From Stratiformator vulcanicus (GTDB lineage Bacteria > Planctomycetota > Planctomycetia > Planctomycetales > Planctomycetaceae), in contig NZ_CP036268.1 in NCBI RefSeq assembly GCF_007744515.1, positions 2,705,712-2,769,711 of the forward strand: DNA of 64,000 bases, read 5' to 3'. Position numbers and translations under genes: made by a program. Positions 1 to 64,000 of this stretch are shown here, piece by piece (positions within the stretch are counted from its first letter, which is position 1; the number at the start of each line of letters is the position of its first letter). Under the pieces are notes generated by a model that did not search any database, was not told the DNA's origin, and saw nothing but the letters and a program-made list of their open reading frames with translations.

Positions 1-888
1 GTCGGCAGCCTTCCGGCGGGAGATGCCTCTCGTAAGGCAATTGTGCTGTCGATCCCTTTCGCGGCAAACATTGGGGGGCTGGGAACACCGATCGGATCGC
101 CCCCCAACGCGATCGGCATGAAATACATGCGCGATGCCGGTGTCGCACCAAGCTTTCTCGAGTGGATGGCGATCGGTGTGCCGGGCGTCATCGTGTTGCT
201 CGGATTCGCGTGGCTACTGCTGCTGATCTTTTATCGCGGCTCGAAGGAACTCGAACCGGCGAGGAACCGCAGCGACGATTATTTTGAAATGACACCTGGT
301 GCCTGGGTGGTGTTGGCCGGGTCGGTCGTCACTGCGCTCGGGTGGATGACTGGAGGACTGACGGGGGTCGCTTCCGGAACCGTCGGACTCGTTCCACTAT
401 TGCTGTTCTTCGGGACGAGGACGATTTCGTCCAAGCTGTTTCGAACGCTACCGTGGGACGTTCTCTTCTTAATGGGCGGCGGTCTGTGCCTTGGTGAGTG
501 CGTCGCCGCCAGCGGCCTGGCCGATTGGATCGTGACTCGACTCCCGATCGGCGGCGCAACTCCTTACGTCATTATGGTCGTCTTCGGCACCGTCGCGGTG
601 GTGATGTCTTGCATCATGAGTAATACAGCGACGGCGAACTTGATCATGCCGATCGCGCTGGGGTTGGAGCAGGTCGACGCACTCGATCCGATTCTCGTGG
701 GAATCGCGTTCTCCTGTTCGCTCGCGATGGCGCTGCCGATTTCAACTCCGCCGAACGCGATGGCCTTCAGCTCGGGCGAATTGTCGGTGAAAGACCTGCT
801 CATCCCCGGCACGATCGTCACGTTCGTGGGTATCGCGACGGCTTATACCGCGGGGTATTGGTGGTGGGGCATCATGGGCATCCGCTGA
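1..888 (+). CDS. SLC13/DASS-family anion symporter, C-terminal part (5' truncated)
   Basis: This reading frame is open from base 1, so the gene begins upstream of the window and the GTG at 43 is internal. About 295 residues are present. The visible part holds two related loops typical of divalent anion:sodium symporters. One near the start reads NIGGLGTPIGSPPNAI and the second, near residue 245, reads ISTPPNAMAFSSGEL. In SLC13/CitT-type carriers these paired loops form the sodium and carboxylate or sulfate binding sites. Between them are several hydrophobic segments compatible with the C-terminal half of an inner-membrane transporter. The substrate (dicarboxylate, citrate, sulfate or phosphate) cannot be told from this part. 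It ends about 110 bases before the next gene on the same strand, and I see no strong terminator between them. Confidence 0.88.
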   Translation, partial: VGSLPAGDASRKAIVLSIPFAANIGGLGTPIGSPPNAIGMKYMRDAGVAPSFLEWMAIGVPGVIVLLGFAWLLLLIFYRGSKELEPARNRSDDYFEMTPGAWVVLAGSVVTALGWMTGGLTGVASGTVGLVPLLLFFGTRTISSKLFRTLPWDVLFLMGGGLCLGECVAASGLADWIVTRLPIGGATPYVIMVVFGTVAVVMSCIMSNTATANLIMPIALGLEQVDALDPILVGIAFSCSLAMALPISTPPNAMAFSSGELSVKDLLIPGTIVTFVGIATAYTAGYWWWGIMGIR

Positions 889-995
889 CGGAAGCCTCAA
901 TTGCATCGAGTTCTTGATGGCGAATTTGATGAACGTCGTGTTAAGCTGATCGGGCGCAATCAATCGTCGCAGATATCGAACCGACGGAGACCACC

Positions 996-1367
996 ATGGA
1001 CGTTCATCGTCAGCAGTGCCAGCAGTGTGGTAGTCGGAGTCTTCAGAATCTGATCGTTCGAGAGCCGACGAAACCACAACGGGTCTTCGTCCGTTGTGCC
1101 GACTGCGGTGCGTTCGTCGCCCGCTACACGCTCTCCAACTACTACCACCACGGAAAGGGAATCGAGTCGTATCTGCGATCGCAAAACGTCGCCGAAGACA
1201 GCGGTCGTGAATGGCTCGACCGATTTCGGCATACCGAAGAATCGGCCGTCTCCGGTTTTGAGCAGGTCGTGGAAGAGCTCGGCCGGGTCGGAAAAGACAG
1301 TTTCGCCAAGCCAGCCGAAGAAACCGATGCGATCGACGTGACGAACGATCCGGAAACGGTGGGATAA
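996..1367 (+). CDS. Small zinc-ribbon protein of unknown function
   Basis: This 123-residue protein starts at an ATG preceded by GGAG about 8 bases upstream. The N-terminal half has two CxxC pairs (CQQCG near residue 8 and CADCG near residue 36), which fits a zinc ribbon. An aromatic and His-rich stretch, NYYHHGKGIESYL, follows. The C-terminal 60 residues are acidic and probably flexible. There is no signal peptide or membrane segment, so it should be cytosolic. I recognise the general style of lineage-restricted planctomycete zinc-ribbon proteins but no assigned function. It could bind nucleic acid or act as a structural adaptor. Confidence 0.75.
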   Translation: MDVHRQQCQQCGSRSLQNLIVREPTKPQRVFVRCADCGAFVARYTLSNYYHHGKGIESYLRSQNVAEDSGREWLDRFRHTEESAVSGFEQVVEELGRVGKDSFAKPAEETDAIDVTNDPETVG

Positions 1368-1573
1368 TGCTTCGGGTCTGAGAGTACGCTGATGGGAAGA
1401 TCGAGGACGCTTCGCCTCATCTGTTGTCAGCACTGCTGCCGGTCGGACTCTCGATCGGAGTGGCGTCGGTCAAACGGAATTTGTTCGAATTCTCACGGCG
1501 AAAGGCTTTGACCGTTCCTAAAATTGGGTAGACTTCGGTTCCCCCCAATGCGGCATCTCAAGCTCTTATTGCG

Positions 1574-2107
1574 ATGGACCCAATCCCGCTCACGCCGATT
1601 CTTAACCGTTTCGTCAAAGACATCTCTGCCAAGGCCGAGTTTTCCGGTGCCGACGGAGATGTTGCAGAGAGAGAACGGGCGAATGTCGCGATCATGCAGA
1701 AGATGTACCGCGCCATCATTGCGGGTGACCTCGACCGGTTTCAAAAGTTTCTGACCGACGACATCGAGTACGCTTGGTATGGCCCTGCCGAACACCCGTT
1801 TACCGGAACGGTCATCGGACGCGAGGCGGTCCTGAAAAAGGTGGTGAGTAATTACTCATGGCTTGACGACCAACGTCCCCAAATCCGGATCGCGATCGTG
1901 CAGCCGACATTGGTCAGCCTGCACGCCCATGAAACAGGGAAGATTCGCAAGACGGGTCGGCCTTACGAAGTCGACTTCGTCCAGTTGTTTCGATTTCGCG
2001 GTGACCGCATCTGCCAATTCGAGTCATACTGCGAAAGTACCGCGTTGATGACGGCACTACTCGAAGCAGGTGCTGGCAGCGGTATTGCCACGGGTCAAGA
2101 AAGATAG
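1574..2107 (+). CDS. SnoaL-like / NTF2-fold protein
   Basis: This 177-residue protein has the layout of the SnoaL-like (NTF2) superfamily. A helix reads NVAIMQKMYRAIIAGDLDRF, followed by LTDDIEYAWYGPAEHPFTGTVIGREAV, and then strands ending in YEVDFVQLFRFRGDRICQFESYCES. In this family the cone-shaped fold binds small hydrophobic ligands or performs isomerase or cyclase reactions. Many members are uncharacterised. The ATG at 1574 adds about 35 N-terminal residues before the domain, and a start nearer the domain is possible. No export signal is visible. The last bases almost touch the convergent gene that ends at 2115. The specific substrate cannot be inferred. Confidence 0.75.
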   Translation: MDPIPLTPILNRFVKDISAKAEFSGADGDVAERERANVAIMQKMYRAIIAGDLDRFQKFLTDDIEYAWYGPAEHPFTGTVIGREAVLKKVVSNYSWLDDQRPQIRIAIVQPTLVSLHAHETGKIRKTGRPYEVDFVQLFRFRGDRICQFESYCESTALMTALLEAGAGSGIATGQER

Positions 2108-2114
2108 CTTCGCG

Positions 2115-2402
2115 TCAGCAGACTTCGCCGTTCTCATCAACGTAGCAACTGTCGGACTGATGTTTTCGATTCCAGTCCGCCATCAATGCCGCGAGGTGGT
2201 CGAGTCGAGATCGAATCTGCTGAGGCGTTGAGAACGTCTCCCCTTCGTCGAGCAGTATCGGCAACCGCTCGATTTCGCGTAGTCCCTCCGGCAGCGTATC
2301 GCGCCCTGCGATTCGCACTTCAAACCGCAGGGCCAACTCGCGGAGTTCTTCCTCGATTCGATCAGCTGGATCAGAATTTTTCTCTCGATAGAGCAGAGTC
2401 AA
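2115..2402 (-). CDS. Small thioredoxin-fold-like protein without a CxxC motif
   Basis: This 95-residue frame opens with TTG; an in-frame stop five codons upstream limits the start to about here. The order of elements resembles a glutaredoxin-like fold: an initial strand MTLLYRE, a helix of about 18 residues, a strand RFEVRIAG, then LPILLDEG with the leucine-proline placed like the cis-proline of thioredoxin folds, and a final helix. The usual CxxC after the first strand is replaced by NSDP. Cysteines occur only in the C-terminal tail (SCYVDENGEVC). Fold assignment is inference from the pattern. It could be a non-redox glutaredoxin-like protein or something unrelated. It is convergent with the SnoaL-like gene and lies just downstream of the YHYH gene. 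Confidence 0.55.
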   Translation of the reverse strand: MTLLYREKNSDPADRIEEELRELALRFEVRIAGRDTLPEGLREIERLPILLDEGETFSTPQQIRSRLDHLAALMADWNRKHQSDSCYVDENGEVC

Positions 2403-2444
2403 TTCGAGGCCTCGTCAGTCAGACCAAAATGCGATCGCTTCAAG

Positions 2445-3488
2445 CTACTGTTGACCTCCCGCTCCGCCGAAGCCGCCGAAGCCGCCACCACCACGGGGCG
2501 GCGGGCCGCCGAATGGAGGAGGCCGACGGCCGGGCGGTCCGGGGCCCCGTCCGCCACCCGGTCCGCCACCGGGCGGACCTTTGCGAAAGCTCTGGTCAGC
2601 TTCACCACGCCAATAGCGAGGGATAAACGGAAACTCCGTCGTCACGTAATAGTGAAAGATACCGTCGGGGAAGTCCGGGGTTGGACTGAACCGACCGTTG
2701 GCCTCGTCGAGGTCGCCGGCCTCCTGATCGTATTCCCAATCTTCAACGAACGTCCCGTCGTAGCGGCCTCTCGGGCCCGAGGGCCTCACTCCCCGCTTGA
2801 GAACGTAGCTCGACTTCATTTCGCGAAACCCGCCTTCGAGGTCGTTTGAGTCCTTCAGGCCGAAGTTGTTGTAGATCGGGAAGCCGTCGGCCGCCCAGCC
2901 GATCTGCACCATCTTCGCCTTATCAGGAGAGGAATTGATGAGCTTTTCGACGTAGGCTTTCGGCAGGCCGTGATAGTGATAAACCCCACCCGGCTGGACA
3001 TGCGCATTGCTCTGATCGGTACCGAGATTAATACCGGGGCCCAGCGGTTCGTACGACCAACCCGATCGTCGATCACGACGCCAAAACTCAGCGGCAAACG
3101 GATCGAAAGGCACACCATTCAGTGCCACTCCAAACGATGCTCCACGGGAAGAGGTCAAACGCCGAGTATTCCGCGGCTTCAGCGGCACATCGAAGCGATG
3201 ATTCTGAGCGGAAATACGGTTCGGATTGCCGCGATTGGGAAATTGCCCCGTGGCGTGATCAGGCAGTCCGTTGGAAACGATGACGCGTTTGTTACCCGAT
3301 TCCTTGATCGATACGTGCGGCTTCGGCAGAGCGGTTTGAGAGCCGAAGCCCCCGCCGAGACCTCCGATGCCCCCGAATCCGCCGAAGCCACCCTGCGGCG
3401 GTTGACCGAACGCGGGACACGCCATCGTGCAAGCCAGTGCGAAGGCTGCCACAGAGAACCTTCGGATCGTCGCAATATTCAATCGCAT
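2445..3488 (-). CDS. Exported YHYH-domain protein
   Basis: The 347-residue protein has a clear signal peptide (charged start, hydrophobic core near residues 10-24, then CPAFG). Its central domain carries the motif GVYHYHGLPKAYV that names the YHYH family, together with PFDPFAAEFWRRDR and IGWAADGFPIYNN. About 25 Gly/Phe-rich residues follow the signal peptide, and the C-terminus is a Pro/Gly-rich tail with repeats such as GGFGGFGG. The family occurs in exported proteins of planctomycetes and other bacteria, and its biochemical role is not established. The paired Tyr/His residues suggest metal binding, which is inference. The low-complexity ends suggest an extended envelope location. Confidence 0.82.
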   Translation of the reverse strand: MRLNIATIRRFSVAAFALACTMACPAFGQPPQGGFGGFGGIGGLGGGFGSQTALPKPHVSIKESGNKRVIVSNGLPDHATGQFPNRGNPNRISAQNHRFDVPLKPRNTRRLTSSRGASFGVALNGVPFDPFAAEFWRRDRRSGWSYEPLGPGINLGTDQSNAHVQPGGVYHYHGLPKAYVEKLINSSPDKAKMVQIGWAADGFPIYNNFGLKDSNDLEGGFREMKSSYVLKRGVRPSGPRGRYDGTFVEDWEYDQEAGDLDEANGRFSPTPDFPDGIFHYYVTTEFPFIPRYWRGEADQSFRKGPPGGGPGGGRGPGPPGRRPPPFGGPPPRGGGGFGGFGGAGGQQ

Positions 3489-3856
3489 CCGCGCCCCTTT
3501 AAAGAGATCAAACTCATGAAGAGCAAACGCGATTCGCTACAAAAGTTCAACATTGAATTTGGTTCCAGCGCACCGATCGCGCTCCGATGCGTTGAAGATT
3601 CAGAGCAATAAGGCGATTTATTGTTTTAGATAGCCCGACGCGCCAGCGAGGCCGTCACCGTCAGGGGTCTCAATTTTGTGATGCGGCCATTCAAATTGGT
3701 TGTATCCGCTGAACCGCAGGTCGATCAAAGAAACCGCAGGTCGATCAAAGAAGTGGTACAAATCGGGTTCGAGCTATCGCGAACGCGTCGGACCCAAATA
3801 CTGACACGTTCCTTATCTGGCCGTCCCGAACATCTATCGTTCTGCAGAGGTTTATC
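3489..3856. other. Intergenic region between divergent YHYH and Tim44/TerB genes
   Basis: About 370 bases separate two divergent genes, so promoters for both should lie here. I see no convincing protein-coding frame. It holds a perfect 20-base tandem duplication (listed separately) and an AGAGG Shine-Dalgarno sequence about 7 bases before the ATG at 3857. I could not identify -35/-10 boxes with confidence. Confidence 0.5.
3712..3751. repeat. Perfect 20-bp tandem duplication
   Basis: The 20-base unit AACCGCAGGTCGATCAAAGA occurs twice with no gap (3712-3731 and 3732-3751). It lies 105-145 bases upstream of the Tim44/TerB gene, within the presumed promoter or leader region. It could be a duplicated operator or simply a replication-slippage product. 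No third copy was noticed in the window. Confidence 0.9.
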
Positions 3857-5929
3857 ATGAGACGCGCCCTCGCGAAGCTCTTCGCCATTCTCTGCAGCCT
3901 CGGGTTCGCCGCAGAAGCATTCGCGAGGGCCGGAGGTGGGGGCAGCTTTGGCGGTGGAGGCGGGGGCGGCGGCTTTAGCGGAGGAGGGGGAAGTGGCGGT
4001 GGAGGCGGGGGTGGTGAACTGATCGCCGGGCTGATCTGGCTTTGCATTCATTACCCGGTCATCGGGTACCCGCTCGTCCTGATCATTATCGCAATCTTTA
4101 TCGGAGTGCCCGTCTTTGGTGAGCGGGCGAAGACCCTTCGGCAGTTCCGCTCTGGACGACGTTTACAGGAAAACCGCTTGCGGGAGCGCGCCCTGACCGA
4201 CATCAAATCTCGCGACCCTGAGTTCGACTGGAACGAACTCGCCGGGCGCCTTGATTCCGCTTTCTGCAAGATTCAGGACGCCTGGTCACGACAGGATCTC
4301 GCGCCGGTAAGGGCTTTCATCAGCGATGGAATTGCCGAGCGGTTCCAACTTCAAATCGACATGCAAAAAGCGGACGGCGAGCGGAATGAAATGTCGAACG
4401 TGTCAGTGTATTCGACAGAGATCGCAGCCGCCTTTTGCGACGAGCAGTTTGACACGCTGCATGTTCGGATTGAAGCATCGGCCGTGGACCAAACCCTCTC
4501 CATTTCTTCGGGCCGCCGAATCCGCGGATCGTCGTCGCCCGAGCGGTTTGTCGAATATTGGTCCTATCATCGTCGCCGCGGCGTGAAGTCGTTGGAACGT
4601 CCCGGGGCGATCGAAGGAAACTGTCCAAACTGCGGTAGCGGTTTGACGATCATCGACCGTGGGCGGTGTCCCGCCTGCCGATCGGTTGTGAATTCGGGAG
4701 AACATGACTGGGTGCTGGCGGAAATCACGCAGGAAAGTGAGTGGATCGTTCCGCCGCCCACACCGGCTTACGAGGGCCTCGAGGAGATTCACCGTCGCGA
4801 TCCCGGTTTCTGTTTGCAGCACGTCGAAGATCGCGCCTCAGTCATGTTCTGGCGGCTGCGATCGGCGGAGTACTTCGGAGACTTCGACTACATTCGTCCC
4901 GTGGTCGATACGGATTTCGCTGACAAGCTTGAGCGGACCTACCGGGCGCAGCCATCTCGTTGGAGTAATCCGGCTGTCGGAGCCGTTGAAGTAATCGCTG
5001 TAACGTCTGGAGAAAATGAGTCGAAAGAACGCGGACGGACCGATCAAATTCGTGTCATGATTCGCTGGTCGGGTCAACGTTTTGCCGTCAAGGACGGGCA
5101 GAATGCGGAGTTGCTTCGATCGCAGGTGATTCGAACGGAAGTCTTCGTTCTTGAGCGGTCGGTCGGCGTCGCCTCGTCCGAGTGGCAGGTTTTTTCTTCC
5201 GCCGATTGTTCCGATTGCGGCGCTCCGCTGGAACTCGGCCACGCCGCACAATGCGGATTCTGCGGTGCGGTGCTTAACGATGGGCAACACGGCTGGATTT
5301 TGGCCGGGATCGAGCCTTACACCGCCACCGATTCTTTTCGACAGGTCAGGCAGCTTCAAAAATCAGCCGACAGTCTGGCACTACCGATCGTCGACCCAGC
5401 GGCGATGTTCTCCTTGGCGACGCAAATCGTGATGGCGGACGACGAATTGTCTTCAACCGAACGAAAAGCACTGGTCGCACTGGGGAAAAAGCACGGGCTT
5501 TCTCGGGAGAAAATGCAGGCTCTGTCGAATGAGGCCGTCCGAGCAAAGCAAGATGGCGAACAAAGTCATTTCAACCGCCACACCGATCGACAGGAGGGGA
5601 GGGCGATCCTCGAAATACTGGTCGATCTCGCCCTGTCTGACGGCATCATCAGCCGAGGCGAATCTCGGCTGCTAGCGCATTTGGCCGAAAGCATGGGATT
5701 TTCAGCGGCAGACGCCCGCCTAATTGCCTCGCAACGCAAACAACAGTTGCGTGTCCAACTGCGTAACGAACGTCGCGCGGCCCGGCGATCCAGAAGAAAA
5801 GACCGTGGGTCCCGTAATGATACTCCGCATCGTGGGCACGGTCCGGCGGCACCGGACGAAGCCTCTTCGCATTCTGAGGCTGGACGCGAGGCCGACGGAA
5901 GTCAAAATGAAAGTGTACTGAGTCGTTAG
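3857..5929 (+). CDS. Exported or membrane-anchored protein with duplicated Tim44-like/zinc-ribbon modules and a TerB domain
   Basis: The 690-residue protein starts with a signal-like segment (residues 1-24), then a Gly/Ser-rich stretch (26-53) and a transmembrane helix (about 55-87). Two similar modules follow. Residues about 118-245 form a Tim44-like domain with a zinc ribbon at 256-273 (CPNCG, CPAC). Residues about 312-440 form a second one with a zinc ribbon at 451-469 (CSDCG, CGFCG). Each ribbon is followed by nearly the same motif, H-D/G-W-V/I-LA. Residues about 514-632 form a TerB-like helical domain (MADDELSSTERKAL, LSDGIISRGESRLL). An Arg-rich tail ends it. Tim44-like domains bind membranes or substrate proteins. 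TerB belongs to tellurite and envelope-stress systems with an uncertain biochemical role. It is followed 13 bases later by a TPR membrane protein, a likely operon. Confidence 0.85.
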   Translation: MRRALAKLFAILCSLGFAAEAFARAGGGGSFGGGGGGGGFSGGGGSGGGGGGGELIAGLIWLCIHYPVIGYPLVLIIIAIFIGVPVFGERAKTLRQFRSGRRLQENRLRERALTDIKSRDPEFDWNELAGRLDSAFCKIQDAWSRQDLAPVRAFISDGIAERFQLQIDMQKADGERNEMSNVSVYSTEIAAAFCDEQFDTLHVRIEASAVDQTLSISSGRRIRGSSSPERFVEYWSYHRRRGVKSLERPGAIEGNCPNCGSGLTIIDRGRCPACRSVVNSGEHDWVLAEITQESEWIVPPPTPAYEGLEEIHRRDPGFCLQHVEDRASVMFWRLRSAEYFGDFDYIRPVVDTDFADKLERTYRAQPSRWSNPAVGAVEVIAVTSGENESKERGRTDQIRVMIRWSGQRFAVKDGQNAELLRSQVIRTEVFVLERSVGVASSEWQVFSSADCSDCGAPLELGHAAQCGFCGAVLNDGQHGWILAGIEPYTATDSFRQVRQLQKSADSLALPIVDPAAMFSLATQIVMADDELSSTERKALVALGKKHGLSREKMQALSNEAVRAKQDGEQSHFNRHTDRQEGRAILEILVDLALSDGIISRGESRLLAHLAESMGFSAADARLIASQRKQQLRVQLRNERRAARRSRRKDRGSRNDTPHRGHGPAAPDEASSHSEAGREADGSQNESVLSR

Positions 5930-5942
5930 AACAGAGCCTGAT

Positions 5943-6563
5943 ATGTCGACCGCCCGCACGTCTCCCGATCTCGCAGAACCACTTGATGAAGCACCGGGGC
6001 TCCGCATTTCGGGCAAGGTCTTCGTGATCGCATTTCTTCCGGCCGTGGTCACGATCGTGATTCTGTTCTCAGCAATCGCATCGATCGGCGTGACGCCCCA
6101 GCAGCGGAATTACGCGCAAGCTAATTTAGTAAACGCACTCACGCAGCTTCGAAACGAGAGATATGATCGAGCCATCGAATTGCTCGATCGGGCGCTCGCG
6201 GCCAACCCGCGCCTCAACAGTGCCTACGGTTGGCGGGGAGAAGCCTATCTCGCTCTGGGAGAGCCGAAGCGAGCGATTCGCGACTTTTCGACGGCAATTA
6301 CGCGAGAGTCCGATGTCGCTGTCAATCTTGGCGGACGCGGTGCAGCGGGCGTGGAAGCGAAACTGTATTCGGAGGCCATCACCGACCTCCGGGGAGCTAT
6401 CGCTCGCTTGGAGAAGCGTGACCCCGAATCACTAATACTTCGTGGGCCGACCGACGCCGGGCCTGATCCTTTGCGCCGCTCGATTCCGCAGTTGGAGGCT
6501 CTGCTGGCTGTGGCGATCAACGTTTCGCAGACATCGACTCCTGAAGCGGACCAGTCGCCATGA
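5943..6563 (+). CDS. Single-pass membrane TPR protein
   Basis: This 206-residue protein has one transmembrane segment (about residues 27-49: VFVIAFLPAVVTIVILFSAIASI) followed by TPR-like repeats. The repeats include YAQANLVNALTQLRNERYDRAIELLDRAL, then LNSAYGWRGEAYLALGEPKRAIRDFSTAI, then a weaker third repeat. TPR repeats mediate protein-protein contacts. The gene begins 13 bases after the Tim44/TerB gene and its stop overlaps the next start as ATGA, so the three genes are probably co-transcribed and their products may form a membrane complex. No enzymatic motif is present. Confidence 0.8.
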   Translation: MSTARTSPDLAEPLDEAPGLRISGKVFVIAFLPAVVTIVILFSAIASIGVTPQQRNYAQANLVNALTQLRNERYDRAIELLDRALAANPRLNSAYGWRGEAYLALGEPKRAIRDFSTAITRESDVAVNLGGRGAAGVEAKLYSEAITDLRGAIARLEKRDPESLILRGPTDAGPDPLRRSIPQLEALLAVAINVSQTSTPEADQSP

Positions 6564-6799
6564 GCGTGCAATTGAGAGTCCGTCCGGTTCACTATGGTGT
6601 CGGTTACGTCGCCGCTTTCGAGGGCGACCCCGGCAGCGAGGTTCATGCCGCCTCGTTCAATGATGCCGTCGGTCAGTTGCTGACCAGAATCCCCGACTTT
6701 GCTGATCCCGATGGTGCCCCACCACGATTGAGCGAATTAGACGTGACCGTTGTTGATGATCAATTCGGCCAATTTCTGCTGCAAATCGATCAGACATGA
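6560..6799 (+). CDS. Small hypothetical protein coupled to the TPR gene
   Basis: This 79-residue frame starts inside the stop of the TPR gene (ATGA overlap at 6560-6563), which argues for genuine translational coupling. The sequence is acidic, with Asp and Phe rather evenly spread, and has no signal peptide, cysteine or membrane segment. I recognise no family. It may be a cytosolic partner of the upstream TPR or Tim44/TerB membrane proteins. Confidence 0.6.
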   Translation: MSVQLRVRPVHYGVGYVAAFEGDPGSEVHAASFNDAVGQLLTRIPDFADPDGAPPRLSELDVTVVDDQFGQFLLQIDQT

Positions 6800-7101
6800 T
6801 CATCGTTCGGCGGCAGCCGGAGAGCTGCTTTGTTGAGATATCTCCGAACGCTACTAAGTGCTGCGGTTCCCTGTTTGCATAGTCATTTTCACAACGGCCG
6901 TTGTCGATTTGACCGCTTTCTGCAAATTCCGGCACATCCTCCGCAGGCGAAGGGATCGCAATTTCCTCCGCGGTAAGACGATTTCAGTCAGTGACTTACG
7001 CTGAATCTTCGGGGCGAGAGTCGGGAAACGGCGCGCGGGGTGCTAACTCCTCGGGGACTCTCTTCCCCTTTCCCACCGCTACTCCTTCCGAGGTACTCAC
7101 G
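6800..7101. other. Intergenic region upstream of the one-haem protein
   Basis: About 300 bases without a supported gene. A frame reads through from 6991 into the downstream gene, but its first 37 codons look non-coding, so I place the start at 7102. A short inverted repeat (GGGGA/TCCCC, near 7054-7069) lies about 35 bases before that ATG. No clear promoter boxes were seen. Confidence 0.4.
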
Positions 7102-7461
7102 ATGTCTCCGCGTACGAAATCTTTCGAACCGTTTCTGCTAGCCGTTGCCGGGATCGTTCTGACCGTGATGTTCTGTCTGGGTAGCACCGCCGACGCTCGG
7201 CCCAATTACCTCAAGGCCTTCGCGGAGCAGTACCCGAAAGTCGAGCCGCAACTGAGCACGAAAAAGTGCTTTGTCTGCCACGACTCCAATAAGAAAATTC
7301 GCAACCACTACGGCCAGGCGTTCGAAGAAACCCTCGGTGCGGAGCGAGTCAAGAACGAAGAGCAATTGCAGAAAGCCTTCGTTGGTGCGGAGCCCAAAGA
7401 AAGTTCGATCGAAGGCAAGACCTTCGGCGATTTGATCGCCGAGGAGAAAGTTCCCGAGTAG
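7102..7461 (+). CDS. Exported single-haem c-type cytochrome-like protein
   Basis: The 119-residue product has a signal peptide (SFEPFLLAVAGIVLTVMFCLG then TADA) and one haem c attachment motif, CFVCH, near residue 56, followed by NHYGQAFEETLG. Haem would be attached in the periplasm by the cytochrome c maturation system. The protein is short for a cytochrome and has only one obvious distal-ligand candidate region, so it could be an electron shuttle or a haem-binding structural protein. The start at 7102 is chosen because the signal peptide begins there. A 12-bp stem-loop follows the stop. Confidence 0.78.
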   Translation: MSPRTKSFEPFLLAVAGIVLTVMFCLGSTADARPNYLKAFAEQYPKVEPQLSTKKCFVCHDSNKKIRNHYGQAFEETLGAERVKNEEQLQKAFVGAEPKESSIEGKTFGDLIAEEKVPE

Positions 7462-7488
7462 CCTGAAGCGGCTCTGAGCAAAGCAAGA

Positions 7489-7522
7489 AGAGCGAAGCGA
7501 ATGAACGTTTTCGCTTCGCTCT
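7489..7522 (+). terminator. Stem-loop after the one-haem gene
   Basis: Perfect 12-bp arms (7489-7500 and 7511-7522, AGAGCGAAGCGA and its complement) enclose a 10-base loop, starting 27 bases after the stop at 7461. No run of T follows, so intrinsic termination is only possible; it may instead stabilise the mRNA 3' end. Confidence 0.5.
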
Positions 7523-7555
7523 GGACATCGCTTGTCGGTCATGCGAGCGACGCCG

Positions 7556-7660
7556 TAATGAGAGGGCGCGGATCCCGTCGGGAACCGTATCACATCGTGT
7601 GCGGGAAGGCTTCGTCGGGAAACGATCCGTTCCCCCGGCGGGATCCGCGCCCTCTCACTA
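7556..7660. repeat. Long imperfect palindrome (possible REP/MITE-like element)
   Basis: The outer arms 7559-7577 and 7639-7657 are perfect 19-bp inverted repeats (TGAGAGGGCGCGGATCCCG and its complement). Further pairing extends outward to 7556/7660 and inward over CGGGAAC/GTTCCC with small bulges. The interior of about 60 bases holds no frame. It lies between convergent genes, the usual location of REP-like palindromes and of bidirectional terminators. A transposon remnant is also possible, but I see no target-site duplication. Confidence 0.65.
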
Positions 7661-7697
7661 GCAAGACCTATAGGTCGTTCGTCCGTTCTTCGCTGGA

Positions 7698-7994
7698 CTA
7701 AGTCTCCTCGCGGCGCGCGTGTTCCGAAATGGTTCCTTCAGGAAGTCGCAATATCCTCAATGTGATCGCCGAAACTGACGCCAACAGAGGAAACGTAATC
7801 GCGATAGCAGCTCCACCGAAGAAAGTCCGCGTCGCCCATACTCGTTGATGATGTGTTGTGAAAGGCCCCGGGCCTTCATCAATGCAATAGAGTGCCGCTG
7901 TGAACATTACGCCGACGCCAACGACGACGGCGAAATAACTAACTGCCGTGAGCAGTCGGGAAAGTAGCTCTATCTTTTCTGGAAAGCTTCTCAA
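7698..7994 (-). CDS. Small two-helix membrane protein
   Basis: This 98-residue frame begins with TTG and encodes two hydrophobic segments, around residues 14-37 (LLTAVSYFAVVVGVGVMFTAALY) and 57-79 (FFGGAAIAITFPLLASVSAITLR). A charged tail follows. No family is recognised. The real-gene call rests on the hydropathy pattern and on it filling the gap between a convergent and a co-directional neighbour. The start is uncertain. Confidence 0.5.
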   Translation of the reverse strand: MRSFPEKIELLSRLLTAVSYFAVVVGVGVMFTAALYCIDEGPGPFTTHHQRVWATRTFFGGAAIAITFPLLASVSAITLRILRLPEGTISEHARREET

Positions 7995-8146
7995 TTCTTT
8001 GCTCTGCTATTCAACTCGAAAACTCCAAAGAAGTTTGATGGCGACAAGCGGATGAAATAGTCGCTCTATTGGACTTATAACGATCAAGGTTGCAGGCGGC
8101 AGCATCTTGAGGTGACCTTCGAGATGGTGCGCACCTCACAGTCAGC

Positions 8147-9172
8147 TCAGGTCGTCGTTGATTCAATCTGCGTAACAAAGCCTTCCGGCAAATCCCACTC
8201 GGCAATCGCCCCTACCTTTTGCTCTTTGCCGTGGCCCTCGACCAATTGTGCGACGAATTTCCCACCCGCGCAGACCGAGCAGTGTTGAAGATTTAGATGG
8301 ATGCGACGCAACTGCTTTTCATTTTTTGATTTCTGCGGTTGCTGCTCATTAAGAATTTGTGCGACACCCGCGGGGTCGTCAGCACTGATCGCTTCGCCTA
8401 CCTTCTCGGCCAGCTTCATCCCCTCGGCGAGTGCTGCGGCCTGTTCGGCTTCATAGGCGGCCAGTGCTTCCTTATCACGTTTCTTAATTTTTCGTGGTTC
8501 GACTCCGGCCGGCAGAACCGCGTATTGGGATTTGGTCGACATATAACGATTGCACGTTGTGCAGTAAGGGTTGGTCGCGAGAATTCCGGGAACAATCAGG
8601 CCGCCCAACGCAAACCCGGCTGCCTCGAGGAAACGCATTCCGTAGCCCCACGCACCGAATGCCTGACCGGGGCCTCCTCCTTCCTGCTGGAAGGCGAACG
8701 CACGGGTTACTGAATCAAAGTAGGTGAAGAACGAATGCTCGTGGCGAAATTCTTCGGGAATTTGCTCTAAAACCATCAGGTATTCGATGTACTGCGCTGC
8801 GAAGTAAGACAGAATTTGCAGAACCAGCACGGTAATTAACAAAGTCCGACCGATGCGTGCGCCGGTCAGCCAAGACCCGATGCCGTAACCCGAACCGGCA
8901 CACAAGCCGACGCCGATCGCTCCGATTGGAATCACGAAGTTCCAATAATAGCCGATGACGGTCCAACCTTTGATGTGCTCCAAATAATAGAGCAACGCAA
9001 GCGATGCCAGAGCCGTCACGACGCCCGAGGCGATGACGAACAAGCCGGGCTGTTTGCCGGTCGAATGCTGCTCGGCATCAAGGGTCGAATCAAATGATTC
9101 CGCGGAAGGTTCGGCTTCGGGCGTGGCTGAAAACGATTCGTCCGGGGAGCGGTCTTCGTCGAACGTTGACAT
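8147..9172 (-). CDS. Multi-pass membrane protein of unknown function
   Basis: The 341-residue protein has an acidic, Ser/Glu-rich N-terminus (residues 1-42). At least four membrane segments follow between about 43 and 215 (for example LFVIASGVVTALASLALLYYL, FVIPIGAIGVGLCAGSGYGIG and TLLITVLVLQILSYFAAQYI). After the last helix comes a CTTC pair (PYCTTCNRY), then a charged cytosolic region, and near residue 300 another Cys pair (HCSVCAGG). Together the two CxxC pairs could make a zinc site. There is no similarity I can name to a transporter or enzyme. It is probably a lineage-specific membrane protein. Confidence 0.72.
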   Translation of the reverse strand: MSTFDEDRSPDESFSATPEAEPSAESFDSTLDAEQHSTGKQPGLFVIASGVVTALASLALLYYLEHIKGWTVIGYYWNFVIPIGAIGVGLCAGSGYGIGSWLTGARIGRTLLITVLVLQILSYFAAQYIEYLMVLEQIPEEFRHEHSFFTYFDSVTRAFAFQQEGGGPGQAFGAWGYGMRFLEAAGFALGGLIVPGILATNPYCTTCNRYMSTKSQYAVLPAGVEPRKIKKRDKEALAAYEAEQAAALAEGMKLAEKVGEAISADDPAGVAQILNEQQPQKSKNEKQLRRIHLNLQHCSVCAGGKFVAQLVEGHGKEQKVGAIAEWDLPEGFVTQIESTTT

Positions 9173-9336
9173 GAGCGAAACTCGCGAGAAAGAAGTGGTC
9201 GCCGCGAAGGTTCACGCAATTGCACTGCAATTTCAAGCGAAAGCGTATCTTGGTCCCGGTCGCGTCAGATATAGACCTCGGATCTTTTCGGCAGCCGCCT
9301 CATCGATCGCACGGGTGACGTCTTAAGCTGATTTAC

Positions 9337-10599
9337 TTACCGGCTTGCGCGATCGATTGCCCGCTGCCGTTCTGGTCTCGTCTGTTCATGCACAGTACGA
9401 AGTAATTCTTCAGATGCGGGAAGCAGTTCGACACCCCTTCGACTCATGGCGATTCTCGCCGTTTCGATGGCAGCATCAAGGTCGAGGCCGTCATCGACCT
9501 TGCCGTTCCAAACCCGGCTGAACGACGGGATGTGCTTCGGAAGAAGACCTGCTCCGGGCACCACCAAGCTCATGGCGCCGACAGAGGTTCCCGTATTAAA
9601 TAGGCTGCAGAGCGCGGTCTTCGAATGATCGGCGATAAATGTCCCGACCTTTTTCTGGCCGGAATCAATTGAGTGTCCTTCAAGCGGAACGCGGACGTTG
9701 CCGTAGTCGTTACGGAGGTCGCTGTTCGTTGTCAGCGCTCCGAGATTCACCCACGGACAGACATAGCCGTGACCGAAGAAACCTTCGTGATATTTGTTGG
9801 CGTAGCCGTGGAAGACCGCGGCTTCGATTTCACCGCCGACCCGACAGACCGGACCGATGGTCGTACCGCCATGAATTAACGCCCGGTACAGTCTCGCTTC
9901 ACGACCGATATACGCGGGTCCCTCGATTTTCGTAAATGAATCGATGACCGCACCGTCGGCAACCGTGATTGGGCCATCGGTCGTATCGAACACGACGTAC
10001 GGATTAATTTGAGCTGTCGCGGCGAGACGTAGCTGATCGAGCGATCCGATGACCTCGAAATTGCGAGTTGAACCAAGCGACATAAGCTTATCCGATTGGC
10101 CGACGCCATGCTCAAAATCGAGTTCAATTTGCCGGGCGTTGCGATCGATGATATCCCACGGATACTCAAGAAGTACGCCGCTCGCATCCATTCGCTTGCA
10201 CTTGCGTGCTAAAGGGATGACGGCGTCGGCGATGTTTTCAAAATCATTGAATATTAATTTCGGCGAATCGATTTTGAAACAGACCGGAATGTCGTCGATA
10301 TAGAGCGCTGAGTTTTCATCCATCTCAGCGTCAGCGGGAGCATCGGGAATCCAGCGGGCATTAACGTAAGTCGTAGGCCCATTGTCCCAATATTCTTGAC
10401 CGCCCCAGCTCTGCCCAAGACCCTCGACGAAGAAAGACTCCTGAAGCTCAGGACGAATCTTCGCGCCAAACGGCTTCTGAGGAGTCGTCAATCGGGATCG
10501 CAGCGTAGCCGCTCCACACATCAAATCAAAAGCCGGACGCAAAAGTATCAGCGGATGCAGCCCGCGGACGGCGCTATCTTCAAAAAATTGAATCTTCAT
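9337..10599 (-). CDS. GlmU-like putative sugar nucleotidyltransferase
   Basis: The 420-residue protein resembles a family of GlmU-related enzymes. The N-terminus (ALHPLILLRP-like, here GLHPLILLRPAFDLMCGAATLRSR) replaces the classical pyrophosphorylase start. The C-terminal half, from about residue 205, has hexapeptide-like repeats of a left-handed beta-helix (GPAYIGREARLYRALIHGGTTIGPVCRVGG) and the stretch FGHGYVCPWVNLGALTTNSDLRNDYGNVRV typical of this family. Activity on glucosamine-1-phosphate or UDP-GlcNAc is plausible but unproven. The gene starts 30 bases after cheR ends and may be the last gene of the chemosensory operon. Confidence 0.78.
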   Translation of the reverse strand: MKIQFFEDSAVRGLHPLILLRPAFDLMCGAATLRSRLTTPQKPFGAKIRPELQESFFVEGLGQSWGGQEYWDNGPTTYVNARWIPDAPADAEMDENSALYIDDIPVCFKIDSPKLIFNDFENIADAVIPLARKCKRMDASGVLLEYPWDIIDRNARQIELDFEHGVGQSDKLMSLGSTRNFEVIGSLDQLRLAATAQINPYVVFDTTDGPITVADGAVIDSFTKIEGPAYIGREARLYRALIHGGTTIGPVCRVGGEIEAAVFHGYANKYHEGFFGHGYVCPWVNLGALTTNSDLRNDYGNVRVPLEGHSIDSGQKKVGTFIADHSKTALCSLFNTGTSVGAMSLVVPGAGLLPKHIPSFSRVWNGKVDDGLDLDAAIETARIAMSRRGVELLPASEELLRTVHEQTRPERQRAIDRASR

Positions 10600-10629
10600 G
10601 ACAATTTATTTGCCGGCAAAGAGTCACGG

Positions 10630-11487
10630 TCATGCAAGTTGTGGCCGAGTGACGTTACTTTCCGCTCCAGAAGTCGCTCCCGCGAGCGTGTAGAGGGCCG
10701 AGCGACAGTCGCGGCGACGTTCCAGATCGTCGCAGACACCAAGTGCCGTTTCGGCCGCCCCGAGGTATAGGTACGCATCGGATGACATTTGGCTGCAAAT
10801 TTGATTCAGTACGCTCCGCTTCGTTTCGCTGTCAAAATAGATCAATACGTTTCGACAGAAAATAATGTCGAATCGCCCCAGGAAATCGAATGGTTTCAAG
10901 AGATTGAGCTGCCGCCACGTCACGGCATTGCAAATTGCGGGGATCAACTGCCATCCCGCTTCGGAATGAGTAAAGTACTTATTGCGGAACTCGACTGGAA
11001 GTCCCCGTTGGACTTCAAATTGACTGTAGAGGCCTTTTTTTGCTCTGGCGATCGGCTCGGCGGCAATGTCGGTCGCGATGATTTCGATATCCCACGCCCT
11101 GAATTCGGGAAAGTATTCGCTCAGCAGCATCGCGATCGAGTAGGGCTCCTGTCCGGTCGCGCCGGCAGCGCACCAGATGCGAAGTTTCCTCGCAGCGCGT
11201 CGAGACTCAACCAGTTCCGGCAGGAGTACGCGATGTAATTCCTCAAAGGGGGTCTTGTCTCGAAAGAATAATGTCTCATTCGTCGTCATCGCGTCGATGA
11301 CGGCGTTGCCAATGGCGTTATCACCTGCCGCGAGTCGCTTCACAATACATCCGACATCGATCAGTTCAAATCGGCGGACGAGCGGGTTCAGCCGAGATGA
11401 TACGAGGTATTCTCGTCCCTCACCTAGAATCAGGCCCGACGATTGTCTTAAGAAATCGGCAAGCAGTCGATAGTCGTCTGGATTCAT
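10630..11487 (-). CDS. cheR: CheR-type receptor methyltransferase
   Basis: The 285-residue protein has the small helical CheR N-terminal domain (about 1-75) and the SAM-dependent methyltransferase domain. The glycine-rich SAM motif reads AAGATGQEPYSIAML near residue 110, and FDIIFCRNVLIYFD occurs near residue 210. CheR methylates glutamates on chemoreceptors. The ATG at 11487 was chosen over a further-upstream frame start because it begins the domain and overlaps the cheB stop as ATGA, implying coupled translation. It acts opposite CheB encoded just upstream, presumably on the receptor from the same operon. Confidence 0.93.
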   Translation of the reverse strand: MNPDDYRLLADFLRQSSGLILGEGREYLVSSRLNPLVRRFELIDVGCIVKRLAAGDNAIGNAVIDAMTTNETLFFRDKTPFEELHRVLLPELVESRRAARKLRIWCAAGATGQEPYSIAMLLSEYFPEFRAWDIEIIATDIAAEPIARAKKGLYSQFEVQRGLPVEFRNKYFTHSEAGWQLIPAICNAVTWRQLNLLKPFDFLGRFDIIFCRNVLIYFDSETKRSVLNQICSQMSSDAYLYLGAAETALGVCDDLERRRDCRSALYTLAGATSGAESNVTRPQLA

Positions 11488-12578
11488 CGCAGCACGGCCT
11501 TGGGTTCGACAATTTCCGAAATGGCGGCGGGAATTTCTGCGAGCGGCAAAACGGAATTGGCGAGCCCGGCTTTCGCGACAGCCCCGGGCATTCCCCACAC
11601 GGTGCTGGTGGCTTCGTCCTGTGCGATCATTTTGCCGCCGATCTTGCGAATTGCGGCGGCCCCTTCGATGCCGTCTTGACCCATGCCGGTCAGCATGATG
11701 CCGAGTATTGCATCTTTATAGACCTGTGCCGCTGATCGGAACAACGGGTTGACCGAGGGTCGGCAGTAGTGCTCTTGCGGGTCTTCAGTTAAGCAGCATT
11801 GAACGGAATTTTCCGAAGAGCGAACTAATTTAAGATGGAAACCACCCGGTGCGACATAGATTGTACCGGATTGGACAACCATTCCATCGGTCGCTTCAAA
11901 AGAAGGCCGATCAGCATCACGACCGAGGTGTTCAGCAAGCATCGGTGTAAACATCGCCGGCATATGCTGGACGATAAAGATAGGCTGGGTAATGTCCCGC
12001 GACATCGACTGCAGGAGATGAGCCAGAGCGCGAGGTCCTCCGGTGCTGGCACCGATCACGATGGCCTGCGGCGTCACGTCGCGCGAAGACTCGGCAACGA
12101 CTGGCCGTAATTTCGCCGGACTAAGAAAAGAATTTGCTCTCTTCGAAAGATCGGCTTTACGTTGGGATGGCTGACCGAGAGCAATGACGAGCTCCGTCAA
12201 TTCGGCCGCGAGACGGTTAATGCCATCCGAAGTGCGTCCCGCAACGGGTTTCGCGACGCACCCGGCCGCGCCCATTCGAAGGGCCCGGACCGTCGTCTCG
12301 GCGCCGCGCTGCGTCAGGCTGCTGGCCATGATGACGGTGAGCTTAGGATAACGAGCCTGGATATGCTGAAGGGCCGTCAAGCCATCCATGACGGGCATTT
12401 CGACGTCAAGGACAACCACATCCGCCTTGTGACGACCCAACCAGGCAAGGGCGTCAGCGCCATTCATGACGGCTCCGACGACGTCGATCTCTTGCTCCGC
12501 CGATAGAACTCGGGAGATTAATCCGCGAACAACGGCGGAATCGTCGACTAATAATACGCGTACGGGAGGATGCTTCAT
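11484..12578 (-). CDS. cheB: CheB-type receptor methylesterase/deamidase with receiver domain
   Basis: The 364-residue protein has an N-terminal receiver domain (VRVLLVDDSAVVRG; phospho-acceptor in VVLDVEMPVMDG; conserved Lys in VAKPVAG). A linker follows, then the methylesterase domain with its catalytic Ser (IGASTGGPRAL), His (IVQHMPAMFTPMLAEHL) and Asp (MLTGMGQDGIEGA). All catalytic residues are present. CheB removes methyl groups from receptors after phosphorylation by CheA. The ATG at 12578 starts directly at the receiver domain; the 11 codons upstream are not domain-like. A 280-base gap with a strong hairpin separates it from mcp, so cheB-cheR may have their own promoter. Confidence 0.94.
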   Translation of the reverse strand: MKHPPVRVLLVDDSAVVRGLISRVLSAEQEIDVVGAVMNGADALAWLGRHKADVVVLDVEMPVMDGLTALQHIQARYPKLTVIMASSLTQRGAETTVRALRMGAAGCVAKPVAGRTSDGINRLAAELTELVIALGQPSQRKADLSKRANSFLSPAKLRPVVAESSRDVTPQAIVIGASTGGPRALAHLLQSMSRDITQPIFIVQHMPAMFTPMLAEHLGRDADRPSFEATDGMVVQSGTIYVAPGGFHLKLVRSSENSVQCCLTEDPQEHYCRPSVNPLFRSAAQVYKDAILGIMLTGMGQDGIEGAAAIRKIGGKMIAQDEATSTVWGMPGAVAKAGLANSVLPLAEIPAAISEIVEPKAVLR

Positions 12579-12760
12579 GATGTCAGAGCGGTGGAGGGCT
12601 GAACCGCACATTGATTCGGGGGCTGTTGTCTCGATCGAAATTCAAAGTTTCGCCGAGCTTTCGTCGCGATATCTGAGTTATTCCATGTCGGCATCAGCAA
12701 AGGTGAGAGACTCGCGTTCGGAAAACTATGTCACTGAGGCAAGAGCCGTGGCAAAACAGT

Positions 12761-12823
12761 AACGCCGCGGACACCGTTTCCGTCGCGTTGTGACAACACG
12801 ACGTCAAAGGTGTCCGCGGCGTT
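12761..12823 (-). terminator. Long hairpin between mcp and cheB
   Basis: Perfect 15-bp arms AACGCCGCGGACACC (12761-12775) and its complement (12809-12823) enclose a 33-base interior. The interior itself can pair as CGTCGCGTTGT against ACAACACGACG (10 of 11). It starts 37 bases downstream of the mcp stop on the minus strand, so it is placed to terminate or attenuate transcription before cheBR. No T-run is seen. Confidence 0.65.
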
Positions 12824-12859
12824 AAGGGTGCGCGAACTGTCTTGACCGTTATAACCGGT

Positions 12860-14956
12860 TCAAGCCGACCGTAGCTTGTCAAGGAAATCCTGGGCAATCT
12901 GTTCGAGTCGAGCCGACTCCGTCGACAGATTCTCCGAGGCGGCCTGAATATCGGCCGCACCGCGACCGCTGTCATCTGCGGCGTTCGCGACTTCGCAAAT
13001 GCTTTTCGTCACTTCTGCGGTTCCGCCCGCCGCTTCGGCCACGTTACGGGAGATTTCCTGAGTCGCGGCCGACTGTTCTTGGACGGCCGAGGCAATCGTC
13101 GTCGAAATCTCATTAATTTTTCCGATTCGTGAACCGATCGACTCGATCGCAGTGACGGCGATGTCTGTCGACGACTGAATGGCCCCGATCTTGTCGCTGA
13201 TTTCCTCGGTCGCTTTCGCAGTCTGCCGAGCCAGCTCTTTCACTTCATTGGCAACGACCGCAAATCCTTTGCCGGCTTCCCCAGCGCGAGCGGCTTCAAT
13301 CGTGGCGTTTAATGCCAAGAGGTTCGTCTGTTGCGCAATCGAGGTGATCACGCGAATGACCTGTCCGATTTCGCTACTCGCTTTTCCGAGCTGTCGGATC
13401 GTCGAATTCGTTTGTTCCGCCTCCTCAACCGCAGTGGTCGTCATGTGAGCGGCATCTTCGACGTGTCGGGCGATTTCGTGTATCGACGCATTTAGCTCTT
13501 CAGCCGCGGAAGCGACGGTCTCAACGTTCTTCGTCGCCTGCTCACTGGCAGTTGCGACGACGTGCGACTGGCGGTTCGTCAATTCGGCAGAAGCGGCGAG
13601 CGATTGGCTACTGGCTTGGAGCTCCGTCGACGCTGAGCTGACGATTTGGATTACGCTCTTAACGTCCCGTTCGAAACAGTCGGCGTTCTCTGCCTGTTCA
13701 CTGACGGCGCGGAGTGATTGAATGCGATCGCACTGCGATCGAATAAGCTGTGCGGCGATTGCCAAGGTCTGTTTTCGGCTGTCGCCCAAGGCCGTCGAAT
13801 GATCGAGCAGAAATTCGAGCACGCCGTCGCAATCGTCGCCCCGCATTAATGGGACGGCGACGCCGGTTACGATACCGGCACGAACGGCGACAGCCGCGCG
13901 ATTTGATGTTTCGACTTGACTAAATTCCGGCGCGAGCACCATCTCGCGTTGCTGAGCGGCCCGGCCGACCAACCCGATGCCGCTCGCGTAAACGGCGGAT
14001 TGATTTACCTCTGACAGGTCGATCGGAACGTCACCTGCTTCGACTACGAGAGTCAATTGCTCTGAACTCACATCAGCTTTCCAAAATCCGCCGCAGCGAA
14101 ATCCAAGGGAGCCGCAAATCTCTCGCAGTCCAACCTCATAGATGGTCCGCTCGTCGGTCGCTGTGCTGAGGGCATCTAAAATAGAAGTGATTAAGCCGAG
14201 GTGTTGATGGTGTTCTCGAAGCTGCGCTTCGAAAGCCGACATGTCGAGGCTCGCCTGATTCGACGGAGCCGGGGAATTGACACGTTCGATCTCCGCGAGG
14301 ATGTGTTCGGTTGACATTTCGCTCATATCCTTATCGTCGAGGGAATTTATTTCGTCCGGGATGGCAACGCGTGATTCGGCATCCAAAACCGCGCCGTCTG
14401 AGTGCTCTTCGATATCAAATGCCGTCGGCTTGGCTTGCTCTGGTTTGTTGCTTGAGATTTCAACACCGGACGTTTGAGAATTGGCGTCGTCGACTAAAAT
14501 GCGTTCAGCGGAAGTTTCGATATTTGCAGCTTCATCGGATGTGGCTGAAGCTACCAAGATCGTGCCGAGAAGGATGTCTTCCGCGGAGTCGAGCGCTTCT
14601 GCCCAATCACGTGCGGTCCTCTCATCCCATGAGTTGGTTTGAATGGCCGTGACCGCGTCGGTCAAAGCAGCCTTCAGAGCATTAACTTGTCCGCGGTCAA
14701 GCATCACGCCATTAACCCGGCTGCAAAGGCTTTCTAAAAAGCGTTCAACCGAAGTTGCATTATCTTCTTGACGACCAAGAACTGTGAGAAACTGAGACAA
14801 ACCGTCGCTTAATGCGGCGTCGCTGATTGCGTCGAGCACAGGCGTTAACTCGGGCACTTCATCCACGACGCGTGCCCGAAAATGACGTGCGACCTCGCCG
14901 ACCTGGGCGACGAGTTCATCAAGTGATTTTCTCAAGACGGTAAAGGTGGCAGGCAC
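12860..14956 (-). CDS. Cytosolic methyl-accepting chemotaxis protein with GAF domain
   Basis: The 698-residue protein has no membrane segment. The N-terminal 230 residues are helical and acidic. Residues about 240-400 resemble a GAF domain ([41 protein letters not shown]). The C-terminal 280 residues are the receptor signalling coiled coil. Its tip is highly conserved ([20 protein letters not shown], then [14 protein letters not shown]), the site that contacts CheW and CheA. The receptor should therefore sense an intracellular cue, perhaps a small ligand or redox state through GAF. The GTG at 14956 is used as start, about 65 bases after cheW; a TTG seven codons later is possible. Confidence 0.92.
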
Positions 14957-15021
14957 AGGATTATCTCGGCGAATGATGTGGAACGGATGTCACTGGAAGT
15001 GTAATGCGAGGGCGAACGCCC

Positions 15022-15516
15022 TCAGGCAGACTTCCGATATTCGTTTTCGAAGCTCATTACGGCGTCCAGATCGAGGACCAAGAAGAGTTCATGATCGAGT
15101 TGGTAGATTCCGCGCGAGAGCGATTTCCAAAGTGTGTCGACCGTGCCCGGAACGGGCTCAAGAGAACTTGCGGGCAGATCGATGACGTCTCCGACCTCGT
15201 CGACCAAGAAACTGAAAGATTCTTCATCGAACCGACAAACGACGTTCATCGGGCTGACGGCAGGATCAGCGGCCAGTCCGAGTCGCCGACGCAGGTCGAC
15301 CGCCGTTACGATCTGACCACGCAAATTTAACAGGCCGGAAATCTCGGATCGAGATTTTGGCGTTCGCGAAATCTGCTGCGGGTTGAGCACTTCCTGAACG
15401 GACTCGACCGGAATCCCGAAGAGTTGGCCGGCCACGCGGAATGAAACGTATTGGCGGACCGGCAGTGGATCGCCGGTCGCGTTTTTGTTTTGATGCGTGC
15501 TCTGAGGATCGTCCAT
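15022..15516 (-). CDS. cheW: CheW-type coupling protein
   Basis: This 164-residue protein consists of one CheW domain: RQYVSFRVAGQLFGIPVESVQEVL, LLNLRGQIVTAVDLRRRLGL, and FSFLVDEVGDVIDLP. CheW links chemoreceptors to the CheA kinase. I choose ATG 15516. A TTG at 15522 would overlap the cheA stop, so translation is likely coupled to cheA either way. The N-terminal 20 residues are polar and probably disordered. Confidence 0.93.
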   Translation of the reverse strand: MDDPQSTHQNKNATGDPLPVRQYVSFRVAGQLFGIPVESVQEVLNPQQISRTPKSRSEISGLLNLRGQIVTAVDLRRRLGLAADPAVSPMNVVCRFDEESFSFLVDEVGDVIDLPASSLEPVPGTVDTLWKSLSRGIYQLDHELFLVLDLDAVMSFENEYRKSA

Positions 15517-15518
15517 GA

Positions 15519-18152
15519 TCAATGTGCTTCCGCCTTAGCGAGAATCGGAGCGGTATAGAGCTCTCGAATCGCCGCGGCGACTTCCCGCGAGTCGAACTTC
15601 TTTAAGAACCTGTCATAGCCAGCGTCGAGTGCAGCTCGTTTTACCTTTTCGGTTTCGTGCCCGCTTAAAGCGATCATCGGCACGGAGTCGTTCGGCTTGT
15701 ATTCGCGAACCTGTCGAGCAAATTCGAGCCCGTCGGTCTGCGGCATATCAATATCGGCAATGACCAGATCGACTCGCGGGTTCCGCTCAAGGTGAGTAAG
15801 AGCTTCAGCCGCTCCGCCGAAGGCCGCGACGTCGAATCCGGCCGACTCCAGCGAGGTCTTCACGAGTTGCCTGAAGAATAGAGAGTCGTCGACGACCACA
15901 ATGCTGGCGACATCGGTCGAGCTGCTACGATTGAACCATTCCGGTGTCGCGCTGGTGACGTAGTGCTGCGCGTCGATGATCTCGGTCGCTTTGCCGTCAA
16001 CGATTGATGTTCCGAGAATGCCGGGGATGCGGGACGGTCTTTCAATCGAGAACATCACTTCGCGGATGTCCAAGATTTCTCGGACCATCAGGCCCATCGA
16101 GCAGTCGCCTTCTGTAAAAACAATGACTGGTTGCGTCGCACTGTCGACAACGGGGTGGGAACCGTTATCCATCGGCAACAGCGGGAGCAACGTGCCCCGA
16201 TATTGAATGACCGGCCCCTCACCCGTTTGTTCAACGCGATCGACGGGAAACTCTTCGATGCGCGCGACCAGTCCCAAAGGCACTGCCATCGTCCGTCCAT
16301 GCCCCGGATCGAATAGCAGCAGCGTTGTTATGACGCCGGCTGTATCGGGATTTTCATCGGGCGTCGGTAACGGCTTTCCAACGGTACCGTCGAACGCACC
16401 GCTACTGGTCGCGATGCCGGCGACGTCGAGAATCATGATGACTCGACCGTCGCCGAGAATCGTCGTGCCCTGATAAAACGGAAGCTCACGCAACAACCGC
16501 CCTAACGGTTTGACCACAATCTCTTCGGTGTCGAAGACTTCGTCGACGGTCAGCCCGAACCTCATGTCATCAATTTGCGCGACGACAATATTGAGACACG
16601 TTTGGTCGTCGCTCGTTTCACGACTTTCAAGATCGAGCACCTCGCCGAGATGAACCAGCGGGAGCAAATGCTCCCGGAGCCTCAACACTTTTTTGCCGTT
16701 GATTTGCTCAATGCGACTGCTGTCTTCAGCGGAAACGCGAACGAGTTCGACGATTCCCAACTGCGGGATGGCGAAGCATTCGCCACCGCTCTCGACAATT
16801 AATGCGGAAATAATCGCTAACGTCAGCGGGATTTTGACGCGAATCGTCGTACCGACGCCGACGATCGAGTTGAGGTCGATTGTTCCGCCGATTTCTTCGA
16901 TCGCAGTCCGCACGACGTCCATGCCGACACCACGGCCCGACACCGAGCTAATTTTCTCGGCGGTCGAAAACCCGGCGTGGAAGATAAATTGCAGAGCGTC
17001 CTGCTCACTCAGGCGTTCTGCATCGGGGAACGTGATCAAGCCGCGATCGACGGCCTTGCGTTTAATCTTTTCCGGATCGATGCCGCCACCGTCGTCGGCG
17101 ATACTGATGATGACGTGCCCGCCCTCGTGATGAGCTTCGAGCCGAATCGTTCCGCATTCCTGTTTGCCGACGGCGCGGCGGGCCTCCCGCGTTTCGATGC
17201 CATGATCCGCCGAGTTGCGGATCATGTGCGTCAGCGGGTCTTTAATCGCATCAAGCACCGTTCGATCGAGTTCCGTCTCCGACCCGCTCATTTGAAGTCG
17301 AAGCGACTTCCCGGTGGTTTGCTCCAGATCGCGAATAAGTCGCGGCAGTCGGCTCCAAGCGTTCCCGATCGGCTGCATCCGGGTTTTCATCACCCCTTCC
17401 TGCAGGTCGGACGTGACGCGATTCAGATGTGTGATCGGCTTGCCAAACTGTGACTCTTCGTCGGCTCGAGCCAGTTGCAACAATTGATTGCGCGTGAGAA
17501 CCAATTCACCGACGAGATCCATCAGACCATCGAGGACGTCGACATTCACCCGAATCGACAGATCGGCCGCAGTTCGCCGCCCAGTCTCGGTTGACGACGG
17601 ATCGGCAGCCGCAGATTGGCTGTCCCACACCGAATCTGAAATCCTTTGGTCGGACGACAGAGAGCCATCGGCCTCGGAGGATTCCTCCAGATCGGCTTGC
17701 GAGGCCGCGCAGACGGAGTCGATCGGCGATTCGACGGTGACTTCATCGCCATCGGACTCTGATTCGAGATCGGTTCCCGTGGCCATTGCGTCAAGTTGGG
17801 CGAGTAGCCGAGTGTGATCGGTCTGCGGCTCGGAATTGGTCGCTTCGATGCCTTCAAGCAAAGCTTTGATGGCATCAACGGCTTTGAGCACGAGCGAGAT
17901 CGTCTCACGCGTCACGGGTAATTCCCGCTCCCGCATTTTGCCGAGTACGTTCTCGGTCGAATGCGTGACGGTGCCGAGATTCACCAGCCCGATGAATCCG
18001 CAGGTGCCTTTGATCGTGTGAATTGTCCGGAAAATGCTGTCGAGAAGCTCAGCGTTGCCGGTCTCGTGTTCGAGTCGGACGATTTCCTGGTCGAGTCGGG
18101 CCAGATTTTCCCAACTTTCTGCCAGGAATTCCTGCAGCAATTCCTCGTCCAT
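15519..18152 (-). CDS. cheA: Hybrid CheA histidine kinase with two CheW domains and a receiver
   Basis: The 877-residue protein starts at ATG 18152, directly before the Hpt domain. Domains in order are Hpt with phospho-acceptor His45 (HTIKGTCGF), an acidic linker (about 115-185), the dimerisation helices ([22 protein letters not shown]), the ATPase domain ([33 protein letters not shown]), a first CheW domain, a second CheW-like domain (about 600-720) and a C-terminal receiver ([23 protein letters not shown]). There is no obvious CheY-binding P2 domain. The attached receiver could be a phosphate sink or the actual output. It heads the operon cheA-cheW-mcp-cheB-cheR. The upstream in-frame extension to 18368 lacks domain character and was excluded. 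Confidence 0.95.
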
Positions 18153-18537
18153 GATGCGACGACCTGATCCTGCCGGCTCTTGCCCGTGATCCGAGCAGTC
18201 CACCGAGCGTAAATTTGCCGAAATACTCGCGCAATGGATGCCGATGCCACCGGCGAGGAGATGACTCTGACGGTTACATCGACTTTGCGGGTGGCGCAAC
18301 TTAAGCGTCAGTGACCGGTTTCTGATGTCATACTCAATGCTGTCAGAGGACGTCGGCCCGAAAAGCATCAGTAAATTCGGATTTGTGGATACGTGGTGAC
18401 CTCACCCCCCGATTCTTGTTCCGCTCTCCGAACGCCATTAGACTCGCACTTGCCCCGGCGATTCTTCCGGGGCCTTGCGGTGCGGGGTTTGTTTCCCGTT
18501 ACCGGTTTAGTCAGGTCAACGGGGACGGGAGATTCCA
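18153..18537. promoter_or_regulatory. Divergent promoter region between cheA and gapA
   Basis: This 385-base gap lies between divergent genes and should hold promoters for both the chemosensory operon and gapA. A 7-bp GC-rich hairpin (18452-18458 with 18467-18473, GCCCCGG/CCGGGGC, loop of 8) lies about 65 bases before the gapA start, possibly in its leader. I could not assign -35/-10 boxes reliably. Confidence 0.4.
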
Positions 18538-19557
18538 GTGGCGGTAAAAGTCGGCATCAACGGATTCGGGCGAATCGGTCGTATCACCTTTCGGGCCATG
18601 GCACTGCGTCCGGACGAATTTGAGATCGTTGGTATCAATGATTTGGGCGATCCGAAGTTATTGGGCATGTTGCTGAAGTACGACAGCGTGCAGGGACGAT
18701 TCCCCGGCACCGTGTCGGTCGAAGGCGACACGCTGATCGTCAATGACGAGCCGATCAAAATTTATTCAGAGCGTAACCCCGCCGAACTCCCTTGGGGTGA
18801 GCTCGGATGCGACGTTGCTTTGGAATCAACCGGTATTTTCACGTCGCGGGCGACCGACGCCAAACCGGGCTACGATAGCCACCTCAAAGCGGGCGCCCGC
18901 AAGGTTGTGCTTTCCGCCCCGGCGAAAGATGAAGTCGATCTGACCGTCGTGGCTGGCGTGAATGACTCGGAGCTGACCGCAGATCACAAGTGCATCTCGA
19001 ACGCGAGTTGCACAACCAACTGTCTGGCTCCGATGGTGAAGGTGCTCAACGAAAACTTCGGTTTGGAAGAAGGTCTGATGACCACCATCCACGCTTACAC
19101 CAACGACCAGCAGGTGCTCGACCTGTTGCACAGCGACCCGCACCGGGCCCGGGCCGCGGCACTGAACATCATCCCGACGACAACCGGGGCGGCCAAAGCG
19201 GTCGGTAAGGTTTACCCGGCGGTGAAAGGCAAGCTGACCGGCCTGGCCCTTCGCGTGCCGGTACCGGCGGGAAGCATCACGGACCTTACCGCGACTTTGG
19301 GGAAAGACGTCTCTGTCGATGAGATTAACGCCGCCATGAAGTCGGCCGCTGAAGGGCCGCTCAAAGGCATCATGGAGTACACCGAGGACCCGATCGTCTC
19401 GAGCGACATCGTGGGCAATCCGCACAGCGTCATCTTCGACGGCGAATGGACGACCCGCATCGGATCGCGGATGGTCAAGGTCATGGGCTGGTACGACAAC
19501 GAATTCGGCTACTCGAACCGAACCGCCGACCTGATCGCTAAACTCGCCTCGCTGTAG
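18538..19557 (+). CDS. gapA: Type I glyceraldehyde-3-phosphate dehydrogenase
   Basis: This 339-residue protein is a full-length GAPDH. The NAD-binding start is [12 protein letters not shown], Asp35 in GINDLGD indicates preference for NAD over NADP, the catalytic Cys158 lies in [12 protein letters not shown], and the catalytic His lies in [10 protein letters not shown]. It converts glyceraldehyde-3-phosphate to 1,3-bisphosphoglycerate in glycolysis and gluconeogenesis. The GTG start at 18538 follows a purine-rich GGGGACGGGAG sequence. A terminator-like hairpin lies shortly after the stop, so it is probably transcribed on its own or with partial readthrough into rpe. Confidence 0.97.
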
Positions 19558-19572
19558 CGATTCGTGACGAAC

Positions 19573-19628
19573 ATGAACTGTGCCCCGCTTCGTCGCGATC
19601 AGCGATCGAGGCGGGGAAGTTCATTTTC
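19573..19628 (+). terminator. Intrinsic terminator after gapA
   Basis: The arms ATGAACT-GTG-CCCCGC (19573-19588) and GCGGGG-A-AGTTCAT (19611-19624) pair with a small bulge and are followed by a short T-run (about 19624-19627). It begins 16 bases after the gapA stop, the expected position for a rho-independent terminator. Confidence 0.75.
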
Positions 19629-19826
19629 GGCGAAGGCTGAGACGTTGGCTTGCGGTAATAATTGCGTGACGGGTCGTCGCGTTTGACGTCGGCTATTCGA
19701 CATCGGCTAGACGAATGACGATCGATCGGTGACAATTGACCGATGGATCAGAATCGTATCGGTCCTGCAATACCTCTGTCGCACTTTGAAGGTCAAGCCG
19801 GGGATTCCCGAATCGATCCGAGCTGT

Positions 19827-20540
19827 ATGGAACGCAACGAGACAATTCGCCGCTTGAAGCCCGGTCGCCCTGTCATGGGGCCGTCGATGCTGAAATGTGA
19901 TTTCGGCAATCTTGCCGAAGAGATCAGTCGACTCGAAGATGCCGGCGCGGAGGTGCTGCATCTCGACGTGATGGACGGACATTTCGTCCCGAATCTGTCC
20001 TACGGCCCAATGGTGATCGAGCGGATTCGTGAGCGGACCGACCTGCCACTCGATGCCCACCTGATGATTTCCGAGCCGAGTCGCTGGTGGAAGGAATATG
20101 CGGATGCGGGTTGCGATGCGATCACTTTTCACATCGAAGCCGAACCCGATCCAACGGCCAACTTGGCCGCGATTCGCGATGCAGGACTTACGGCTGGCCT
20201 GGCAATCAATCCGCCCACTTCATTTGATCGAATAGAGCCGTTTGTCGACGCGGCGGATCTCGTTCTGGTAATGAGTGTGAATCCGGGATTCGGAGGCCAG
20301 AAATTCATGCCGCAGGTGCTGCCCAAAGTCAGCCGACTTCGTCAGATGGCTGGCGACCGCCTGATTATCTCGATCGACGGCGGAATCGGGACCGAGACAA
20401 TCAGCAGCGCCGCTTCGGCGGGAGCAGAGCTTTTTGTGGCAGGCAGTTCGATCTTCGATGCAGATGATTACGGTGCGGCGATCAAGGCGTTGACGCATCA
20501 AGCCGACATCGCCGAAACAAGTGCAGCCGACGGTCAATGA
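19827..20540 (+). CDS. rpe: Ribulose-phosphate 3-epimerase
   Basis: The 237-residue protein carries the epimerase TIM-barrel motifs: PSMLKCDFGNLAEEI, EVLHLDVMDGHFVPNLSYGP (metal-binding His and Asp), LDAHLMISEP, VLVMSVNPGFGGQKF and the phosphate-binding IDGGIG near the end. It interconverts ribulose-5-phosphate and xylulose-5-phosphate in the pentose phosphate pathway. I start at ATG 19827, about 20 residues before the first barrel strand; the ATG at 19743 would add 28 unusual residues. It is 30 bases upstream of the degenerate phosphatase gene and probably heads the rpe-accD-kinase-helicase-tsaB run. Confidence 0.95.
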   Translation: MERNETIRRLKPGRPVMGPSMLKCDFGNLAEEISRLEDAGAEVLHLDVMDGHFVPNLSYGPMVIERIRERTDLPLDAHLMISEPSRWWKEYADAGCDAITFHIEAEPDPTANLAAIRDAGLTAGLAINPPTSFDRIEPFVDAADLVLVMSVNPGFGGQKFMPQVLPKVSRLRQMAGDRLIISIDGGIGTETISSAASAGAELFVAGSSIFDADDYGAAIKALTHQADIAETSAADGQ

Positions 20541-20570
20541 GACCGATCTGCCGAGCATGAGACGGACCCC

Positions 20571-21305
20571 ATGTGCCAACACTTAGTTTTAATTCGCCCT
20601 CCCGCGACTGACTTTGATGATCAGAATCGGATTCAGGGTCGTCTCGATCTTCCGCTGAGCGATCACGGATCAGCGTCTGTGATGGACTGCGTCGAAGCGC
20701 TGCGAGATGCGAACCTGAACATGATTCTGTGCGACCCCGGGGAACCCGCCTTCAGCACGGCCCAAGAGATTGGTGACGAACTTGACGTGCCGGTCAAGGC
20801 GAAGGAGGAGCTGCGTAATCTCGATCAGGGCTTATGGCAGGGATTGAAGCTCGAAGAGATTCGAAAGAAATACCCGAAGCTGATCCGCCAATGGCAGGAG
20901 TCTCCCGAAGCCGTCTGCCCGCCTCAGGGTGAACCCGTCGGAGACGCACTGGAGCGTGTGCGCAAGGTCCTCAAGCGGCCGCTGAAAAAGAGTGGTCGGA
21001 TCGGCATCGTCGCCGCCGAGCCGCTCGCCTCGTTGATTGCCAGTGTGGCCTGCGGCACAGAGATCGAATTTCGCGGTCCTGTTTGCAGCAGTACCGGCTC
21101 GCCGGTTGAACCACTATTTTTGAATGGCCATTCGACGAAACGGCCTGCCGAGCCGGCGGTCGCTGTGGCGAGCCAAGCCGTCCTGACGTCGAACGGTGAA
21201 CCGCACTCAGATGGCGGCGGCGGTCACGAAGAATCCCGATTCGACGGATCGACTGAGGGGCATCGATTAGCGGAAATGATGCCGGCGGAGGATGATGCGA
21301 AATGA
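20571..21305 (+). CDS. Degenerate histidine-phosphatase (phosphoglycerate mutase-like) homologue lacking catalytic histidines
   Basis: The 244-residue protein keeps the outline of the histidine phosphatase superfamily: [21 protein letters not shown] and PLSDHG match the usual LVRHGETDWNxxxRxQGxxDxPLxxxG pattern. The nucleophile motif RHG is RPP here (residues 9-11), so the phospho-accepting His is absent. The second catalytic His, normally in a VSHG-like motif, is missing from [12 protein letters not shown] (about residue 145). Catalysis by the usual mechanism is therefore unlikely. The C-terminal 60 residues are low-complexity. The gene overlaps accD as ATGA, so the products are made together and a regulatory or scaffolding role near acetyl-CoA carboxylase is a reasonable guess. 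Confidence 0.8.
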
Positions 21306-22180
21306 GTAACGACGCAGCAGTTCCCAATGGTGCGAGTTCGGCGGCAACAGCGAGTGCGCCGAATCGTCAGAGCGACCGTCCGAAAAAACGCGGCGTCCCC
21401 GAAGGCCTGTGGGTCAAGTGTCCGGCCTGCGGGGCCACTGTTTTCCGCAAGCTGATTGACCGACAGTCGGGTCTGTGCCCTGAATGCGGACATCATTTTT
21501 ACGTTTCCGCTGCCGAACGAATCCGTCAACTATTCGACGAAGACAGCTTCGAGGAATGGTTTACGGAATTGCGGCCACTCGATCCTCTCGAGTTCTCTGA
21601 CAAGCGGCCTTATGCGGACCGGCTGGTCGAAGAGCAGGCGAAGACTGGTTTATCCGAGGCATGTGTCGCCGGGAAAGGTTATATGCGCGGCCGACCGGTT
21701 ATCTTTGCCATGACCGACTCTGCTTTCATCATGGGGAGCATGGGTTCGGTCGTGGGCGAAAAGCTGACCCGTTCGATCGAGAAGGCGACGGAGTTGAGGC
21801 TGCCACTGGTCATCTTGAGCGGCTCCGGCGGTGGCGCAAGAATGCATGAGGGCATTCTGTCGCTAATGCAAATGGGCAAGGTGTCTGCGGCATTGGCGCG
21901 ATTTCATGCGGCAGGTGGGTTATTCATTTCGATTTTGACTAACCCGACTATGGGCGGCGTTGCGGCGAGCTTTGCGTCGCTCGGAGACATTATTATCGCT
22001 GAGCCCAAAGCGCTCGTCGGTTTCGCGGGGCCTCGCGTGGTCCAGGCAACCGTGAAGGTTCAATTGCCACCCGGGTTTCAGACCAGCGAGTTTCTGCTCG
22101 AGCACGGATTTATCGATCGAATTGTCCCCCGGCCGGAACTTCGGACCGAGGTAGCGCGGCTGGTCGACTATTGCGGCTGA
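21302..22180 (+). CDS. accD: Acetyl-CoA carboxylase carboxyltransferase subunit beta
   Basis: The 292-residue protein has the N-terminal zinc ribbon of AccD (CPACG near residue 41, CPECG near residue 60) preceded by about 35 polar residues. The crotonase-like carboxyltransferase domain follows ([64 protein letters not shown]). With AccA it transfers carboxyl from biotin to acetyl-CoA, the first committed step of fatty-acid synthesis. Its start overlaps the upstream gene (ATGA), and a protein kinase follows 28 bases downstream. AccA is not in the window. Confidence 0.96.
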
Positions 22181-22207
22181 CCGAAATCTCACTTCGACCT
22201 CCTTCCC

Positions 22208-23104
22208 ATGTCTTTTCTAAAACGCCTGTTCGGAAAGAGACCAAAGCGGGTCAATATTAAGCGCCGATTCGATCTCATCGGGCCGATCGGGCAGGGGAGC
22301 ATGTCGAAAGTCTGGAAAGCTTTCGACAACGAAGTTGGCCGACAGGCTGCCCTCAAAATCCTCGATCGCGAAAAGACGGATCGCTTCGAAGCTCGGTTTG
22401 AGCGGCGAGAAAAACCGAGCGAAGGCGAAATTGCGGTATCTCTGTCGCACCCTTTCGTCGTTCGCACTTACGAGCACGGGCTCACCAAGGATGGGGAGGC
22501 ATTTCTCGCTATGGAATATCTCGAAGGAACGACGTTAGCCGCGCGGGTCGGTGCGGAATCTGAGCCCGATCCGGGCGAGCGCTGCCGATGGTTCATCGAA
22601 CTCGGACGTGCAATCGAATATCTTCATTCCTGCCGGTACCTGCATCGCGATATCAGCCCTCGAAACTCTTTCATCACTGTCAACGGGCGCATCAAATTAC
22701 TTGATTTCGGACTGACGATCCCTCTGCAGAAAGAGTTCTGTCGACCGGGTAATCGGACCGGAACTGCCAACTACATGGCTCCTGAACTGATTCGACGTCA
22801 ACAAACCGACGAACGCGTCGATGTGTTTGCCTACTCGGTGACCTGTTTCGAATTGGCGACGGGGCAGCGTCCCTGGCAACCGGCGAAATCGCTTGATGCC
22901 ATGATGCATCACATGAATACTCCGCCGAAGTCGATGGTCGAACTGGCGCCAAAGTTTGGAACTGAAGTCGCGGATGTGATCATGCAGGGCATGGCCACCG
23001 ACCGCGATCGGCGATGGCCATCAATGACTCGCATGTTGACCGCGTTGGATCAGGCGCGTCCGAAAGAAAGTTCTCCGCCGACCGCGTGCGCCGGGTCGAA
23101 ATGA
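22208..23104 (+). CDS. Cytosolic serine/threonine protein kinase with atypical catalytic loop
   Basis: The 298-residue protein is a single Hanks-type kinase domain without membrane segment. The glycine loop is IGQGSMSKVWKAF, the ATP-binding Lys50 lies in AALKIL, the catalytic loop is LHRDISPRNSF (Asp148, Asn153), DFG begins at Asp166, and the activation segment ends TANYMAPELI. The usual Lys two residues after the catalytic Asp (HRDLK) is Ser150 here, which is uncommon in Ser/Thr kinases and may lower or alter activity. It sits between accD and the helicase gene, with its stop overlapping the next ATG (ATGA). Substrates are unknown; AccD and the helicase are obvious candidates by position. 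Confidence 0.9.
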   Translation: MSFLKRLFGKRPKRVNIKRRFDLIGPIGQGSMSKVWKAFDNEVGRQAALKILDREKTDRFEARFERREKPSEGEIAVSLSHPFVVRTYEHGLTKDGEAFLAMEYLEGTTLAARVGAESEPDPGERCRWFIELGRAIEYLHSCRYLHRDISPRNSFITVNGRIKLLDFGLTIPLQKEFCRPGNRTGTANYMAPELIRRQQTDERVDVFAYSVTCFELATGQRPWQPAKSLDAMMHHMNTPPKSMVELAPKFGTEVADVIMQGMATDRDRRWPSMTRMLTALDQARPKESSPPTACAGSK

Positions 23105-25095
23105 TGTCACGCGTCGATGTGATTTTATCCGGACTGAACGCAGCTCAGGCCGATGCGGTTCAGTATCTTGACGGACCGTTGCTGGTCTTGGCGGGGGCGG
23201 GAACCGGTAAGACCCGTGTGATCACGAGCCGAATGGCTGAAATGGTGCGGCGGGGCACATCCCCGGAACGCATTCTTTCGGTCACCTTCACGAACAAGGC
23301 GGCCAAGGAGATGCGGGAGCGAGCCGTCGCTTTGATGGGACGGTCGAAGTCGAAGCCGCTCGTCTCAACGTTTCACGCTTATTGCGTTCGTGTTCTCCGC
23401 GAGGAAATCGAACGGCTCGGCTATCCCAAGACCTTCGCAATCTATGATCGTGGCGATCAGGAAACGGCTGCGCGGGCGGCGCTGCGCGAGGTCCGACTGA
23501 CCGACAAAGCCATGAAGCCGGCCGATTTGCTCAGCCGAATCAGCCGCTGGAAGATGAACGGTGTCTCTCCCGACGAAGCGACGGAGAACACCGAAGATGA
23601 TCTCGATCTGCTCTCGGCGATCGCGTACCGACGTTATCAGGGCATTCTCAAGACATCGGGCGGCGTCGACTTCGATGACCTGCTATTGCTGACTGTGCGA
23701 TTAATGGAAACCGATCCTGAAGTCCGTGCCCGGCAGCAGACGCGATTCGATTTCGTGCAAATTGACGAATACCAGGACACCAACGGGGTGCAGTTTCGTT
23801 TAGTCCAGTCCCTCGTCGAGCATCACCAACAGCTTTGTGTCGTCGGTGATGACGACCAATCGATTTACGGCTGGCGGGGCGCCGAGGTCACGCACATTCT
23901 GAATTTCGGCCGGCACTTTCCGAGTGCGAAGGTCATCCGGCTCGAAGACAACTATCGATGCAAAATCGATATTCTCGACCTCGCAAACGAACTTGTTCGG
24001 CACAATCGCGACCGGCACCCGAAGAAACTCAGAGCGGGCCGAAGCGGCTCTGCCGACGTCAAATTCCTGGAATTCGACGACGAGACCGAAGAAGCTCGGC
24101 AGTTGGCGTTCGAACTTGATTATCTCATCAATCAGACCGGAGTTCCGCCGTCCGACATTGCGGTACTGTTTCGCACCAACGAACAACCACGCGTGATCGA
24201 ATCGGAATTTCGCCGTAAGCGGCTGCCGTATTTATTGCTCGGCGGGCAATCATTTTTTGATCGCAAAGAAATTCGCGACCTGCTCGGGTATTTGCGCGTT
24301 GTGATCAACCCGCAAGACCGGCAGGCGCTGGCGCGGATCATCAACACCCCCGCCCGTGGGATCGGTCGGACGACGGTGGAGAAGGTTGTCGACGCGGCGG
24401 TGAAAACGAAAGTCGACTTCTGGTCAGCGGCTGAACAACTCGCAGTGCAGGGCGTTCTGGGTCCCAAGCCGATCAATGCCATTCGCGGATTGCGATCGCT
24501 CGTCAAGAAGTATCGCGACCGTTTTCAAGCTCAACCCGCTCGCTTGCACGACGCGATGTCGGAATTGATCGACGAAATCGAATATCGGGCGGAGATCGAA
24601 CGCCTCTACAGCGAACCGACGCAACAGCTCGGCCGCGCCGCGGCCCTCGATCAACTACTCGAAACAATGCGCGAATACGCGGCCGCGGCGAAACGGCCCT
24701 CGCTCGGCGGATTTCTCGAAGAGACGTCACTCGACGGACGGGACTTCGCGACCGAGGAAAAATCGGGGCGTGACGCGAACTCCATCCGATTGATGACGCT
24801 GCACAGCGCGAAGGGATTGGAATTTCCGCGGGTGTATCTTGTCGGAATGGAGGAAGGTCTGCTGCCGCATCGCCGCAGTCTCGACATCGGTGGCGCCGCG
24901 ATTGAAGAGGAGCGGCGGCTCGCCTACGTCGGCATCACTCGCGCGATGAACTCCCTGACGCTCAGCCGTGCCCTTGCGCGTCGGAAATGGGGCAAATTAC
25001 GCCCGACGATTCCGTCACGTTTTCTTGCCGAGATGCGGTCCGAATTGGCGATCGAAGGGAATCCCGATGCCGGTGCAAAGGAGCTCGCCTCGTGA
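23101..25095 (+). CDS. UvrD/PcrA/Rep-type superfamily 1 DNA helicase
   Basis: The 664-residue protein holds the SF1A helicase motifs: Q-motif LNAAQADAV, Walker A LAGAGTGKT, motif Ia VTFTNKAAKEM, motif II QIDEYQDTN, motif III VGDDDQSIYGWRGA, motif IV LEDNYR, motif V TLHSAKGLEFPRVYLVGMEEG and motif VI EERRLAYVGITRAM. Such helicases unwind DNA 3' to 5' during repair and replication restart. It is a little shorter than typical UvrD, so whether it is UvrD, PcrA or Rep is left open. ATG 23101 overlaps the kinase stop; the further-upstream frame start lies inside the kinase gene. Its stop overlaps tsaB (GTGA). Confidence 0.93.
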   Translation: MMSRVDVILSGLNAAQADAVQYLDGPLLVLAGAGTGKTRVITSRMAEMVRRGTSPERILSVTFTNKAAKEMRERAVALMGRSKSKPLVSTFHAYCVRVLREEIERLGYPKTFAIYDRGDQETAARAALREVRLTDKAMKPADLLSRISRWKMNGVSPDEATENTEDDLDLLSAIAYRRYQGILKTSGGVDFDDLLLLTVRLMETDPEVRARQQTRFDFVQIDEYQDTNGVQFRLVQSLVEHHQQLCVVGDDDQSIYGWRGAEVTHILNFGRHFPSAKVIRLEDNYRCKIDILDLANELVRHNRDRHPKKLRAGRSGSADVKFLEFDDETEEARQLAFELDYLINQTGVPPSDIAVLFRTNEQPRVIESEFRRKRLPYLLLGGQSFFDRKEIRDLLGYLRVVINPQDRQALARIINTPARGIGRTTVEKVVDAAVKTKVDFWSAAEQLAVQGVLGPKPINAIRGLRSLVKKYRDRFQAQPARLHDAMSELIDEIEYRAEIERLYSEPTQQLGRAAALDQLLETMREYAAAAKRPSLGGFLEETSLDGRDFATEEKSGRDANSIRLMTLHSAKGLEFPRVYLVGMEEGLLPHRRSLDIGGAAIEEERRLAYVGITRAMNSLTLSRALARRKWGKLRPTIPSRFLAEMRSELAIEGNPDAGAKELAS

Positions 25096-25778
25096 TCGTC
25101 CTGGGCATTGAAACTTCGGTCCGTCCCGGGTCACTCGCCTTGATGAGCGACGGGCAACTACTTGAAGAGCGGTTGATCGAACGCGAAGGTCGGCGTCAGG
25201 CCCAAGCCATTGTGAGCGAGGCCAAGGCTTTGACTCTGGCGCACGGGTATTCGCTCAACGAGGTCGGGTTGATCGGCGTCAGCCACGGTCCCGGGAGTTT
25301 TACCGGTCTGCGCGTCGGAATCACATTTGCGAAAACACTCGCCTATGCGATCGGTTGCCGCCTCGTCGCCGTCGCAACGCCGGAGGTCATCGCCCATCAG
25401 TCGAGATGCGACGAGACTCAGTGTGTGGTCATGATTGATGCCCAACGGGGCGACGTGTTTGCTCAACGCTTCGAAAAAATCGATTCGATGTGGAGAGCGA
25501 CATCGCCAATGCGGGTTTTATCTGCGAATCAAGTGCTGTCGGATGTCGCTGAAGACGGCGGTTCAATCCTGCTGACTGGACCGGGTCGTCCTCGAGGTGA
25601 CGCCACGAAACCGGACACAGGGTTCCAAGTTGCGGACGACGTACAGGCGGTTCCGATGGCCGCGACCGTCGCTCGACTATCGATCGACACGCAGAGAAAT
25701 TGCGACGCCTGTGACCCGTTCGAACTCGAACCGCTGTATGTGCGTGTCAGTGCGGCCGAGGAAAAAAATCCTGCTTGA
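25092..25778 (+). CDS. tsaB: tRNA threonylcarbamoyladenosine biosynthesis protein TsaB
   Basis: The 228-residue product has the ASKHA-fold start IVLGIETSVRPGSLAL and the motif GVSHGPGSFTGLRVGITFAKTLAY that is characteristic of TsaB (YeaZ). TsaB partners with TsaD and TsaE to make t6A on ANN-decoding tRNAs. TsaB itself lacks the full metal site and acts as a scaffold. The GTG start at 25092 overlaps the helicase stop (GTGA). TsaD, TsaE and TsaC are not in the window. Confidence 0.92.
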   Translation: MIVLGIETSVRPGSLALMSDGQLLEERLIEREGRRQAQAIVSEAKALTLAHGYSLNEVGLIGVSHGPGSFTGLRVGITFAKTLAYAIGCRLVAVATPEVIAHQSRCDETQCVVMIDAQRGDVFAQRFEKIDSMWRATSPMRVLSANQVLSDVAEDGGSILLTGPGRPRGDATKPDTGFQVADDVQAVPMAATVARLSIDTQRNCDACDPFELEPLYVRVSAAEEKNPA

Positions 25779-25872
25779 AGTCTTCGACCGGATTCATTTG
25801 TGTGCCGCCGATGGCATCGAGCAATGCGTCAAATTATACTGCCCCGTCAGCCGCCGCCCGATCCGCGGCGAA

Positions 25873-25896
25873 ACTCGGACCGTCGGATGTCCGAGT
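25873..25896. other. Stem-loop between tsaB and the next gene
   Basis: Perfect 8-bp arms ACTCGGAC and GTCCGAGT enclose an 8-base loop, 95 bases after the tsaB stop and 38 bases before the next start. No T-run follows. It may be a weak terminator or a leader structure. Confidence 0.4.
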
Positions 25897-25933
25897 GCCT
25901 GATCCGCACCGGTCTTGTTGGAAGGACTAAACC

Positions 25934-26257
25934 ATGGCGCTGTATGAGATCGAAACCAACCAGCACATTATGATTAGCTGGGCGGAGAACCAAGACGATG
26001 CGGTCCAGATCGCAGAAAAACACTACCCTGAAGAAGAGGTCGTCCGCGTTACGCGAAGGCCCCGCGACATTTGGGTGATCTCCAAAGGTATGCTCGGGAT
26101 TCGCGATTCCGTCGAACCATGTGACACGGCCCGCGACTGCCTTTCGCGGGCTCGCGGCGACAAAGTTCACGCCATCCGCCTCTACATGCTTGATACCGGC
26201 AGCGATCTGCATGAAGCCCAGCGGGCGATCGAAACGAACATGTCGCTCGGCTGGTAG
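25934..26257 (+). CDS. Conserved-looking small protein of unknown function
   Basis: This 107-residue cytosolic protein follows a good Shine-Dalgarno sequence (GGAAGGA, about 7 bases from the ATG). It reads as a compact alpha/beta protein: ALYEIETNQHIMISWAENQDDAVQIAEKHYPEEEVVRV at the N-terminus, then RPRDIWVISKG, and a helical C-terminus with DLHEAQRAIETNMSLGW. No catalytic or metal-binding motif is seen. It is followed by a strong bidirectional terminator. I cannot assign a function. Confidence 0.72.
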   Translation: MALYEIETNQHIMISWAENQDDAVQIAEKHYPEEEVVRVTRRPRDIWVISKGMLGIRDSVEPCDTARDCLSRARGDKVHAIRLYMLDTGSDLHEAQRAIETNMSLGW

Positions 26258-26286
26258 CCGTCGAAGAATAGTTCTGCCCCAACAAG

Positions 26287-26316
26287 AAAGCCCACGAGTC
26301 TGACTCGTGGGCTTTT
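26287..26316. terminator. Strong bidirectional intrinsic terminator
   Basis: A 13-bp perfect stem (26287-26299 with 26303-26315, AAAGCCCACGAGT and complement) with a 3-base loop is flanked by A on one side and T on the other. It lies between the convergent ends of the 107-residue protein gene (26257) and secDF (26342), so it can serve both strands. Confidence 0.92.
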
Positions 26317-26341
26317 CGCATATCAATCGCAGGCCAGCGCT

Positions 26342-29300
26342 CTAAGTCGTCTGAGCGACCGGCTTGGCAGCGGGAGCGCTGCTGTTCTTCTTCGCGGTCC
26401 GGTTCATCAGCCAAAGCAGAGCGGGTGACGCGACGTAAATCGAACTGTAAGTACCGATCAGTACGCCGCCGACCAGGCAAAACGCGAATCCGTGTATGCC
26501 TTCACCACCGAAGGCATACAGTATAGATACCACGATGAACGTTGTGACCGATGTCAGCAACGTACGGGCCAGCGTTTGATTCAGGCTCGTATTGATCATC
26601 GCTGCGGTCAGGTCCGGACTCCTGCCCCGCACTTCGCGAATTCGGTCGAACACAACGATCGTGTCGTTCAATGAGTACCCGATGATCGTCAGGAAGGCCG
26701 CGATCATCGGCAGATTGAGTTTGAACTCTTCAAGGCCCAACACGGTGGTGCCGGTCGAACCCGCAATGGCTGCCGCGATTGCCACGCAGCCGAGGACCGC
26801 GAGCACGTCGTGGACAAGGGCCACGACCGCGGCGAGGCCAAAGGTGACCCGTTGGAAACGGAACCAAAGGTAAGCGACGATCGCCACAAGGCTGGTCAGA
26901 ATAGCCAGAATCGCCGTCTCGCGCATTTCGCCCGCGACGGCGGAATCGAAACTGTTTCGTTCATCGAATACCGGATGCGTCGCCATCGCTTCCTTCGTGT
27001 TTTCCAACGCCGTTGCGAGATCGCCATCGTCGACAATCGAGGCGGACGCGACTCGCATCGTCGAGAACAACTTCGGTTGTCCCGGCGGCGCATTCGTACC
27101 GCTGCCTTCGATCCCGATAACTTCGACTAGCGAGTCGAGCTCGTCATATTTTCGGCCGTTCTCTTCCGCCACCGCTTCCAATTCGGTCGTGACGTAGCGC
27201 TTAATCGTCGAGGTGCCGAGTTCTTCGTCGTTCTCAATTGTCACGGTCGCCAGTGAACCGCCCGCGAAGAGCGGATCAAATGACGCCGCAGCCTCTTCAG
27301 TAAGCGGATCGACCTCGCCGTGGGTCATCGTGATTCGACGAATGTCGAGATCGGCATCCTCAAACGCACTGACGATCAACTCGTCAATTTTTGGGGTATC
27401 ACTTTCTGCCGTTGTCTCCGCCGCATTCGATGACTCCGACTTACCTTCACTAGTTCCCGCCTGCTTCTCGCCGGCGGAGGAATCGTCCTTGAGCGTGGTT
27501 CTCATCCGGAACCGTCGTCCCATCTCCCCAACGTCGTCCGCCAAAGTCAATCGCTCGACGGACACATCCGATGAAAACTCGGGAACGGCTTCGAGGATCT
27601 TGCGCACCGTCGCCGTGTCGGACTCGGAGGTTAATTCGAAAGTGACCATCGTTCCACCTCGGAAATCGATGTCGAGCATCTTCGCCCCCCGGCTGAACAG
27701 AACGCCCAGTCCGGTCCCGATGAACAAGATCGATACGACGACCGCGATTTTCGTCCCCGACAGAAAGTCGAAATGGGTTGAGCCGACGCCGGGGATTTTG
27801 TTCATCTTCAGGCTCTTGATCCATCGCTTCCGCTCGAGGATGTCGAACATCAAGCGACCGAAGTAGAGGGCCGTGAACATACTCGTCACGATGCCGATAA
27901 AGAGCGTGACGGCGAAGCCCTTCACCTGATCGGTTCCGATGACGAACAGAATCACCGCCGTGATCAACGTGGTGACGTTGGCATCGACGATCGTGCTGAG
28001 GGCACGGTCGAAGCCGTTGGAGATCGACATCCGCAAGCTCGAGCCGCGGGTCAACTCCTCGCGAATTCGCTCGAAGATCAGCACGTTCGCGTCGACCGCC
28101 ATCCCGATCGTCAGCACGATGCCCGCGAGTCCCGGCAGCGTGAAGGTCGCTTCGATGAACGCCATCGCGCCCATCACGAGGATGATGTTGAGCACGAGGC
28201 AGAGGTCGGCGATTAAACCGGCGACGAGATAGTACGAAGCCACAAAGATGAGCGTGATAATGCCGCCCCACAAAATCGCCGACAGCGCCTTGTTGACGGT
28301 GTCTTCACCCAATAAAGGACTGATCGTGAACTCACTGACCGGCGACTTGTCGATATCGAGCTGCAGGGCACCGGCATTGAGGACGTCGATCAATGCTTTG
28401 ATCTCGGCCTGCGAGAAGTCGCCCGAAATCGTACCACTGCCCGAGATGACGCTTTCGATACTCGGGGCGCTGTGAATCTTGCCGTTCAGAATGACCGACA
28501 AACGGTGGCGAAAACTGTCGCCCGGCGGGCGGTAATTCGACGTGAGCGTGCCGAATCGGCTCGCTCCCTTGGCGTTGAAACTGAAGCCGACGACGCGTCG
28601 TCCGCTCTGATCCGTTGTCGGATAGGCGCTGCGAAGGTAATCGCCGGTGACACGCCGGTCAGGGTCGTCATAAACAACAAGGAATTGACGCTTACCTTGC
28701 TCTGGCGAATCGACCAATTCGACTACTTTGTTTTCATTGTTGACCGCCCGAGGAGCAACGCCGAATCGGTCGTCGACGTCTTTGAACTTGCCGTCGGCTC
28801 CGATCGCGACATCAATCCACTCGGCTCGCAGTTCACCGTTGCGATAAAGCAGCCGCTCGCTTCCGGACATCTGCCGCGCTTCGGCGATCAAGTCGCGGTG
28901 CCGATTGTTGTTGGCCAGAATGCCGAACTCGAGCTTACCGCTGTTGATGATCCGGTCTTTGGTTTGCTCAACCTTTTCTTGGTCAGCCCCCGGGACGATG
29001 ACCTCCAGCCGATCGCGGCCGACCCGTCGGACCGTGACCTCTTCGGTGCCTGACGGATTGATCCGCTTGGCAACGGCCCCGACCATCTGATCCATGACCT
29101 GGTCGGTAATCGGTTTGTCTTCGGTCTCAACGACGCGATAGACTAGGTTGGTTCCGCCGGCCAGATCGATGCCGAGGTTGATGGTGTCTTTGAGGTTTTC
29201 CCCATTGGTGGCTGCCCAGATAAACGGGGCAGAGCCCATCGCGGCGGCGAACAGCACGACGCCCATCTTGAAAGCGAGATCGGGCAACTTCAGCAGTTTC

Positions 29301-29479
29301 CCGAGCGCCGCTCCGATCAGGAACGGCAGGACAAAGACCGCCAGAACCACCAGCAAGATGATCCAGCCGGATACGCCGTCCGCGGTCGTAGGATCACCAA
29401 TGACGGCCGCCGAGCCCGCCTCGGACGAAACGGTCTCGGTAGCCTGTGCGAAAAGTAATGACAACATCGACAATTCCAT
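26342..29479 (-). CDS. secDF: SecD-SecF fusion protein translocase subunit
   Basis: The 1045-residue protein joins SecD and SecF. The SecD half carries [17 protein letters not shown] (D1 signature), the P1-type periplasmic region and the six-helix RND-like core ([30 protein letters not shown]). The SecF half starts near residue 570 and has [34 protein letters not shown] and [18 protein letters not shown] Ser/Glu-rich insert of roughly 45 residues interrupts the SecF periplasmic region (about 670-720). SecDF uses proton motive force to pull proteins across the inner membrane after SecA-driven translocation. The N-terminus has extra hydrophobic segments before the SecD signature. It is downstream of yajC and tgt. 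Confidence 0.96.
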
Positions 29480-29543
29480 TTTCTACTGTGCGATACCGAA
29501 ACGGGCAGATTGAGCCCGGACCACGGCGAGGGCTTCCGAGACG

Positions 29544-29945
29544 TCACTTCTCGGAAGCGGCTTTCGCCCCGGTTTTTTCTTCCAAATCGTCTCTCAACAC
29601 TGTCTGAATGCTCGACCGAACGAACGGGATACGAGTCGAATCGCCGAACTTCAGCGTGACCTCTTTGCCGTCCGACGAAATATTTGCGACCGATCCGATC
29701 ATGCCCGCGGTCGTGATGACGCGATCGTTCTTCTTCAGCGAGTTGAGCAATTCCTCTCGCTTCTTTTTCTCCCGATTGCCCGGCAATACGACGATCACGA
29801 CGTACAACACGATCAGCGGCAGCATGATCGGCAGCATACCCATCAGCGTTTCGGCAAAGCCCGGTGCCTTCTCGCCTGCGGCAGGGGCTTGGGCAAGCAG
29901 ACCGCTGCCGGCCTGTAAAATTACAGCAGAAACGCACTCAAACAT
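29544..29945 (-). CDS. yajC: Preprotein translocase accessory subunit YajC
   Basis: The 133-residue protein has an N-terminal hydrophobic stretch, a clear transmembrane helix ([19 protein letters not shown]) and the family motif [33 protein letters not shown]. YajC associates with SecDF at the SecYEG translocon. ATG 29945 is preferred; a GTG two codons upstream is possible. The gene lies 64 bases before secDF and about 100 after tgt on the same strand, the common tgt-yajC-secDF order. Confidence 0.94.
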
Positions 29946-30043
29946 AGCCACGCGAACACTACGACCAGACCGGCACCGCTCTCGCGGTTTGTAAGGAACA
30001 CGCCATCTTCGTTGAAGGCCGCCAAATTTTCAAAGCAGGTGAT

Positions 30044-31159
30044 TTATTCGCTTTCCCACGCGGCAAGACACTCGGAGCGAAATGAATCGGCCCGACCTTC
30101 CAGAATCGCGACCCGCAGGTCACTCATCGTCCGGTGGTAGAATGCGATATTGTGCAGAGAAAGCAGAATCGGCCCGAGCATTTCACCGGCGATGAACATG
30201 TGACGCAAATAGCCGCGGCAGTATCGCGTGCACGCCGGACATTCGCACGCGGGGTCGAGCGGGGCGTCATCCCGCATGTGCTTTCGATTCCGCATCTTGA
30301 CCCGGCCCGTCGATGTGAACGCCGTCGCGTTACGGCCGTTGCGCGTCGGCATCACGCAGTCGAACAGGTCAATGCCGCGAAGGACCGACTCGACCAGATC
30401 TTCGGGGCGGCCAACGCCCATCAGATACCGAGGCTTTTCGGACGGAAGGTGCGGCGTTGTGTGATCGAGCGTGCGATACATTTCGGTCGGCGACTCACCC
30501 ACGCTCAGACCGCCGATCGCGTAGCCGGGAAAGTCGAGCGGTACCAGTTTGTCGGCCGACTTCTCCCGCTGCGACTGATCGATTCCGCCCTGCACGATGC
30601 CGAACAGAGCCTGATCATCCCGCGCCTGCGTGTCTCGACAGAGCTGTGCCCACAGCGTCGTGCGGCGGACTGCTTCGGCGATCTGCTCAATCGGTGCATC
30701 GGCCGGAGGGCACTCGTCCAGACACATGATGCAGTCCGCCCCGAGCTGCTGCTGAATTTCGATCGCTCGCGCCGGGGTCAGTTCGAGAATGCTGCCGTCG
30801 ATGTGTGATTTGAAGACGACTCGCTCGTCATCGATGTCTCTCAATCCCGCAAGACTGAAGACCTGAAAGCCACCGCTATCGGTGAGAATCGGACCGTCCC
30901 AGTCCATGAACCGGTGCAAACCGCCCAACTCTTCGACGACCTCGGCTCCGGGACGAAGTGCGAGATGATAGGTGTTGGCGAGCAGCTTTTGCGTGCCGAC
31001 GGCTCTGAGTTGGTCAGGAAAAAGCCCTTTGACCGTTCCCAAGGTGCCCACCGGCATGAACGCCGGGGTCAGCACCGTTCCATGCGGCGTGTGCCATCGG
31101 CCCGCGCGTGCGCCAGTTGCCGGATCGACGGCTTCAAGTTCAAAACGGAATGCAGACAC
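30044..31159 (-). CDS. tgt: tRNA-guanine transglycosylase
   Basis: The 371-residue protein shows bacterial Tgt motifs: [15 protein letters not shown], the base-binding Asp in [21 protein letters not shown]-like [28 protein letters not shown], the nucleophile region [17 protein letters not shown], and a C-terminal zinc site (CECPAC, then CRGYLRHMF). It swaps guanine 34 for preQ1 in the wobble position of Asn, Asp, His and Tyr tRNAs. The GTG start at 31159 lies about 12 residues before the first family motif. It precedes yajC and secDF. Confidence 0.95.
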
Positions 31160-31412
31160 AGAATTCTTTTGTCGCGGACTGCCAGGCGTCGGGCCAACAA
31201 TTGTTCGGAAGCAATCTCAATCATCGAGCAATCGCCGCGTGATTCACCGGCGATCGAAGCAAAACAGCAGGATGCCTAAGAGTTGCATCGGCGACTTCCG
31301 GTGACTCCTGCCGCAACCGAATTGGATCAGGGCATGACGTGCGAAAAGCTTTTCGAGTCTCCAGCTTCACGGCCTTGCTGGCGCTTCGGGCTATCGGAAC
31401 TTGCTTTCGATG

Positions 31413-32522
31413 TTAAAAACCGGCCGCCGCTTCTTGAAGTTTGCTCAGGTAGAAACTGAAGATACTGAAAATCACGAAGATGATGAAGCCGGCGACCAGT
31501 GCCCAGATGACCCAGGCGAGGGCTGCGACGAGCGCACTCATGCTCCGCCGGGCTTCAGCTTCGAGTTCCGGGCTGAGCCGCTCGAGTGTCTCAGGAACCG
31601 TTCCTGAATGGTCTCCGACTTCCACCAAATGCAGGTAGTCTGCCGGGAACAACCTGGTTGCCTCCAAGGCGGGGGCGAGGTCGACACCACTTTCAACGGC
31701 GGTGTAGACGTAATTCCCGCGACCGATATAGGCACCATTCGAAGTCGCCCGGAATGCCGCCTCCAGCGAATGATCGATGCGCATACCCGCCTGTTGCGTC
31801 AAAGCGAATGCCCAGGAAAACCGCGCGATCGCGAACGATCGCAGGCATTTCCCTAGCACCGGCACCCTCAGCAATGCCACATCGATCATTTGCATGCCCG
31901 AGAACGTGGCACGCACGACTTTAAAGAGTACGAATAATCCCAGCGCGAGGCCGAAGGTCGAGCCGTACCAAATCAGGGCACCTCGCGTGCCCACCAGCCC
32001 CCAACCCAGCACATCGGCGGTTTCGTTTCCCGTCACGCTGCCGATGATTCCGAGCACGAAAATCAGCAGGCCGATGATGCCGATCGCCGCAACCAACTGA
32101 AACACCGGGAACGCAATCGCCCCGATAAATGACTTTCGCAGGCGGACGTTGTTGTCAAAGTGTTCGGACAGGCTGTGCAGAACTTCCGGCAGTGTCCCGG
32201 TCTTTTCGGCCACGTTCACCATGTCGATCATCAGTGGCGGAAAAGCCGGATCACAGTGCCCCATTGCCTCGGTGACATCTTCGCCGCGGCGTAGAAGAAC
32301 GGCGATCTCGGCTGACCGTCGCCGGACGCGGGGATCCTTTGCCTTATCCCCCGCGATCACGAACGCTTTTCGGATGTCGACCCCGCTGTGCAGCAGGGTG
32401 CCCAAGCTGCGGCAGTATTGAGAGAGCGCTTTTTGCGGTATTCGACCGCCGTCGCCGAGCACGAATCGGCCTCCTGGGTTGGTCAGTATCAAATAGGAAT
32501 TTTGGGCACCGTCGCCTGCCAC
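31413..32522 (-). CDS. Type II secretion/type IV pilus F-type inner-membrane protein
   Basis: The 369-residue protein has two T2SF domains. The first contains LSQYCRSLGTLLHSGVDIRKAF and MVNVAEKTGTLPEVLHSLSEHFDN. The second contains RFSWAFALTQQAGMRIDHSLEAAFRATSNG and LVEVGDHSGTVPETLERLS. Membrane helices lie near residues 150-175, 205-225 and at the C-terminus (VAALAWVIWALVAGFIIFVIF). GspF/PilC proteins form the inner-membrane platform of secretion or pilus machines. No GspE ATPase, pilin or secretin is in the window, so this copy stands alone. The GTG at 32522 is the best visible start but is uncertain. Confidence 0.86.
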   Translation of the reverse strand: MAGDGAQNSYLILTNPGGRFVLGDGGRIPQKALSQYCRSLGTLLHSGVDIRKAFVIAGDKAKDPRVRRRSAEIAVLLRRGEDVTEAMGHCDPAFPPLMIDMVNVAEKTGTLPEVLHSLSEHFDNNVRLRKSFIGAIAFPVFQLVAAIGIIGLLIFVLGIIGSVTGNETADVLGWGLVGTRGALIWYGSTFGLALGLFVLFKVVRATFSGMQMIDVALLRVPVLGKCLRSFAIARFSWAFALTQQAGMRIDHSLEAAFRATSNGAYIGRGNYVYTAVESGVDLAPALEATRLFPADYLHLVEVGDHSGTVPETLERLSPELEAEARRSMSALVAALAWVIWALVAGFIIFVIFSIFSFYLSKLQEAAAGF

Positions 32523-32701
32523 AAGTATAGCCGGAGGAATCGCAGAAATATCTGCCGACCGTATCCTTTTACCTCGCGCTCAATCCACGGCACTGTCATC
32601 CCGGTCGTTGTGAGACCCGGAACTTTGTGCGAAAGTCCCACCCGCATCGAAGGGCCTCCTTCGCGACAGGACCTCAGACGACCGTACCGGCTCAAAGACT
32701 C

Positions 32702-33499
32702 ATGGATTTTCTCAGACTCAACGACAAGTCGGTGCTGGTCATCGGGGTCGCGAATCGAAAGAGCGTTGCGTGGCAAACTGCGCAAGTGCTGTCGGAATCC
32801 GGCGCAAACGTGTTGTACTCGGTTCGCAGCGAAGAACGCGCGGCGACCGTTCGCAAACTGGCGGGCGACGTCCCGGTTTTCGTCTGCGACTTCGAAGACC
32901 CGGAGTCGATCGCCAAGTTGGGAAAAGAAGTCGCGGCAGAGACCGACCAACTGCACGGAATCGTGCATTCGATCGCGTTCGCCGACTATTCCGCAGGCTG
33001 GCTCCCCTTTCATCAGACACCCCGACCGGCATTTCTGCAGGCGGTCGATATCTCCTGCTATTCCCTCATTGCGACGGCGGAAACATTTCGCGAGTTGCTC
33101 GAACCGGAGCAGGGCAGCGTCGTCACCATCTCGATCTCCACAACGCGAATGGCGGCCGAGAATTACGGATATATGGCACCCGTCAAAGCGGCACTGGACT
33201 CGACCGTCTGTTTTCTGGCGAAATCGTTCAGCGACTTTTCAAATGTCCGCTTCAACGCCGTTTGTCCCGGTTTGCTCAAGACCTCGGCATCGGCAGGTAT
33301 CCCCGGATACGTCGACAGCTACCTGTTCGCCGAGCAAGCGACACTTCGCAAACGGGCGGTGCAAACCGATGAAGTCGCGAACACGGCAGCTTTTTTACTA
33401 AGCCCGCGTTCTTCAGGCATCAATGCGCAAGGGCTCGTCATCGACGCCGGAATGAGCATCAACTACTTCGACCGTCAGATCGTCAGCCCGGACTCGTGA
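32702..33499 (+). CDS. fabI: Enoyl-[acyl-carrier-protein] reductase, FabI type
   Basis: The 265-residue short-chain dehydrogenase-like protein starts [20 protein letters not shown], the FabI form of the nucleotide loop. It has IVHSIAF, the catalytic Tyr-x6-Lys pair in [13 protein letters not shown] (the FabI spacing), and [11 protein letters not shown]. FabI reduces trans-2-enoyl-ACP with NAD(P)H, the last step in each fatty-acid elongation cycle. ATG 32702 begins at the domain; the 25 codons upstream look non-coding. It is divergent from the T2SF gene. Confidence 0.92.
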
Positions 33500-33712
33500 A
33501 CGGCAACGCTCACAGGCAGTTCCAAATTCGGGTTCTCGCCCATAAATCGTAATCAATTGATTGGAAGTGGGGCGTTCGTAGCGCGCGAAGCGTGGATACG
33601 TCTGGCGAGAGTCGACTCTTGCTTCTGCCGACCGGGAACGCTCTTGCCCAAAATTTCCTGCGTGTCATACAACACGACTGACTTCTCGCAGGCTCAACCC
33701 CTTTCTTTGCCC

Positions 33713-34801
33713 ATGCCCCGCTGCCTTGCCGACGTCGATCCCGAGCGGATCGCGATCATCAAGCCGAGTGCGTTGGGCGATGTCGTGCAATCGCTGCCTC
33801 TATTGCCGATTCTGAAAGAACGTTACCCGCACGCCTCGATCACATGGGTGATCCGCGACTCTCTGGCCGGATTACTGGAGCGGCATCCGCTGATCGACCG
33901 CCTCATCCTGTACCGCAGAAAAGGTGGGCCGAGCGATTGGGTTCGCATGGCGAAGGAACTCAGAGCGGCCAAGTTCGACCTCGTTCTCGATCTGCAGGGT
34001 TTGCTTCGGACAGGTCTGATGACGCTGGCGACAGGCTCTCCGGTCCGGGTCGGATTGGAAACGGCTCGCGAGGGTTCGCATCTGACCTGCACCGAGATCA
34101 TTCCGAACACCAGTCGATTTGTCCCGGCCCATCAGCGTTACTGGCGGATCGCCGAAGCCATCGGCTGCGGGGAATTGCGATCCACAGCCACGATTCGCGT
34201 CGCCAAGACCGAACTCGACGCCGCGCGGGAACTCTTGTCCGGTCTTCGCGGGGCAGTGTTGGCAGTCGCACCGGGAACCGTTTGGGAAACGAAACGCTGG
34301 CCGGTCGATCGGTTCGCCGCCGTGTGCGCGAAGGCTTATCGACAATACGGATGCTCGACGGTCATCCTCGGTGCCCCGAATGAGGCATCGCTGGGGGCCG
34401 AATTGGAGCGAACGCTCTCCCGGTTCGTGCCGAGAGCAACCGTGTTGAACCTCGCGGGCCAGACATCATTGCAAGGCCTCGCCGCTCTATTGGCGACGGC
34501 GGATATCGCACTGACGAACGACTCGGGGCCGATGCACATCGCCGCCGCAGTCGGCACCCCGGTCTGTGCCGTTTTCACCTGCACCGACCCACAGCGATCC
34601 GGCCCCCGCGATGAGCACTTTGAATTCGTGCAAACCGGTCTGTCATGCGGGGGCAGCTATCATCGGACCTGTCCGCATCGGGGGACGGGGCACCTCGCCT
34701 GTCACTCCGAATTGGAAGTAGGGCGTGTCTTCGCAGCGCTGCACGGCATGGTTCAGAAGCATCTCACCGGCAACGACCCGCTCAGGCAAGTTGCAGCGTA
34801 G
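33713..34801 (+). CDS. Glycosyltransferase family 9 (heptosyltransferase-like)
   Basis: The 362-residue protein has the GT9 layout: RIAIIKPSALGDVVQSLPLLPILKERYP at the N-terminus, FDLVLDLQGLLRTGLM, then the ADP-heptose binding side (VLAVAPGTVWETKRWP, FVPRATVLNLAGQTSLQGLAALLATADIALTNDSGPMHIAAAVGTPVCAVF). GT9 enzymes add heptose to the lipopolysaccharide inner core at the cytosolic face of the inner membrane. With lpxK elsewhere in the window this supports an LPS-type outer membrane. ATG 33713 is chosen because the upstream 52 codons look non-coding. The exact sugar is not known. Confidence 0.9.
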   Translation: MPRCLADVDPERIAIIKPSALGDVVQSLPLLPILKERYPHASITWVIRDSLAGLLERHPLIDRLILYRRKGGPSDWVRMAKELRAAKFDLVLDLQGLLRTGLMTLATGSPVRVGLETAREGSHLTCTEIIPNTSRFVPAHQRYWRIAEAIGCGELRSTATIRVAKTELDAARELLSGLRGAVLAVAPGTVWETKRWPVDRFAAVCAKAYRQYGCSTVILGAPNEASLGAELERTLSRFVPRATVLNLAGQTSLQGLAALLATADIALTNDSGPMHIAAAVGTPVCAVFTCTDPQRSGPRDEHFEFVQTGLSCGGSYHRTCPHRGTGHLACHSELEVGRVFAALHGMVQKHLTGNDPLRQVAA

Positions 34802-34811
34802 CCGGGTCCGT

Positions 34812-35705
34812 TCACCCCTTTTGCCGATAGCGACGGCTCGCTTCTTCGAGCAATTTGCGCTCTGACTTCGTCAGGCTCGCTTCGCCCTGCTCGCTGATCT
34901 TGGCGAGCGCGGCATCGACCTTTGATTCCAAGTCGTCTTCGGCTTCGCGCTCAGCGGCGTGTTCCGGGTCATGGACACGCAACTTGGGCTGCCGCTTGAA
35001 CCTTGGGATCGGAATCCCTCGGGGTAGGCCGTCCGAAATCCGCCAACCGCTGCGCTGGTAAAGGAAGGCGAAGCCGACGCTCGCCAGCGATGCGATCGGG
35101 ACGACGTTCGCGATTCCATCCGGACTGGACAACTCGAACAATGCGGCCAACACGTTGCCCGCGACAAACAACCCGACCAGCCAGCGGATTTCGATCGGAA
35201 TAATGAAGAACAGCAGAATTTTCTGACGTGGAAAATGCAGCGCGTAGAGCGTGACGACGGCCATCACCGCACCGGTCGCCCCGTACATTGGCCGTCCGGC
35301 GTCGTAAGCAAGGCCGAATAAGAAACCGGTGATGCCCGTGATCAGGACAGTCGCGAAGAAGAAGGTCGCGTATTCCCGAGAGCCATACATGCCCTCAAGA
35401 GTGCGACCGAACCACCACAAAAACAGAAGATTGAAAATAATCTGGAGCGGAGCGCTGATTTCGTGACAGAACGCATAGGTGACCAAACGCCAAATTTGGC
35501 CGCCCAGGATGTCCGTGGGGGTCAGGTCCAACCATTGTTGGGCCAGAGGCGCGATCCCCTCCTGGATATTCTGTGACGTGAGAATTTGCAGGACAAACAC
35601 GCCGGCAATGAGCGCGATCAACCACTTCGTCGCCGGATCGGTCGCGAAGAAATTTGCACCGCCCTGCGTGTCATCGCGGAGATATTCGCGGTCTTCGATT
35701 CCCAT
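34812..35705 (-). CDS. Rhomboid-family pseudoprotease with C-terminal LT-SER-RYRQ module
   Basis: The 297-residue protein has rhomboid topology: WRLVTYAFCH, then LQIIFNLLFLWWFGRTLEGMYGS, about six membrane helices. The catalytic serine motif GxSG reads GATG (Thr144). The catalytic His of the sixth helix, in a motif like AHLGG, is Ser206 (IASLAS), and the other common His nearby is Pro203. Both members of the dyad are therefore missing, so proteolysis is unlikely. The cytosolic tail (about 236-297) is charged and ends in VDAALAKISEQGEASLTKSE then RKLLEEASRRYRQKG, a module also found at the end of the M50-like protein at 43149-44132. It may bind or chaperone membrane proteins as iRhoms and derlins do. 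Confidence 0.85.
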   Translation of the reverse strand: MGIEDREYLRDDTQGGANFFATDPATKWLIALIAGVFVLQILTSQNIQEGIAPLAQQWLDLTPTDILGGQIWRLVTYAFCHEISAPLQIIFNLLFLWWFGRTLEGMYGSREYATFFFATVLITGITGFLFGLAYDAGRPMYGATGAVMAVVTLYALHFPRQKILLFFIIPIEIRWLVGLFVAGNVLAALFELSSPDGIANVVPIASLASVGFAFLYQRSGWRISDGLPRGIPIPRFKRQPKLRVHDPEHAAEREAEDDLESKVDAALAKISEQGEASLTKSERKLLEEASRRYRQKG

Positions 35706-35896
35706 ACCGCGCCATGCGCCTCCGTGGTCAAGCGAGCGGGTACACCAGCGTGCCCGCGGCCGAAATTATGAACCCAATTGAATAGCCATCAAGCAAACGT
35801 TTTTCGTGATTTCGGTTGAGAAAACGCTTTGGCAACCCCGAATTGCGATCTTCAAACGAGGTACAGACCTCGAATGTCGAACCAGATGAGCTCAGG

Positions 35897-36787
35897 CTAG
35901 TTGATTCGCTCCGCAATTCGAGACGCCTCAACCGGCTGCGGGAGTTGGGTCGTCAGGTCACGATTCTCTTCGATGATGGCAAGCAATTGATTGTAGGCGT
36001 TGTGCACACTGAGTCGCAGGCCGGCGAGCTGTTCGGCTGCGGAGTCACGAGCCTCTTCCTCTGCAAAGATTGTCGCGATGAGCCCGTCAGCGAACTCCGG
36101 CGTTCTCTCGATCCGCTGCGCGCCGGGATTTCCGGTCAGGCGTTTTTCGAGATAGTCGAGGTGATCGTTGGCCTGAGCGACTTCAACTTCAGCTTGGGCA
36201 ACCTGTTCCTGCAAGGCCCTGTTGTCATCGGCCCGTTCCGCGATCCGGTCGCGCAGTTTATCGACGCGAGCCGGCGGCGCGTAAGGCGTGGTCTGCCAAA
36301 ATCGCCATTCGCCCTGCGGCCAAGACTGAATTTCTTCGGGAAGCGCGGTGAATGTTGGCCGGAAGCGAGAAACGCTCGCGTTCGCGACGACAAGCTCAAA
36401 TTTGCCGATGTATTCACTTGAGCCGTCCGCACCAACCGCGAATGCCTCGTACGTTGGGTTCGGTCCTCCCCGCCCGGTGCCAACACCGAACCCCTGATCC
36501 TGTCCCAACTGGGCCGTGACCAATCCGGTTGGCTGCTCGACATTCGTCGCCGGTGAGATGTGGGGATCGGACCAGTTGAGCTGAAACCGTGCGAACTTTG
36601 TTTCCAAGTCGCGGACGGCTCGCTCTTGCTTGGCGACCTGTTCCTCCAGCCCGGAGATCGACTGCTCAGCCTGCTTGACCTGACTCATCCACGAATTGCG
36701 AACGTTGATCAGTTTCGAAGTCAACAAGACTGCCGCAACGCCCAGACAGAAGGCGATTCCAAGCATGACTTTGCCGAGGACGTGCAT
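35897..36787 (-). CDS. Membrane-anchored coiled-coil protein
   Basis: The 296-residue protein has one N-terminal membrane helix (VMLGIAFCLGVAAVLLTSKLI), a coiled coil (about 35-70: VKQAEQSISGLEEQVAKQERAVRDLETKF), a beta-rich middle domain (about 85-165), then a second long coiled coil (about 175-290). No catalytic motif is visible. The design suggests a periplasmic or cytosolic structural protein in the envelope. It is upstream of the pseudo-rhomboid on the same strand, separated by about 190 bases. I recognise no characterised family. Confidence 0.75.
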   Translation of the reverse strand: MHVLGKVMLGIAFCLGVAAVLLTSKLINVRNSWMSQVKQAEQSISGLEEQVAKQERAVRDLETKFARFQLNWSDPHISPATNVEQPTGLVTAQLGQDQGFGVGTGRGGPNPTYEAFAVGADGSSEYIGKFELVVANASVSRFRPTFTALPEEIQSWPQGEWRFWQTTPYAPPARVDKLRDRIAERADDNRALQEQVAQAEVEVAQANDHLDYLEKRLTGNPGAQRIERTPEFADGLIATIFAEEEARDSAAEQLAGLRLSVHNAYNQLLAIIEENRDLTTQLPQPVEASRIAERIN

Positions 36788-37156
36788 TCCGGCTTCCGGG
36801 TTGGGCTACCACGACCAAAGCGCGGCAACCATTCGCCACGCAAACACTGAATGTAATAAGTGATTAGAGTATCGGCGCCTCGCAGGGTCAAGAACGACCA
36901 TGCGAGGAAGTTTTGCGTGGGGGGCCGATCTCGCCACGATAACATGCTGGCTCGGTGACGCCGGTCGCAACGATCGCAAGCAAACTCCCGATTTCGACGA
37001 CGATCACGATGCCGCGGGCGAATCGCAAGGGCCGAATGGTTTCGCCACGGCGAAGAACCGGTAGAATTGGCCGCGGCGGTTGATCTGCTCAGGAGCATCA
37101 CGGCGGCTCACTCGACCGCAATCAGGGAGATTCGATTGTTTGAACCGAACGGCCCA
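36788..37156. other. Intergenic region between divergent coiled-coil and YkgJ-type genes
   Basis: About 370 bases. A frame from 37067 is open into the downstream gene but its first 30 codons are not family-like, so the start is placed at 37157. An AT-richer stretch near 36845-36870 (AATGTAATAAGTGATTAG) could contain a promoter for the minus-strand gene. I see no RNA gene or hairpin of note. Confidence 0.4.
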
Positions 37157-37597
37157 ATGACACAGCGTGTCCGTAGAGAAGACCTGAAACCGGGCGAGAA
37201 TCTGTGCTCGTACTGCACGGCCAAATGCTGTCGATATTTTGCGCTGCCCATCGAAACCCCCTCAGAGTGGAAGGACTTCGACTTCATCCGCTGGTATATG
37301 ATCCACGGGCGGGTCGCGGTCTTCGTGGATGAGGGTTCGTGGTTCCTGCAGGTCTTTGCGGACTGCCGGCACCTCAAAGAGGATTACGGCTGCGGGGCGT
37401 ATGAAAAGAGACCTCATATCTGTCGCGAGTACTCGACCGACAATTGCGAGTACGACGGTGACGGGACCCATGAACGCTACTTCGAAACACCGGAGCAAAT
37501 TTGGGAATATGCTGAAGCGGTCCTCCCGCCGGCCGAGCGACGCAGCGTTGGCAAAACCCTCTCCCTGCCAGTGATCGAGCCTTTAGCGCCGCGCTAG
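37157..37597 (+). CDS. YkgJ-family cysteine-cluster protein
   Basis: The 146-residue protein has the cysteine pattern of the YkgJ (CxxxCCxxx) family: LCSYCTAKCCRYFALPIETP near residue 18, then ADCRHLKEDYGCGAYEKRPHICREY with further cysteines, and NCEYDG. The conserved cysteines are thought to bind zinc or an iron-sulfur cluster; function is not established. ATG 37157 begins close to the motif. The gene lies 170 bases upstream of hisS and is co-directional. Confidence 0.82.
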   Translation: MTQRVRREDLKPGENLCSYCTAKCCRYFALPIETPSEWKDFDFIRWYMIHGRVAVFVDEGSWFLQVFADCRHLKEDYGCGAYEKRPHICREYSTDNCEYDGDGTHERYFETPEQIWEYAEAVLPPAERRSVGKTLSLPVIEPLAPR

Positions 37598-37767
37598 TCG
37601 AAACATCAGGAATCCAAAACTCTGCGGACATCCCAAACCGTTACCGTCGTTTCCTCTGCGTCGTCCTGATTCGAGCCGACCTGTCATAGCAACTCTCGGT
37701 TGCTCTCGAAGTCCGCAAGCCCGACGTTTTCCACAATCCTTTTTCTCCAAGCGAAGCAAAGAGTCCG

Positions 37768-39126
37768 GTGGCCAAACTGATCCCCAATCGCACGCTCAAG
37801 GGGTTTCGCGATTTCCTACCGACGCAAGCGATTGCGCGAGAACGGCTGATCGACACCGCCAAGGCGGTCTATCGAAGCTACGGTTTCGCGCCGATCGACA
37901 CGCCCGCGCTCGAGTACGCCGAAGTGCTGCTCGGCAAAGGCGGGGTCGAGTCTGACAAGCAGATGTTTCGGTTCGAAGATCAAGGAGGTCGCGACGTCGC
38001 GATGCGGTTCGATCTGACCATCCCGTTCGCGAGATACGCCTCGCTAAACATGAACGAGATCGGCACTCCCTTTAAGCGGTATCACATCGGAAGCGTGTGG
38101 CGTGGTGAATCTCCGCAGCGAGGCCGGTACCGCGAATTTACGCAGTGTGACTTCGACACGATCGGGACTCGGTCGACCGCCAGCGATGTCGAAACTCTGC
38201 TCGTCATCCACGATCTGCTCGATCGTCTCGGCGTCGAAAACTTCACGATCCGAATCAACAACCGGCAAGTTCTCAACGGGTTGCTTGAGCAGTTTGATCT
38301 GTCCGACCGCTCGGCCGAGGTGCTGCGGGCACTTGACAAACTTCCCAAGATCGGGCGAGACGCGGTGCTCGAAGAGCTTTCCGAACGGGCCGGCGTTCCG
38401 ACCGCGGCCGCCGAGCAGATTTTGGCCTCCGTCGAACTCGAAGGCGAGCCAGAGTCTATTCTCGCAGAACTCGAATCGATGACGACGGCGAGCGAGGCCG
38501 GACAGAGCGGCGTCGCCACCCTCAGAGAGATTTTCGATATCGTAACACGTTCCGGCATCTCAGCGGGGAGGGTTCGGCTCGATCCCTCGATCGCGCGGGG
38601 CCTCGACTATTACACCGGCACGATTTACGAGACGTTTCTCGACGACCTCCCCGGCATCGGCAGTGTCTGCTCCGGCGGTCGGTACGATAATCTCGCGCAA
38701 CTTTTCACAAATCAGGAACTTCCGGGTGTCGGGGCGAGCCTGGGCGTCGATAGGCTCTTGGCAGCTTTTGAGGAATTATCACTGATTGACGGTCGTTCGA
38801 CGCCCTGCCGCGTGCTGATCACGCAGTTCGATCGGGGTCGGTTGGCCGATTACGTCGGGATCGCAAGGGAGCTGCGATCTGCGGGCATCGATGTCGAGCT
38901 TTATCCGGACGACAAAGCCATCGGCAAGCAATTGAAGTATGCCAACCGCAAAGGCTTTGCACTGGCGATTCTGGCAGGGGCAGACGAACTCGATGCCGGG
39001 ATTCGGCAGCTCAAGGTCTTGAAGACCGGCACTCAAATCGAAGTTGAAGCCGAGCGTCTTGTCGACGAGATCAAAGAGCGATTGGCGGACGAGCGATCTT
39101 CGATCGGCAGCGTGGAAATCGAATAA
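37768..39126 (+). CDS. hisS: Histidyl-tRNA synthetase
   Basis: The 452-residue class II synthetase has an N-terminal GFRDFLP, motif 1, motif 2 (FKRYHIGSVWRGESPQRGRYREFTQCDFD), the histidine-binding region (RLDPSIARGLDYYTGTIYET), motif 3 (GVGASLGVDRLL) and a C-terminal anticodon-binding domain (VLITQF to the end). It charges tRNA-His in the cytosol. It starts with GTG. Its stop overlaps the start of the next gene (TAATG), so translation of the HYExAFE gene is probably coupled. Confidence 0.96.
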   Translation: MAKLIPNRTLKGFRDFLPTQAIARERLIDTAKAVYRSYGFAPIDTPALEYAEVLLGKGGVESDKQMFRFEDQGGRDVAMRFDLTIPFARYASLNMNEIGTPFKRYHIGSVWRGESPQRGRYREFTQCDFDTIGTRSTASDVETLLVIHDLLDRLGVENFTIRINNRQVLNGLLEQFDLSDRSAEVLRALDKLPKIGRDAVLEELSERAGVPTAAAEQILASVELEGEPESILAELESMTTASEAGQSGVATLREIFDIVTRSGISAGRVRLDPSIARGLDYYTGTIYETFLDDLPGIGSVCSGGRYDNLAQLFTNQELPGVGASLGVDRLLAAFEELSLIDGRSTPCRVLITQFDRGRLADYVGIARELRSAGIDVELYPDDKAIGKQLKYANRKGFALAILAGADELDAGIRQLKVLKTGTQIEVEAERLVDEIKERLADERSSIGSVEIE

Positions 39127-39692
39127 TGGCGATCCTTTCGAACCCGTACGAAAGTGCGTTCGAAGCCTACTTGAAGAGTCGGCAGATGCCCTATGTCGCC
39201 GTCGACGAGTCAAGAAGAGTATTGCTGCGAAATGCCTCGCTGAAATCGATCGACTTCGTGGTGGAACATCCGACGCGCGGACAACTGCTGATCGACGTCA
39301 AGGGGCGGCGTTTTCCGTCGGGCGGTCCGCGGTCAAAGCATCGTTGGGAGAACTGGGTCACGAACGACGACGTCGAAAGTCTCTCGAATTGGGAAGAAAT
39401 TTTCGGCAATTCGTCACAAGCGATGTTCGTTTTCGCTTACGAATTGGGAGAGCCTCGATTCGAGGCCGAACACGCCGAAGTGTTCGGTTGGGACGATCGG
39501 AAGTATGCCTTTTACGGGGTGACTGTGGCCGATTATCAGGCCGCGATGACGTTGCGTTCCCCACGTTGGGACACCTCGTTCGTTGCCCGCGCCACCTTCG
39601 ATCGTCTACGATTTCCGTTTGCTCAACTGCTCGCAACGAACGACGAAAACCACGAAGAGAATCACAACGGGCGAACATGGGTCAACATGTGA
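39126..39692 (+). CDS. HYExAFE-family protein, possible PD-(D/E)xK nuclease fold
   Basis: The 188-residue protein opens NPYESAFEAYLKSRQMPYVAVDESRR, matching the planctomycete HYExAFE family motif except that the first His is Pro. Within residues 9-59 there is an order of acidic residues and a Lys (Glu9/Glu13, Asp43 in IDFVV, Asp57-Val-Lys59 in LLIDVKGR) that fits the catalytic core of PD-(D/E)xK nucleases; this reading is my inference. The later WENWVTNDDVESLSNWEEIFG is also typical of the family. Function is unknown. It overlaps hisS (TAATG) and the next gene (TGATG). Confidence 0.83.
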   Translation: MAILSNPYESAFEAYLKSRQMPYVAVDESRRVLLRNASLKSIDFVVEHPTRGQLLIDVKGRRFPSGGPRSKHRWENWVTNDDVESLSNWEEIFGNSSQAMFVFAYELGEPRFEAEHAEVFGWDDRKYAFYGVTVADYQAAMTLRSPRWDTSFVARATFDRLRFPFAQLLATNDENHEENHNGRTWVNM

Positions 39693-39895
39693 TGGGTCAC
39701 TTCCTACGACGACGAGTTCTTCCTGCCGCTCTGCTGATGTGGATCAGCGCGAGTTCCGCATTCGCTCAGGACGCAGGGGCCGTAACTGTTCCGCCCCCGG
39801 TCTCGACTCGCAATTACATGGTCGACGCCGCCATTTATCTCGCTTTGGCAGGGGCGGCTCTGGCCGCCGTTTGCCACTCGAGTCGACGAACGTAG
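39692..39895 (+). CDS. Tiny exported or membrane protein coupled to the HYExAFE gene
   Basis: This 67-residue frame has a signal peptide (RRRVLPAALLMWISASSAFAQ) and then a short linker and one hydrophobic helix (YMVDAAIYLALAGAALAAVC) with a basic end. Its ATG overlaps the upstream stop (TGATG), which supports real translation; another in-frame ATG five codons upstream is possible. It follows hisS and the HYExAFE gene and precedes the ketoacyl synthase by 21 bases. No family is recognised. Confidence 0.65.
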   Translation: MGHFLRRRVLPAALLMWISASSAFAQDAGAVTVPPPVSTRNYMVDAAIYLALAGAALAAVCHSSRRT

Positions 39896-39916
39896 ATAGA
39901 TAACGGCGTAAGGGTC

Positions 39917-41164
39917 ATGCCTGGGTCGGCAGAAGACATCGTCATCACCGGTATCGGCTGCGCAACGCCGCTCGGTCCCGACTGGGAATCGTCGTGGCGT
40001 CGCCTCGCCGCCGGCGAAGTGGCAACTCGTCGGCTTGATGCATGGGCGATCGACGATGACGCGCTCCCTCCGGCGGCTGACTTCGCCGGCGCGCCGCTTT
40101 TCCCGGATTCGCGATTTCGTCCGTCGAGTGAATCGACTGATACCGCCTTTGCCGATCCGGTCTACGGGCTCAGCGAGGCGATACTCACCGAAGCCCTTGA
40201 GCGGTCGGGTCTCAGTGAAGGCGAACTTACCGATCCGCAGACGAGCTTGATCTTCGGCAACAGCAAAGGCTCGGTGTGGGGGCAGAGTATCGAGTCTCGT
40301 GGAATGGCGGCTGGGAATTCGGACTTCTTCAGTTTATTCCCCGCCGGTCCATCAACGTATTTGGCCGGGAAGTTTGGGATTCGCGGGCCGGTGTTGGCTC
40401 CGGTTGCGGCCTGCGCGACCGGCTTGGTCTGCCTGATTCGCAGCGCCGACATGCTTCGGCATGGCACCGCGGACCGCGTCATCTGCGGGGCGGCGGACGC
40501 GTCTCTTCACCCGGCCATCTTGGCGTCGGCTCATCGTCTTGGCGTCAGCTCCCACGAGGATGATCCGCGTAGAGCCTGCCGTCCGTTTGAGCGCCGCCGC
40601 TCCGGTTTCCTGGTCGGCGAGGGCGGAGCGGCATTTGTCTTGGAACGAAGGAGAGCAGCCGAAAAACGGGGTGCGGAGATATTGGCCGTTTGGAGGGGAG
40701 GCCTCTGTGGAACCGACCCCACGGCTCTGACAGCGTTGGATGAATCGGGCCGAACCCTCGGCGACCTGATGATCCGCACGCTGCAATCCTCTGAGACAGC
40801 TCCCGGGGATATCGACTACATCAATTACCACGGGACCGCGACAATCGCGAATGATCTGACGGAGAGCCGTGCCGTCCGTCGGGCCTTCCCGAGACACGCG
40901 GAACAGACCAAAGGTTCTTCCGCCAAAGGTCAGATCGGACACCTGCTCGGAGCGGCCGGAGCCGTGGAAACGGCAATGACGATTGCGGCGATCCGACATG
41001 ATACCATTCCGCCGACGGCGAATCTCGACGAGGTCGATCCGGAATGCGGGCTCGACTACACGCCGCTGCGACCCGCGCTGCATCCGATCAAACACGCTCT
41101 GAAGCTATCACTCGGCTTCGGCGGGACGATCGCCACGGCGTTGTTGTCAGCACCGGACGGCTGA
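39917..41164 (+). CDS. Beta-ketoacyl synthase (FabF/KAS II-like)
   Basis: The 415-residue thiolase-fold enzyme has the decarboxylating KAS triad: Cys166 in VAACATGLVCL, His in INYHGTATIANDLTES and His in KGQIGHLLGAAGAVET. The start IVITGIGCATPLGPDWESSW and the end LKLSLGFGGTIATALL are also family-like. It condenses malonyl-ACP with an acyl chain. The sequence is more divergent than housekeeping FabF, so it may serve a special lipid or polyketide product. It is the last gene in the hisS run. A short hairpin (CGACGAA/TTCGTCG, 41198-41216) follows. Confidence 0.88.
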   Translation: MPGSAEDIVITGIGCATPLGPDWESSWRRLAAGEVATRRLDAWAIDDDALPPAADFAGAPLFPDSRFRPSSESTDTAFADPVYGLSEAILTEALERSGLSEGELTDPQTSLIFGNSKGSVWGQSIESRGMAAGNSDFFSLFPAGPSTYLAGKFGIRGPVLAPVAACATGLVCLIRSADMLRHGTADRVICGAADASLHPAILASAHRLGVSSHEDDPRRACRPFERRRSGFLVGEGGAAFVLERRRAAEKRGAEILAVWRGGLCGTDPTALTALDESGRTLGDLMIRTLQSSETAPGDIDYINYHGTATIANDLTESRAVRRAFPRHAEQTKGSSAKGQIGHLLGAAGAVETAMTIAAIRHDTIPPTANLDEVDPECGLDYTPLRPALHPIKHALKLSLGFGGTIATALLSAPDG

Positions 41165-41245
41165 TTGTTGCCGCGGGTGCCGTCAGACAATCTCTCTCGA
41201 CGAATTTTCTTCGTCGACGAATCGAGACTCAGCATTCGAGCGAGA

Positions 41246-42910
41246 TTAGCGATCCAGTGAAATTGTCGACAGACTTCCGTCGATCGGAGCACCCGCTTCT
41301 AAAGAATAGGTGGCATAGATGTTGAGAATGTCTTCTCGACACGCGAAATACGCATCGATGACATTGGGGTCCCACTGCTCATTTCGACCTTTCCGGAAAA
41401 TCTCCTCAATCTTTTGATTGGGCATTCCCTTTCGATAGGGCCGATCGCTCCCCATCGCGTCGTAGCCATCGGCAACAGCAAGAATCCGGGCCATGAGCGG
41501 AATATCGTCGCCGGCCAGCTTGTCGGGGTAGCCGGTGCCATCAAAGTTTTCATGATGGTTCCGGACGCCGGGCAAGATGTGCTGCAAGTTGCTCAGGCCC
41601 TTCAAAATGTTGTACCCGATCGTTGGATGGGCTTTGACGGCCTCAAACTCCGCGTCGGTGAGTCGACCCGGTTTCCGCAAGATGCGATCGTCGATCCCGA
41701 TCTTGCCGACATCGTGCAACAGGCCTGAGAGATAAATGTCTCGCAGGTCACCTTCGGGCAATTTCATGTGCTTGCCGATCCGCCGCGCGATCAACGCGAC
41801 ACGCTCGCTGTGACCGCGCGTGTAAGGATCTTTGGCGTCCAATGACGAAACGAGGGAACGGACAAACCCGATCAGGAGGTCCTGATTCTGCTGATACAGT
41901 TCGGTGTTGCGGACGTGTGTTCCCAGTATCGTCGCGACCGAATTCATGAAGCCGGCTTCAACGGTTCCGAATTCCTGTCCGTGTGTTCGATTGCAGCAAA
42001 AGACCCAACCCTTGCGGTGTTGGCCTTCTTGGATGGGGACGAGAATGAAATTGCTCAGCCGCGGGTAGTCGGCCCCCAGAAGCGTCTTGCCGACGTGGTT
42101 GCGAACGAGGGGCCTTGACCATTCGACGTCGGAAAACGACTCGATCAGTGTTTCAAGTTCCCGTGGTTCGAACGGCAAAACGCCGCGGGAATGAAGCAGA
42201 TTTCGTCGCGATCGATCATTGATCAGGATCAGACTTCCGCCCGCGTCGACCAGCGCGTGCAGCCGGCGGACACACAGATCGGCCAAGGACGTCGGCCCCT
42301 GTGATACCTGCAGATTGCGACTGAGGTCGTGTAAAAGACTGATCTCCTCGTACGTATGATCCAGTTGGCAGGTCACATGGTCGAGTTCATCTTCCAATCG
42401 CAATCTCGCCGAACGTCCCGAGAGGTGCTCTGCCGCGAGCGTGATGAGTCGCTCGACGACGTTTCCAGACAGAGCCTCGCATTCGTTCCAAAAATGACGA
42501 AGCTGTCGAGCGGACCAACCGGCCTGTGAGCCGGCGATGATCAGGTCAGCCGGCGGCTCGCAGCGCGTTACTTGAGCGACGGATGCCTTGGCTGACGGAA
42601 TGTATCCGAGCGCCGCATACCGTGTGCGATTCTCCACGCAAAATGGGACGGCATAAAAAACCATCCCCGCGTTGGTCTCCCACTTTTTCGGGTGCGTCAA
42701 TTGTTGCAGTTCCTCTCGGACGCAATCGGGAATCATCGGCGGAAGTTGCCCGGCCACTTCGACAACGCACCGACTATCGATGCGGACTGCGAAAAACGGC
42801 AAACCAGTGCAGGCCCGCAGTTCGTCGACCGTCCCCGCAACCTGTTCCGACGCGACGGCCGGGAGGTCGGACATGGAGATTTCTGATCGGACTACGGTGC
42901 CGAGCGGCAT
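41246..42910 (-). CDS. GAF-HD-GYP protein, putative cyclic-di-GMP phosphodiesterase
   Basis: The 554-residue cytosolic protein has an N-terminal region of unclear fold (1-185), a GAF-like domain (about 190-340: EISLLHDLSRNLQVSQG, LVDAGGSLILIND) and an HD-GYP domain. The latter is intact: RGHSERVALIARRIG, LLHDVGKIGIDDRIL, HHENFDGTGYPDKL and AVADGYDAMGSDRPYRKG. HD-GYP enzymes cut cyclic di-GMP, or related dinucleotides, to GMP using a bi- or trinuclear metal site. Its start is placed at ATG 42910; ATG 42874 is an alternative. It is convergent with the ketoacyl synthase gene. No GGDEF protein is in the window. Confidence 0.9.
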   Translation of the reverse strand: MPLGTVVRSEISMSDLPAVASEQVAGTVDELRACTGLPFFAVRIDSRCVVEVAGQLPPMIPDCVREELQQLTHPKKWETNAGMVFYAVPFCVENRTRYAALGYIPSAKASVAQVTRCEPPADLIIAGSQAGWSARQLRHFWNECEALSGNVVERLITLAAEHLSGRSARLRLEDELDHVTCQLDHTYEEISLLHDLSRNLQVSQGPTSLADLCVRRLHALVDAGGSLILINDRSRRNLLHSRGVLPFEPRELETLIESFSDVEWSRPLVRNHVGKTLLGADYPRLSNFILVPIQEGQHRKGWVFCCNRTHGQEFGTVEAGFMNSVATILGTHVRNTELYQQNQDLLIGFVRSLVSSLDAKDPYTRGHSERVALIARRIGKHMKLPEGDLRDIYLSGLLHDVGKIGIDDRILRKPGRLTDAEFEAVKAHPTIGYNILKGLSNLQHILPGVRNHHENFDGTGYPDKLAGDDIPLMARILAVADGYDAMGSDRPYRKGMPNQKIEEIFRKGRNEQWDPNVIDAYFACREDILNIYATYSLEAGAPIDGSLSTISLDR

Positions 42911-43148
42911 AGCAAGACCTGTGCATAGAGAGGATTCTCTACAAGCTAGGTCACGGCAGGCCCCGATGTTCTGCGAACGCAACGTATCGGCCGGAGTGTG
43001 TTCGCTTTAGGAACGCCGATCGATACAGCGAAGCGATTTGCGCCAATAGTCCGGTCGCGCGGACTGTGACACGTCTGCGGGCGACACCCGCGGAGAAAAC
43101 CTGCAATCTCAGCAAGAAACCGGTCGAAAGAAAATTTCGACTCAAGAT

Positions 43149-44132
43149 TCAGCGATCGCCCTGTTGCCGATACCGCGCTGATGCGCGGCGCAATCGACGG
43201 CGCTCTGATTCCGTCAAACCACGTAGTCCGCTTTCGTGAACTTTCGACAGAAGGCGGTCGATCTCCTGTTCGTCGAGTGCATCTCGTTCTCGACGCCGTC
43301 GCTCTCGCCGTGTGCGGCGATCTCGGAGCCAGCGTTCCATGAAATTAGGCTGAGCCGTCGGCTCGCCCGCACGCTCTTGCTCGAGACTGGTGTATCCGGC
43401 TGAAAAATCGTACCCGAGAAATGTTTCGTCAAACGTTTCACTGTCGTCGCTGCGTTCCACTCGCGGCCGGTTGAAGAGCGCGAGGTAGCCGGAGATCGCC
43501 AAAGCCCAAAGTTGGCCACACGCCAGCGATGCAATCGCGAGTCCGATTGAAATCGCAAAACCGAAATGGTTTCGACGCGCCGGGACCGTCTTCACTTCAG
43601 GAAGGCGAACGGACAGCAGCTTGGCTGCATCGAGGGGCCGCGCGGGAATGAGGTTCAACAGCAACAGCAACCAGTTGACATGAAAATTGATCAGGCAGAC
43701 TTCCGTGAATCCGACTGACGATCCGGCCTCGATCGGGAAGGTGAACGGATTCAGGCCGTCTTGCCAGACACCTTCGTGCAACACGGTCGGCAGGAAGGCC
43801 ACAACGGCTAGCGAATGCACGACATAGCCGCCCATCGCAACGGCCAAACGGGAGACAATGGTCGGACCGCCTTCGATGCCAGACCCTTCGCCGCAGACAC
43901 CAAACGACAATTCACGGACGTATCCGCCGGTCAGCCGCGCCGCGAGTGCGTGCCCAAACGTATGCACGGCGACCCAGAGGGCGTAGAATCCGAAGAAAGC
44001 TAGGCCCATTGTGAACCCGGGCAGACGGATCACCAAAATGGGGAGCAACAGTACTAAGACCCAACTCAGCCGGATCGGGACGCCGAAGAGCCGACCAATG
44101 CCGAACGTCCAACCTTCGACGCGTTCATTCAT
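43149..44132 (-). CDS. Site-2-protease (M50)-like pseudoprotease with C-terminal LT-SER-RYRQ module
   Basis: The 327-residue multi-pass protein has M50 architecture. The zinc motif HExxH reads HTFGH (His57-Thr58-Phe59-Gly60-His61), so the catalytic Glu is missing although both His remain. A later NLIPARPLDAAKLL (Asp168) corresponds to the NxxPxxPLDGG site, keeping the third metal-ligand Asp. Zinc might still bind but hydrolysis is unlikely. The cytosolic tail is strongly basic (RDRRTRRERRRRERD) and ends LLSKVHESGLRGLTESE then RRRLRRASARYRQQG, very like the tail of the pseudo-rhomboid at 34812-35705. ATG 44132 is chosen; an earlier frame start at 44189 is possible. Confidence 0.83.
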   Translation of the reverse strand: MNERVEGWTFGIGRLFGVPIRLSWVLVLLLPILVIRLPGFTMGLAFFGFYALWVAVHTFGHALAARLTGGYVRELSFGVCGEGSGIEGGPTIVSRLAVAMGGYVVHSLAVVAFLPTVLHEGVWQDGLNPFTFPIEAGSSVGFTEVCLINFHVNWLLLLLNLIPARPLDAAKLLSVRLPEVKTVPARRNHFGFAISIGLAIASLACGQLWALAISGYLALFNRPRVERSDDSETFDETFLGYDFSAGYTSLEQERAGEPTAQPNFMERWLRDRRTRRERRRRERDALDEQEIDRLLSKVHESGLRGLTESERRRLRRASARYRQQGDR

Positions 44133-44418
44133 GAGAATGGTCTGAAGTGATTCGAGTGAGGATTCCGTCGAACGCGACCTGACTCCCACATGCCGTCTCG
44201 CCGTATTATAAATTTAGTCTGCGGACCGACCCTGTTCAATCGGGTGGTTGTCTCCGAAACCGCGAATTGAACCAATGTCGCAGCCGCAGCCCCAGATTTT
44301 CTTGACGAAACTTCGATGACGAATTCAACCGAGATCGTCGGCAACTCCGTTCGGCGTTGGGTTTCTGCACGCTTGGTTGACCTCAGACAAATACTGAAAC
44401 TTCTGCTCGAAAGCTCTC

Positions 44419-46893
44419 ATGGCTCTTAACCGCTGTCCCGCATGCAAGGCATCAGTTCTCGACGACGATGCGACGCAGTGCCCGTTTTGCGGTGCTTCGA
44501 TGTCGGCATCGGCTGGTGGCACGACCTCCGGTAAGACGACTGCCGCGGCCTCGAAACCGCAACGGGCGCCGGCATCGCAGAAGAAAACAGCCAAAGCGGA
44601 TGACCCGTTTGGGTCTGAACTCGATCCGGACAAAGCGGCGTCCTCAGCGATCGCCTTGGCTCCCAAGCCGATGAAGGGCCGGCGACATGAGGTCGTTTGC
44701 CCAATGTGCGAGACGGTCGGTTTCGCTCCATCAAAGGCGAGCGGAAGCAACGTCAAGTGCCGCAATTCCGACTGCATGGTTCCTGTTTTCAAAGCGCCGC
44801 GTTTTGCGATCGAGCCGGAACCGGAACCCGAATCGAAGTCTTCCGGATCTGGAATCACGTTCATTGTCGGAAGTGCAGTATTGCTACTGGCAGTGCTCGG
44901 CGGCGCCGGTTGGTTCGTATTCGGTTCCGGCTCCAATAAGACGAACCTCGGCGATGTGCCACCAAACGTGCAGCCGGTTCCGCCGCTAACGACGGACGGC
45001 ATTAATAAAACGAACGGCGAAGTCAGCGAGAACCCAGAGACAAACGGAACTGGTGAGCCGACAAAGACGCCGGCGCAGATTCGAGAGGAGATTCTCGAAA
45101 GAACGCTGGCCCGCATTCCGGGAATTGCCAGGGACACATCTCAGAATCTTCGCAAGCAGGATCGTCGACGCGATGCAGCCCTCGCCTTTGCCGCCGCAAG
45201 CCGAGCCGATGGGGTGATGAATCAAATCGAAGCCTTGCGGGCGCTGACGCCTCCAATTCCGTATTTCGAGATTTCTCCGCTCGTCGCGTCTGCCTGGTCC
45301 AATCTGGAAGCCGGAGATCGCGATGCCGCATTGCCGCTCTTCACAAAGGCCGCCGAGCTTTCGGACGAAATTCCGCAGCGGGGGCCGAACGCCCTCGATG
45401 CGGGGATCGACCTTGCTGCGCTGGCAATTGCTTTGTCTCAGGATGATGTTGCCCGTAAGGCGCTCGAGAGCGTCCGCGATACGGCTTCTGGCGAACAAGC
45501 ACGCTACGTCGCAGATCGAGCCGAAGTCCTGTTTGACGGACGCTTCGACAAATCGAATCGCGTTGCGTCAGTCTGGCGAATGCCGGGTCCTGCTTATGGG
45601 TCAGTGGCCTATCGACTTGCCGGACACGGTGATACTGCCGCCGCTTACACATGGGCCGCGACGATTACCGATCCCGACGGCAAAATCGGCGCGATGTCTG
45701 CACTGGCGGAAGTGACAGCCTGTCCCTCCGACTCCGCGAACGATGTCGACCGACCGCAACTGTCGGACTTGACCACGTTGCTCGCCGACGCGAGTCCGGG
45801 AGTGCGCGCCTTCGTCCTGTCCCGGGCCGGACGTGTTGCGATCGCGACGGGAGCAAATTCGAATGTCGCGGAATTGGTCGCGGCCGCCCGCACAGCGGCC
45901 GATGACATCCCCGATGCGGACGCGCCGCAGGAACCGACCCTTCGCAGCTTGACCGCAGCGGCCCCTCCAAATCCTGAAGTGTATTTTCTGCGTGCGGCCG
46001 CTCTTGCAGAACTCGCGAAAGCCGAAGCCGATGCAGGCGATTCGACGCGGGCTGAGGCGGCTCTTGATCGGTTGTTCGCGCAATTGCGCGGCTCGACGCC
46101 CGCTCCGACAGTCCTCGCTGATTTCACGGATCGCCTCGAATCTGTCGGCACATTGGGTATGCGGTCACAACTGGCCTCCGAACTCAATATTTCTTCCGAC
46201 ACCGAAGCCCGTAACGCCGTCAACGATTTCCGGCGCAACCTGCGAACGGCGACAGAATACGCCAAGCAGCGAAGTACCCTCGCCGTAGACTTTCTGGCAG
46301 AGTTCGCGGAACAGAAAAACGCCGACTTCGCCCAGAAGTATTTGGTCGAGATGGCTTCGTCCGATGAACTCGGCGTGCAGGAACCGCTCTCGCGAGTCGA
46401 AGCGGGGTGGACCGCGGCGTCGCTTGCCGAGACTTGGGGGATGCCAGATATCGCTGCGGCAACTCGGCCGAATGCCCAAAAGCTGCCACGGCCTTGGGAA
46501 TTAGATGTCAGTGAGAAATCCGCTGAAGCAATGGCTGAACAGCAGTGGCGGCGGGCGGCCGAAGTCATCAACAAATCGGATGATGCGGTTGAAGACGGTT
46601 CGCGATGGCGCCTGGCCGCCGCGACAGCATTTGAGATCTACGAGCAAGCCGGGCTGAACGCGGCCCTCGACTTCACCCTGACCATCGAACGGGCGCACAT
46701 TCGGGAGGCCGTCCTCGTCCCCCTTTGCACTCATATCGTCAAACGGGAGGGGCCCGCCGCGTTGGAGAGTGAGTCGCAGACGCGACGCGTACTCCCGACA
46801 GACCGGATCGCGATGTGTTTGGGAATCGTGCGCGGCATTTCTGAATCAAATCAAAAGGACACTCCGGAAAATCCCGATGCGGAATCCGCCTGA
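44419..46893 (+). CDS. Large single-pass protein with two zinc ribbons
   Basis: The 824-residue protein begins with a zinc ribbon (CPAC near residue 6, CPFC near 21), an Ala/Lys-rich linker, a second Cys cluster (CPMC near 95, then CRNSDC) and an acidic stretch. A transmembrane helix follows (about 150-173, ITFIVGSAVLLLAVLGGAGWFVFG). The remaining 640 residues, presumably periplasmic, are helical and Ala-rich, with TPR-like spacing (ALAFAAASRAD, AALPLFTKAAELSDE, YFLRAAALAELAKAEADAGDSTRAEAAL). This fits a membrane scaffold with cytosolic metal-binding heads. No enzyme motif was seen. I know of no assigned function. Confidence 0.8.
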   Translation: MALNRCPACKASVLDDDATQCPFCGASMSASAGGTTSGKTTAAASKPQRAPASQKKTAKADDPFGSELDPDKAASSAIALAPKPMKGRRHEVVCPMCETVGFAPSKASGSNVKCRNSDCMVPVFKAPRFAIEPEPEPESKSSGSGITFIVGSAVLLLAVLGGAGWFVFGSGSNKTNLGDVPPNVQPVPPLTTDGINKTNGEVSENPETNGTGEPTKTPAQIREEILERTLARIPGIARDTSQNLRKQDRRRDAALAFAAASRADGVMNQIEALRALTPPIPYFEISPLVASAWSNLEAGDRDAALPLFTKAAELSDEIPQRGPNALDAGIDLAALAIALSQDDVARKALESVRDTASGEQARYVADRAEVLFDGRFDKSNRVASVWRMPGPAYGSVAYRLAGHGDTAAAYTWAATITDPDGKIGAMSALAEVTACPSDSANDVDRPQLSDLTTLLADASPGVRAFVLSRAGRVAIATGANSNVAELVAAARTAADDIPDADAPQEPTLRSLTAAAPPNPEVYFLRAAALAELAKAEADAGDSTRAEAALDRLFAQLRGSTPAPTVLADFTDRLESVGTLGMRSQLASELNISSDTEARNAVNDFRRNLRTATEYAKQRSTLAVDFLAEFAEQKNADFAQKYLVEMASSDELGVQEPLSRVEAGWTAASLAETWGMPDIAAATRPNAQKLPRPWELDVSEKSAEAMAEQQWRRAAEVINKSDDAVEDGSRWRLAAATAFEIYEQAGLNAALDFTLTIERAHIREAVLVPLCTHIVKREGPAALESESQTRRVLPTDRIAMCLGIVRGISESNQKDTPENPDAESA

Positions 46894-47107
46894 TCGCTCT
46901 GACTCGAACGGATATTGCGATTCGGCATATTGAAGTCGGAAATTTCGCCGCTTTTCAGCGGTTGCCGCTGTGGTGTAGCATCTTGAGTTGTCGAATCGAT
47001 GTGCCGAAGAGATCGCTCCCGACTGTAGCGACCGAACTGATCGTTCATCGGTTGACCCTCACCTAAAACTCTGTTGTCTCGCCTGTCGAGCAGCCGGAAA
47101 GCCTTTG

Positions 47108-48844
47108 ATGCAGAGTCTCGAATCCTACGGTGCTTACGGCCGGTACTTTCGGCGCCCCGAACGACTCATTGGGCAAATCATTGCAATCGCCGCAGCGGTT
47201 TTGGCCGTAGGCTCAGCCGTCGCTGCGCCGCCCCAAATCGAATTGTCGATCGCCGATACTGATCGAGCCGGACGTTACGCGCGGCACCTTGCCGAGTTGG
47301 GGGCCGAAATTGATCGGCCACAAGGCGAAGTGCTGCAGCAGTTCATCGACATTTTCCTGATCGGCGTCGATACCGCTAAGCCGGCCCGAGCGGATCTCAT
47401 TACCGATGAAGCGCCGACACGCTATCGCCTGCATGTGCCGGTGAAGGACATCAGAGATTTTCGAACTCAGAATTTGAAACCGGTCGGCATTCCGTCAAGC
47501 CAGTCTTTTAGGGACCGCGAGTTGTTTAAGCTTGGCGGGCGTCGCGGAGCCGCATTCGACGGCTGGATGCGCTACGGAAACCCCGCGGGGGGGGAATACG
47601 CGTTTATCGCCGAAAAGCAAGACGAGGTCCCGGCGACTTTGGCAGACCCCAGTGACGAAATCCGCAAAAAGCTAAACGGCCAATACGATGCGGTCTTCTC
47701 TCTGACGAACGATCCGACCGAAGAAGGATTGGAGCAAGCTGTTCAAGAGCGGCTCGGGCGCTATCTGGCCGAACGCGATGAAGCGATCGAGGCGTTAAAG
47801 CCCGCGAAAGGCGAGACGCCCGAAGAGTTTGAGTATCGAAAAATGCTGGCGAGCCATCAGTTTGATGACTACGCCATGCTGTACGCCGAATCCAAACTCT
47901 TGGAAGCCTTCTCGAAACTTGATATCGAGAACAATTCGGCTCGGGTCGACGCATCGCTCGAAGCCCTGCCATCGACGCGATTGGAAGGCATGATGAGGCT
48001 GTTGGGGCAATCGGCCTCGCGGTTCGCCGCCGTTCCGCTCGGGTCGAATCCGGTGCTCAGCGGCCGAGTGAACATCAAGCTCGATCAGTACCGCACCGAT
48101 CAGTTTCTAGCGCAACTGCGAGCGTGGCGCGCCGCAACGATTTCCGGAATCAAAGCCGATCAAGATCGAACGGCGGAAGAGAAAACGTCGGGCGAGGATG
48201 CCGTCAGCCGACTGGTCGACTCGATGCGGAAGGTCGTGGTCGCGGGCTCTCTCGATGGCTTCCTCGAAATCGCTGACAGTACCGCCGGTCGCCAAACCTT
48301 CGGGGGAATTCATGTTCCGAACGGAGAGGATTTCTTTGAAGCGCTCAAGGCATTTGAGAACACGAAATCGATTTCGAAACTGGAACTGAATGTCGACAAA
48401 ATCGGCGAGCTTGACGTTCATCGGGTTGGTGTCAGCGAAGGCATGTTCTCCGACTTAGTGACCTTGGCCGGCACTTCCGAAATGTTAGTGGCGATTGCCC
48501 CTGACACTTTATGGATGGCCGCCGGGCCTGATGCCCGCAATACGCTGGAACAGACGATCAATCAGCTCGACGGTGAAGCGGCGATCGCAGACGAACTCGT
48601 GTTTCGACTCGACGCCAAGCTCGCCACAATCGCCGATGCCGTCATCAACCAACTTCCCGAAACAGACGACCCGGCGATCCGACAGATGATCAAAGCCGCG
48701 CTGGCGACCGGCAATGATTCGCTCTTTCTCAACTTCAGCGTCGAGGACGCGAAAATGACCGGCGAAATGGAAATAAAGAGCGGCATCCTCGGATTCATCG
48801 GTCGCTATATCGCCCGCTTTTCGCGAGAGAATCTCGACGGCTGA
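47108..48844 (+). CDS. Exported protein of unknown function
   Basis: The 578-residue protein has an N-terminal hydrophobic segment after a short basic region (LIGQIIAIAAAVLAVGSAVAA), a likely signal peptide or anchor. The rest is soluble, mixed alpha/beta, rich in Asp and Glu, without cysteines or recognisable catalytic motifs. ATG 47108 is used; an earlier frame start (TTG 46988) gives 40 residues that do not look like a real N-terminus. It follows the zinc-ribbon scaffold gene by about 210 bases on the same strand and might work with it, but this is only positional. Confidence 0.75.
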   Translation: MQSLESYGAYGRYFRRPERLIGQIIAIAAAVLAVGSAVAAPPQIELSIADTDRAGRYARHLAELGAEIDRPQGEVLQQFIDIFLIGVDTAKPARADLITDEAPTRYRLHVPVKDIRDFRTQNLKPVGIPSSQSFRDRELFKLGGRRGAAFDGWMRYGNPAGGEYAFIAEKQDEVPATLADPSDEIRKKLNGQYDAVFSLTNDPTEEGLEQAVQERLGRYLAERDEAIEALKPAKGETPEEFEYRKMLASHQFDDYAMLYAESKLLEAFSKLDIENNSARVDASLEALPSTRLEGMMRLLGQSASRFAAVPLGSNPVLSGRVNIKLDQYRTDQFLAQLRAWRAATISGIKADQDRTAEEKTSGEDAVSRLVDSMRKVVVAGSLDGFLEIADSTAGRQTFGGIHVPNGEDFFEALKAFENTKSISKLELNVDKIGELDVHRVGVSEGMFSDLVTLAGTSEMLVAIAPDTLWMAAGPDARNTLEQTINQLDGEAAIADELVFRLDAKLATIADAVINQLPETDDPAIRQMIKAALATGNDSLFLNFSVEDAKMTGEMEIKSGILGFIGRYIARFSRENLDG

Positions 48845-49001
48845 CCATCGCAAACGCCTCTGCGTCCAAACAACTTGCGCAGAAGGCTCGACGCAAGCAG
48901 AACAGTCTCACGGAATCGATGCGTTTACGCTGCTGCAAGCATCGAGAGCGGATAACTCAGGCGTGTGGCTGAAGCCGTCGACTCTGTCGGCTACATGCGC
49001 T

Positions 49002-50120
49002 CTAAGTCCCCACAACGCGGAGTTCCGGCGCCGGACGGGTCGGCGTCTCATTACGATGCCACAATTGCGATGCCGCGCGACCGATCCGAAGAAACTGAGC
49101 CTTCGTGCTGTACTTCGCAAAGCAGACCCGCTGCGACAGCGGCAGTCGCTCCAGCGCCCAGCCATCCAGAGGATGGTCGTCACTCTCCGACCAAGTCACG
49201 TCACGGTCGCCTCGTCGACCGCCGTCGACGAGCAATTCCTGGACAAGCTTTGACGCGACGGTCGTTCGATCATGATCGGTAACCGCACCATAGATGGAGA
49301 CCACACGGTCGCCGACGACCGCATTAATCATCGAAGCAACGGGTAGCGAATCGCGGTATAGCAGACAGATATCGGCCCGGCCGTCTGCCGACAACGATTG
49401 GGTGATTTCCTTCAGGAAGTCTCGGCGTGTCTGACTCACCCGCGGTCCGCCCGAAATATGAAAGGCTTCTTCGAGCAGGGTCTCGATGTCATCTGCGCTA
49501 CCGGGGCAAGTCGGCCCGCTGCGATGGCGCACGAACTCGTAGCGATTGTCGTGACCGACGTTGTGCTGGCTGCGATAGAGGGACAGACGTGTTGTCGCGT
49601 CGGTCTCGGCGAGAAAGTCTGGCCAGCGGGCAACGATTTCAAAGCGTCCCAGCGAACCGACCGCCTGCGTTGCCGGTCGCCACCCCGCGAATCGCATCGC
49701 GGTATGAACTCGATTTCCGCTCAGGCCGTCGAGCGTTCTTTCGGTGATCTCGATCACGTCCCAGTCGGCACGTCGGTGCCGCAGATACGTCATTGCCGAT
49801 CCGAGCGTGGCTGACCGATTCTTGCCGACCACGCCGCAGAGGCCTAAACCCGGTTCATCCGGCAATCCGAGGATTCGCGGGGAGCCGTCGCGGAATGAAC
49901 CCCGCTTGAGAACGAGCGGTAATATACCGAGAACGTCGCCCGCAGCCTTCGCCACAATGATGCGAGGTTCGATAAATGACGGGCTTGTCCGGCAATAAGC
50001 GCGATACCAATCGAGCGTCTGCGCTACAGTCGGCTCGGCCGATTCTACCCACAAGCGCGACCAGTCGTCGGCCAATGAGTCGAGTTCGGAAAGTGATCGA
50101 ATTTCGGTGACAGAAAGCAT
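49002..50120 (-). CDS. GNAT-like acyltransferase (CelD/BcsL or FemAB-related)
   Basis: The 372-residue protein resembles the acetyltransferase family found in cellulose and exopolysaccharide loci. The start is VTEIRSLSELDSLADDWSRLW, followed by PTVAQTLDWYRAYCRT, then GILPLVLKRG. In the second half comes RADICLLYRDSLPVASMINAVVGDRVVSIYGAVTDHDRTTVASKLVQELL, the GNAT-like core with a long-chain acyl or aminoacyl acceptor role in relatives. The true substrate is unknown. The final 40 residues are polar and probably flexible. It is convergent with the exported-protein gene ending at 48844. Confidence 0.75.
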   Translation of the reverse strand: MLSVTEIRSLSELDSLADDWSRLWVESAEPTVAQTLDWYRAYCRTSPSFIEPRIIVAKAAGDVLGILPLVLKRGSFRDGSPRILGLPDEPGLGLCGVVGKNRSATLGSAMTYLRHRRADWDVIEITERTLDGLSGNRVHTAMRFAGWRPATQAVGSLGRFEIVARWPDFLAETDATTRLSLYRSQHNVGHDNRYEFVRHRSGPTCPGSADDIETLLEEAFHISGGPRVSQTRRDFLKEITQSLSADGRADICLLYRDSLPVASMINAVVGDRVVSIYGAVTDHDRTTVASKLVQELLVDGGRRGDRDVTWSESDDHPLDGWALERLPLSQRVCFAKYSTKAQFLRIGRAASQLWHRNETPTRPAPELRVVGT

Positions 50121-50330
50121 GTCGCACCTGCGAGTGGGTCAGACCTCAATGGCTGACTCACTTACGCAAACGTAATGCCAGCGACGCAAGGACCAAAAAA
50201 TCGGCTCCGGTGGCTGACTAATCAGCAAATCTGGCTGCAGTTTCGTTAGAACCGGAAATGTCTGGTTCGAACAAACGACCGCCCGTGTTGCCAATTCGCC
50301 GCACCGCAACATCAATGTGGCGAAAAGGAG

Positions 50331-52403
50331 TCACTTGCTACCCAGTGCTTTTTCGATTTCCGCTTTCACGTCGGAATCGGACTCGGTTTCCAGATGCTGA
50401 CGAAGTGCCTCAGTGACATCATCTCGGTCGGCAAAGATCGCGAGCGCATCGACGACACCTGCTCGGATCTTCGGTTCGGGGTGCTGCAGACCGGTCAGCA
50501 AAATCTCGACCGACTCGTCCGGCTTCGGACCGCCGTCGGTAATCTTCACCAGAGCCCACGCCGAGATCAGTTTCTCAAATTCGTCACGGCTGTTGAGGTT
50601 CTGAACGAAGACAGGCACGACTTCAGAAGCGGACTTCCCGGCCAAACCGAGCGCGTAGGCTGCCGCGTAACGAACCGAGGGGGTCGGTGATTCGAGCAAC
50701 TTGACAACAGTGGGGAGCAAGTCGGGACCGATCGCTCCAATCTTGGCGAGGGCGACAACCGCTTCGCCCTGTACGTCAGGGCTCGAGTCCGACAGCCGAG
50801 CCGCCAACGCGGACTTTGCCACAGCCGCACGCGGCCCGATTTCGCCCAGCATCCGAGCCAACTCGACTCGCACGCGTGGAACCTCGTGATCGAGTTTCGC
50901 GATGAAAAGCGGGATGGCCGAAGAAGCGACGGCTTCGTCATCAGGCTTTAGTTGCACTAACGAGTACGAAGCCGCCAAAGGCAACAAGTCCTCCGACGTG
51001 TCGTTGACGAGTTGTTTGAGAAGCGGCACGGCATCGGCATCACCAATATTGCCCAGTGCGTAAACGGCACCGGCCCGTCGTTCGTTCTTGGGATTCTTTG
51101 CGTATTCGACCAACCGTTCCACAGCCTGCGGGCCGGCTTTCTTTCCGATATCAGCGATAGCCACGAAGATTTCGGTCAGCAAATCGCCATCAGCCTCATC
51201 CAGCAAATCAAGGATTCGTGGTGTGGCAGGAGCTGCATCGGGGCCGATTTGCGACAGTGCCGACAGGGCTAACGCCCGGCTCTGCATTTGATTCAACGCC
51301 TCGGCTAGTGCGTCGACTGCAGGTTTTCCGATTGACGCGAGCGAATCGGTCGCCGCCAACGCTCTGGCCGGCTCTGAAGACATCAGATCATCGACAAGCA
51401 GAGGGACCAATGGCCCGGCTTGTGATCCGAGACGTCCGGCTGCCGTAATCGCCTCAATTTGCACCGAGTCATCGGGATCCTGCAGCAACGTCTTCAACGG
51501 TTCGACGACCTCTTCGGGCGAAACAGCAGCGAATTCTCCCATCGCACTCGCGACAGCCAACCGCACGGGGACGGCCTTGTCTTCGGTCAGCGATGCCACT
51601 TCGGGAACATAGTTTTCCGAAATTGCAGCCAGACAGCGGACCGCTGACGCACGCAACTGTGGGTTTTCCGAATTGATCAAATTCTTCAGCGGGCCGACCG
51701 CTCCGCTCGCGGCGGAACCGATTCCGGATAAGGCCTCGGTCGCGTAGATCGAAGTGATCGGGTCACTCTCAGCGATGGCTTTGGTCAGCGGCATCGCGGC
51801 CGGTTCGCCAATTCGCGAGAGTGCGTACGAGGCGTCTGCCCTCACCGTGATCTTCTGGTTGTTCAGTTCGTCGATAAGAACGTCAATGACTTCGCCGCGT
51901 TTTTCCCCATCGACACCGATCGAGACGAGGGAGTTGGCTGCCGCGAGCCGCAAATAAGCGGACTCGGCCGTTAGAAAAGATTCGAGACCCGATAGCACTT
52001 CGTCGCTCTTCTCGCCGATGCGTCCCAACGCGACGATGGAGGAGTGCTGGAGCACCGGCGAATCGGTCTTGAGCAGCGGAAGCAAATCAGGAACGGTGGA
52101 ACGAGCGGATTGCCCCATGCGACCGAGTGCGATCGCGGCTTCGTGCTGGAGGACCAAGTCCTCGCCGGAAAGGAACTTCGCTAATTTCGGCACAGCCGCT
52201 TCGGCGAACGGTCCTAACTCGCCCAGCGCGACGATTGCCGCAAGTTGGTCCTGCCGCTCTTCAGAATCCAATCCTGCAATCAACGCGCTAACGTCAGGCT
52301 CGTCGGCCTGAGCGCCATCAGGCAGTGCCGCGAACGCAACGATGGCGAGCATCCCGCCCGCCAAGAGTCGGAGGTCGGGAAAATCTGGACCAATTCGACG
52401 CAC
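50331..52403 (-). CDS. Exported HEAT-repeat protein
   Basis: The 690-residue protein has a signal peptide (LRLLAGGMLAIVAFAALPDGAQA region) and then about 16 HEAT/PBS-lyase-like repeats of roughly 37 residues. They show the regular pattern of Ala-Leu-Gly-x-Ile/Leu-Gly (for example AALGELGPFAEAAVPKLAKFL and VALGRIGEKSDEVLSGLESFL) through to the end. Such solenoids bind proteins. The lineage has many of them in the periplasm. GTG 52403 is preceded by a good GAGGTGA sequence. It is divergent from the Gly/Tyr-rich gene that starts 115 bases away. Confidence 0.88.
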   Translation of the reverse strand: MRRIGPDFPDLRLLAGGMLAIVAFAALPDGAQADEPDVSALIAGLDSEERQDQLAAIVALGELGPFAEAAVPKLAKFLSGEDLVLQHEAAIALGRMGQSARSTVPDLLPLLKTDSPVLQHSSIVALGRIGEKSDEVLSGLESFLTAESAYLRLAAANSLVSIGVDGEKRGEVIDVLIDELNNQKITVRADASYALSRIGEPAAMPLTKAIAESDPITSIYATEALSGIGSAASGAVGPLKNLINSENPQLRASAVRCLAAISENYVPEVASLTEDKAVPVRLAVASAMGEFAAVSPEEVVEPLKTLLQDPDDSVQIEAITAAGRLGSQAGPLVPLLVDDLMSSEPARALAATDSLASIGKPAVDALAEALNQMQSRALALSALSQIGPDAAPATPRILDLLDEADGDLLTEIFVAIADIGKKAGPQAVERLVEYAKNPKNERRAGAVYALGNIGDADAVPLLKQLVNDTSEDLLPLAASYSLVQLKPDDEAVASSAIPLFIAKLDHEVPRVRVELARMLGEIGPRAAVAKSALAARLSDSSPDVQGEAVVALAKIGAIGPDLLPTVVKLLESPTPSVRYAAAYALGLAGKSASEVVPVFVQNLNSRDEFEKLISAWALVKITDGGPKPDESVEILLTGLQHPEPKIRAGVVDALAIFADRDDVTEALRQHLETESDSDVKAEIEKALGSK

Positions 52404-52518
52404 ACGTCACCTCTCAGTCGATTAGGAGTGGAAACTCACCGGTTGCAGTCGTTAGTTTATAAGGAGTTGAGGCGTTCGCCAGCATCGGCGGAGGCAAATA
52501 GAGAAACAGGGGGGAATC

Positions 52519-53253
52519 GTGGGAACGCAACTGAAACTTGTCGCGCTGTCGATCGCCGCGATCGCGATGGTAACGTCTGAGACAATCGCTGAGGCTCAGG
52601 TCTTCGGTGTGACCCGTGGTTACGGCCTGCGAGGGGCCGGCCCATTCAGTCGCACCTACGGGCCGGGTGCCTACCGCGGCGGCTTTGGTTACGGCGGATA
52701 TGGGGGATACGGCATCGATCCGGTGACCGGGAGTCGCCTCGGCGCCGCCGCCATGATCCGGGCACAGGGCCAATACAACGAGTCGACCGCCAATGCGGCC
52801 TCGACACTCGAGACGGCAAGATCGAAATACATCGAGAATCAGGTTGAATGGCTAAAGGCCTATCAGGAACGAAAACGACTTGGAGAAGCGGAACGCAATC
52901 GCGAATACGACCAAGAACGAGCAGCTCGCGACCAGTGGCTGGCGAAAACTTCCGGGCAAGAATCTGAGCGGCTGACCAATTCAGAGTACAATGAGCGAAC
53001 CGGCGAACTGGACTGGCCGATCGTCTTCGACACCCCACGCTATGCGAAGGCCAAAGAGACGATCGATCAGGCGATGGTCATCGACGCCTACTCCTCAGGT
53101 GCGGAACGGGCGACGAAACAGGTCATCGATCTGGCTGAGGAGATGCTCGAAGCATTGAAGGGAGAGATTGCGGTCCTCGATCCGGACGAATACATCTCAG
53201 GCCGACGATTTCTAGAGCACCTGATCGGCGAATTGAAATCGCGACGCGGTTAA
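52519..53253 (+). CDS. Exported Gly/Tyr-rich helical protein
   Basis: The 244-residue protein has a signal peptide (LKLVALSIAAIAMVTSETIAEAQ), a Gly/Tyr-rich stretch (residues 33-72, GGFGYGGYGGYG) and a long charged helical region (about 75-150) with many Glu, Arg and Gln. Nothing catalytic is visible. It starts at GTG 52519 after an AGGGGG ribosome-binding sequence. Its neighbour oleC starts 46 bases later on the same strand. It is probably structural in the envelope; no homology can be named. Confidence 0.72.
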   Translation: MGTQLKLVALSIAAIAMVTSETIAEAQVFGVTRGYGLRGAGPFSRTYGPGAYRGGFGYGGYGGYGIDPVTGSRLGAAAMIRAQGQYNESTANAASTLETARSKYIENQVEWLKAYQERKRLGEAERNREYDQERAARDQWLAKTSGQESERLTNSEYNERTGELDWPIVFDTPRYAKAKETIDQAMVIDAYSSGAERATKQVIDLAEEMLEALKGEIAVLDPDEYISGRRFLEHLIGELKSRRG

Positions 53254-53299
53254 GAACTTCCCCGGTCAGTCGAAATCGATTTCCGCACGGATCGCGTTG

Positions 53300-55054
53300 A
53301 TGCAGCCAAGTGCAGCGAGTCTTGCCGATTCGCAGTCCGAATCGGCGCCGAGTGACGATTCGAATATTTCAACGCGTTTGCGGCAATGGGCCGAACAGCA
53401 GCCGCACTCACTCGCGATTATCGAACCGAACGGACGTGACCGGCTCGGTCGCCCGATTGTTCGTCAGCTCTCGTTCGCTGGGCTCGACCGAGAGGTGGAC
53501 GAACTTGCCGCCGGGTTCTCAGAATATGGAATCCAGCCCGGCGACCCCATCGTCTTGATGGTGAGAGCCGGGCTCGATTTTATTTCTCTCACGTTTGCCC
53601 TGTTTCGAGCGGGCGCTGTCGTCGTGCTGATCGACCCCGGAATGGGGCTCCGCTCAGTCTTTCGCTGCCTCGACGAAGTCGATCCCGCCGGATTCGTTGC
53701 GATCCCGCCTGTGCAAGTCGCGCGAGCGCTGCGATGGAATGCCTTTCGGAATGCGACGAAAAACGTCTGCGTCGGTCCGAAGGTATTCGGCTCGGAATCG
53801 ATCGCCGCAATTTCGAAGCTGGGACGCGGGAGACTCTCGCAAGATGGTCGATCGCGGTTCAACGTAACGACCGGTGACTCGGACCCGGCTGCGATCATTT
53901 TTACCAGCGGCAGCACCGGTCCGGCGAAGGGAGTCTGTTATGAGCACAAAATGTTTGCGGCTCAAGCCGAGATGATTCGCAGTCGATTCAAGATCGAGCC
54001 CGGAGACATCGACCTGCCATGCTTTCCCCTATTCGGACTGTTCGCCGCAGCAATCGGTGTGACCACGGTGATCCCGGAGATGAATCCGACGAAACCGGCC
54101 GAAGTCGACCCCGCCAAGATCGTCGATGCGATTCGTGATTTCGGCGTCACTCAGGCCTTCGGTTCGCCCGCGGTATGGAACCGCGTCGGCCCTTACTGCG
54201 AGAAAAACGGGATTCGGTTCCCCGGCCTCAAGCGCGTGCTCTCGGCGGGAGCACCGGTTCCCATTTCCGTGTTGGAGTCGATGTCGCACTGCCTGACATT
54301 CCAGGGCGCTGAGTTGCATACCCCCTATGGAGCGACCGAGTCCCTGCCGGTGACGAGCATTGGCTCGCGGGAAGTGCTTGAAGAGACGCGTGCGCTGACG
54401 GAGCGCGGTCGAGGCACTTGCGTCGGCCGTCCCTTCGATGGCGTGGCGGTGAAGGTCATCCAACCGGTCGATGGTCCCATCGATTCCATCGACGACGTCG
54501 AAACTCTGCCAGCGGGAGAGATCGGCGAGATTATCGTGTCGAGCCGCTCGACGACGCGGCAGTACTTTCGTCGCGTCGAACAGACGGCAGCCGCCAAAGT
54601 TGATGACCCGTCGGAGCCCGGACGGATATGGCACCGGATGGGTGATATGGGTTCGCTGGACGATCAGGGCCGCCTCTGGTTTTGCGGACGAAAAGCGCAC
54701 GTCGTTCATACGAAATCAGGCCCCCTCTATTCCGTTTGCTGTGAAGCACCATTCTTGACGCTCGATTTCGTCGGCCGGGCTGCCTTAGTCGGGGTGGGGG
54801 ATCGAGGAAGCCAGCGACCTGTGATCGTCATCGAATTGGCTAAATCCTCGGGCCGTAAAACTTCAAATGAAGAGTTCATTGATCGGCTTGTCGCGAAAGC
54901 CGCCGAGCACGATGTCACACGGTCGATTGAAAGATTTCTGTTTCATCCCTCGTTTCCCGTCGACATTCGTCACAACGTGAAGATTAATCGAGAGGCTCTG
55001 GCTGAGTGGGCAAAGACCCGCGTTGCCTCCGGCGAGATGGCGGAGCGGAAATGA
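53300..55054 (+). CDS. oleC: OleC-like olefin beta-lactone synthetase (AMP-dependent ligase)
   Basis: The 584-residue adenylating enzyme has the AMP-binding P-loop IIFTSGSTGPAKGVCYEHKMF, a fatty-acid-ligase-like ELHTPYGATESLPVTS, and the adenylate motif WHRMGDMGSLDDQGRLWFCGRKAHVV. The GPAKGVCYEH form and its pairing with an OleD-like reductase point to OleC. OleC turns a beta-hydroxy acid from OleA/OleD into a beta-lactone that OleB decarboxylates to a long-chain cis-olefin. ATG 53300 is chosen; TTG 53297 is the alternative. Its stop overlaps the oleD start (ATGA). OleA and OleB homologues were not found in this window. Another acyl-CoA ligase role cannot be ruled out. Confidence 0.8.
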   Translation: MQPSAASLADSQSESAPSDDSNISTRLRQWAEQQPHSLAIIEPNGRDRLGRPIVRQLSFAGLDREVDELAAGFSEYGIQPGDPIVLMVRAGLDFISLTFALFRAGAVVVLIDPGMGLRSVFRCLDEVDPAGFVAIPPVQVARALRWNAFRNATKNVCVGPKVFGSESIAAISKLGRGRLSQDGRSRFNVTTGDSDPAAIIFTSGSTGPAKGVCYEHKMFAAQAEMIRSRFKIEPGDIDLPCFPLFGLFAAAIGVTTVIPEMNPTKPAEVDPAKIVDAIRDFGVTQAFGSPAVWNRVGPYCEKNGIRFPGLKRVLSAGAPVPISVLESMSHCLTFQGAELHTPYGATESLPVTSIGSREVLEETRALTERGRGTCVGRPFDGVAVKVIQPVDGPIDSIDDVETLPAGEIGEIIVSSRSTTRQYFRRVEQTAAAKVDDPSEPGRIWHRMGDMGSLDDQGRLWFCGRKAHVVHTKSGPLYSVCCEAPFLTLDFVGRAALVGVGDRGSQRPVIVIELAKSSGRKTSNEEFIDRLVAKAAEHDVTRSIERFLFHPSFPVDIRHNVKINREALAEWAKTRVASGEMAERK

Positions 55055-56058
55055 GTGGTTTGAGCCTCGTCACCGGCGGCGGCGGTTTCCTCGGCCGATA
55101 CATCGTTGAGCAACTCGTCGCGAAGGGGCTTCCCGTCCGCGTGTTCTGCCGAGGTGACTATGACTTTCTGGACGAATTAGGCGTCGAGACTTTCCGTGGT
55201 GATTTGACCGATGAGAACGCGATCCGGGCGGCTTGCGAAGGCTGCGAGACCGTGTTTCACGTGGCGGCGCTTCCCGGCGTTTGGGGACCGCGGTCGGTCT
55301 ATGAGGCGACCAACCTAACCGGCACAGAGCATGTCATCGAAGGATGCCGAAGTGCCGGAGTGCGAAAGCTGATTTTCACAAGCTCCCCCAGCGTGGTTTT
55401 TGACGGAGCCGAGCATGTCGATGCCAACGAAGAAGTGCGCTATCCGGCCCAATACCTGTGCCACTACCCGGCGACAAAGGCGGCTGCCGAGCGGGCCGTC
55501 TTGAAGGCCAATGACCCTCCCAATTTGGTCACTGCGGCCTTACGACCTCATCTAATTTGGGGACCGCGAGATCCTCACCTCCTGCCTCGACTCATCGAAC
55601 GGGCGAAATCGGGCCGCCTGCGTCGGGTCGGCAGCGGGGAGAACGTCGTTTCGGTCGCCTACGTCGAAAACGCCGCCGCCGCCCATTTGCAGCTTGCCGA
55701 TACGCTCGAAGAAAGTTCACCCGCCGCGGGCCACGCCTACTTCATCAACGACCCCGATTCCGTCCTGCTCTGGGATTGGGTCAATGAACTGCTGGCGATC
55801 GCAAATCTACCGCCGATCAGACGCTCTATTTCTGCAAAGGCAGCATACGGAGTGGGAGCGATGTTGGAAGGGGCTTGGTCAGCTCTTCGATTAAGCGGAG
55901 AGCCGCCCATGACGCGATTCGTGGCTCAGCAGCTTTCGCGATCCCACAGCTACTCGATCGAAGGAGCCCGACGCGACTTCGGTTATCAACCGCTCGTCGA
56001 CCACAAAGAAGCGATGCGACGGACGACTCCCTATTTGAAGCAACTGGGAAGCCGCTGA
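55051..56058 (+). CDS. oleD: OleD-like NAD(P)-dependent beta-ketoacid reductase
   Basis: The 335-residue extended short-chain dehydrogenase has the nucleotide motif LVTGGGGFLGRYIVEQL, VFHVAALPGVWGP and the catalytic Tyr-xxx-Lys in CHYPATKAAAE. This layout and the fusion-like coupling with oleC match OleD, which reduces the 2-alkyl-3-ketoalkanoic acid made by OleA to the beta-hydroxy acid substrate of OleC. A general 3-beta-hydroxysteroid dehydrogenase/epimerase is the alternative. The ATG at 55051 overlaps the oleC stop (ATGA). It converges with lpxK, separated by about 80 bases. Confidence 0.82.
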   Translation: MSGLSLVTGGGGFLGRYIVEQLVAKGLPVRVFCRGDYDFLDELGVETFRGDLTDENAIRAACEGCETVFHVAALPGVWGPRSVYEATNLTGTEHVIEGCRSAGVRKLIFTSSPSVVFDGAEHVDANEEVRYPAQYLCHYPATKAAAERAVLKANDPPNLVTAALRPHLIWGPRDPHLLPRLIERAKSGRLRRVGSGENVVSVAYVENAAAAHLQLADTLEESSPAAGHAYFINDPDSVLLWDWVNELLAIANLPPIRRSISAKAAYGVGAMLEGAWSALRLSGEPPMTRFVAQQLSRSHSYSIEGARRDFGYQPLVDHKEAMRRTTPYLKQLGSR

Positions 56059-56141
56059 AGAGGCGGCGGTATTACCCATCCGGCAATTCCTCGGCGATGC
56101 GTCTTTGTCGTTGAGCCAAGCGAAGCAGCCCGGGTGGCGCT

Positions 56142-57233
56142 TCACGCTGCGACCGACCCACGTTCGGGCAATACATTTCGCAGTGCTCGAATGACCTCTT
56201 CGGGCTCTTGCGAAAACGTCGTCCCGATTTCGACGGACCACAGCGGTGTTTCACCGAGAGTTGTGCGTTCGATTTTCACGAGGTCTTTCAATGTGCACAA
56301 GACCGCGTCGACGGGTTCGTCGCGGAGTTGATCGATCAGTCTCGCCAAATCGAGGGCTGTGTAAGCATGATGATCTCCAAATTCCTTTAGCCATGCCGGT
56401 TCGAAGCCGCTGGCCGAAAGCGTTTTTCGGAACGCGACCGGATTCCCGATACCGCAGAAGGCGCCAACTCGATTTAAGGCGAGTGACTCGACCGGTTGAG
56501 TCTGTCCGTGAGCGTTCCGCAGGCCGACGACGGGAAAGCTGGTTTCGAGGATCGGCACCGTTTGGTGATGCAGCGCGATCGTCTTTTTGATGTTCGACAC
56601 GTCGTCCTGACTGACAGCATCGCACCGCGTGAGCAATACGATATCAGCCCTCCGTAGCGAACTGAGAGGCTCTCGCAACAACCCCCGCGGCAACAGGTGT
56701 CCGTAGCCCCAAGGATTCGTCGCATCGATGAGGACGATATTCACGTCGCGATGGAGACGACGATGTTGAAAGCCGTCGTCGAGGATCAAGACGTCCAATT
56801 CCGCGACCTGGCACGCGTGCTTGGCGGCGGCAACGCGGTCTCGATGCTGCCAGTGCGGAACCTGCGGGCAAATGGTTCGAAGGACTCGTTTTTCATCATT
56901 GCCGGCATCGCTTTCTGACAGCGAATTGCCGCGCGAACTATAACCACGGCTGATCAAACCGACGCGATAGCCCCACGACGTCATCAACTGGGCCAAATGG
57001 CCGACCACCGGAGTCTTCCCCGTACCACCGGCGGTCAGGTTTCCGACGCTGACGACCGGAACCGGGGCCCTGCCGATTTCGCCAGATGTTACGCGAACGT
57101 CGTATTGCAGATTCTTGCGCGCAATCACCCCGCGATAGACATGCGAAGCAGCCCAAAATGCGCTTCGGGCCGCGCTTGGCAAAATCCCCCGCGAGGTTCC
57201 CGAGATCGTATCGAGATAGGCACGCTCGATCAT
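56142..57233 (-). CDS. lpxK: Tetraacyldisaccharide 4'-kinase
   Basis: The 363-residue protein has the LpxK features: VVSVGNLTAGGTGKTPVV (Walker A), GLISRGY, DVLILDDGFQHRRLHRDVNIVLIDAT, LLPRGLLREPLSSLRRADIVLLTR, and AFCGIGNPVAFRKTL. It phosphorylates the 4' position of the lipid A precursor at the inner membrane, needing ATP and Mg. Its presence implies lipid A production, consistent with the family 9 glycosyltransferase at 33713. Other lpx genes are not in the window. Confidence 0.95.
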   Translation of the reverse strand: MIERAYLDTISGTSRGILPSAARSAFWAASHVYRGVIARKNLQYDVRVTSGEIGRAPVPVVSVGNLTAGGTGKTPVVGHLAQLMTSWGYRVGLISRGYSSRGNSLSESDAGNDEKRVLRTICPQVPHWQHRDRVAAAKHACQVAELDVLILDDGFQHRRLHRDVNIVLIDATNPWGYGHLLPRGLLREPLSSLRRADIVLLTRCDAVSQDDVSNIKKTIALHHQTVPILETSFPVVGLRNAHGQTQPVESLALNRVGAFCGIGNPVAFRKTLSASGFEPAWLKEFGDHHAYTALDLARLIDQLRDEPVDAVLCTLKDLVKIERTTLGETPLWSVEIGTTFSQEPEEVIRALRNVLPERGSVAA

Positions 57234-57440
57234 CGATCGAATTTCGTTGCATTAGCGAGGTAGAGGAGTCGGCAAAGCTCTTGTCCGACATCAACGCGCG
57301 GGTTGTAGTCTGAGAGAGGTGAGCGCGTCCAGAAAGATCGTCAGGTCGATCGAGTTCGAACTGTCGTTCTTCAAAATTTCGGGCCGTCAAAATTCACAAG
57401 GGCAATTGCCAGTTCGGGCAATTTGCGGCAGTCTTTGCGT

Positions 57441-58442
57441 ATGCTCGCCGCACGATCAAATTCTCATCACCCGCAAGACGCTCCAACCTCGTCTGAGGCC
57501 AGCGTCGAGTTTCCGGAACCGGTGGCCCCGCCTGAGGAGGTGAGCGAGGCGCGGACCGGCCGGACCAATCGACTCCTGTGGATTGCCGGGGCCGGCATCT
57601 CGGTTCGGCTGCTTGTCATTGCCGCCGAGTTGACGGCCGTCGTTTTGCTTGGATCGGCTGCGTTATTCGTCGATGCGATGGCAACACTGGCGGATGTCAT
57701 CGCCTCAATCGGCCTGATCGTCGCGATCAAGCTGGCGGAACGACCGCCCGATGACGACCACCCGTTCGGACACGGCCGCTATGAGCCACTAGCCGGGCTG
57801 CAGTTGGGGACGTTGATCACATTGGGCGGCGGAGCGCTCTTCATCTCGCAATTGATTTCAGCGGCGCAGCCTCATCAGGCCAAGACTTATTCGATCGTTC
57901 TGGCCATCATCCCTGCCGCGGCCGCGGTGTTGCTGGAGATCGCCTGCCGCTGGGTCCATTCGTACGGCCGCCGCGAGAGCAGTTCCGCCTTGATTGCTGA
58001 AGCCTATCACTATCGGGTCGATGCGATTACGAGCGTTTTGGCAGCGGTCGGCATGTTGGTCGCGGTCCTGCTTCCGAATTTAGGGCACTTGACCGATCAC
58101 GTGTTTGCCTTGCTGTTGGCCGGAATCATGACGTGGCTCGGAATCGGCGCCTGCCGCGAGAACATGCACCAACTACTCGATCGCACGCCGGACGAATCAG
58201 CATTTGAGCGTGTGCGTACCGCGGCTGCGCGAATCGATGGCGTGCTCGACATCGAGAAAATTCGGATCCAGCAGGCCGGGCCCGATGCCCACGTCGACAT
58301 TGACGTCGAAGTCGACCCGCAGATGACGGTCGATGACGCCCACCGAATCGCCCAGTTCGTGCGGCGTGAAATCCAGTCAGACTGGCCGTTTGTTCGCGAG
58401 GTCGTCGTGCATATCGAGCCCTATTTCGCCGACGACCATTAA
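57441..58442 (+). CDS. Cation diffusion facilitator family transporter
   Basis: The 333-residue protein has a polar 40-residue N-terminus, then about six membrane helices with the metal-site Asp pairs of CDF proteins (LFVDAMATLADVIAS in TM2 and EAYHYRVDAITSVLAAVG in TM5) plus the His-rich loop DDDHPFGHGRYEPLAG. The cytosolic C-terminal domain (about 240-333, VRTAAARIDGVLDIEKIRIQ, DAHVDIDVEVDPQM) is typical. It exports divalent metal such as Zn, Co, Fe or Mn in exchange for protons. The ATG at 57441 is used; the TTG at 57423 is possible. Confidence 0.93.
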   Translation: MLAARSNSHHPQDAPTSSEASVEFPEPVAPPEEVSEARTGRTNRLLWIAGAGISVRLLVIAAELTAVVLLGSAALFVDAMATLADVIASIGLIVAIKLAERPPDDDHPFGHGRYEPLAGLQLGTLITLGGGALFISQLISAAQPHQAKTYSIVLAIIPAAAAVLLEIACRWVHSYGRRESSSALIAEAYHYRVDAITSVLAAVGMLVAVLLPNLGHLTDHVFALLLAGIMTWLGIGACRENMHQLLDRTPDESAFERVRTAAARIDGVLDIEKIRIQQAGPDAHVDIDVEVDPQMTVDDAHRIAQFVRREIQSDWPFVREVVVHIEPYFADDH

Positions 58443-58499
58443 ATGGTTCTCAGCGGAGTGAGGCGTTCGACAGGCAGGCACTCGAAGTCGGAAACCGAA

Positions 58500-60098
58500 T
58501 CACGCCGCCTTCAAGGCAGTGCCGGCTGCGAATGCGACTTTTCGCGGCAGTCGAACACGGAACGTACTTCCGCAGCCCTCGCCTTCACTGTGGACTTCGA
58601 TCGTGCCGTCATGGTCGGAGACGATGCGATGGCTGATCGACATCCCGAGGCCGGTGCCGCGACCATCTTTCTGTTTGGTGAAAAACGGTTCGAAGAGGTT
58701 TTCCAGCGTCTCCTCGCACATCCCGCAGCCTTCGTCTTCAAAGACCATCGTGCAGCTTTCGGATTGCGACTCGATCGAAATGGTAAGCTTCCGCCCGGCA
58801 TCCATCGCGTTGAGCGCATTCGAGACGAAGTTCAGAATGACTTGTTTCACTTCCGCCCCATTAACTTCCGCCGTGCAGTCTTCGACCGGCGAGAAATCAA
58901 TTTCACGGTCTTTAAAGCGGCTCATGTGTCGAACCATTTCCAAGACCTCGCCGACCAACAGGTTGAGATCGTGAGTGGTTCGCTGGCCGTCGTTGCCGCG
59001 GGCAAAGTCGAGCAGGCGACGCGTGATGCCCTGACAGCGAAATGACTCCCGCTGCATCATCCCGAGATACTCTTTGAGCACCGTGCCGCTTTCCTCCGGA
59101 ATTTCTTCGCGAAGTTCGGCAACGCGGTACTCAAGTGACTCGGCTGCCATCGAGATTGCCGAGAGCGGATTGTTAATTTCATGGGCGACACCGGCCGCGA
59201 GAAAGCCGATTCCGGCCAGTCGCTCGCTGCGGACGAGTTGTCGACTGCGTTCCTGAACCTGCGAATCGAGGTCATCGCGAACTTCACGGAAGCGCGCCGT
59301 CATCTGATTGAACGCTTCCGCCAATTCGGCGATCTCGTCCCCGGTTTCCATTTTAATCGTGTAGTGAAAATCACCCTGTGCGACTCGGCGAGCACCCTTG
59401 TGCAATCGGCGGAGCGGGGCGAACACTTGCCGGTATACGAACGCGATCAATCCCATAAACAGGATTGCGACCAATCCGCTCGTAATCAGAAACCAACGCA
59501 CGCGAAAGTCGTAGCCGGAGACCGCTTCTTCGACCGTATCTGCCAGACCCTGCTGCGGATCGGGAATATCGAGTACGACGGTTTCGAGTACGCCGATCTG
59601 ACGGATCATCAGTTGCAGGCGACGTTCAGGATTCGGCTGATAGGGTAGCTGCTGGTTTTCCCGATCGAGGGCGTTCAACTCATTTGTGATTCGCACCAAA
59701 CCGGCTTCGACGAATCGACGCTGCCGTTTGACGAAATCACTGGGAGGGAGCGCATCATACCGCTGCCAGAATTCGGCGACGGCCGCCTTTGCCCCGTCGA
59801 GCCGTTCGTGAAATTTTTCCTGCCGGGCCAGCAGCGCCATATCGTCCGGCAGTGGAACCACTTCAATGAGCGGCTCGAACATCTCACCGATTGCCGAATC
59901 GAGCGTGGAGCGGTGCGGCATTCGGTTGAGAGTGAAATCCAGTTCCTGGACGGCTTCGTGATACCACTGCAGACTGAGAAATCCGACCAGCGACGAAGTC
60001 GCGATCAAGGCCAGCAAAATTGCCAGCCCGATTGCCATCTTGCGACGGATGCTCCGCCCCAGTCCCACCGTGCGCTCCTTCGAGCCGGGATTCGACAC
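58500..60098 (-). CDS. Membrane sensor histidine kinase with HAMP
   Basis: The 532-residue protein has TM1 (about 21-45), a periplasmic helical sensor (46-200), TM2 (about 203-222), HAMP (about 222-275, VFAPLRRLHKGARRVAQGDF), a HisKA domain with His306 in VAHEINNPLSAI and a HATPase domain (LNFVSNALNAMDAGRK, VFEDEGCGMCEETLENLFEPFFTKQKDGRGTGLGM). It autophosphorylates on His306 and should pass phosphate to a response regulator. No regulator is adjacent in this window. The GTG start at 60098 gives a short basic N-terminus before TM1. It is convergent with the CDF gene, with a 57-base gap. Confidence 0.94.
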   Translation of the reverse strand: MSNPGSKERTVGLGRSIRRKMAIGLAILLALIATSSLVGFLSLQWYHEAVQELDFTLNRMPHRSTLDSAIGEMFEPLIEVVPLPDDMALLARQEKFHERLDGAKAAVAEFWQRYDALPPSDFVKRQRRFVEAGLVRITNELNALDRENQQLPYQPNPERRLQLMIRQIGVLETVVLDIPDPQQGLADTVEEAVSGYDFRVRWFLITSGLVAILFMGLIAFVYRQVFAPLRRLHKGARRVAQGDFHYTIKMETGDEIAELAEAFNQMTARFREVRDDLDSQVQERSRQLVRSERLAGIGFLAAGVAHEINNPLSAISMAAESLEYRVAELREEIPEESGTVLKEYLGMMQRESFRCQGITRRLLDFARGNDGQRTTHDLNLLVGEVLEMVRHMSRFKDREIDFSPVEDCTAEVNGAEVKQVILNFVSNALNAMDAGRKLTISIESQSESCTMVFEDEGCGMCEETLENLFEPFFTKQKDGRGTGLGMSISHRIVSDHDGTIEVHSEGEGCGSTFRVRLPRKVAFAAGTALKAA

Positions 60099-60322
60099 CT
60101 GATCGGGCGCAGAATCTGCTCATCCGTAATGGTTTCTCAGTTCAAACCGAAACCTAGCAATCTGGCCGATTCCGATATACCCCGAAATCTGATCGGCCAG
60201 CCGGTCCTGAATAGTCCATTTCATTGTCGCAGAACCAAATCTGGCATTACGCTGACGAGTCATGCATCATCAGGCTTCCGGAACCATTAGCCGCAAATTT
60301 CATCGCGTTTGGAGATACTGAC

Positions 60323-60910
60323 ATGAATCTGGCCTCGCGCTCGCCACTGGCTTCGATCACGCTCGCGATTCTGCTCGCAACACCGCTTAACGCAGCGCTG
60401 TCTGACGAATTCGATCAATTGCGATCGCAAGGGGCACTTGTTCTGCCGATCGCTCAGGAGGACGACCGAATCGATGTCGGCTTCCACCTGAGTGACGCCA
60501 AGGTCTCCGGTGAGACGCTCAAATTGCTGCATCCCTTCGCCGAACGCCTCGTGGCCCTCAATTTACGCGGCACCGAGATCGACGATGCGGCGGCCAAAGA
60601 ACTTGCACCGTTGACGGCGCTCACGAAATTGCATTTGGAGAAAACGCAGATCACCAACGCCTCACTGCCGCATTTTCTCCAAATGAAAGAACTCGAGTAC
60701 CTCAACGTCTATGGCACCGAAGTCGGCGACGCCGTATTGCGCGTCGCACGAGAATTACCGAAACTCAAAAAGCTCTACGTCTGGCAGACGAATGTAACCC
60801 CGTCCGCTGTCCGCCGGTTTCAGCAATCTCGCCCCGGTGTCGAAGTGATCGGAATCGATCTGATGAGCGACTTAGCAATGCGAACGCCGGTTGCGGCGCC
60901 GTCGCCGTAG
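60323..60910 (+). CDS. Exported leucine-rich-repeat protein
   Basis: The 195-residue protein has a signal peptide (residues 1-24, SPLASITLAILLATPLNAALS) and then leucine-rich repeats: RLVALNLRGTEIDDAAAKELAPLTALTKLHLEKTQITNASLPHFLQMKELEYLNVYGTEVGD. This is the short exported LRR type common in planctomycetes. LRRs bind proteins; the partner is unknown. ATG 60323 is preceded by GGAG. It converges with the PQQ-like gene, 77 bases away, with a small hairpin between them. Confidence 0.85.
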   Translation: MNLASRSPLASITLAILLATPLNAALSDEFDQLRSQGALVLPIAQEDDRIDVGFHLSDAKVSGETLKLLHPFAERLVALNLRGTEIDDAAAKELAPLTALTKLHLEKTQITNASLPHFLQMKELEYLNVYGTEVGDAVLRVARELPKLKKLYVWQTNVTPSAVRRFQQSRPGVEVIGIDLMSDLAMRTPVAAPSP

Positions 60911-60938
60911 GTCGAATATTTCGAAACAGGTCATCCGC

Positions 60939-60978
60939 TGCGTAAGGAAGAAGGGTCTCTCGACCAATCTCTTACGCA
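60939..60978. terminator. Possible convergent terminator hairpin
   Basis: Arms TGCGTAAG (60939-60946) and CTTACGCA (60971-60978) pair perfectly around a 24-base loop between the LRR and PQQ-like genes. The loop is long and no T-run follows, so termination is only plausible. Confidence 0.4.
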
Positions 60979-60987
60979 CTTCGCAGA

Positions 60988-62799
60988 TTATTCTTCGCCG
61001 AGTTCGGGTAGTTCCTCCGCCGCTTCCGGCGATTGGTCAATGACGGTCAACTCAAAGCAGACGGCTTCCTCCGAGTTCCGGCAATAAAGCCGACCGTTGG
61101 CGAAAGCCGGATTGTTCCAGGTCTTTCCCGACAGGGCGGGGAAGGTCGCAACCTCTTCAAACTTGTCCGGATTGATCGCCACGAGTGCCAAGTCGCCCGG
61201 GTCCTCCTGCTGGACGAGCAGGTGGTCACCGATGGCAATCACCTGCCCGTATCCGTAGCGGCCCTTCTTCCACTCGCGTTGACCCGTTTCGAAGTCGTGA
61301 CAGGCGAGGATCGCTTCGTCGAATGCGTACAGAAAACCGTCGCGGAAAATCGCATCACTGAATTTGATTTTGAGCCGAGACGTTTCATAGTCCGGCTCAA
61401 CGACCCACTCACCGCCTTCCACCGCGACATTCAGCAAAGCACTGCCGATCCCGTAGCTGCAACTGATGAAAACCTGAGTTCCGTCTTCGGACACGATCGG
61501 TTGGATCGCATTGACCTTCGGCATATTGACCCACGGATATTCCCAAAGGAGCGTCCCGTCAGCCGGATCGAATGAGCTGATCCCCGCTCCGTCGAAAATC
61601 AAGAGTTGCTCAACGCCCCTGAGCGTCTCGATCCTCGGCGCGGTATAGCTCGCCCGGGCGTTGCCGTTTGCCCAGACGATTTCCCCCGTCGCTCGATCGT
61701 AGCGAATGACGCCACGTCCCTGCTCGCCGCCGGGATTCACGAAGACGGCGTCGTCCGTCACAAGGGGACTGCCCGCCATTCCCCACTCGATATTTTCGAC
61801 CGGGTCTTCCGACTCGGGAGCGGCGGCGTCTTCGAGGATATTGCGGCTCCACTTCTCCCGACCGTTCGTGGCGTCGAGACAGCATAAGTGCCCTTCGGCT
61901 CCCAACGTGAAAAGCTCTCCACGATCAAACGTCGGCGTCGCACGCGGCCCATCTCCTCCCACCGCTTCGGTGAAACGAGACTCGACCCGGTAGGTCCACA
62001 CCTGCCGGCCGGTCTCCGACTCGTACGCGACGACAACCTCTTCCGGCCCTCGTTGCTCCTGCGTGAACGCCAGATCGTCCACGACCGCGAAGGACCCCCA
62101 GCCCAGGCCGACCGGATGACGCCACAATTCCTTCGGAGGATTCATCTTCCAATCGGGGTCAAGCATAACGTCCCGAACGTCGCCATCTCTTCGCGGTCCA
62201 CGAAATTGCGGCCAGTCGTTCCCGTCGACGACGAGTTCGAAGGTCTTGCTTTCGGTAATGCGTTTTCCCACTTCGTCAAAGTGAGCCATCGCGCGTTGTT
62301 CTGCCGTCGGAGTCCACGCCCAAGCCACTCGCGCCGGGATCATCGCACCGTCGAACTGTTCAATCCGTACTGAGTATTTCAGCCCGGCCAGGACCCCCGC
62401 GACCAATAGGAGCCCGACGATCCGTGATTTCCACGTCAATCCGGATCGGAACAGCCACCACAACAAGAGCGCGAAGCAGACAGTCGAGCCCGCCACGACG
62501 AGCGCGAAGCCGCGTACTGTCGTATCACTGTCGAAAAGCCAATCGCCGGCAAACCAGATCGTGGCGAGGACGGCCGCCCCAAACAAGAAGATGATTGCGC
62601 CGGGCTTCCAGCGGAATTTCTTCTTCGCCAGCTCCAAAGGCTGAGCTGCCTTCGCACCTTTGTTGGCCGTCAATTCTCTTTTGGCCGTCAAATCTCTTTC
62701 AACCCCCTGCGCGGGAGTGAGTGGATCATCATTTGGGGACTGCTTGCTGTTTTCGCCCATCGGTTCCTGCCGCCGACCCGAATCGTTGTTTGATTCCAT
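60988..62799 (-). CDS. Membrane-anchored PQQ-like beta-propeller protein
   Basis: The 603-residue protein has a polar N-terminus (1-65), three membrane segments (about 68-87, 94-116 and 124-143), then a propeller (about 200-590) made of PQQ-like repeats: VVVAYESETGRQVWTYRV, LCCLDATNGREKWSRN, VIRYDRATGEIVWANG. The phrase WPQFRGPRRDGDV marks a subfamily common in planctomycetes. Such proteins may be structural, like BamB, or enzymatic; PQQ cofactor ligands cannot be judged here. It is probably a periplasmic-facing envelope protein. Confidence 0.88.
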   Translation of the reverse strand: MESNNDSGRRQEPMGENSKQSPNDDPLTPAQGVERDLTAKRELTANKGAKAAQPLELAKKKFRWKPGAIIFLFGAAVLATIWFAGDWLFDSDTTVRGFALVVAGSTVCFALLLWWLFRSGLTWKSRIVGLLLVAGVLAGLKYSVRIEQFDGAMIPARVAWAWTPTAEQRAMAHFDEVGKRITESKTFELVVDGNDWPQFRGPRRDGDVRDVMLDPDWKMNPPKELWRHPVGLGWGSFAVVDDLAFTQEQRGPEEVVVAYESETGRQVWTYRVESRFTEAVGGDGPRATPTFDRGELFTLGAEGHLCCLDATNGREKWSRNILEDAAAPESEDPVENIEWGMAGSPLVTDDAVFVNPGGEQGRGVIRYDRATGEIVWANGNARASYTAPRIETLRGVEQLLIFDGAGISSFDPADGTLLWEYPWVNMPKVNAIQPIVSEDGTQVFISCSYGIGSALLNVAVEGGEWVVEPDYETSRLKIKFSDAIFRDGFLYAFDEAILACHDFETGQREWKKGRYGYGQVIAIGDHLLVQQEDPGDLALVAINPDKFEEVATFPALSGKTWNNPAFANGRLYCRNSEEAVCFELTVIDQSPEAAEELPELGEE

Positions 62800-62877
62800 A
62801 GCAGGACGCTATTTGGATTCCGCCCACGGGGCAAGCGATGTCTTCAATCCCGTCAGTCTCGAGATATCGATTTCGAA

Positions 62878-63336
62878 TCAGTCCAAGAACCGCTCACGCT
62901 CCGCTGGTTTCGGCATTCGGCACGACTCCTTTTTCCCGAATAGTCGATACCGCACGGCGGCGACACCGGCATAACCGAGATCTCGAATCGGGGCCGGAAT
63001 CACCCACATCGCATAGCCCAGCAACGCCCAACCGCCACCGAGACGGCACAACATTCGGACGACGGCTCCACTGTGTCGATGCAGGCCCTCTTCATCGCGG
63101 TACACAACGCTCTTGAGACGTTCTCGCCATTCGTCAGGAACAATCGCTTTCGCCGTCTCGCCTTGCAACGGTGCGAACAAGAATTGGCCCTTGCCGTCAT
63201 GACGCAGCAAAAAGTCCACGAATCGATTGCACATGCCGCAGACCCCGTCGAAAAAAACGATCGGACGCCCGTCATTCTTGACGGGTTCCGTACTCGCGGG
63301 AGTCGTGTCTGGCGAAGAGGTCGCAATCGGCGTCAT
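62878..63336 (-). CDS. DCC-family thiol-disulfide oxidoreductase
   Basis: The 152-residue protein has the DCC signature IVFFDGVCGMCNRFVDFLLRHD (DxxCxxC-type active site, CGMC), then FLFAPLQGETAKAIVPDEW and ALLGYAMWVIPAPIRDLGYAGVAAVRYRLFG. This thioredoxin-fold family is thought to act in disulfide exchange; physiological roles are mostly unknown. ATG 63336 is used; a TTG four codons earlier is possible. It lies 78 bases upstream of the PQQ-like gene on the same strand. Confidence 0.9.
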   Translation of the reverse strand: MTPIATSSPDTTPASTEPVKNDGRPIVFFDGVCGMCNRFVDFLLRHDGKGQFLFAPLQGETAKAIVPDEWRERLKSVVYRDEEGLHRHSGAVVRMLCRLGGGWALLGYAMWVIPAPIRDLGYAGVAAVRYRLFGKKESCRMPKPAERERFLD

Positions 63337-63551
63337 TGGCTCGCCCAAAAAGATCGATGTGTGCGTGTCATTCTAGTATCAAAGTCCCTCTCAGAGTGAA
63401 CCGCATTTCTCGAGCGGCCATCACACCCTGAGTTACTCACGAGTACTCAAGTCGGTCCAAGTTGAGGTTGGCGATGCAGGACCAAACGCAAATGGCTATC
63501 TTACCGAGACTGATCGCCTTGTTATTTCGCGTCCAAATTTAGACCAGTTCC

Positions 63552-64000
63552 ATGAGCGCTCCTGATACCGCCACGACGTTCGACGTTCCCATCTGTCAGT
63601 TCATTCGGCAGTGCAAATCAGCAGGCTCCGAACTCAAAGTAGCCGACTCCACCGGAACGGAAGTCTCGGGCTCCAGACTGTTAATCGGAGCGATTGCGTT
63701 CGCCCGACTGCTGCGACGGCGTCATCTCGATGCGAACGAGAAGACGGTGGGCGTGATGCTGCCTCCCTCAGCCGGAGGAGCGATCGTCAACGCCGCCCTC
63801 GCCCTGGATCAACGAGCCGCGGTCAACCTGAACTACACGCTGTCCGAAGAGGACGTGGCCTATTGCGTCCGAGAAGCGAAGATCAGTCACGTGATCGTAA
63901 GTCGAAAGTTTCTCGAAAAGCGGCCGATGAAATTCGAGGTGCCGCTCATTTACGTGGAGGACCTCCGCAAAGAAATTGGATCGATCGACAAAGTGATTGC
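63552..64000 (+). CDS. AMP-binding enzyme, N-terminal part (cut by window end)
   Basis: The frame starts at ATG 63552 and stays open to the last base, giving about 149 residues. It reads GVMLPPSAGGAIVNAALALDQRAAVNLNYTLSEEDVAYC and ISHVIVSRKFLEK, the N-terminal subdomain of acyl-activating enzymes of the Aas / acyl-ACP synthetase type. In such proteins this part leads to an adenylation domain that may be fused to an acyltransferase. The rest is beyond the window, so the substrate is unknown. Its position after the DCC gene, on the opposite strand, gives no clear functional link. Confidence 0.75.
   Translation, partial: MSAPDTATTFDVPICQFIRQCKSAGSELKVADSTGTEVSGSRLLIGAIAFARLLRRRHLDANEKTVGVMLPPSAGGAIVNAALALDQRAAVNLNYTLSEEDVAYCVREAKISHVIVSRKFLEKRPMKFEVPLIYVEDLRKEIGSIDKVI

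Follow-up and report, generated by a model that had tools for sequence, protein, structure and literature searches.

A planctomycete rhomboid homologue without its catalytic dyad, from a family in which catalytic loss recurs

Introduction

Is a bacterial rhomboid homologue without the residues for proteolysis a protease gene in decay, or is it retained for a function other than cleavage? Rhomboid pseudoproteases, e.g. the iRhoms and Derlins, have been studied almost wholly in eukaryotes. The question is raised by a gene in a stretch of 64,000 nt of the genome of Stratiformator vulcanicus (contig NZ_CP036268.1), the whole of which is called the window below. A first-pass annotation had described the gene product as a rhomboid homologue that has lost both catalytic residues and has acquired a cytosolic tail.

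Results

The gene and its predicted fold

The gene under study is the following.

34812..35705, minus strand: gene for a rhomboid-fold pseudoprotease of 297 aa (open reading frame, Pfam, AlphaFold2 model, and structure matches)

The reading frame extends from an ATG to a stop codon and contains no internal stop. The Pfam family Rhomboid (PF01694) matches residues 69-204 with an E-value of 7.7e-19; the score of 68.7 bits lies above the cut-off of 22.6. An AlphaFold2 model, built with 69 orthologues, has a mean pLDDT of 89.8 and predicts six transmembrane (TM) helices (residues 24-44, 86-107, 109-133, 144-157, 173-193, and 202-219), after which two helices (247-273 and 280-296) cover the tail. 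The domain match and the predicted six-TM fold are those of the Rhomboid superfamily. When the model was compared with known structures, GlpG entries came out on top (Z 18.8, rmsd 2.4 over 162 residues), followed by iRhom1 (Z 16.5) and Derlin-1 (Z 15.1); Foldseek matched GlpG with an E-value of 1.7e-6. A phmmer search of the solved structures with the window protein returned GlpG proteins and one chance match, and nothing else.

Replacement of the active site

Active site residues were assigned by alignment with 155 orthologues, the dyad being judged from sequence position only. They are listed together with the WR motif, and GlpG numbering is used for the reference columns.

35274..35276, minus strand: Thr144 (codon ACC), at the column of the catalytic Ser201
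35088..35090, minus strand: Ser206 (codon TCG), at the column of the catalytic His254
35442..35444, minus strand: Gln88, at the column of His150; the oxyanion-site His is lost
35430..35432, minus strand: Asn92, at the column of Asn154, which is kept
35487..35492, minus strand: Trp72-Arg73, the WR of loop L1, present in 22 of 22 dyad-less orthologues

The alignment confirmed the loss of both catalytic residues and the retention of the Asn in helix 2, as initially annotated. Two further replacements had been missed, i.e. Gln88 at the position of His150, and Ser209, which occupies a column that is Gly in every intact orthologue of the alignment of 156. The GxxxG of TM6 is cut down to SxxxA. Gly142 is kept, and TM4 of the model begins at residue 144. 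Residues 196-216 contain no substitute His. In comparison with active rhomboid proteases (MEROPS S54), Thr144 and Ser206 stand in for the Ser of TM4 and the His of TM6, and Gln88 for His150. The loss of the catalytic residues is well supported.

The GlpG variant S201T shows no cleavage even at a large enzyme excess, and the hydroxyl of its Thr faces His150 and Asn154, away from His254 (PMC3093617). Since this exchange alone inactivates GlpG, and the window protein also lacks the equivalents of His254 and His150, proteolysis by the rhomboid mechanism appears very unlikely from the sequence and the published mutant. This agrees with the early doubt that Thr144 could be catalytic without a His.

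An ancient and mostly active family

Rhomboid homologues were present in all 59 relatives searched. A family search at E <= 1e-20 found a homologue in 158 of 170 genomes, including 129 of the 130 good genomes, and most genomes have one copy of the orthologue gene. The Ser, the His, His150, and Asn154 are all kept in 134 of the 156 aligned orthologues, so that His150 and Asn154 are present in 134 of 134 intact sequences. The remaining 22 are without the dyad. The active site seems to be lost as a unit, because 21 of these 22 also lack His150; the Asn is found in 18 of them. Sampling across the phylum added 37 orthologues, of which 36 have both the dyad and the tail. From the genome counts and this sample we conclude that the family is ancient, mostly active, and now and then inactivated. 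The one exception in the phylum-wide sample, L299 (genome G208), lies outside the class; its dyad, helix-2 motif, and GASG are all gone, and its tail is kept.

The replacements differ among the dyad-less orthologues (Asn/Glu, Asn/Asp, Ala/Pro, and so on), and the nucleophile column of those other than the window protein mostly contains Asn, Ala, or other residues. The Thr/Ser pair is not conserved among relatives, a point that had been raised for checking; it is the loss that recurs, with varying replacements. There are relatives with an intact dyad that are 44-49% identical to the window rhomboid. The window genome, which is the sole member of its genus in the sample, encodes three other rhomboids (L001-L003), all with intact motifs.

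In genus g5 (L040/G004, L152/G183, and L153/G182), the genome search returned a rhomboid match interrupted by one in-frame stop. The reading frame at the loci themselves has no stop across the TM core and the tail, and the start or the N terminus seems to be altered.

Repeated loss and purifying selection

A phylogenetic tree was computed after removal of the catalytic columns. The dead state requires six changes on this tree, five of which are forced by well-supported branches. A single origin of all losses was considered, and a clade of all dead sequences was rejected (AU p = 9.9e-6). A loss shared by the window rhomboid, L016, and genus g34 was not rejected (p 0.31, AU test). L016, which belongs to another genus and is also dead, is the nearest row to the window rhomboid in the tree (SH-aLRT 43 in the full and 92.6 in a reduced tree); therefore, the dyad may already have been lost before the two genera diverged. 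The end branch of the window rhomboid has a length of 0.84 changes per site.

In genus g34, all 15 sampled members are dyad-less and form one clade (SH-aLRT 97). Its closest pairs have dN/dS values of 0.03-0.09 at dS values of 0.37-0.74, comparable to those of intact-dyad genera (0.04-0.15 in most pairs, up to 0.33 in one genus); these values come from g34 and the intact genera, and the window lineage has no close congener. The dyad-less genus g34 is under strong purifying selection. Relatives with intact dyads had been named beforehand as a possible sign of recent decay. Such relatives exist at the identities given above, but recent decay is unlikely because the nearest row, L016, is dead as well and a whole dyad-less genus is under strong purifying selection.

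Conserved ends

Both ends of the protein carry conserved elements.

35682..35705, minus strand: N-terminal motif MG--R-Y, residues 1-8, kept in 22 of 22 dyad-less orthologues
34830..34925, minus strand: DUF6576 tail, residues 261-292 (Pfam); together with the preceding helix modelled as two helices

The six tail residues D264, L267, K269, G274, E282, and L286 are kept in all 22 dyad-less orthologues, and MG--R-Y and WR are likewise intact in all of them. The invariant columns of a 69-row alignment are M1, W72, L267, K269, G274, and E282, none of which is catalytic. The N-terminal motif, often MGIxxRDYxRD, has a conservation on a par with that of the tail.

DUF6576 (PF20216) scored 28.5 bits on the rhomboid in the genome search, with a cut-off of 27.3; when the window reading frame was searched alone, the score was 24.6 bits, slightly below that cut-off. 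The tail had been taken for an addition to the inactive form, which is wrong: it is ancestral, and active orthologues carry it too. Only two proteins of the window genome are above the DUF6576 cut-off, i.e. the rhomboid and the product of 43149..44189 (see below). In 40 relatives, all 73 DUF6576 matches fall on the rhomboid (40) or on an M50 protein (33), and 28 of the 40 have exactly one tailed rhomboid and one tailed M50 protein. An open-access literature search for DUF6576 found no papers.

A second tailed protein

The second protein with the tail is also predicted to be related to an intramembrane protease.

43149..44189, minus strand: site-2-protease-like (M50) protein with a DUF6576 tail and a broken HExxH (Pfam, model, and structure matches)
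43950..43964, minus strand: HTFGH, residues 76-80, in which Thr77 replaces the catalytic Glu (alignment with orthologues)
43179..43289, minus strand: DUF6576 tail of this protein, residues 301-337 (Pfam)

The two tails in the window are 50% identical over 38 residues. The model of the M50-like protein (pLDDT 86.8) has the predicted fold of mjS2P (Z 19.7) and SpoIVFB (Z 13.5). In contrast to these site-2 proteases, the window copy has HTFGH, LDAA in place of LDGG, and the DUF6576 tail. HExxH and the Asp are kept in 44 of 50 M50 orthologues. In five others (L095, L099, L110, L118, and L121), the motif is also lost, in different ways.

The states of the rhomboid and the M50 protein were compared in 49 genomes, of which 36 were live/live, 7 dead/live, 5 live/dead, and 1 dead/dead. 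A joint loss of activity was rejected, as the single genome with both proteins dead is about what is expected by chance.

Neighbourhood

Directly upstream of the rhomboid gene lies the following gene.

35897..36787, minus strand: upstream partner gene, 296 aa, with an N-terminal TM anchor and a coiled coil (read from the sequence)

Its product has no Pfam match above the cut-off. Of the 155 orthologue loci, 70 carry a homologue directly upstream of the rhomboid gene, and live as well as dead loci are among them. Where a family locus has 700 nt or more of flank, the homologue is found there on the same strand in 61 of 110 cases. It is present at 16 of 16 dead family loci besides the window, a number that is confounded by descent, as 15 come from one genus. 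Many intact loci lack the pair, as do the loci outside the family.

The distance from the rhomboid gene to the M50 gene is 7.4 kb in the window and 4.5-7.2 kb in three other genera, within a conserved block. The order of the block is rhomboid, coiled coil, CxxCxxCC protein, hisS, HD-GYP, M50, and TPR. It is found whole or in part in genomes G020, G007, and G009, with a dead rhomboid in G020 and a live one in the other two.

Discussion

The explanation that we favour, with a probability of roughly 0.55, is that the rhomboid fold has been retained as an adaptor or holdase, which, by analogy with known systems, would bind membrane clients and pass them on via its cytosolic ends. The inactive protein would have descended from the ancient planctomycete orthologue family, most members of which are still active. 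Its six-helix fold probably still binds TM segments of membrane proteins, and the MG--R-Y motif and the helical DUF6576 tail would attach it to a partner in the cytosol or in the membrane. The most plausible candidates are an AAA protease such as FtsH, proposed by analogy only, or some partner that the DUF6576-tailed M50 protein uses as well. Clients would be delivered through the putatively cytosolic ends, and cleavage would be an accessory function, the loss of which selection has repeatedly tolerated.

An adaptor is the simplest reading because the ends and Trp72 never vary, unlike the active site, and because the gene persists where catalysis has been lost. Since cleavage was lost from this ancient gene several times in related bacteria, with the rest of the protein conserved, it is probably the non-cutting role that counts. 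Two points weigh against an adaptor: the TM6 GxxxG is reduced to SxxxA, and most orthologues keep the dyad, so that the majority of lineages clearly benefit from proteolysis.

Several known systems can be compared. GlpG of E. coli or H. influenzae shares the six-TM fold, the WR in L1, the TM4 glycine frame, and the helix-2 Asn; in contrast, the window protein has replacements of Ser201, His254, His150, and one Gly of TM6, has the DUF6576 tail in addition, and is without the N-terminal domain of GlpG. Bacillus subtilis YqgP (GluP), likewise a bacterial rhomboid, presents MgtE to FtsH, for which its protease activity is not needed (PMC7231995). The adaptor function is thus demonstrated for YqgP and proposed by analogy for the window protein. 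YqgP itself is an active protease, and its adaptor role depends on an N-terminal cytosolic domain, whereas in the window protein TM1 is preceded by about 23 residues, the dyad is absent, and the tail is of another kind. The Derlins (Derlin-1, Der1, and Dfm1) also have a dyad-less rhomboid fold with the WR kept. Dfm1 recognises clients via its WR and GxxxG motifs, and Derlins recruit Cdc48/p97 via a cytosolic SHP box (PMC12615303). Derlins are eukaryotic proteins. iRhom1 and iRhom2 have a rhomboid fold without the dyad as well. In the model of the window protein, however, TM1 starts at residue 24, so there is no long cytosolic N terminus, and the TM1-TM2 loop (residues 45-85) is too short for an iRhom homology domain. 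The initial comparison with iRhoms and Derlins stands as far as a pseudoprotease role, which is the best reading, is concerned; the closest functional precedent is the YqgP-FtsH pair, and the predicted fold is nearer to GlpG.

A wider proposal, which we put forward tentatively, is that DUF6576 is a dedicated cytosolic docking tail that couples two unrelated families of intramembrane proteases, the rhomboids and the site-2 proteases, to one planctomycete partner. Docking and client holding would then be under the strongest selection. Either family would have discarded cleavage repeatedly and independently, and both would have done so in the window genome.

It is possible, though unlikely, that the protein is an iRhom-like regulator, which would draw clients away from active rhomboids, or compete with the M50 protein for a partner that binds the tail, and would thereby inhibit or steer proteolysis. 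The restriction of the tail to the rhomboid and the M50 protein in the 40 relatives, the proximity of the two genes within a conserved block, and the active rhomboids still in the cell are compatible with such competition. However, the M50 copy in the window is itself broken, the losses in the two families are not associated over the 49 genomes, and the tail is found on intact orthologues too, so that inhibition cannot be its general role.

Decay of a protease gene, with the dyad and the function gone and the gene on its way out, has a low probability. Intact dyads in relatives at 44-49% identity would fit, and the three other rhomboids with intact motifs make redundancy possible. Yet the reading frame is full-length and every core residue of the tail and the N terminus is kept in spite of 0.84 changes per site, a branch length at which stops are expected in an unconstrained gene. 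The dead state of L016 and the dN/dS values of g34 also argue against decay.

At a similarly low, marginally smaller probability, the protein could be a dedicated chaperone or anchor for the single-TM coiled-coil protein encoded at 35897..36787, rather than a general adaptor. The upstream homologue at 61 of 110 family loci and at all 16 other dead ones suggests that the pairing outlives catalysis, but many intact loci, and those outside the family, do not have the pair, co-transcription alone may explain the adjacency, and the 15 loci from one genus mean that the independent dead events are few. Residual or alternative catalysis with Thr144 as nucleophile and another base is highly improbable: Thr144 does place a hydroxyl group at the nucleophile position, and Asn92 and Gly142 are retained, which would speak for it, but GlpG S201T is inactive even with His254 (PMC3093617), TM6 has no His, the equivalent of His150 is Gln, and most other dyad-less orthologues have Asn, Ala, or other residues at the nucleophile column.

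We thus return to the adaptor or holdase as the favoured explanation. For bacterial rhomboid pseudoproteases, the open-access literature yielded eukaryotic cases and YqgP, and no prokaryotic family in which the dyad has been lost repeatedly and the gene retained. Rhomboid pseudoproteases as such are already known, mainly from eukaryotes; judged by this literature, a bacterial family with recurrent retained loss appears to be new. The family bears on the question of how a protease becomes a pseudoprotease. That the adaptor function came first, as the origin of pseudoproteases, was proposed in the YqgP work (PMC7231995). As active and inactive orthologues occur in related genera, with several switches between the states, this idea can be tested by comparing orthologues in similar cells. 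The tail, which in the genomes searched is found exclusively on the rhomboid and on one other family of intramembrane proteases, points to a shared partner, and this partner could be isolated.

Follow-up and report, generated by a model that had tools for sequence, protein, structure and literature searches.

Two genes on the reverse strand of the window, the 64,000-nucleotide stretch of the Stratiformator vulcanicus genome that was analysed, encode membrane proteins that differ in fold and end in the same short C-terminal module, DUF6576. The first (34812–35705) specifies a 297-residue rhomboid-fold membrane protein that is catalytically dead. It scores 68.7 bits against Pfam Rhomboid (PF01694), placing it in the family by fold, and its six-helix core is GlpG-like (Foldseek to GlpG 5f5j, E 5e-6). 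The dyad that marks an active rhomboid, a GxS[GA] serine and a histidine in TM6, is absent. Against 30 aligned orthologues, GASG has become GATG through Thr144 (codon ACC, 35274–35276, reverse strand), where orthologues carry the catalytic serine, and AHLGG has become ASLAS through Ser206 (codon TCG, 35088–35090, reverse strand), where they carry the catalytic histidine; in the same alignment, the second histidine of TM2 is replaced by glutamine. Profile match and model place the DUF6576 module of this protein at residues 263–297 (34815–34919, reverse strand), with a helix at 247–273, a turn and a helix at 280–296. At the opposite end of the protein lies MGIxDRDYxRD (35670–35705), an N-terminal signature of tailed rhomboids that is conserved despite the low confidence of the model there.

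The second gene (43149–44132, reverse strand; 327 residues from an ATG) encodes a membrane protein of the M50, or site-2-protease, fold that has lost its catalytic glutamate. It matches Pfam Peptidase_M50B (PF13398) at 27.2 bits (cut-off, 26) and falls just short of the threshold for PF02163 (26.6 bits; cut-off, 27.2), and the fold is borne out by a Foldseek match to mjS2P (3b4r, E 1e-5). An active M50 enzyme has the catalytic glutamate of HExxH; here, again relative to 30 aligned orthologues, HEFGH reads HTFGH, with Thr58 (codon ACG, 43959–43961, reverse strand) at the glutamate position between the retained His57 and His61, and PLDGG reads PLDAA. As both zinc-ligand histidines and the aspartate are kept, zinc binding may survive. 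The DUF6576 module, placed by profile match and model at residues 289–326 (43155–43268, reverse strand), is modelled with a pLDDT of about 95 as a long helix (264–301), a turn at Gly302 and a second helix (308–326). Between the membrane domain and this module is a conserved linear motif, GYDFSAGYTSLEQ (consensus GYDFSQGYTSLER; 43377–43415, reverse strand). The pattern GYDFS[QA]GYTSLE[RQ] is nearly invariant in M50 orthologues though the loop that holds it is modelled at low confidence; it occurs at most once per genome, is exclusive to the tailed M50 and is retained by several dead M50s as well. It has the appearance of a short binding motif. The orthologues of both window proteins were drawn from about 40 related genomes, and the AlphaFold2 models of both proteins are confident (mean pLDDT 88).

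The two tails align without gaps, with 19 of 39 positions identical. Their BLOSUM62 score of 96 lies far outside that of 5,000 shuffles (mean 24, s.d. 4.7, maximum 54), each window protein retrieves the tail of the other when the whole genome is searched (E 9e-6 and 1e-4), and a profile of rhomboid tails matches a profile of M50 tails with 99.5% probability (E 4e-23), compared with 0.8% for a reversed control. A sequence-only reading of this DNA had described the tails as D-x2-L-x-K-x2-E-x-G-x3-LT-x-SER-x2-L-x2-AS-x-RYRQ-x-G, shared by two pseudoproteases with unrelated membrane domains. The motif reads correctly, one homologous module does stand on two unrelated folds (GlpG-like and mjS2P-like), and both proteins have lost catalytic residues, serine to threonine and histidine to serine in the rhomboid and HExxH to HTFGH in the M50-like protein.

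The module is Pfam PF20216 (DUF6576), already catalogued and listed as of unknown function. Against its curated cut-off of 27.3 bits, the M50-like protein scores 35.5 bits; the rhomboid passes with the tail alone (29.7 bits) and in a genome scan (28.5 bits), with its whole-protein score (24.6 bits) below the threshold. Beyond these two proteins, the 5.2-Mb genome holds no convincing match to DUF6576. In the models, the tail forms a helical hairpin: a long helix leads to a turn at an invariant glycine, and a second helix follows a conserved LT. A sequence search of solved structures returned nothing alike, the best match being casein peptides (E 0.18), and we found no paper naming DUF6576 in the open-access literature. 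A generic low-complexity helix is ruled out by the specificity of the profile, the two matches in the genome and the two partner folds, so that the specificity implied by the sequence-only reading stands.

Across the phylum, DUF6576 is carried by 354 of 392 genomes (about 90%), mostly in one or two copies. A census starting from the module yielded 111 distinct carriers: 79 rhomboids, 31 M50/site-2 proteases and a single frame-broken M50, the M50 body of which lies in the neighbouring frame; no further type of partner occurs among these 111. The position is equally restricted, with 122 of 124 tails ending within 15 residues of the C terminus. Many of the 392 genomes have a single tailed protein only, and the rhomboid–M50 pair is therefore not obligatory. 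Outside the phylum, a DUF6576-like tail is found in Bacteroidota, on a Bacteroides rhomboid with intact serine and histidine, and on a Gemmatirosa rhomboid. Among individual loci, one genome encodes tailed M50 proteases in tandem (L264, 2478–3464 and 3893–4843), and two tailed rhomboids sit in frames of 926–928 residues (L136, 810–3593; L262, 2436–5213), possibly with large N-terminal extensions.

Most proteins bearing the tail look like working enzymes. Of 102 tailed rhomboids, 87 retain both the serine and the histidine; among the tailed M50s, 8 true losses leave about 111 of 119 intact (from 120 sequences, the fragment L239 was excluded, and an apparent loss in L026 was an alignment slip, the protein reading HEFGH). 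Confinement of the module to pseudoproteases is thus ruled out. The sequence-only reading had supposed that the module was joined to two inactive proteases and would fail if its partners were mostly active; the profile census across the phylum finds just that, and this part of the proposal falls. Since most tailed enzymes are intact, the tail was most likely in place before inactivation, which followed repeatedly. FastTree reconstructions give at least five changes of state in rhomboids and seven in M50s, from quick trees that leave the direction and the exact number uncertain. The dead rhomboids of the class cluster together with modest support (84–85) and on long branches, so shared ancestry and long-branch attraction are indistinguishable as explanations of their grouping. 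In family f30, five tailed rhomboids (L080, L082, L094, L096 and L098) have no TM6 histidine and often no serine; judged by these residues, the group is a second, predicted pseudo-rhomboid lineage. Where both proteins could be read, loss in both occurs in the window genome only, and the cases are too few to claim that the losses are associated. This genome also encodes rhomboids and M50s that lack the tail and have intact motifs, so the tailed proteins are not its sole source of either activity.

In much of the phylum, the genes of the tailed rhomboid and the tailed M50 protease are linked as a pair. They are directly adjacent and co-directional, in both gene orders, in 13 genomes from four families other than that of the window (L103–L109, L111, L122, L141, L150, L153 and L270; L110, a tandem rhomboid pair, is not counted), and adjacency recurs in two named Phycisphaerae metagenome-assembled genomes (L243 and L244). 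Direct adjacency is the layout in genomes of the Phycisphaerae type. Within the window's family, the pair lies 5–9 kb apart on one strand in six compared relatives (G020, G009, G007, L174, L199 and L207), with the M50 gene upstream and the rhomboid gene downstream. The intervening block comprises an HD-domain gene, a ketosynthase, hisS, a CxxCxxCC protein and a coiled-coil gene, most of which recur in the six, and the window matches this layout exactly. Even within the family, linkage is by no means universal: most named loci with a 10-kb flank show no nearby rhomboid. In the window, the gene directly downstream of the M50 gene encodes an HD-domain protein of the HD-GYP type (41246–42982, reverse strand; same block in five of six relatives), and cluster comparison identifies hisS (37768–39126, forward strand) as a landmark inside the cluster. 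Directly upstream of the rhomboid and co-directional with it is a gene for a probable membrane-anchored coiled-coil protein (35897–36787, reverse strand; six of six relatives). The sequence of this protein is poorly conserved (24–34% identity) yet its position is held in all six relatives, and it is a possible functional partner of the rhomboid.

An adjacent rhomboid and site-2 protease, both intact in most genomes, could also be read as a pair of enzymes acting in sequence: the tail would recruit substrates such as membrane-anchored signalling proteins, which the rhomboid and then the M50 protease would cleave, and the window lineage would merely have lost the chemistry. Among the neighbouring genes scanned, none beside the pair was recognised as encoding an anti-sigma factor or another obvious substrate, and the retention of dead versions sits badly with a role confined to cleavage; we regard this explanation as improbable.

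That retention extends to the tail itself. Tails score no differently in dead and intact copies (P = 0.52 for rhomboids; P = 0.15 for M50s). Body scores are lower in dead copies (P = 5e-5 and 0.03, respectively); phylogenetic distance is a partial confounder of this drop, since the profiles for the bodies derive from the class to which the window belongs. When orthologues are ranked by conservation, with a high rank meaning well conserved, the tail of the window rhomboid stands 28th of 30, near the best, and that of the window M50-like protein 21st of 31, its body being the third least conserved of the 31. Catalysis has been lost repeatedly while the tail stayed conserved, and in the window genome it has been lost in both proteins. 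That each of the window proteins has shed its catalytic residues and kept its tail suggests that the tail, and not cutting alone, is what matters.

The same facts could be put down to decay. If the pathway had become dispensable, both window genes would be losing their catalytic residues, and the tails would persist only because the loss is recent. Two dead enzymes in one genome and the unusually divergent body of the window M50 are what such an account predicts, but it has to contend with two frames that are full-length and intact, several altered active-site positions in each protein, confident models of both (mean pLDDT 88), tails and a GYDFS motif as conserved as in intact orthologues, and a retained gene cluster. 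We therefore hold decay to be very doubtful.

Our favoured proposal, to which we give slightly less than an even chance, makes the hairpin a docking element: it would tether the two intramembrane proteases to a cytosolic partner that they have in common, or tether one to the other, and the window copies would act as adaptors. DUF6576 would be a C-terminal cytosolic helical hairpin common to a rhomboid and a site-2-type M50 protein, whose membrane folds would each bind transmembrane clients. Through the hairpin, both proteins would engage a single cytosolic partner, or one another, and whichever fold captured a client membrane protein would pass it on. The window pair, no longer capable of hydrolysis, would then be left as substrate-binding adaptors, much as YqgP serves FtsH and Derlins serve p97; on this analogy, the window copies probably do act in that capacity. 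Docking is the simplest reading because two client-binding folds share the hairpin, the genes are linked and the hairpin outlasts the chemistry. The possible common partner or shared system put forward in the sequence-only reading gains support from the restriction to two partner types and from the conserved gene linkage. FtsH is only a candidate for the partner, favoured as a guess from precedent; the FtsH-type peptidase domain is present in two copies in the genome.

A point against docking is that two tails from one genome show no significant excess of similarity over tails from different genomes (P = 0.08). This absence of significant within-genome coupling suits a different role, in which the hairpin regulates from within the molecule or through homo-oligomers, gating its own protease or driving dimerisation much in the manner of the CBS domains of other site-2 proteases. 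There would then be no external partner common to the two proteins, each of which would have acquired the same regulatory module. A hairpin with an exposed long helix in the models, its placement after the last membrane helix at the C terminus and the existence of untailed paralogues are also in keeping with such a regulator. What it leaves unexplained is the sharing of the module by just two folds, the linkage of their genes and the conservation of the tail in dead enzymes, and we consider it a serious but unlikely alternative. The docking proposal can be extended to the whole phylum, as a system for handling membrane proteins in which two arms of unrelated fold, a rhomboid and a site-2 protease, receive clients, present the same hairpin to one cytosolic machine and work whether live or dead. 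The window species would then have a purely pseudoprotease, ERAD-like version. This larger picture is speculative, and we would be somewhat surprised if it held in full.

Intramembrane proteases that have lost activity are familiar from eukaryotes but poorly understood in bacteria. A shared tail on a linked pair provides a handle for finding a common partner, allows one to ask whether bacteria have a two-arm version of Derlin-like membrane quality control, and suggests a testable role for an uncharacterised Pfam family present in about 90% of the phylum's sampled genomes. In the open-access literature, no paper was found that brings together rhomboids, site-2 proteases and planctomycetes, nor any description of the shared-tail pair, its gene linkage or the recurrent catalytic loss.

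Among known entities, the PF20216 entry represents the same module, and both window tails match it. The Bacteroides finegoldii protein WP_032839011.1 likewise joins a rhomboid fold to this C-terminal tail; it differs in having its serine and histidine intact and in having a second rhomboid, rather than an M50 protein, as its neighbour. The window M50-like protein has its membrane core in common with mjS2P (3b4r) and SpoIVFB, and departs from them in lacking the catalytic glutamate and in having a DUF6576 hairpin at its C terminus, a position occupied in some site-2 proteases by a CBS domain. Derlins and iRhoms share with the window rhomboid a catalytically dead rhomboid fold. They are eukaryotic, the Foldseek matches of the window rhomboid to them are weaker than that to GlpG, its closer structural match, and to our knowledge they have no DUF6576 tail. 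In bacteria, a functional precedent is YqgP of Bacillus subtilis. The cytosolic domain of YqgP is reported to be N-terminal and metal-binding, with no DUF6576 or M50 partner mentioned in the excerpted report (PMC7231995). The same work describes how YqgP, whether or not it is itself active, delivers MgtE to FtsH, and YqgP thereby offers a works-like analogy for the window proteins: a bacterial rhomboid that can serve as a non-catalytic client adaptor.

Follow-up and report, generated by a model that had tools for sequence, protein, structure and literature searches.

A site-2-protease homologue of Stratiformator vulcanicus with a replaced catalytic glutamate and a DUF6576 tail shared with a pseudo-rhomboid

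Introduction

Among the rhomboids, iRhoms and Derlins are pseudo-rhomboids, with an intramembrane protease fold that binds partners but does not cut them. A counterpart among the site-2 proteases (S2P) is EGY3, a plant chloroplast pseudo-S2P without HExxH, encoded by a single gene and described as having a non-proteolytic role (PMC10978774, PMC9355673). The 2022 paper (PMC9355673) calls EGY3 the only pseudoenzyme homologous to S2P and places it in plants only. A word search of a 2024 review of inactive metallopeptidases (PMC11266112) returned no mention of M50 or S2P. No bacterial pseudo-S2P was found in the literature searched (subscription papers and preprints lay outside its scope), nor was anything relevant on planctomycete S2Ps or on M50 non-peptidase homologues.

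In active S2Ps the Glu of HExxH is the general base, according to a review (PMC10202637), and the E44Q change in SpoIVFB is reported to abolish proteolysis while the substrate complex is still formed (PMC11486902). A second element, the PxGG motif, is described in the membrane-reentrant loop of groups I and III, a loop that presents the substrate in RseP (PMC4597795). The current study concerns a homologue in which both are altered, encoded in a stretch of 64,000 nt of Stratiformator vulcanicus (GCF_007744515.1, NZ_CP036268.1, positions 2,705,712-2,769,711, forward strand), hereafter the window; the protein is called the window S2P.

Results and Discussion

The S2P gene and its motifs

The features of the gene are as follows (coordinates are those of the window).

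43149..44132, (-) strand: putative pseudo-S2P (M50B-like) with a C-terminal DUF6576 tail, 327 aa
43950..43964, (-) strand: HTFGH, residues 57-61, replacing HExxH; catalytic Glu changed to Thr58 (ACG)
43884..43898, (-) strand: degraded substrate loop (membrane-reentrant), residues 79-83; consensus PLGGL, here VCGEG (column mapping)
43815..43829, (-) strand: degraded GPxxN membrane motif, residues 102-106; here GYVVH (column mapping)
43620..43655, (-) strand: NLIPARPLDAAK, residues 160-171; third metal-ligand Asp168 present, GG after the Asp changed to AA
43380..43415, (-) strand: linker motif GYDFSAGYTSLE, residues 240-251, conserved and intact (alignment, column mapping)
43179..43289, (-) strand: DUF6576 tail, residues 282-318, a helical hairpin, intact (Pfam, model, column mapping)

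The frame is uninterrupted between its ATG (44132) and its stop (43149), and its start agrees with the point at which the alignment of the relatives begins. Homologues were gathered in a census of 157 rows (141 from the window's family; some rows are partial at contig ends), of which 132 have H, E, H and D at the four catalytic columns and are called intact here, while 25 have lost at least one of these residues and are called inactive. Mapped onto the 132 rows, the window S2P has H57, T58 in place of E, H61 and D168, and the codons for His57-Thr58-Phe-Gly-His61 read CAT ACG TTT GGG CAC. An earlier note on this DNA had described HTFGH in place of HExxH with both His and the distant Asp168 retained, and the codons and column mapping bear this out. 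A second HExxH, the discovery of which that note had named as counting against a pseudoprotease, was sought in the frame and is absent; HTFGH is the sole H...H there. Beyond what had been noticed before, PxGG (P79V, G82E), GPxxN and the GG after Asp168 have been lost, a DUF6576 tail is present, and loss of the site recurs in relatives (see below).

Fold and loss of the catalytic apparatus

The Pfam M50B profile matches the window S2P at 27.3 bits, above its cut-off of 26, and the M50 profile falls just short (26.8 bits, cut-off 27.2); on the tail, DUF6576 (PF20216) scores 35.6 bits against a cut-off of 27.3. An AlphaFold2 model (pLDDT 87.3, 50 aligned sequences) has as its top match among solved structures mjS2P, 3B4R (Z 19.6, rmsd 3.5, 206 aligned residues); SpoIVFB comes next, its E44Q variant scoring Z 13.1, and RseP-type proteins reach about 10. 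The S2P family profile aligns with 3B4R at E 1.8e-30, including HExxH and the LDG region. No other fold comes close to the S2P scores among the structural matches listed, an absence that is in itself no proof. Chance homology is excluded and the protein has the S2P fold, so that the earlier description of an S2P-like protein without the catalytic Glu stands.

Compared with mjS2P (MJ0392, PDB 3B4R; S2P group III), the window S2P has the same fold and the same two His and Asp at the metal site, but lacks the catalytic Glu, the PxGG loop and the GG after the Asp, and has a DUF6576 tail added. SpoIVFB (PDB 8VJL/8VJM) shares the group III fold and a C-terminal cytoplasmic extension; it is, however, active and carries a CBS domain, whereas the window S2P has lost the Glu naturally and ends in DUF6576. 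The likeness to EGY3, also an S2P homologue lacking the catalytic motif, is one of kind and not of descent, as the window S2P is bacterial, belongs to a group with recurrent losses and has a different tail.

Since Glu, PxGG and GG are all gone, peptide hydrolysis by the window S2P appears very unlikely from its sequence. The kept metal ligands lend something to the idea that proteolysis persists through a rearranged active site, with Thr58 or some other residue in place of Glu. Thr is not chemically equivalent to Glu, however, changes also affect the substrate loop and the GG that follows Asp168, and Thr occupies the Glu column in just 1 of the 157 rows, that of the window S2P itself; a rearranged protease is highly improbable. 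Thr58 is thus not the conserved trait for which the earlier note had proposed to look. That note had also held that a Glu conserved in all near relatives would tell against a pseudoprotease. Most near relatives do keep Glu (131 of the 141 rows of the family), yet the conclusion survives, because the substrate-loop and membrane motifs are degraded too and other lineages have lost the site in different ways.

Decay of the membrane core beside an intact tail

Columns were taken as conserved where at least 80% of the 132 intact rows agree. By this criterion the membrane core has 31 conserved columns and the tail 21, of which the window S2P keeps 20/31 and 21/21, respectively (Fisher p=0.0016), and a similar disparity remains without the four catalytic columns (17/27 vs 21/21, p=0.0026). 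The eleven core positions lost are L50, S53, E58, P79, G82, L83, P103, N106, G169, G170 and G202. Loss in the core with an intact tail is a pattern that neither sequencing error nor even drift would fit. A sequencing or assembly error could otherwise be suspected from a Thr seen in one genome only, but the codon differs by two bases and there are ten further substitutions at conserved columns with no frameshift, so this explanation has next to no probability, in agreement with the earlier note, which had thought a simple sequencing error unlikely. The tail is not untouched in every inactive lineage, as the linker motif has also decayed in several of them (genera g29 and g73); linker and tail are incomplete in some intact rows as well (minimum 0/21).

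Repeated loss of the catalytic site in relatives

A homologue was found in 54 of 59 relative genomes, and a match was obtained in 146 of the 170 genomes of the window's family (G032, G122 and G124 by the tail alone; G155 and G185 stand outside the census). A single-protein scan of genome contigs with the window S2P as query found no relative. The inactive rows differ widely in what they have lost. Examples are QQFAQ in G017, where Ser replaces the Asp; HELSR in G003 and TEVVR in G007, both with Ala for the Asp; HAAAH in G037; HQxxQ in genus g29; and, in four rows of genus g73, HExTH, again with Ala for the Asp. Two further family genomes found by profile, G150 and G151, also lack HExxH and are additional to the 25. 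In L027, the S2P orthologue of G002, one residue is inserted within HExxH (HELFGH) and the other motifs are intact; it was scored as intact by its columns.

On an S2P tree built with the motif columns left out, the state must switch between intact and inactive 10 times or more, and 6 of these switches are forced by well supported branches. Catalytic loss therefore arose repeatedly and independently in this family. These losses, together with the plant precedent of EGY3, remove the ground for calling an intramembrane pseudo-S2P unusual, as the earlier note had done. A single inherited subfamily of inactive S2Ps was considered and rejected: a tree that forces 17 inactive rows of the family into one group is worse by 263 log units (p-AU 1.75e-90). 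A sister relationship of the window S2P to the inactive rows of genus g18 (L032, L126, L135) is not rejected (p-AU 0.81), and the two may for that reason have a loss in common, even though their residues are not the same.

The window S2P sits on a long branch (1.83). The median of the mean distances to 40 intact rows is 3.44 for inactive and 2.52 for intact rows, with a p of 2.7e-12 that is only a guide because the rows are not independent; the value for the window S2P is 3.44, a distance reached by 1 of 118 intact rows.

Genus g72 presents a different situation. No full-length DUF6576 S2P was found by single-protein search in any of its 12 genomes, and profile searches of five of them gave just short M50 and tail matches; the DUF6576 rhomboid is present in all 12.

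Selection and orthology

Pairs of inactive S2Ps from the same genus have NG86 dN/dS values of 0.09-0.29 (10 of 11 pairs computable), and intact congeneric pairs 0.04-0.33 (14 of 15 computable), the estimates being partly near saturation. The low values in the inactive pairs indicate purifying selection on inactive S2Ps in lineages other than that of the window, whose organism has no same-genus genome among those examined. Gene order was compared with that of 20 relative loci; the gene adjoining the S2P is the following.

41246..42982, (-) strand: HD-domain protein on the same strand as the S2P, a neighbour in 3/20 relative loci too

In genomes G077 and G007 the entire surrounding block is shared, with hisS, the HD-domain gene and the gene of the DUF6576 rhomboid among its members; G001 has the HD gene in common, and G003 and G100 share the two genes on the opposite side. 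From the shared block, the S2P genes of G077 (intact), G007 (inactive) and the window are positional orthologues.

A decaying pseudogene, with a recent loss of activity followed by drift, would account for the long branch and the degraded core, and the lack of a congener among the genomes examined leaves it some room. Against it stand the full-length open frame, the complete tail, the high-confidence model and the position in a conserved block; drift, moreover, should not spare one half of a protein. We consider a pseudogene quite improbable.

A second DUF6576 protein, a pseudo-rhomboid

DUF6576 has 77 matches in 40 genomes, all of them on S2P (35) or rhomboid (42) proteins, with one of the 42 rhomboid assignments weak (G048:C217, 52 bits). 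Exactly one DUF6576 S2P and one DUF6576 rhomboid occur in 31 of the 40 genomes. The name of the domain (PF20216) was not found in the literature searched. In the models of both proteins the tail consists of a long and then a short helix. The topology of SpoIVFB and GlpG is established, and by analogy with it the tail is probably cytoplasmic. In the S. vulcanicus genome there are exactly two DUF6576 matches, the window S2P and a rhomboid in the same window.

34812..35705, (-) strand: putative pseudo-rhomboid, the second DUF6576 protein, 297 aa
35271..35282, (-) strand: rhomboid GxSG motif reading GATG, catalytic Ser144 changed to Thr
35088..35090, (-) strand: rhomboid catalytic His position 206, reading Ser

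The window rhomboid thus has neither the catalytic Ser nor the catalytic His of a rhomboid protease (S144T, H206S), and in its second helix Gln takes the place of His88; the three replaced residues are each invariant in 68/68 intact rhomboid rows. It keeps 38/50 core and 14/14 tail columns. Its model (pLDDT 88.0) matches GlpG (Z 18.7), iRhom1 (16.2) and Derlin-1 (15.2), and the structural matches include GlpG S201T, entered as an active-site mutant, which has the same change as the window rhomboid. The genome has three more rhomboid matches and further M50 matches, so that intramembrane proteases are not scarce in the cell.

Of the 74 rhomboid rows, 6 are inactive. Inactive rhomboids occur in the window, in G020 and in genus g34 and, outside the family, in G043 and G051. 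All 14 DUF6576 rhomboids examined from genus g34 (L238, L266, L273, L276, L369-L378; ten of them beyond the 74) are inactive, having lost Ser or His to many different residues, and the S2Ps of this genus, those of the ten further genomes included, look intact. The 74 genomes with a rhomboid row comprise 20 with an inactive S2P (19 with an intact rhomboid and one, the window genome, with an inactive one), 43 with an intact S2P (5 with an inactive rhomboid) and 11 without an S2P row. Among these 74, only the window genome has both DUF6576 proteins inactive. The idea that an inactive S2P and an inactive rhomboid exclude each other was examined and not accepted as significant: inactive rhomboids are confined to few lineages, and the pattern may accordingly reflect common descent and not exclusion.

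Proposed function

The tail appears to be the part that selection has kept, and we propose a membrane scaffold acting through it. As we read the combined evidence, the window S2P is, with fair probability, a non-catalytic pseudoprotease whose retained function lies in the cytoplasmic tail, through a partner shared with the DUF6576 rhomboid. The S2P-fold membrane protein would no longer hydrolyse peptide bonds. Its membrane domain would serve as an anchor, and at most as a docking place for transmembrane partners that are left uncut. The retained function would reside in the cytoplasmic C-terminal part, made up of GYDFSxGYTSLE and the DUF6576 helical hairpin, which may bind a partner common to the DUF6576-tailed rhomboid.

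What counts against the anchor reading is that His57, His61 and Asp168 have been kept; a mere anchor has no need of them, and other inactive lineages have lost them. They could instead bind zinc in a metal-dependent, non-proteolytic protein, either a metal sensor or a substrate-binding decoy that regulates live M50 proteases. Retention of all three ligands, unlike in most other inactive lineages, speaks for this, and the other M50 matches in the genome are available for it to compete with. The PxGG loop that would present a substrate is lost, however, which argues against a decoy, and ligands are no proof of binding, since the SpoIVFB maps are described as lacking zinc density despite all ligands being present (PMC11486902). 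On balance we think a metal-dependent role unlikely, though less so than decay of the gene, and prefer the scaffold.

The iRhoms and Derlins, whose intramembrane protease fold serves for binding and not for cutting, offer an analogy in the way they work. The window rhomboid shares their fold; the S2P fold is unrelated to it, and an iRhom-type extra domain is absent. A broader and more doubtful suggestion is that the DUF6576 S2P and rhomboid of the Planctomycetaceae form a paired membrane system, in which the common tail would be essential and proteolysis optional, lost repeatedly in either partner and here in both. Such a system, if real, would parallel the iRhom/Derlin principle in bacteria, with two protease folds that are unrelated to each other.

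A pseudo-S2P is known from plants; the present case differs in being bacterial, in having arisen repeatedly and in sharing its tail with a pseudo-rhomboid. Bacterial orthologues that have lost the site many times independently provide natural replicates, with intact and inactive versions of one gene in related species, some of them in the same gene block. This makes testable what intramembrane proteases do besides cutting, and it points to the uncharacterised DUF6576 tail common to two unrelated intramembrane protease folds.

Other genes at the locus

The signature of the HD-domain protein at 41246-42982 is one that we take to be HD-GYP-like. On the other side, a zinc-ribbon protein of 824 aa (44419-46893, + strand) is divergently transcribed from the window S2P, and its homologues adjoin the S2P in G077, G003 and G100.
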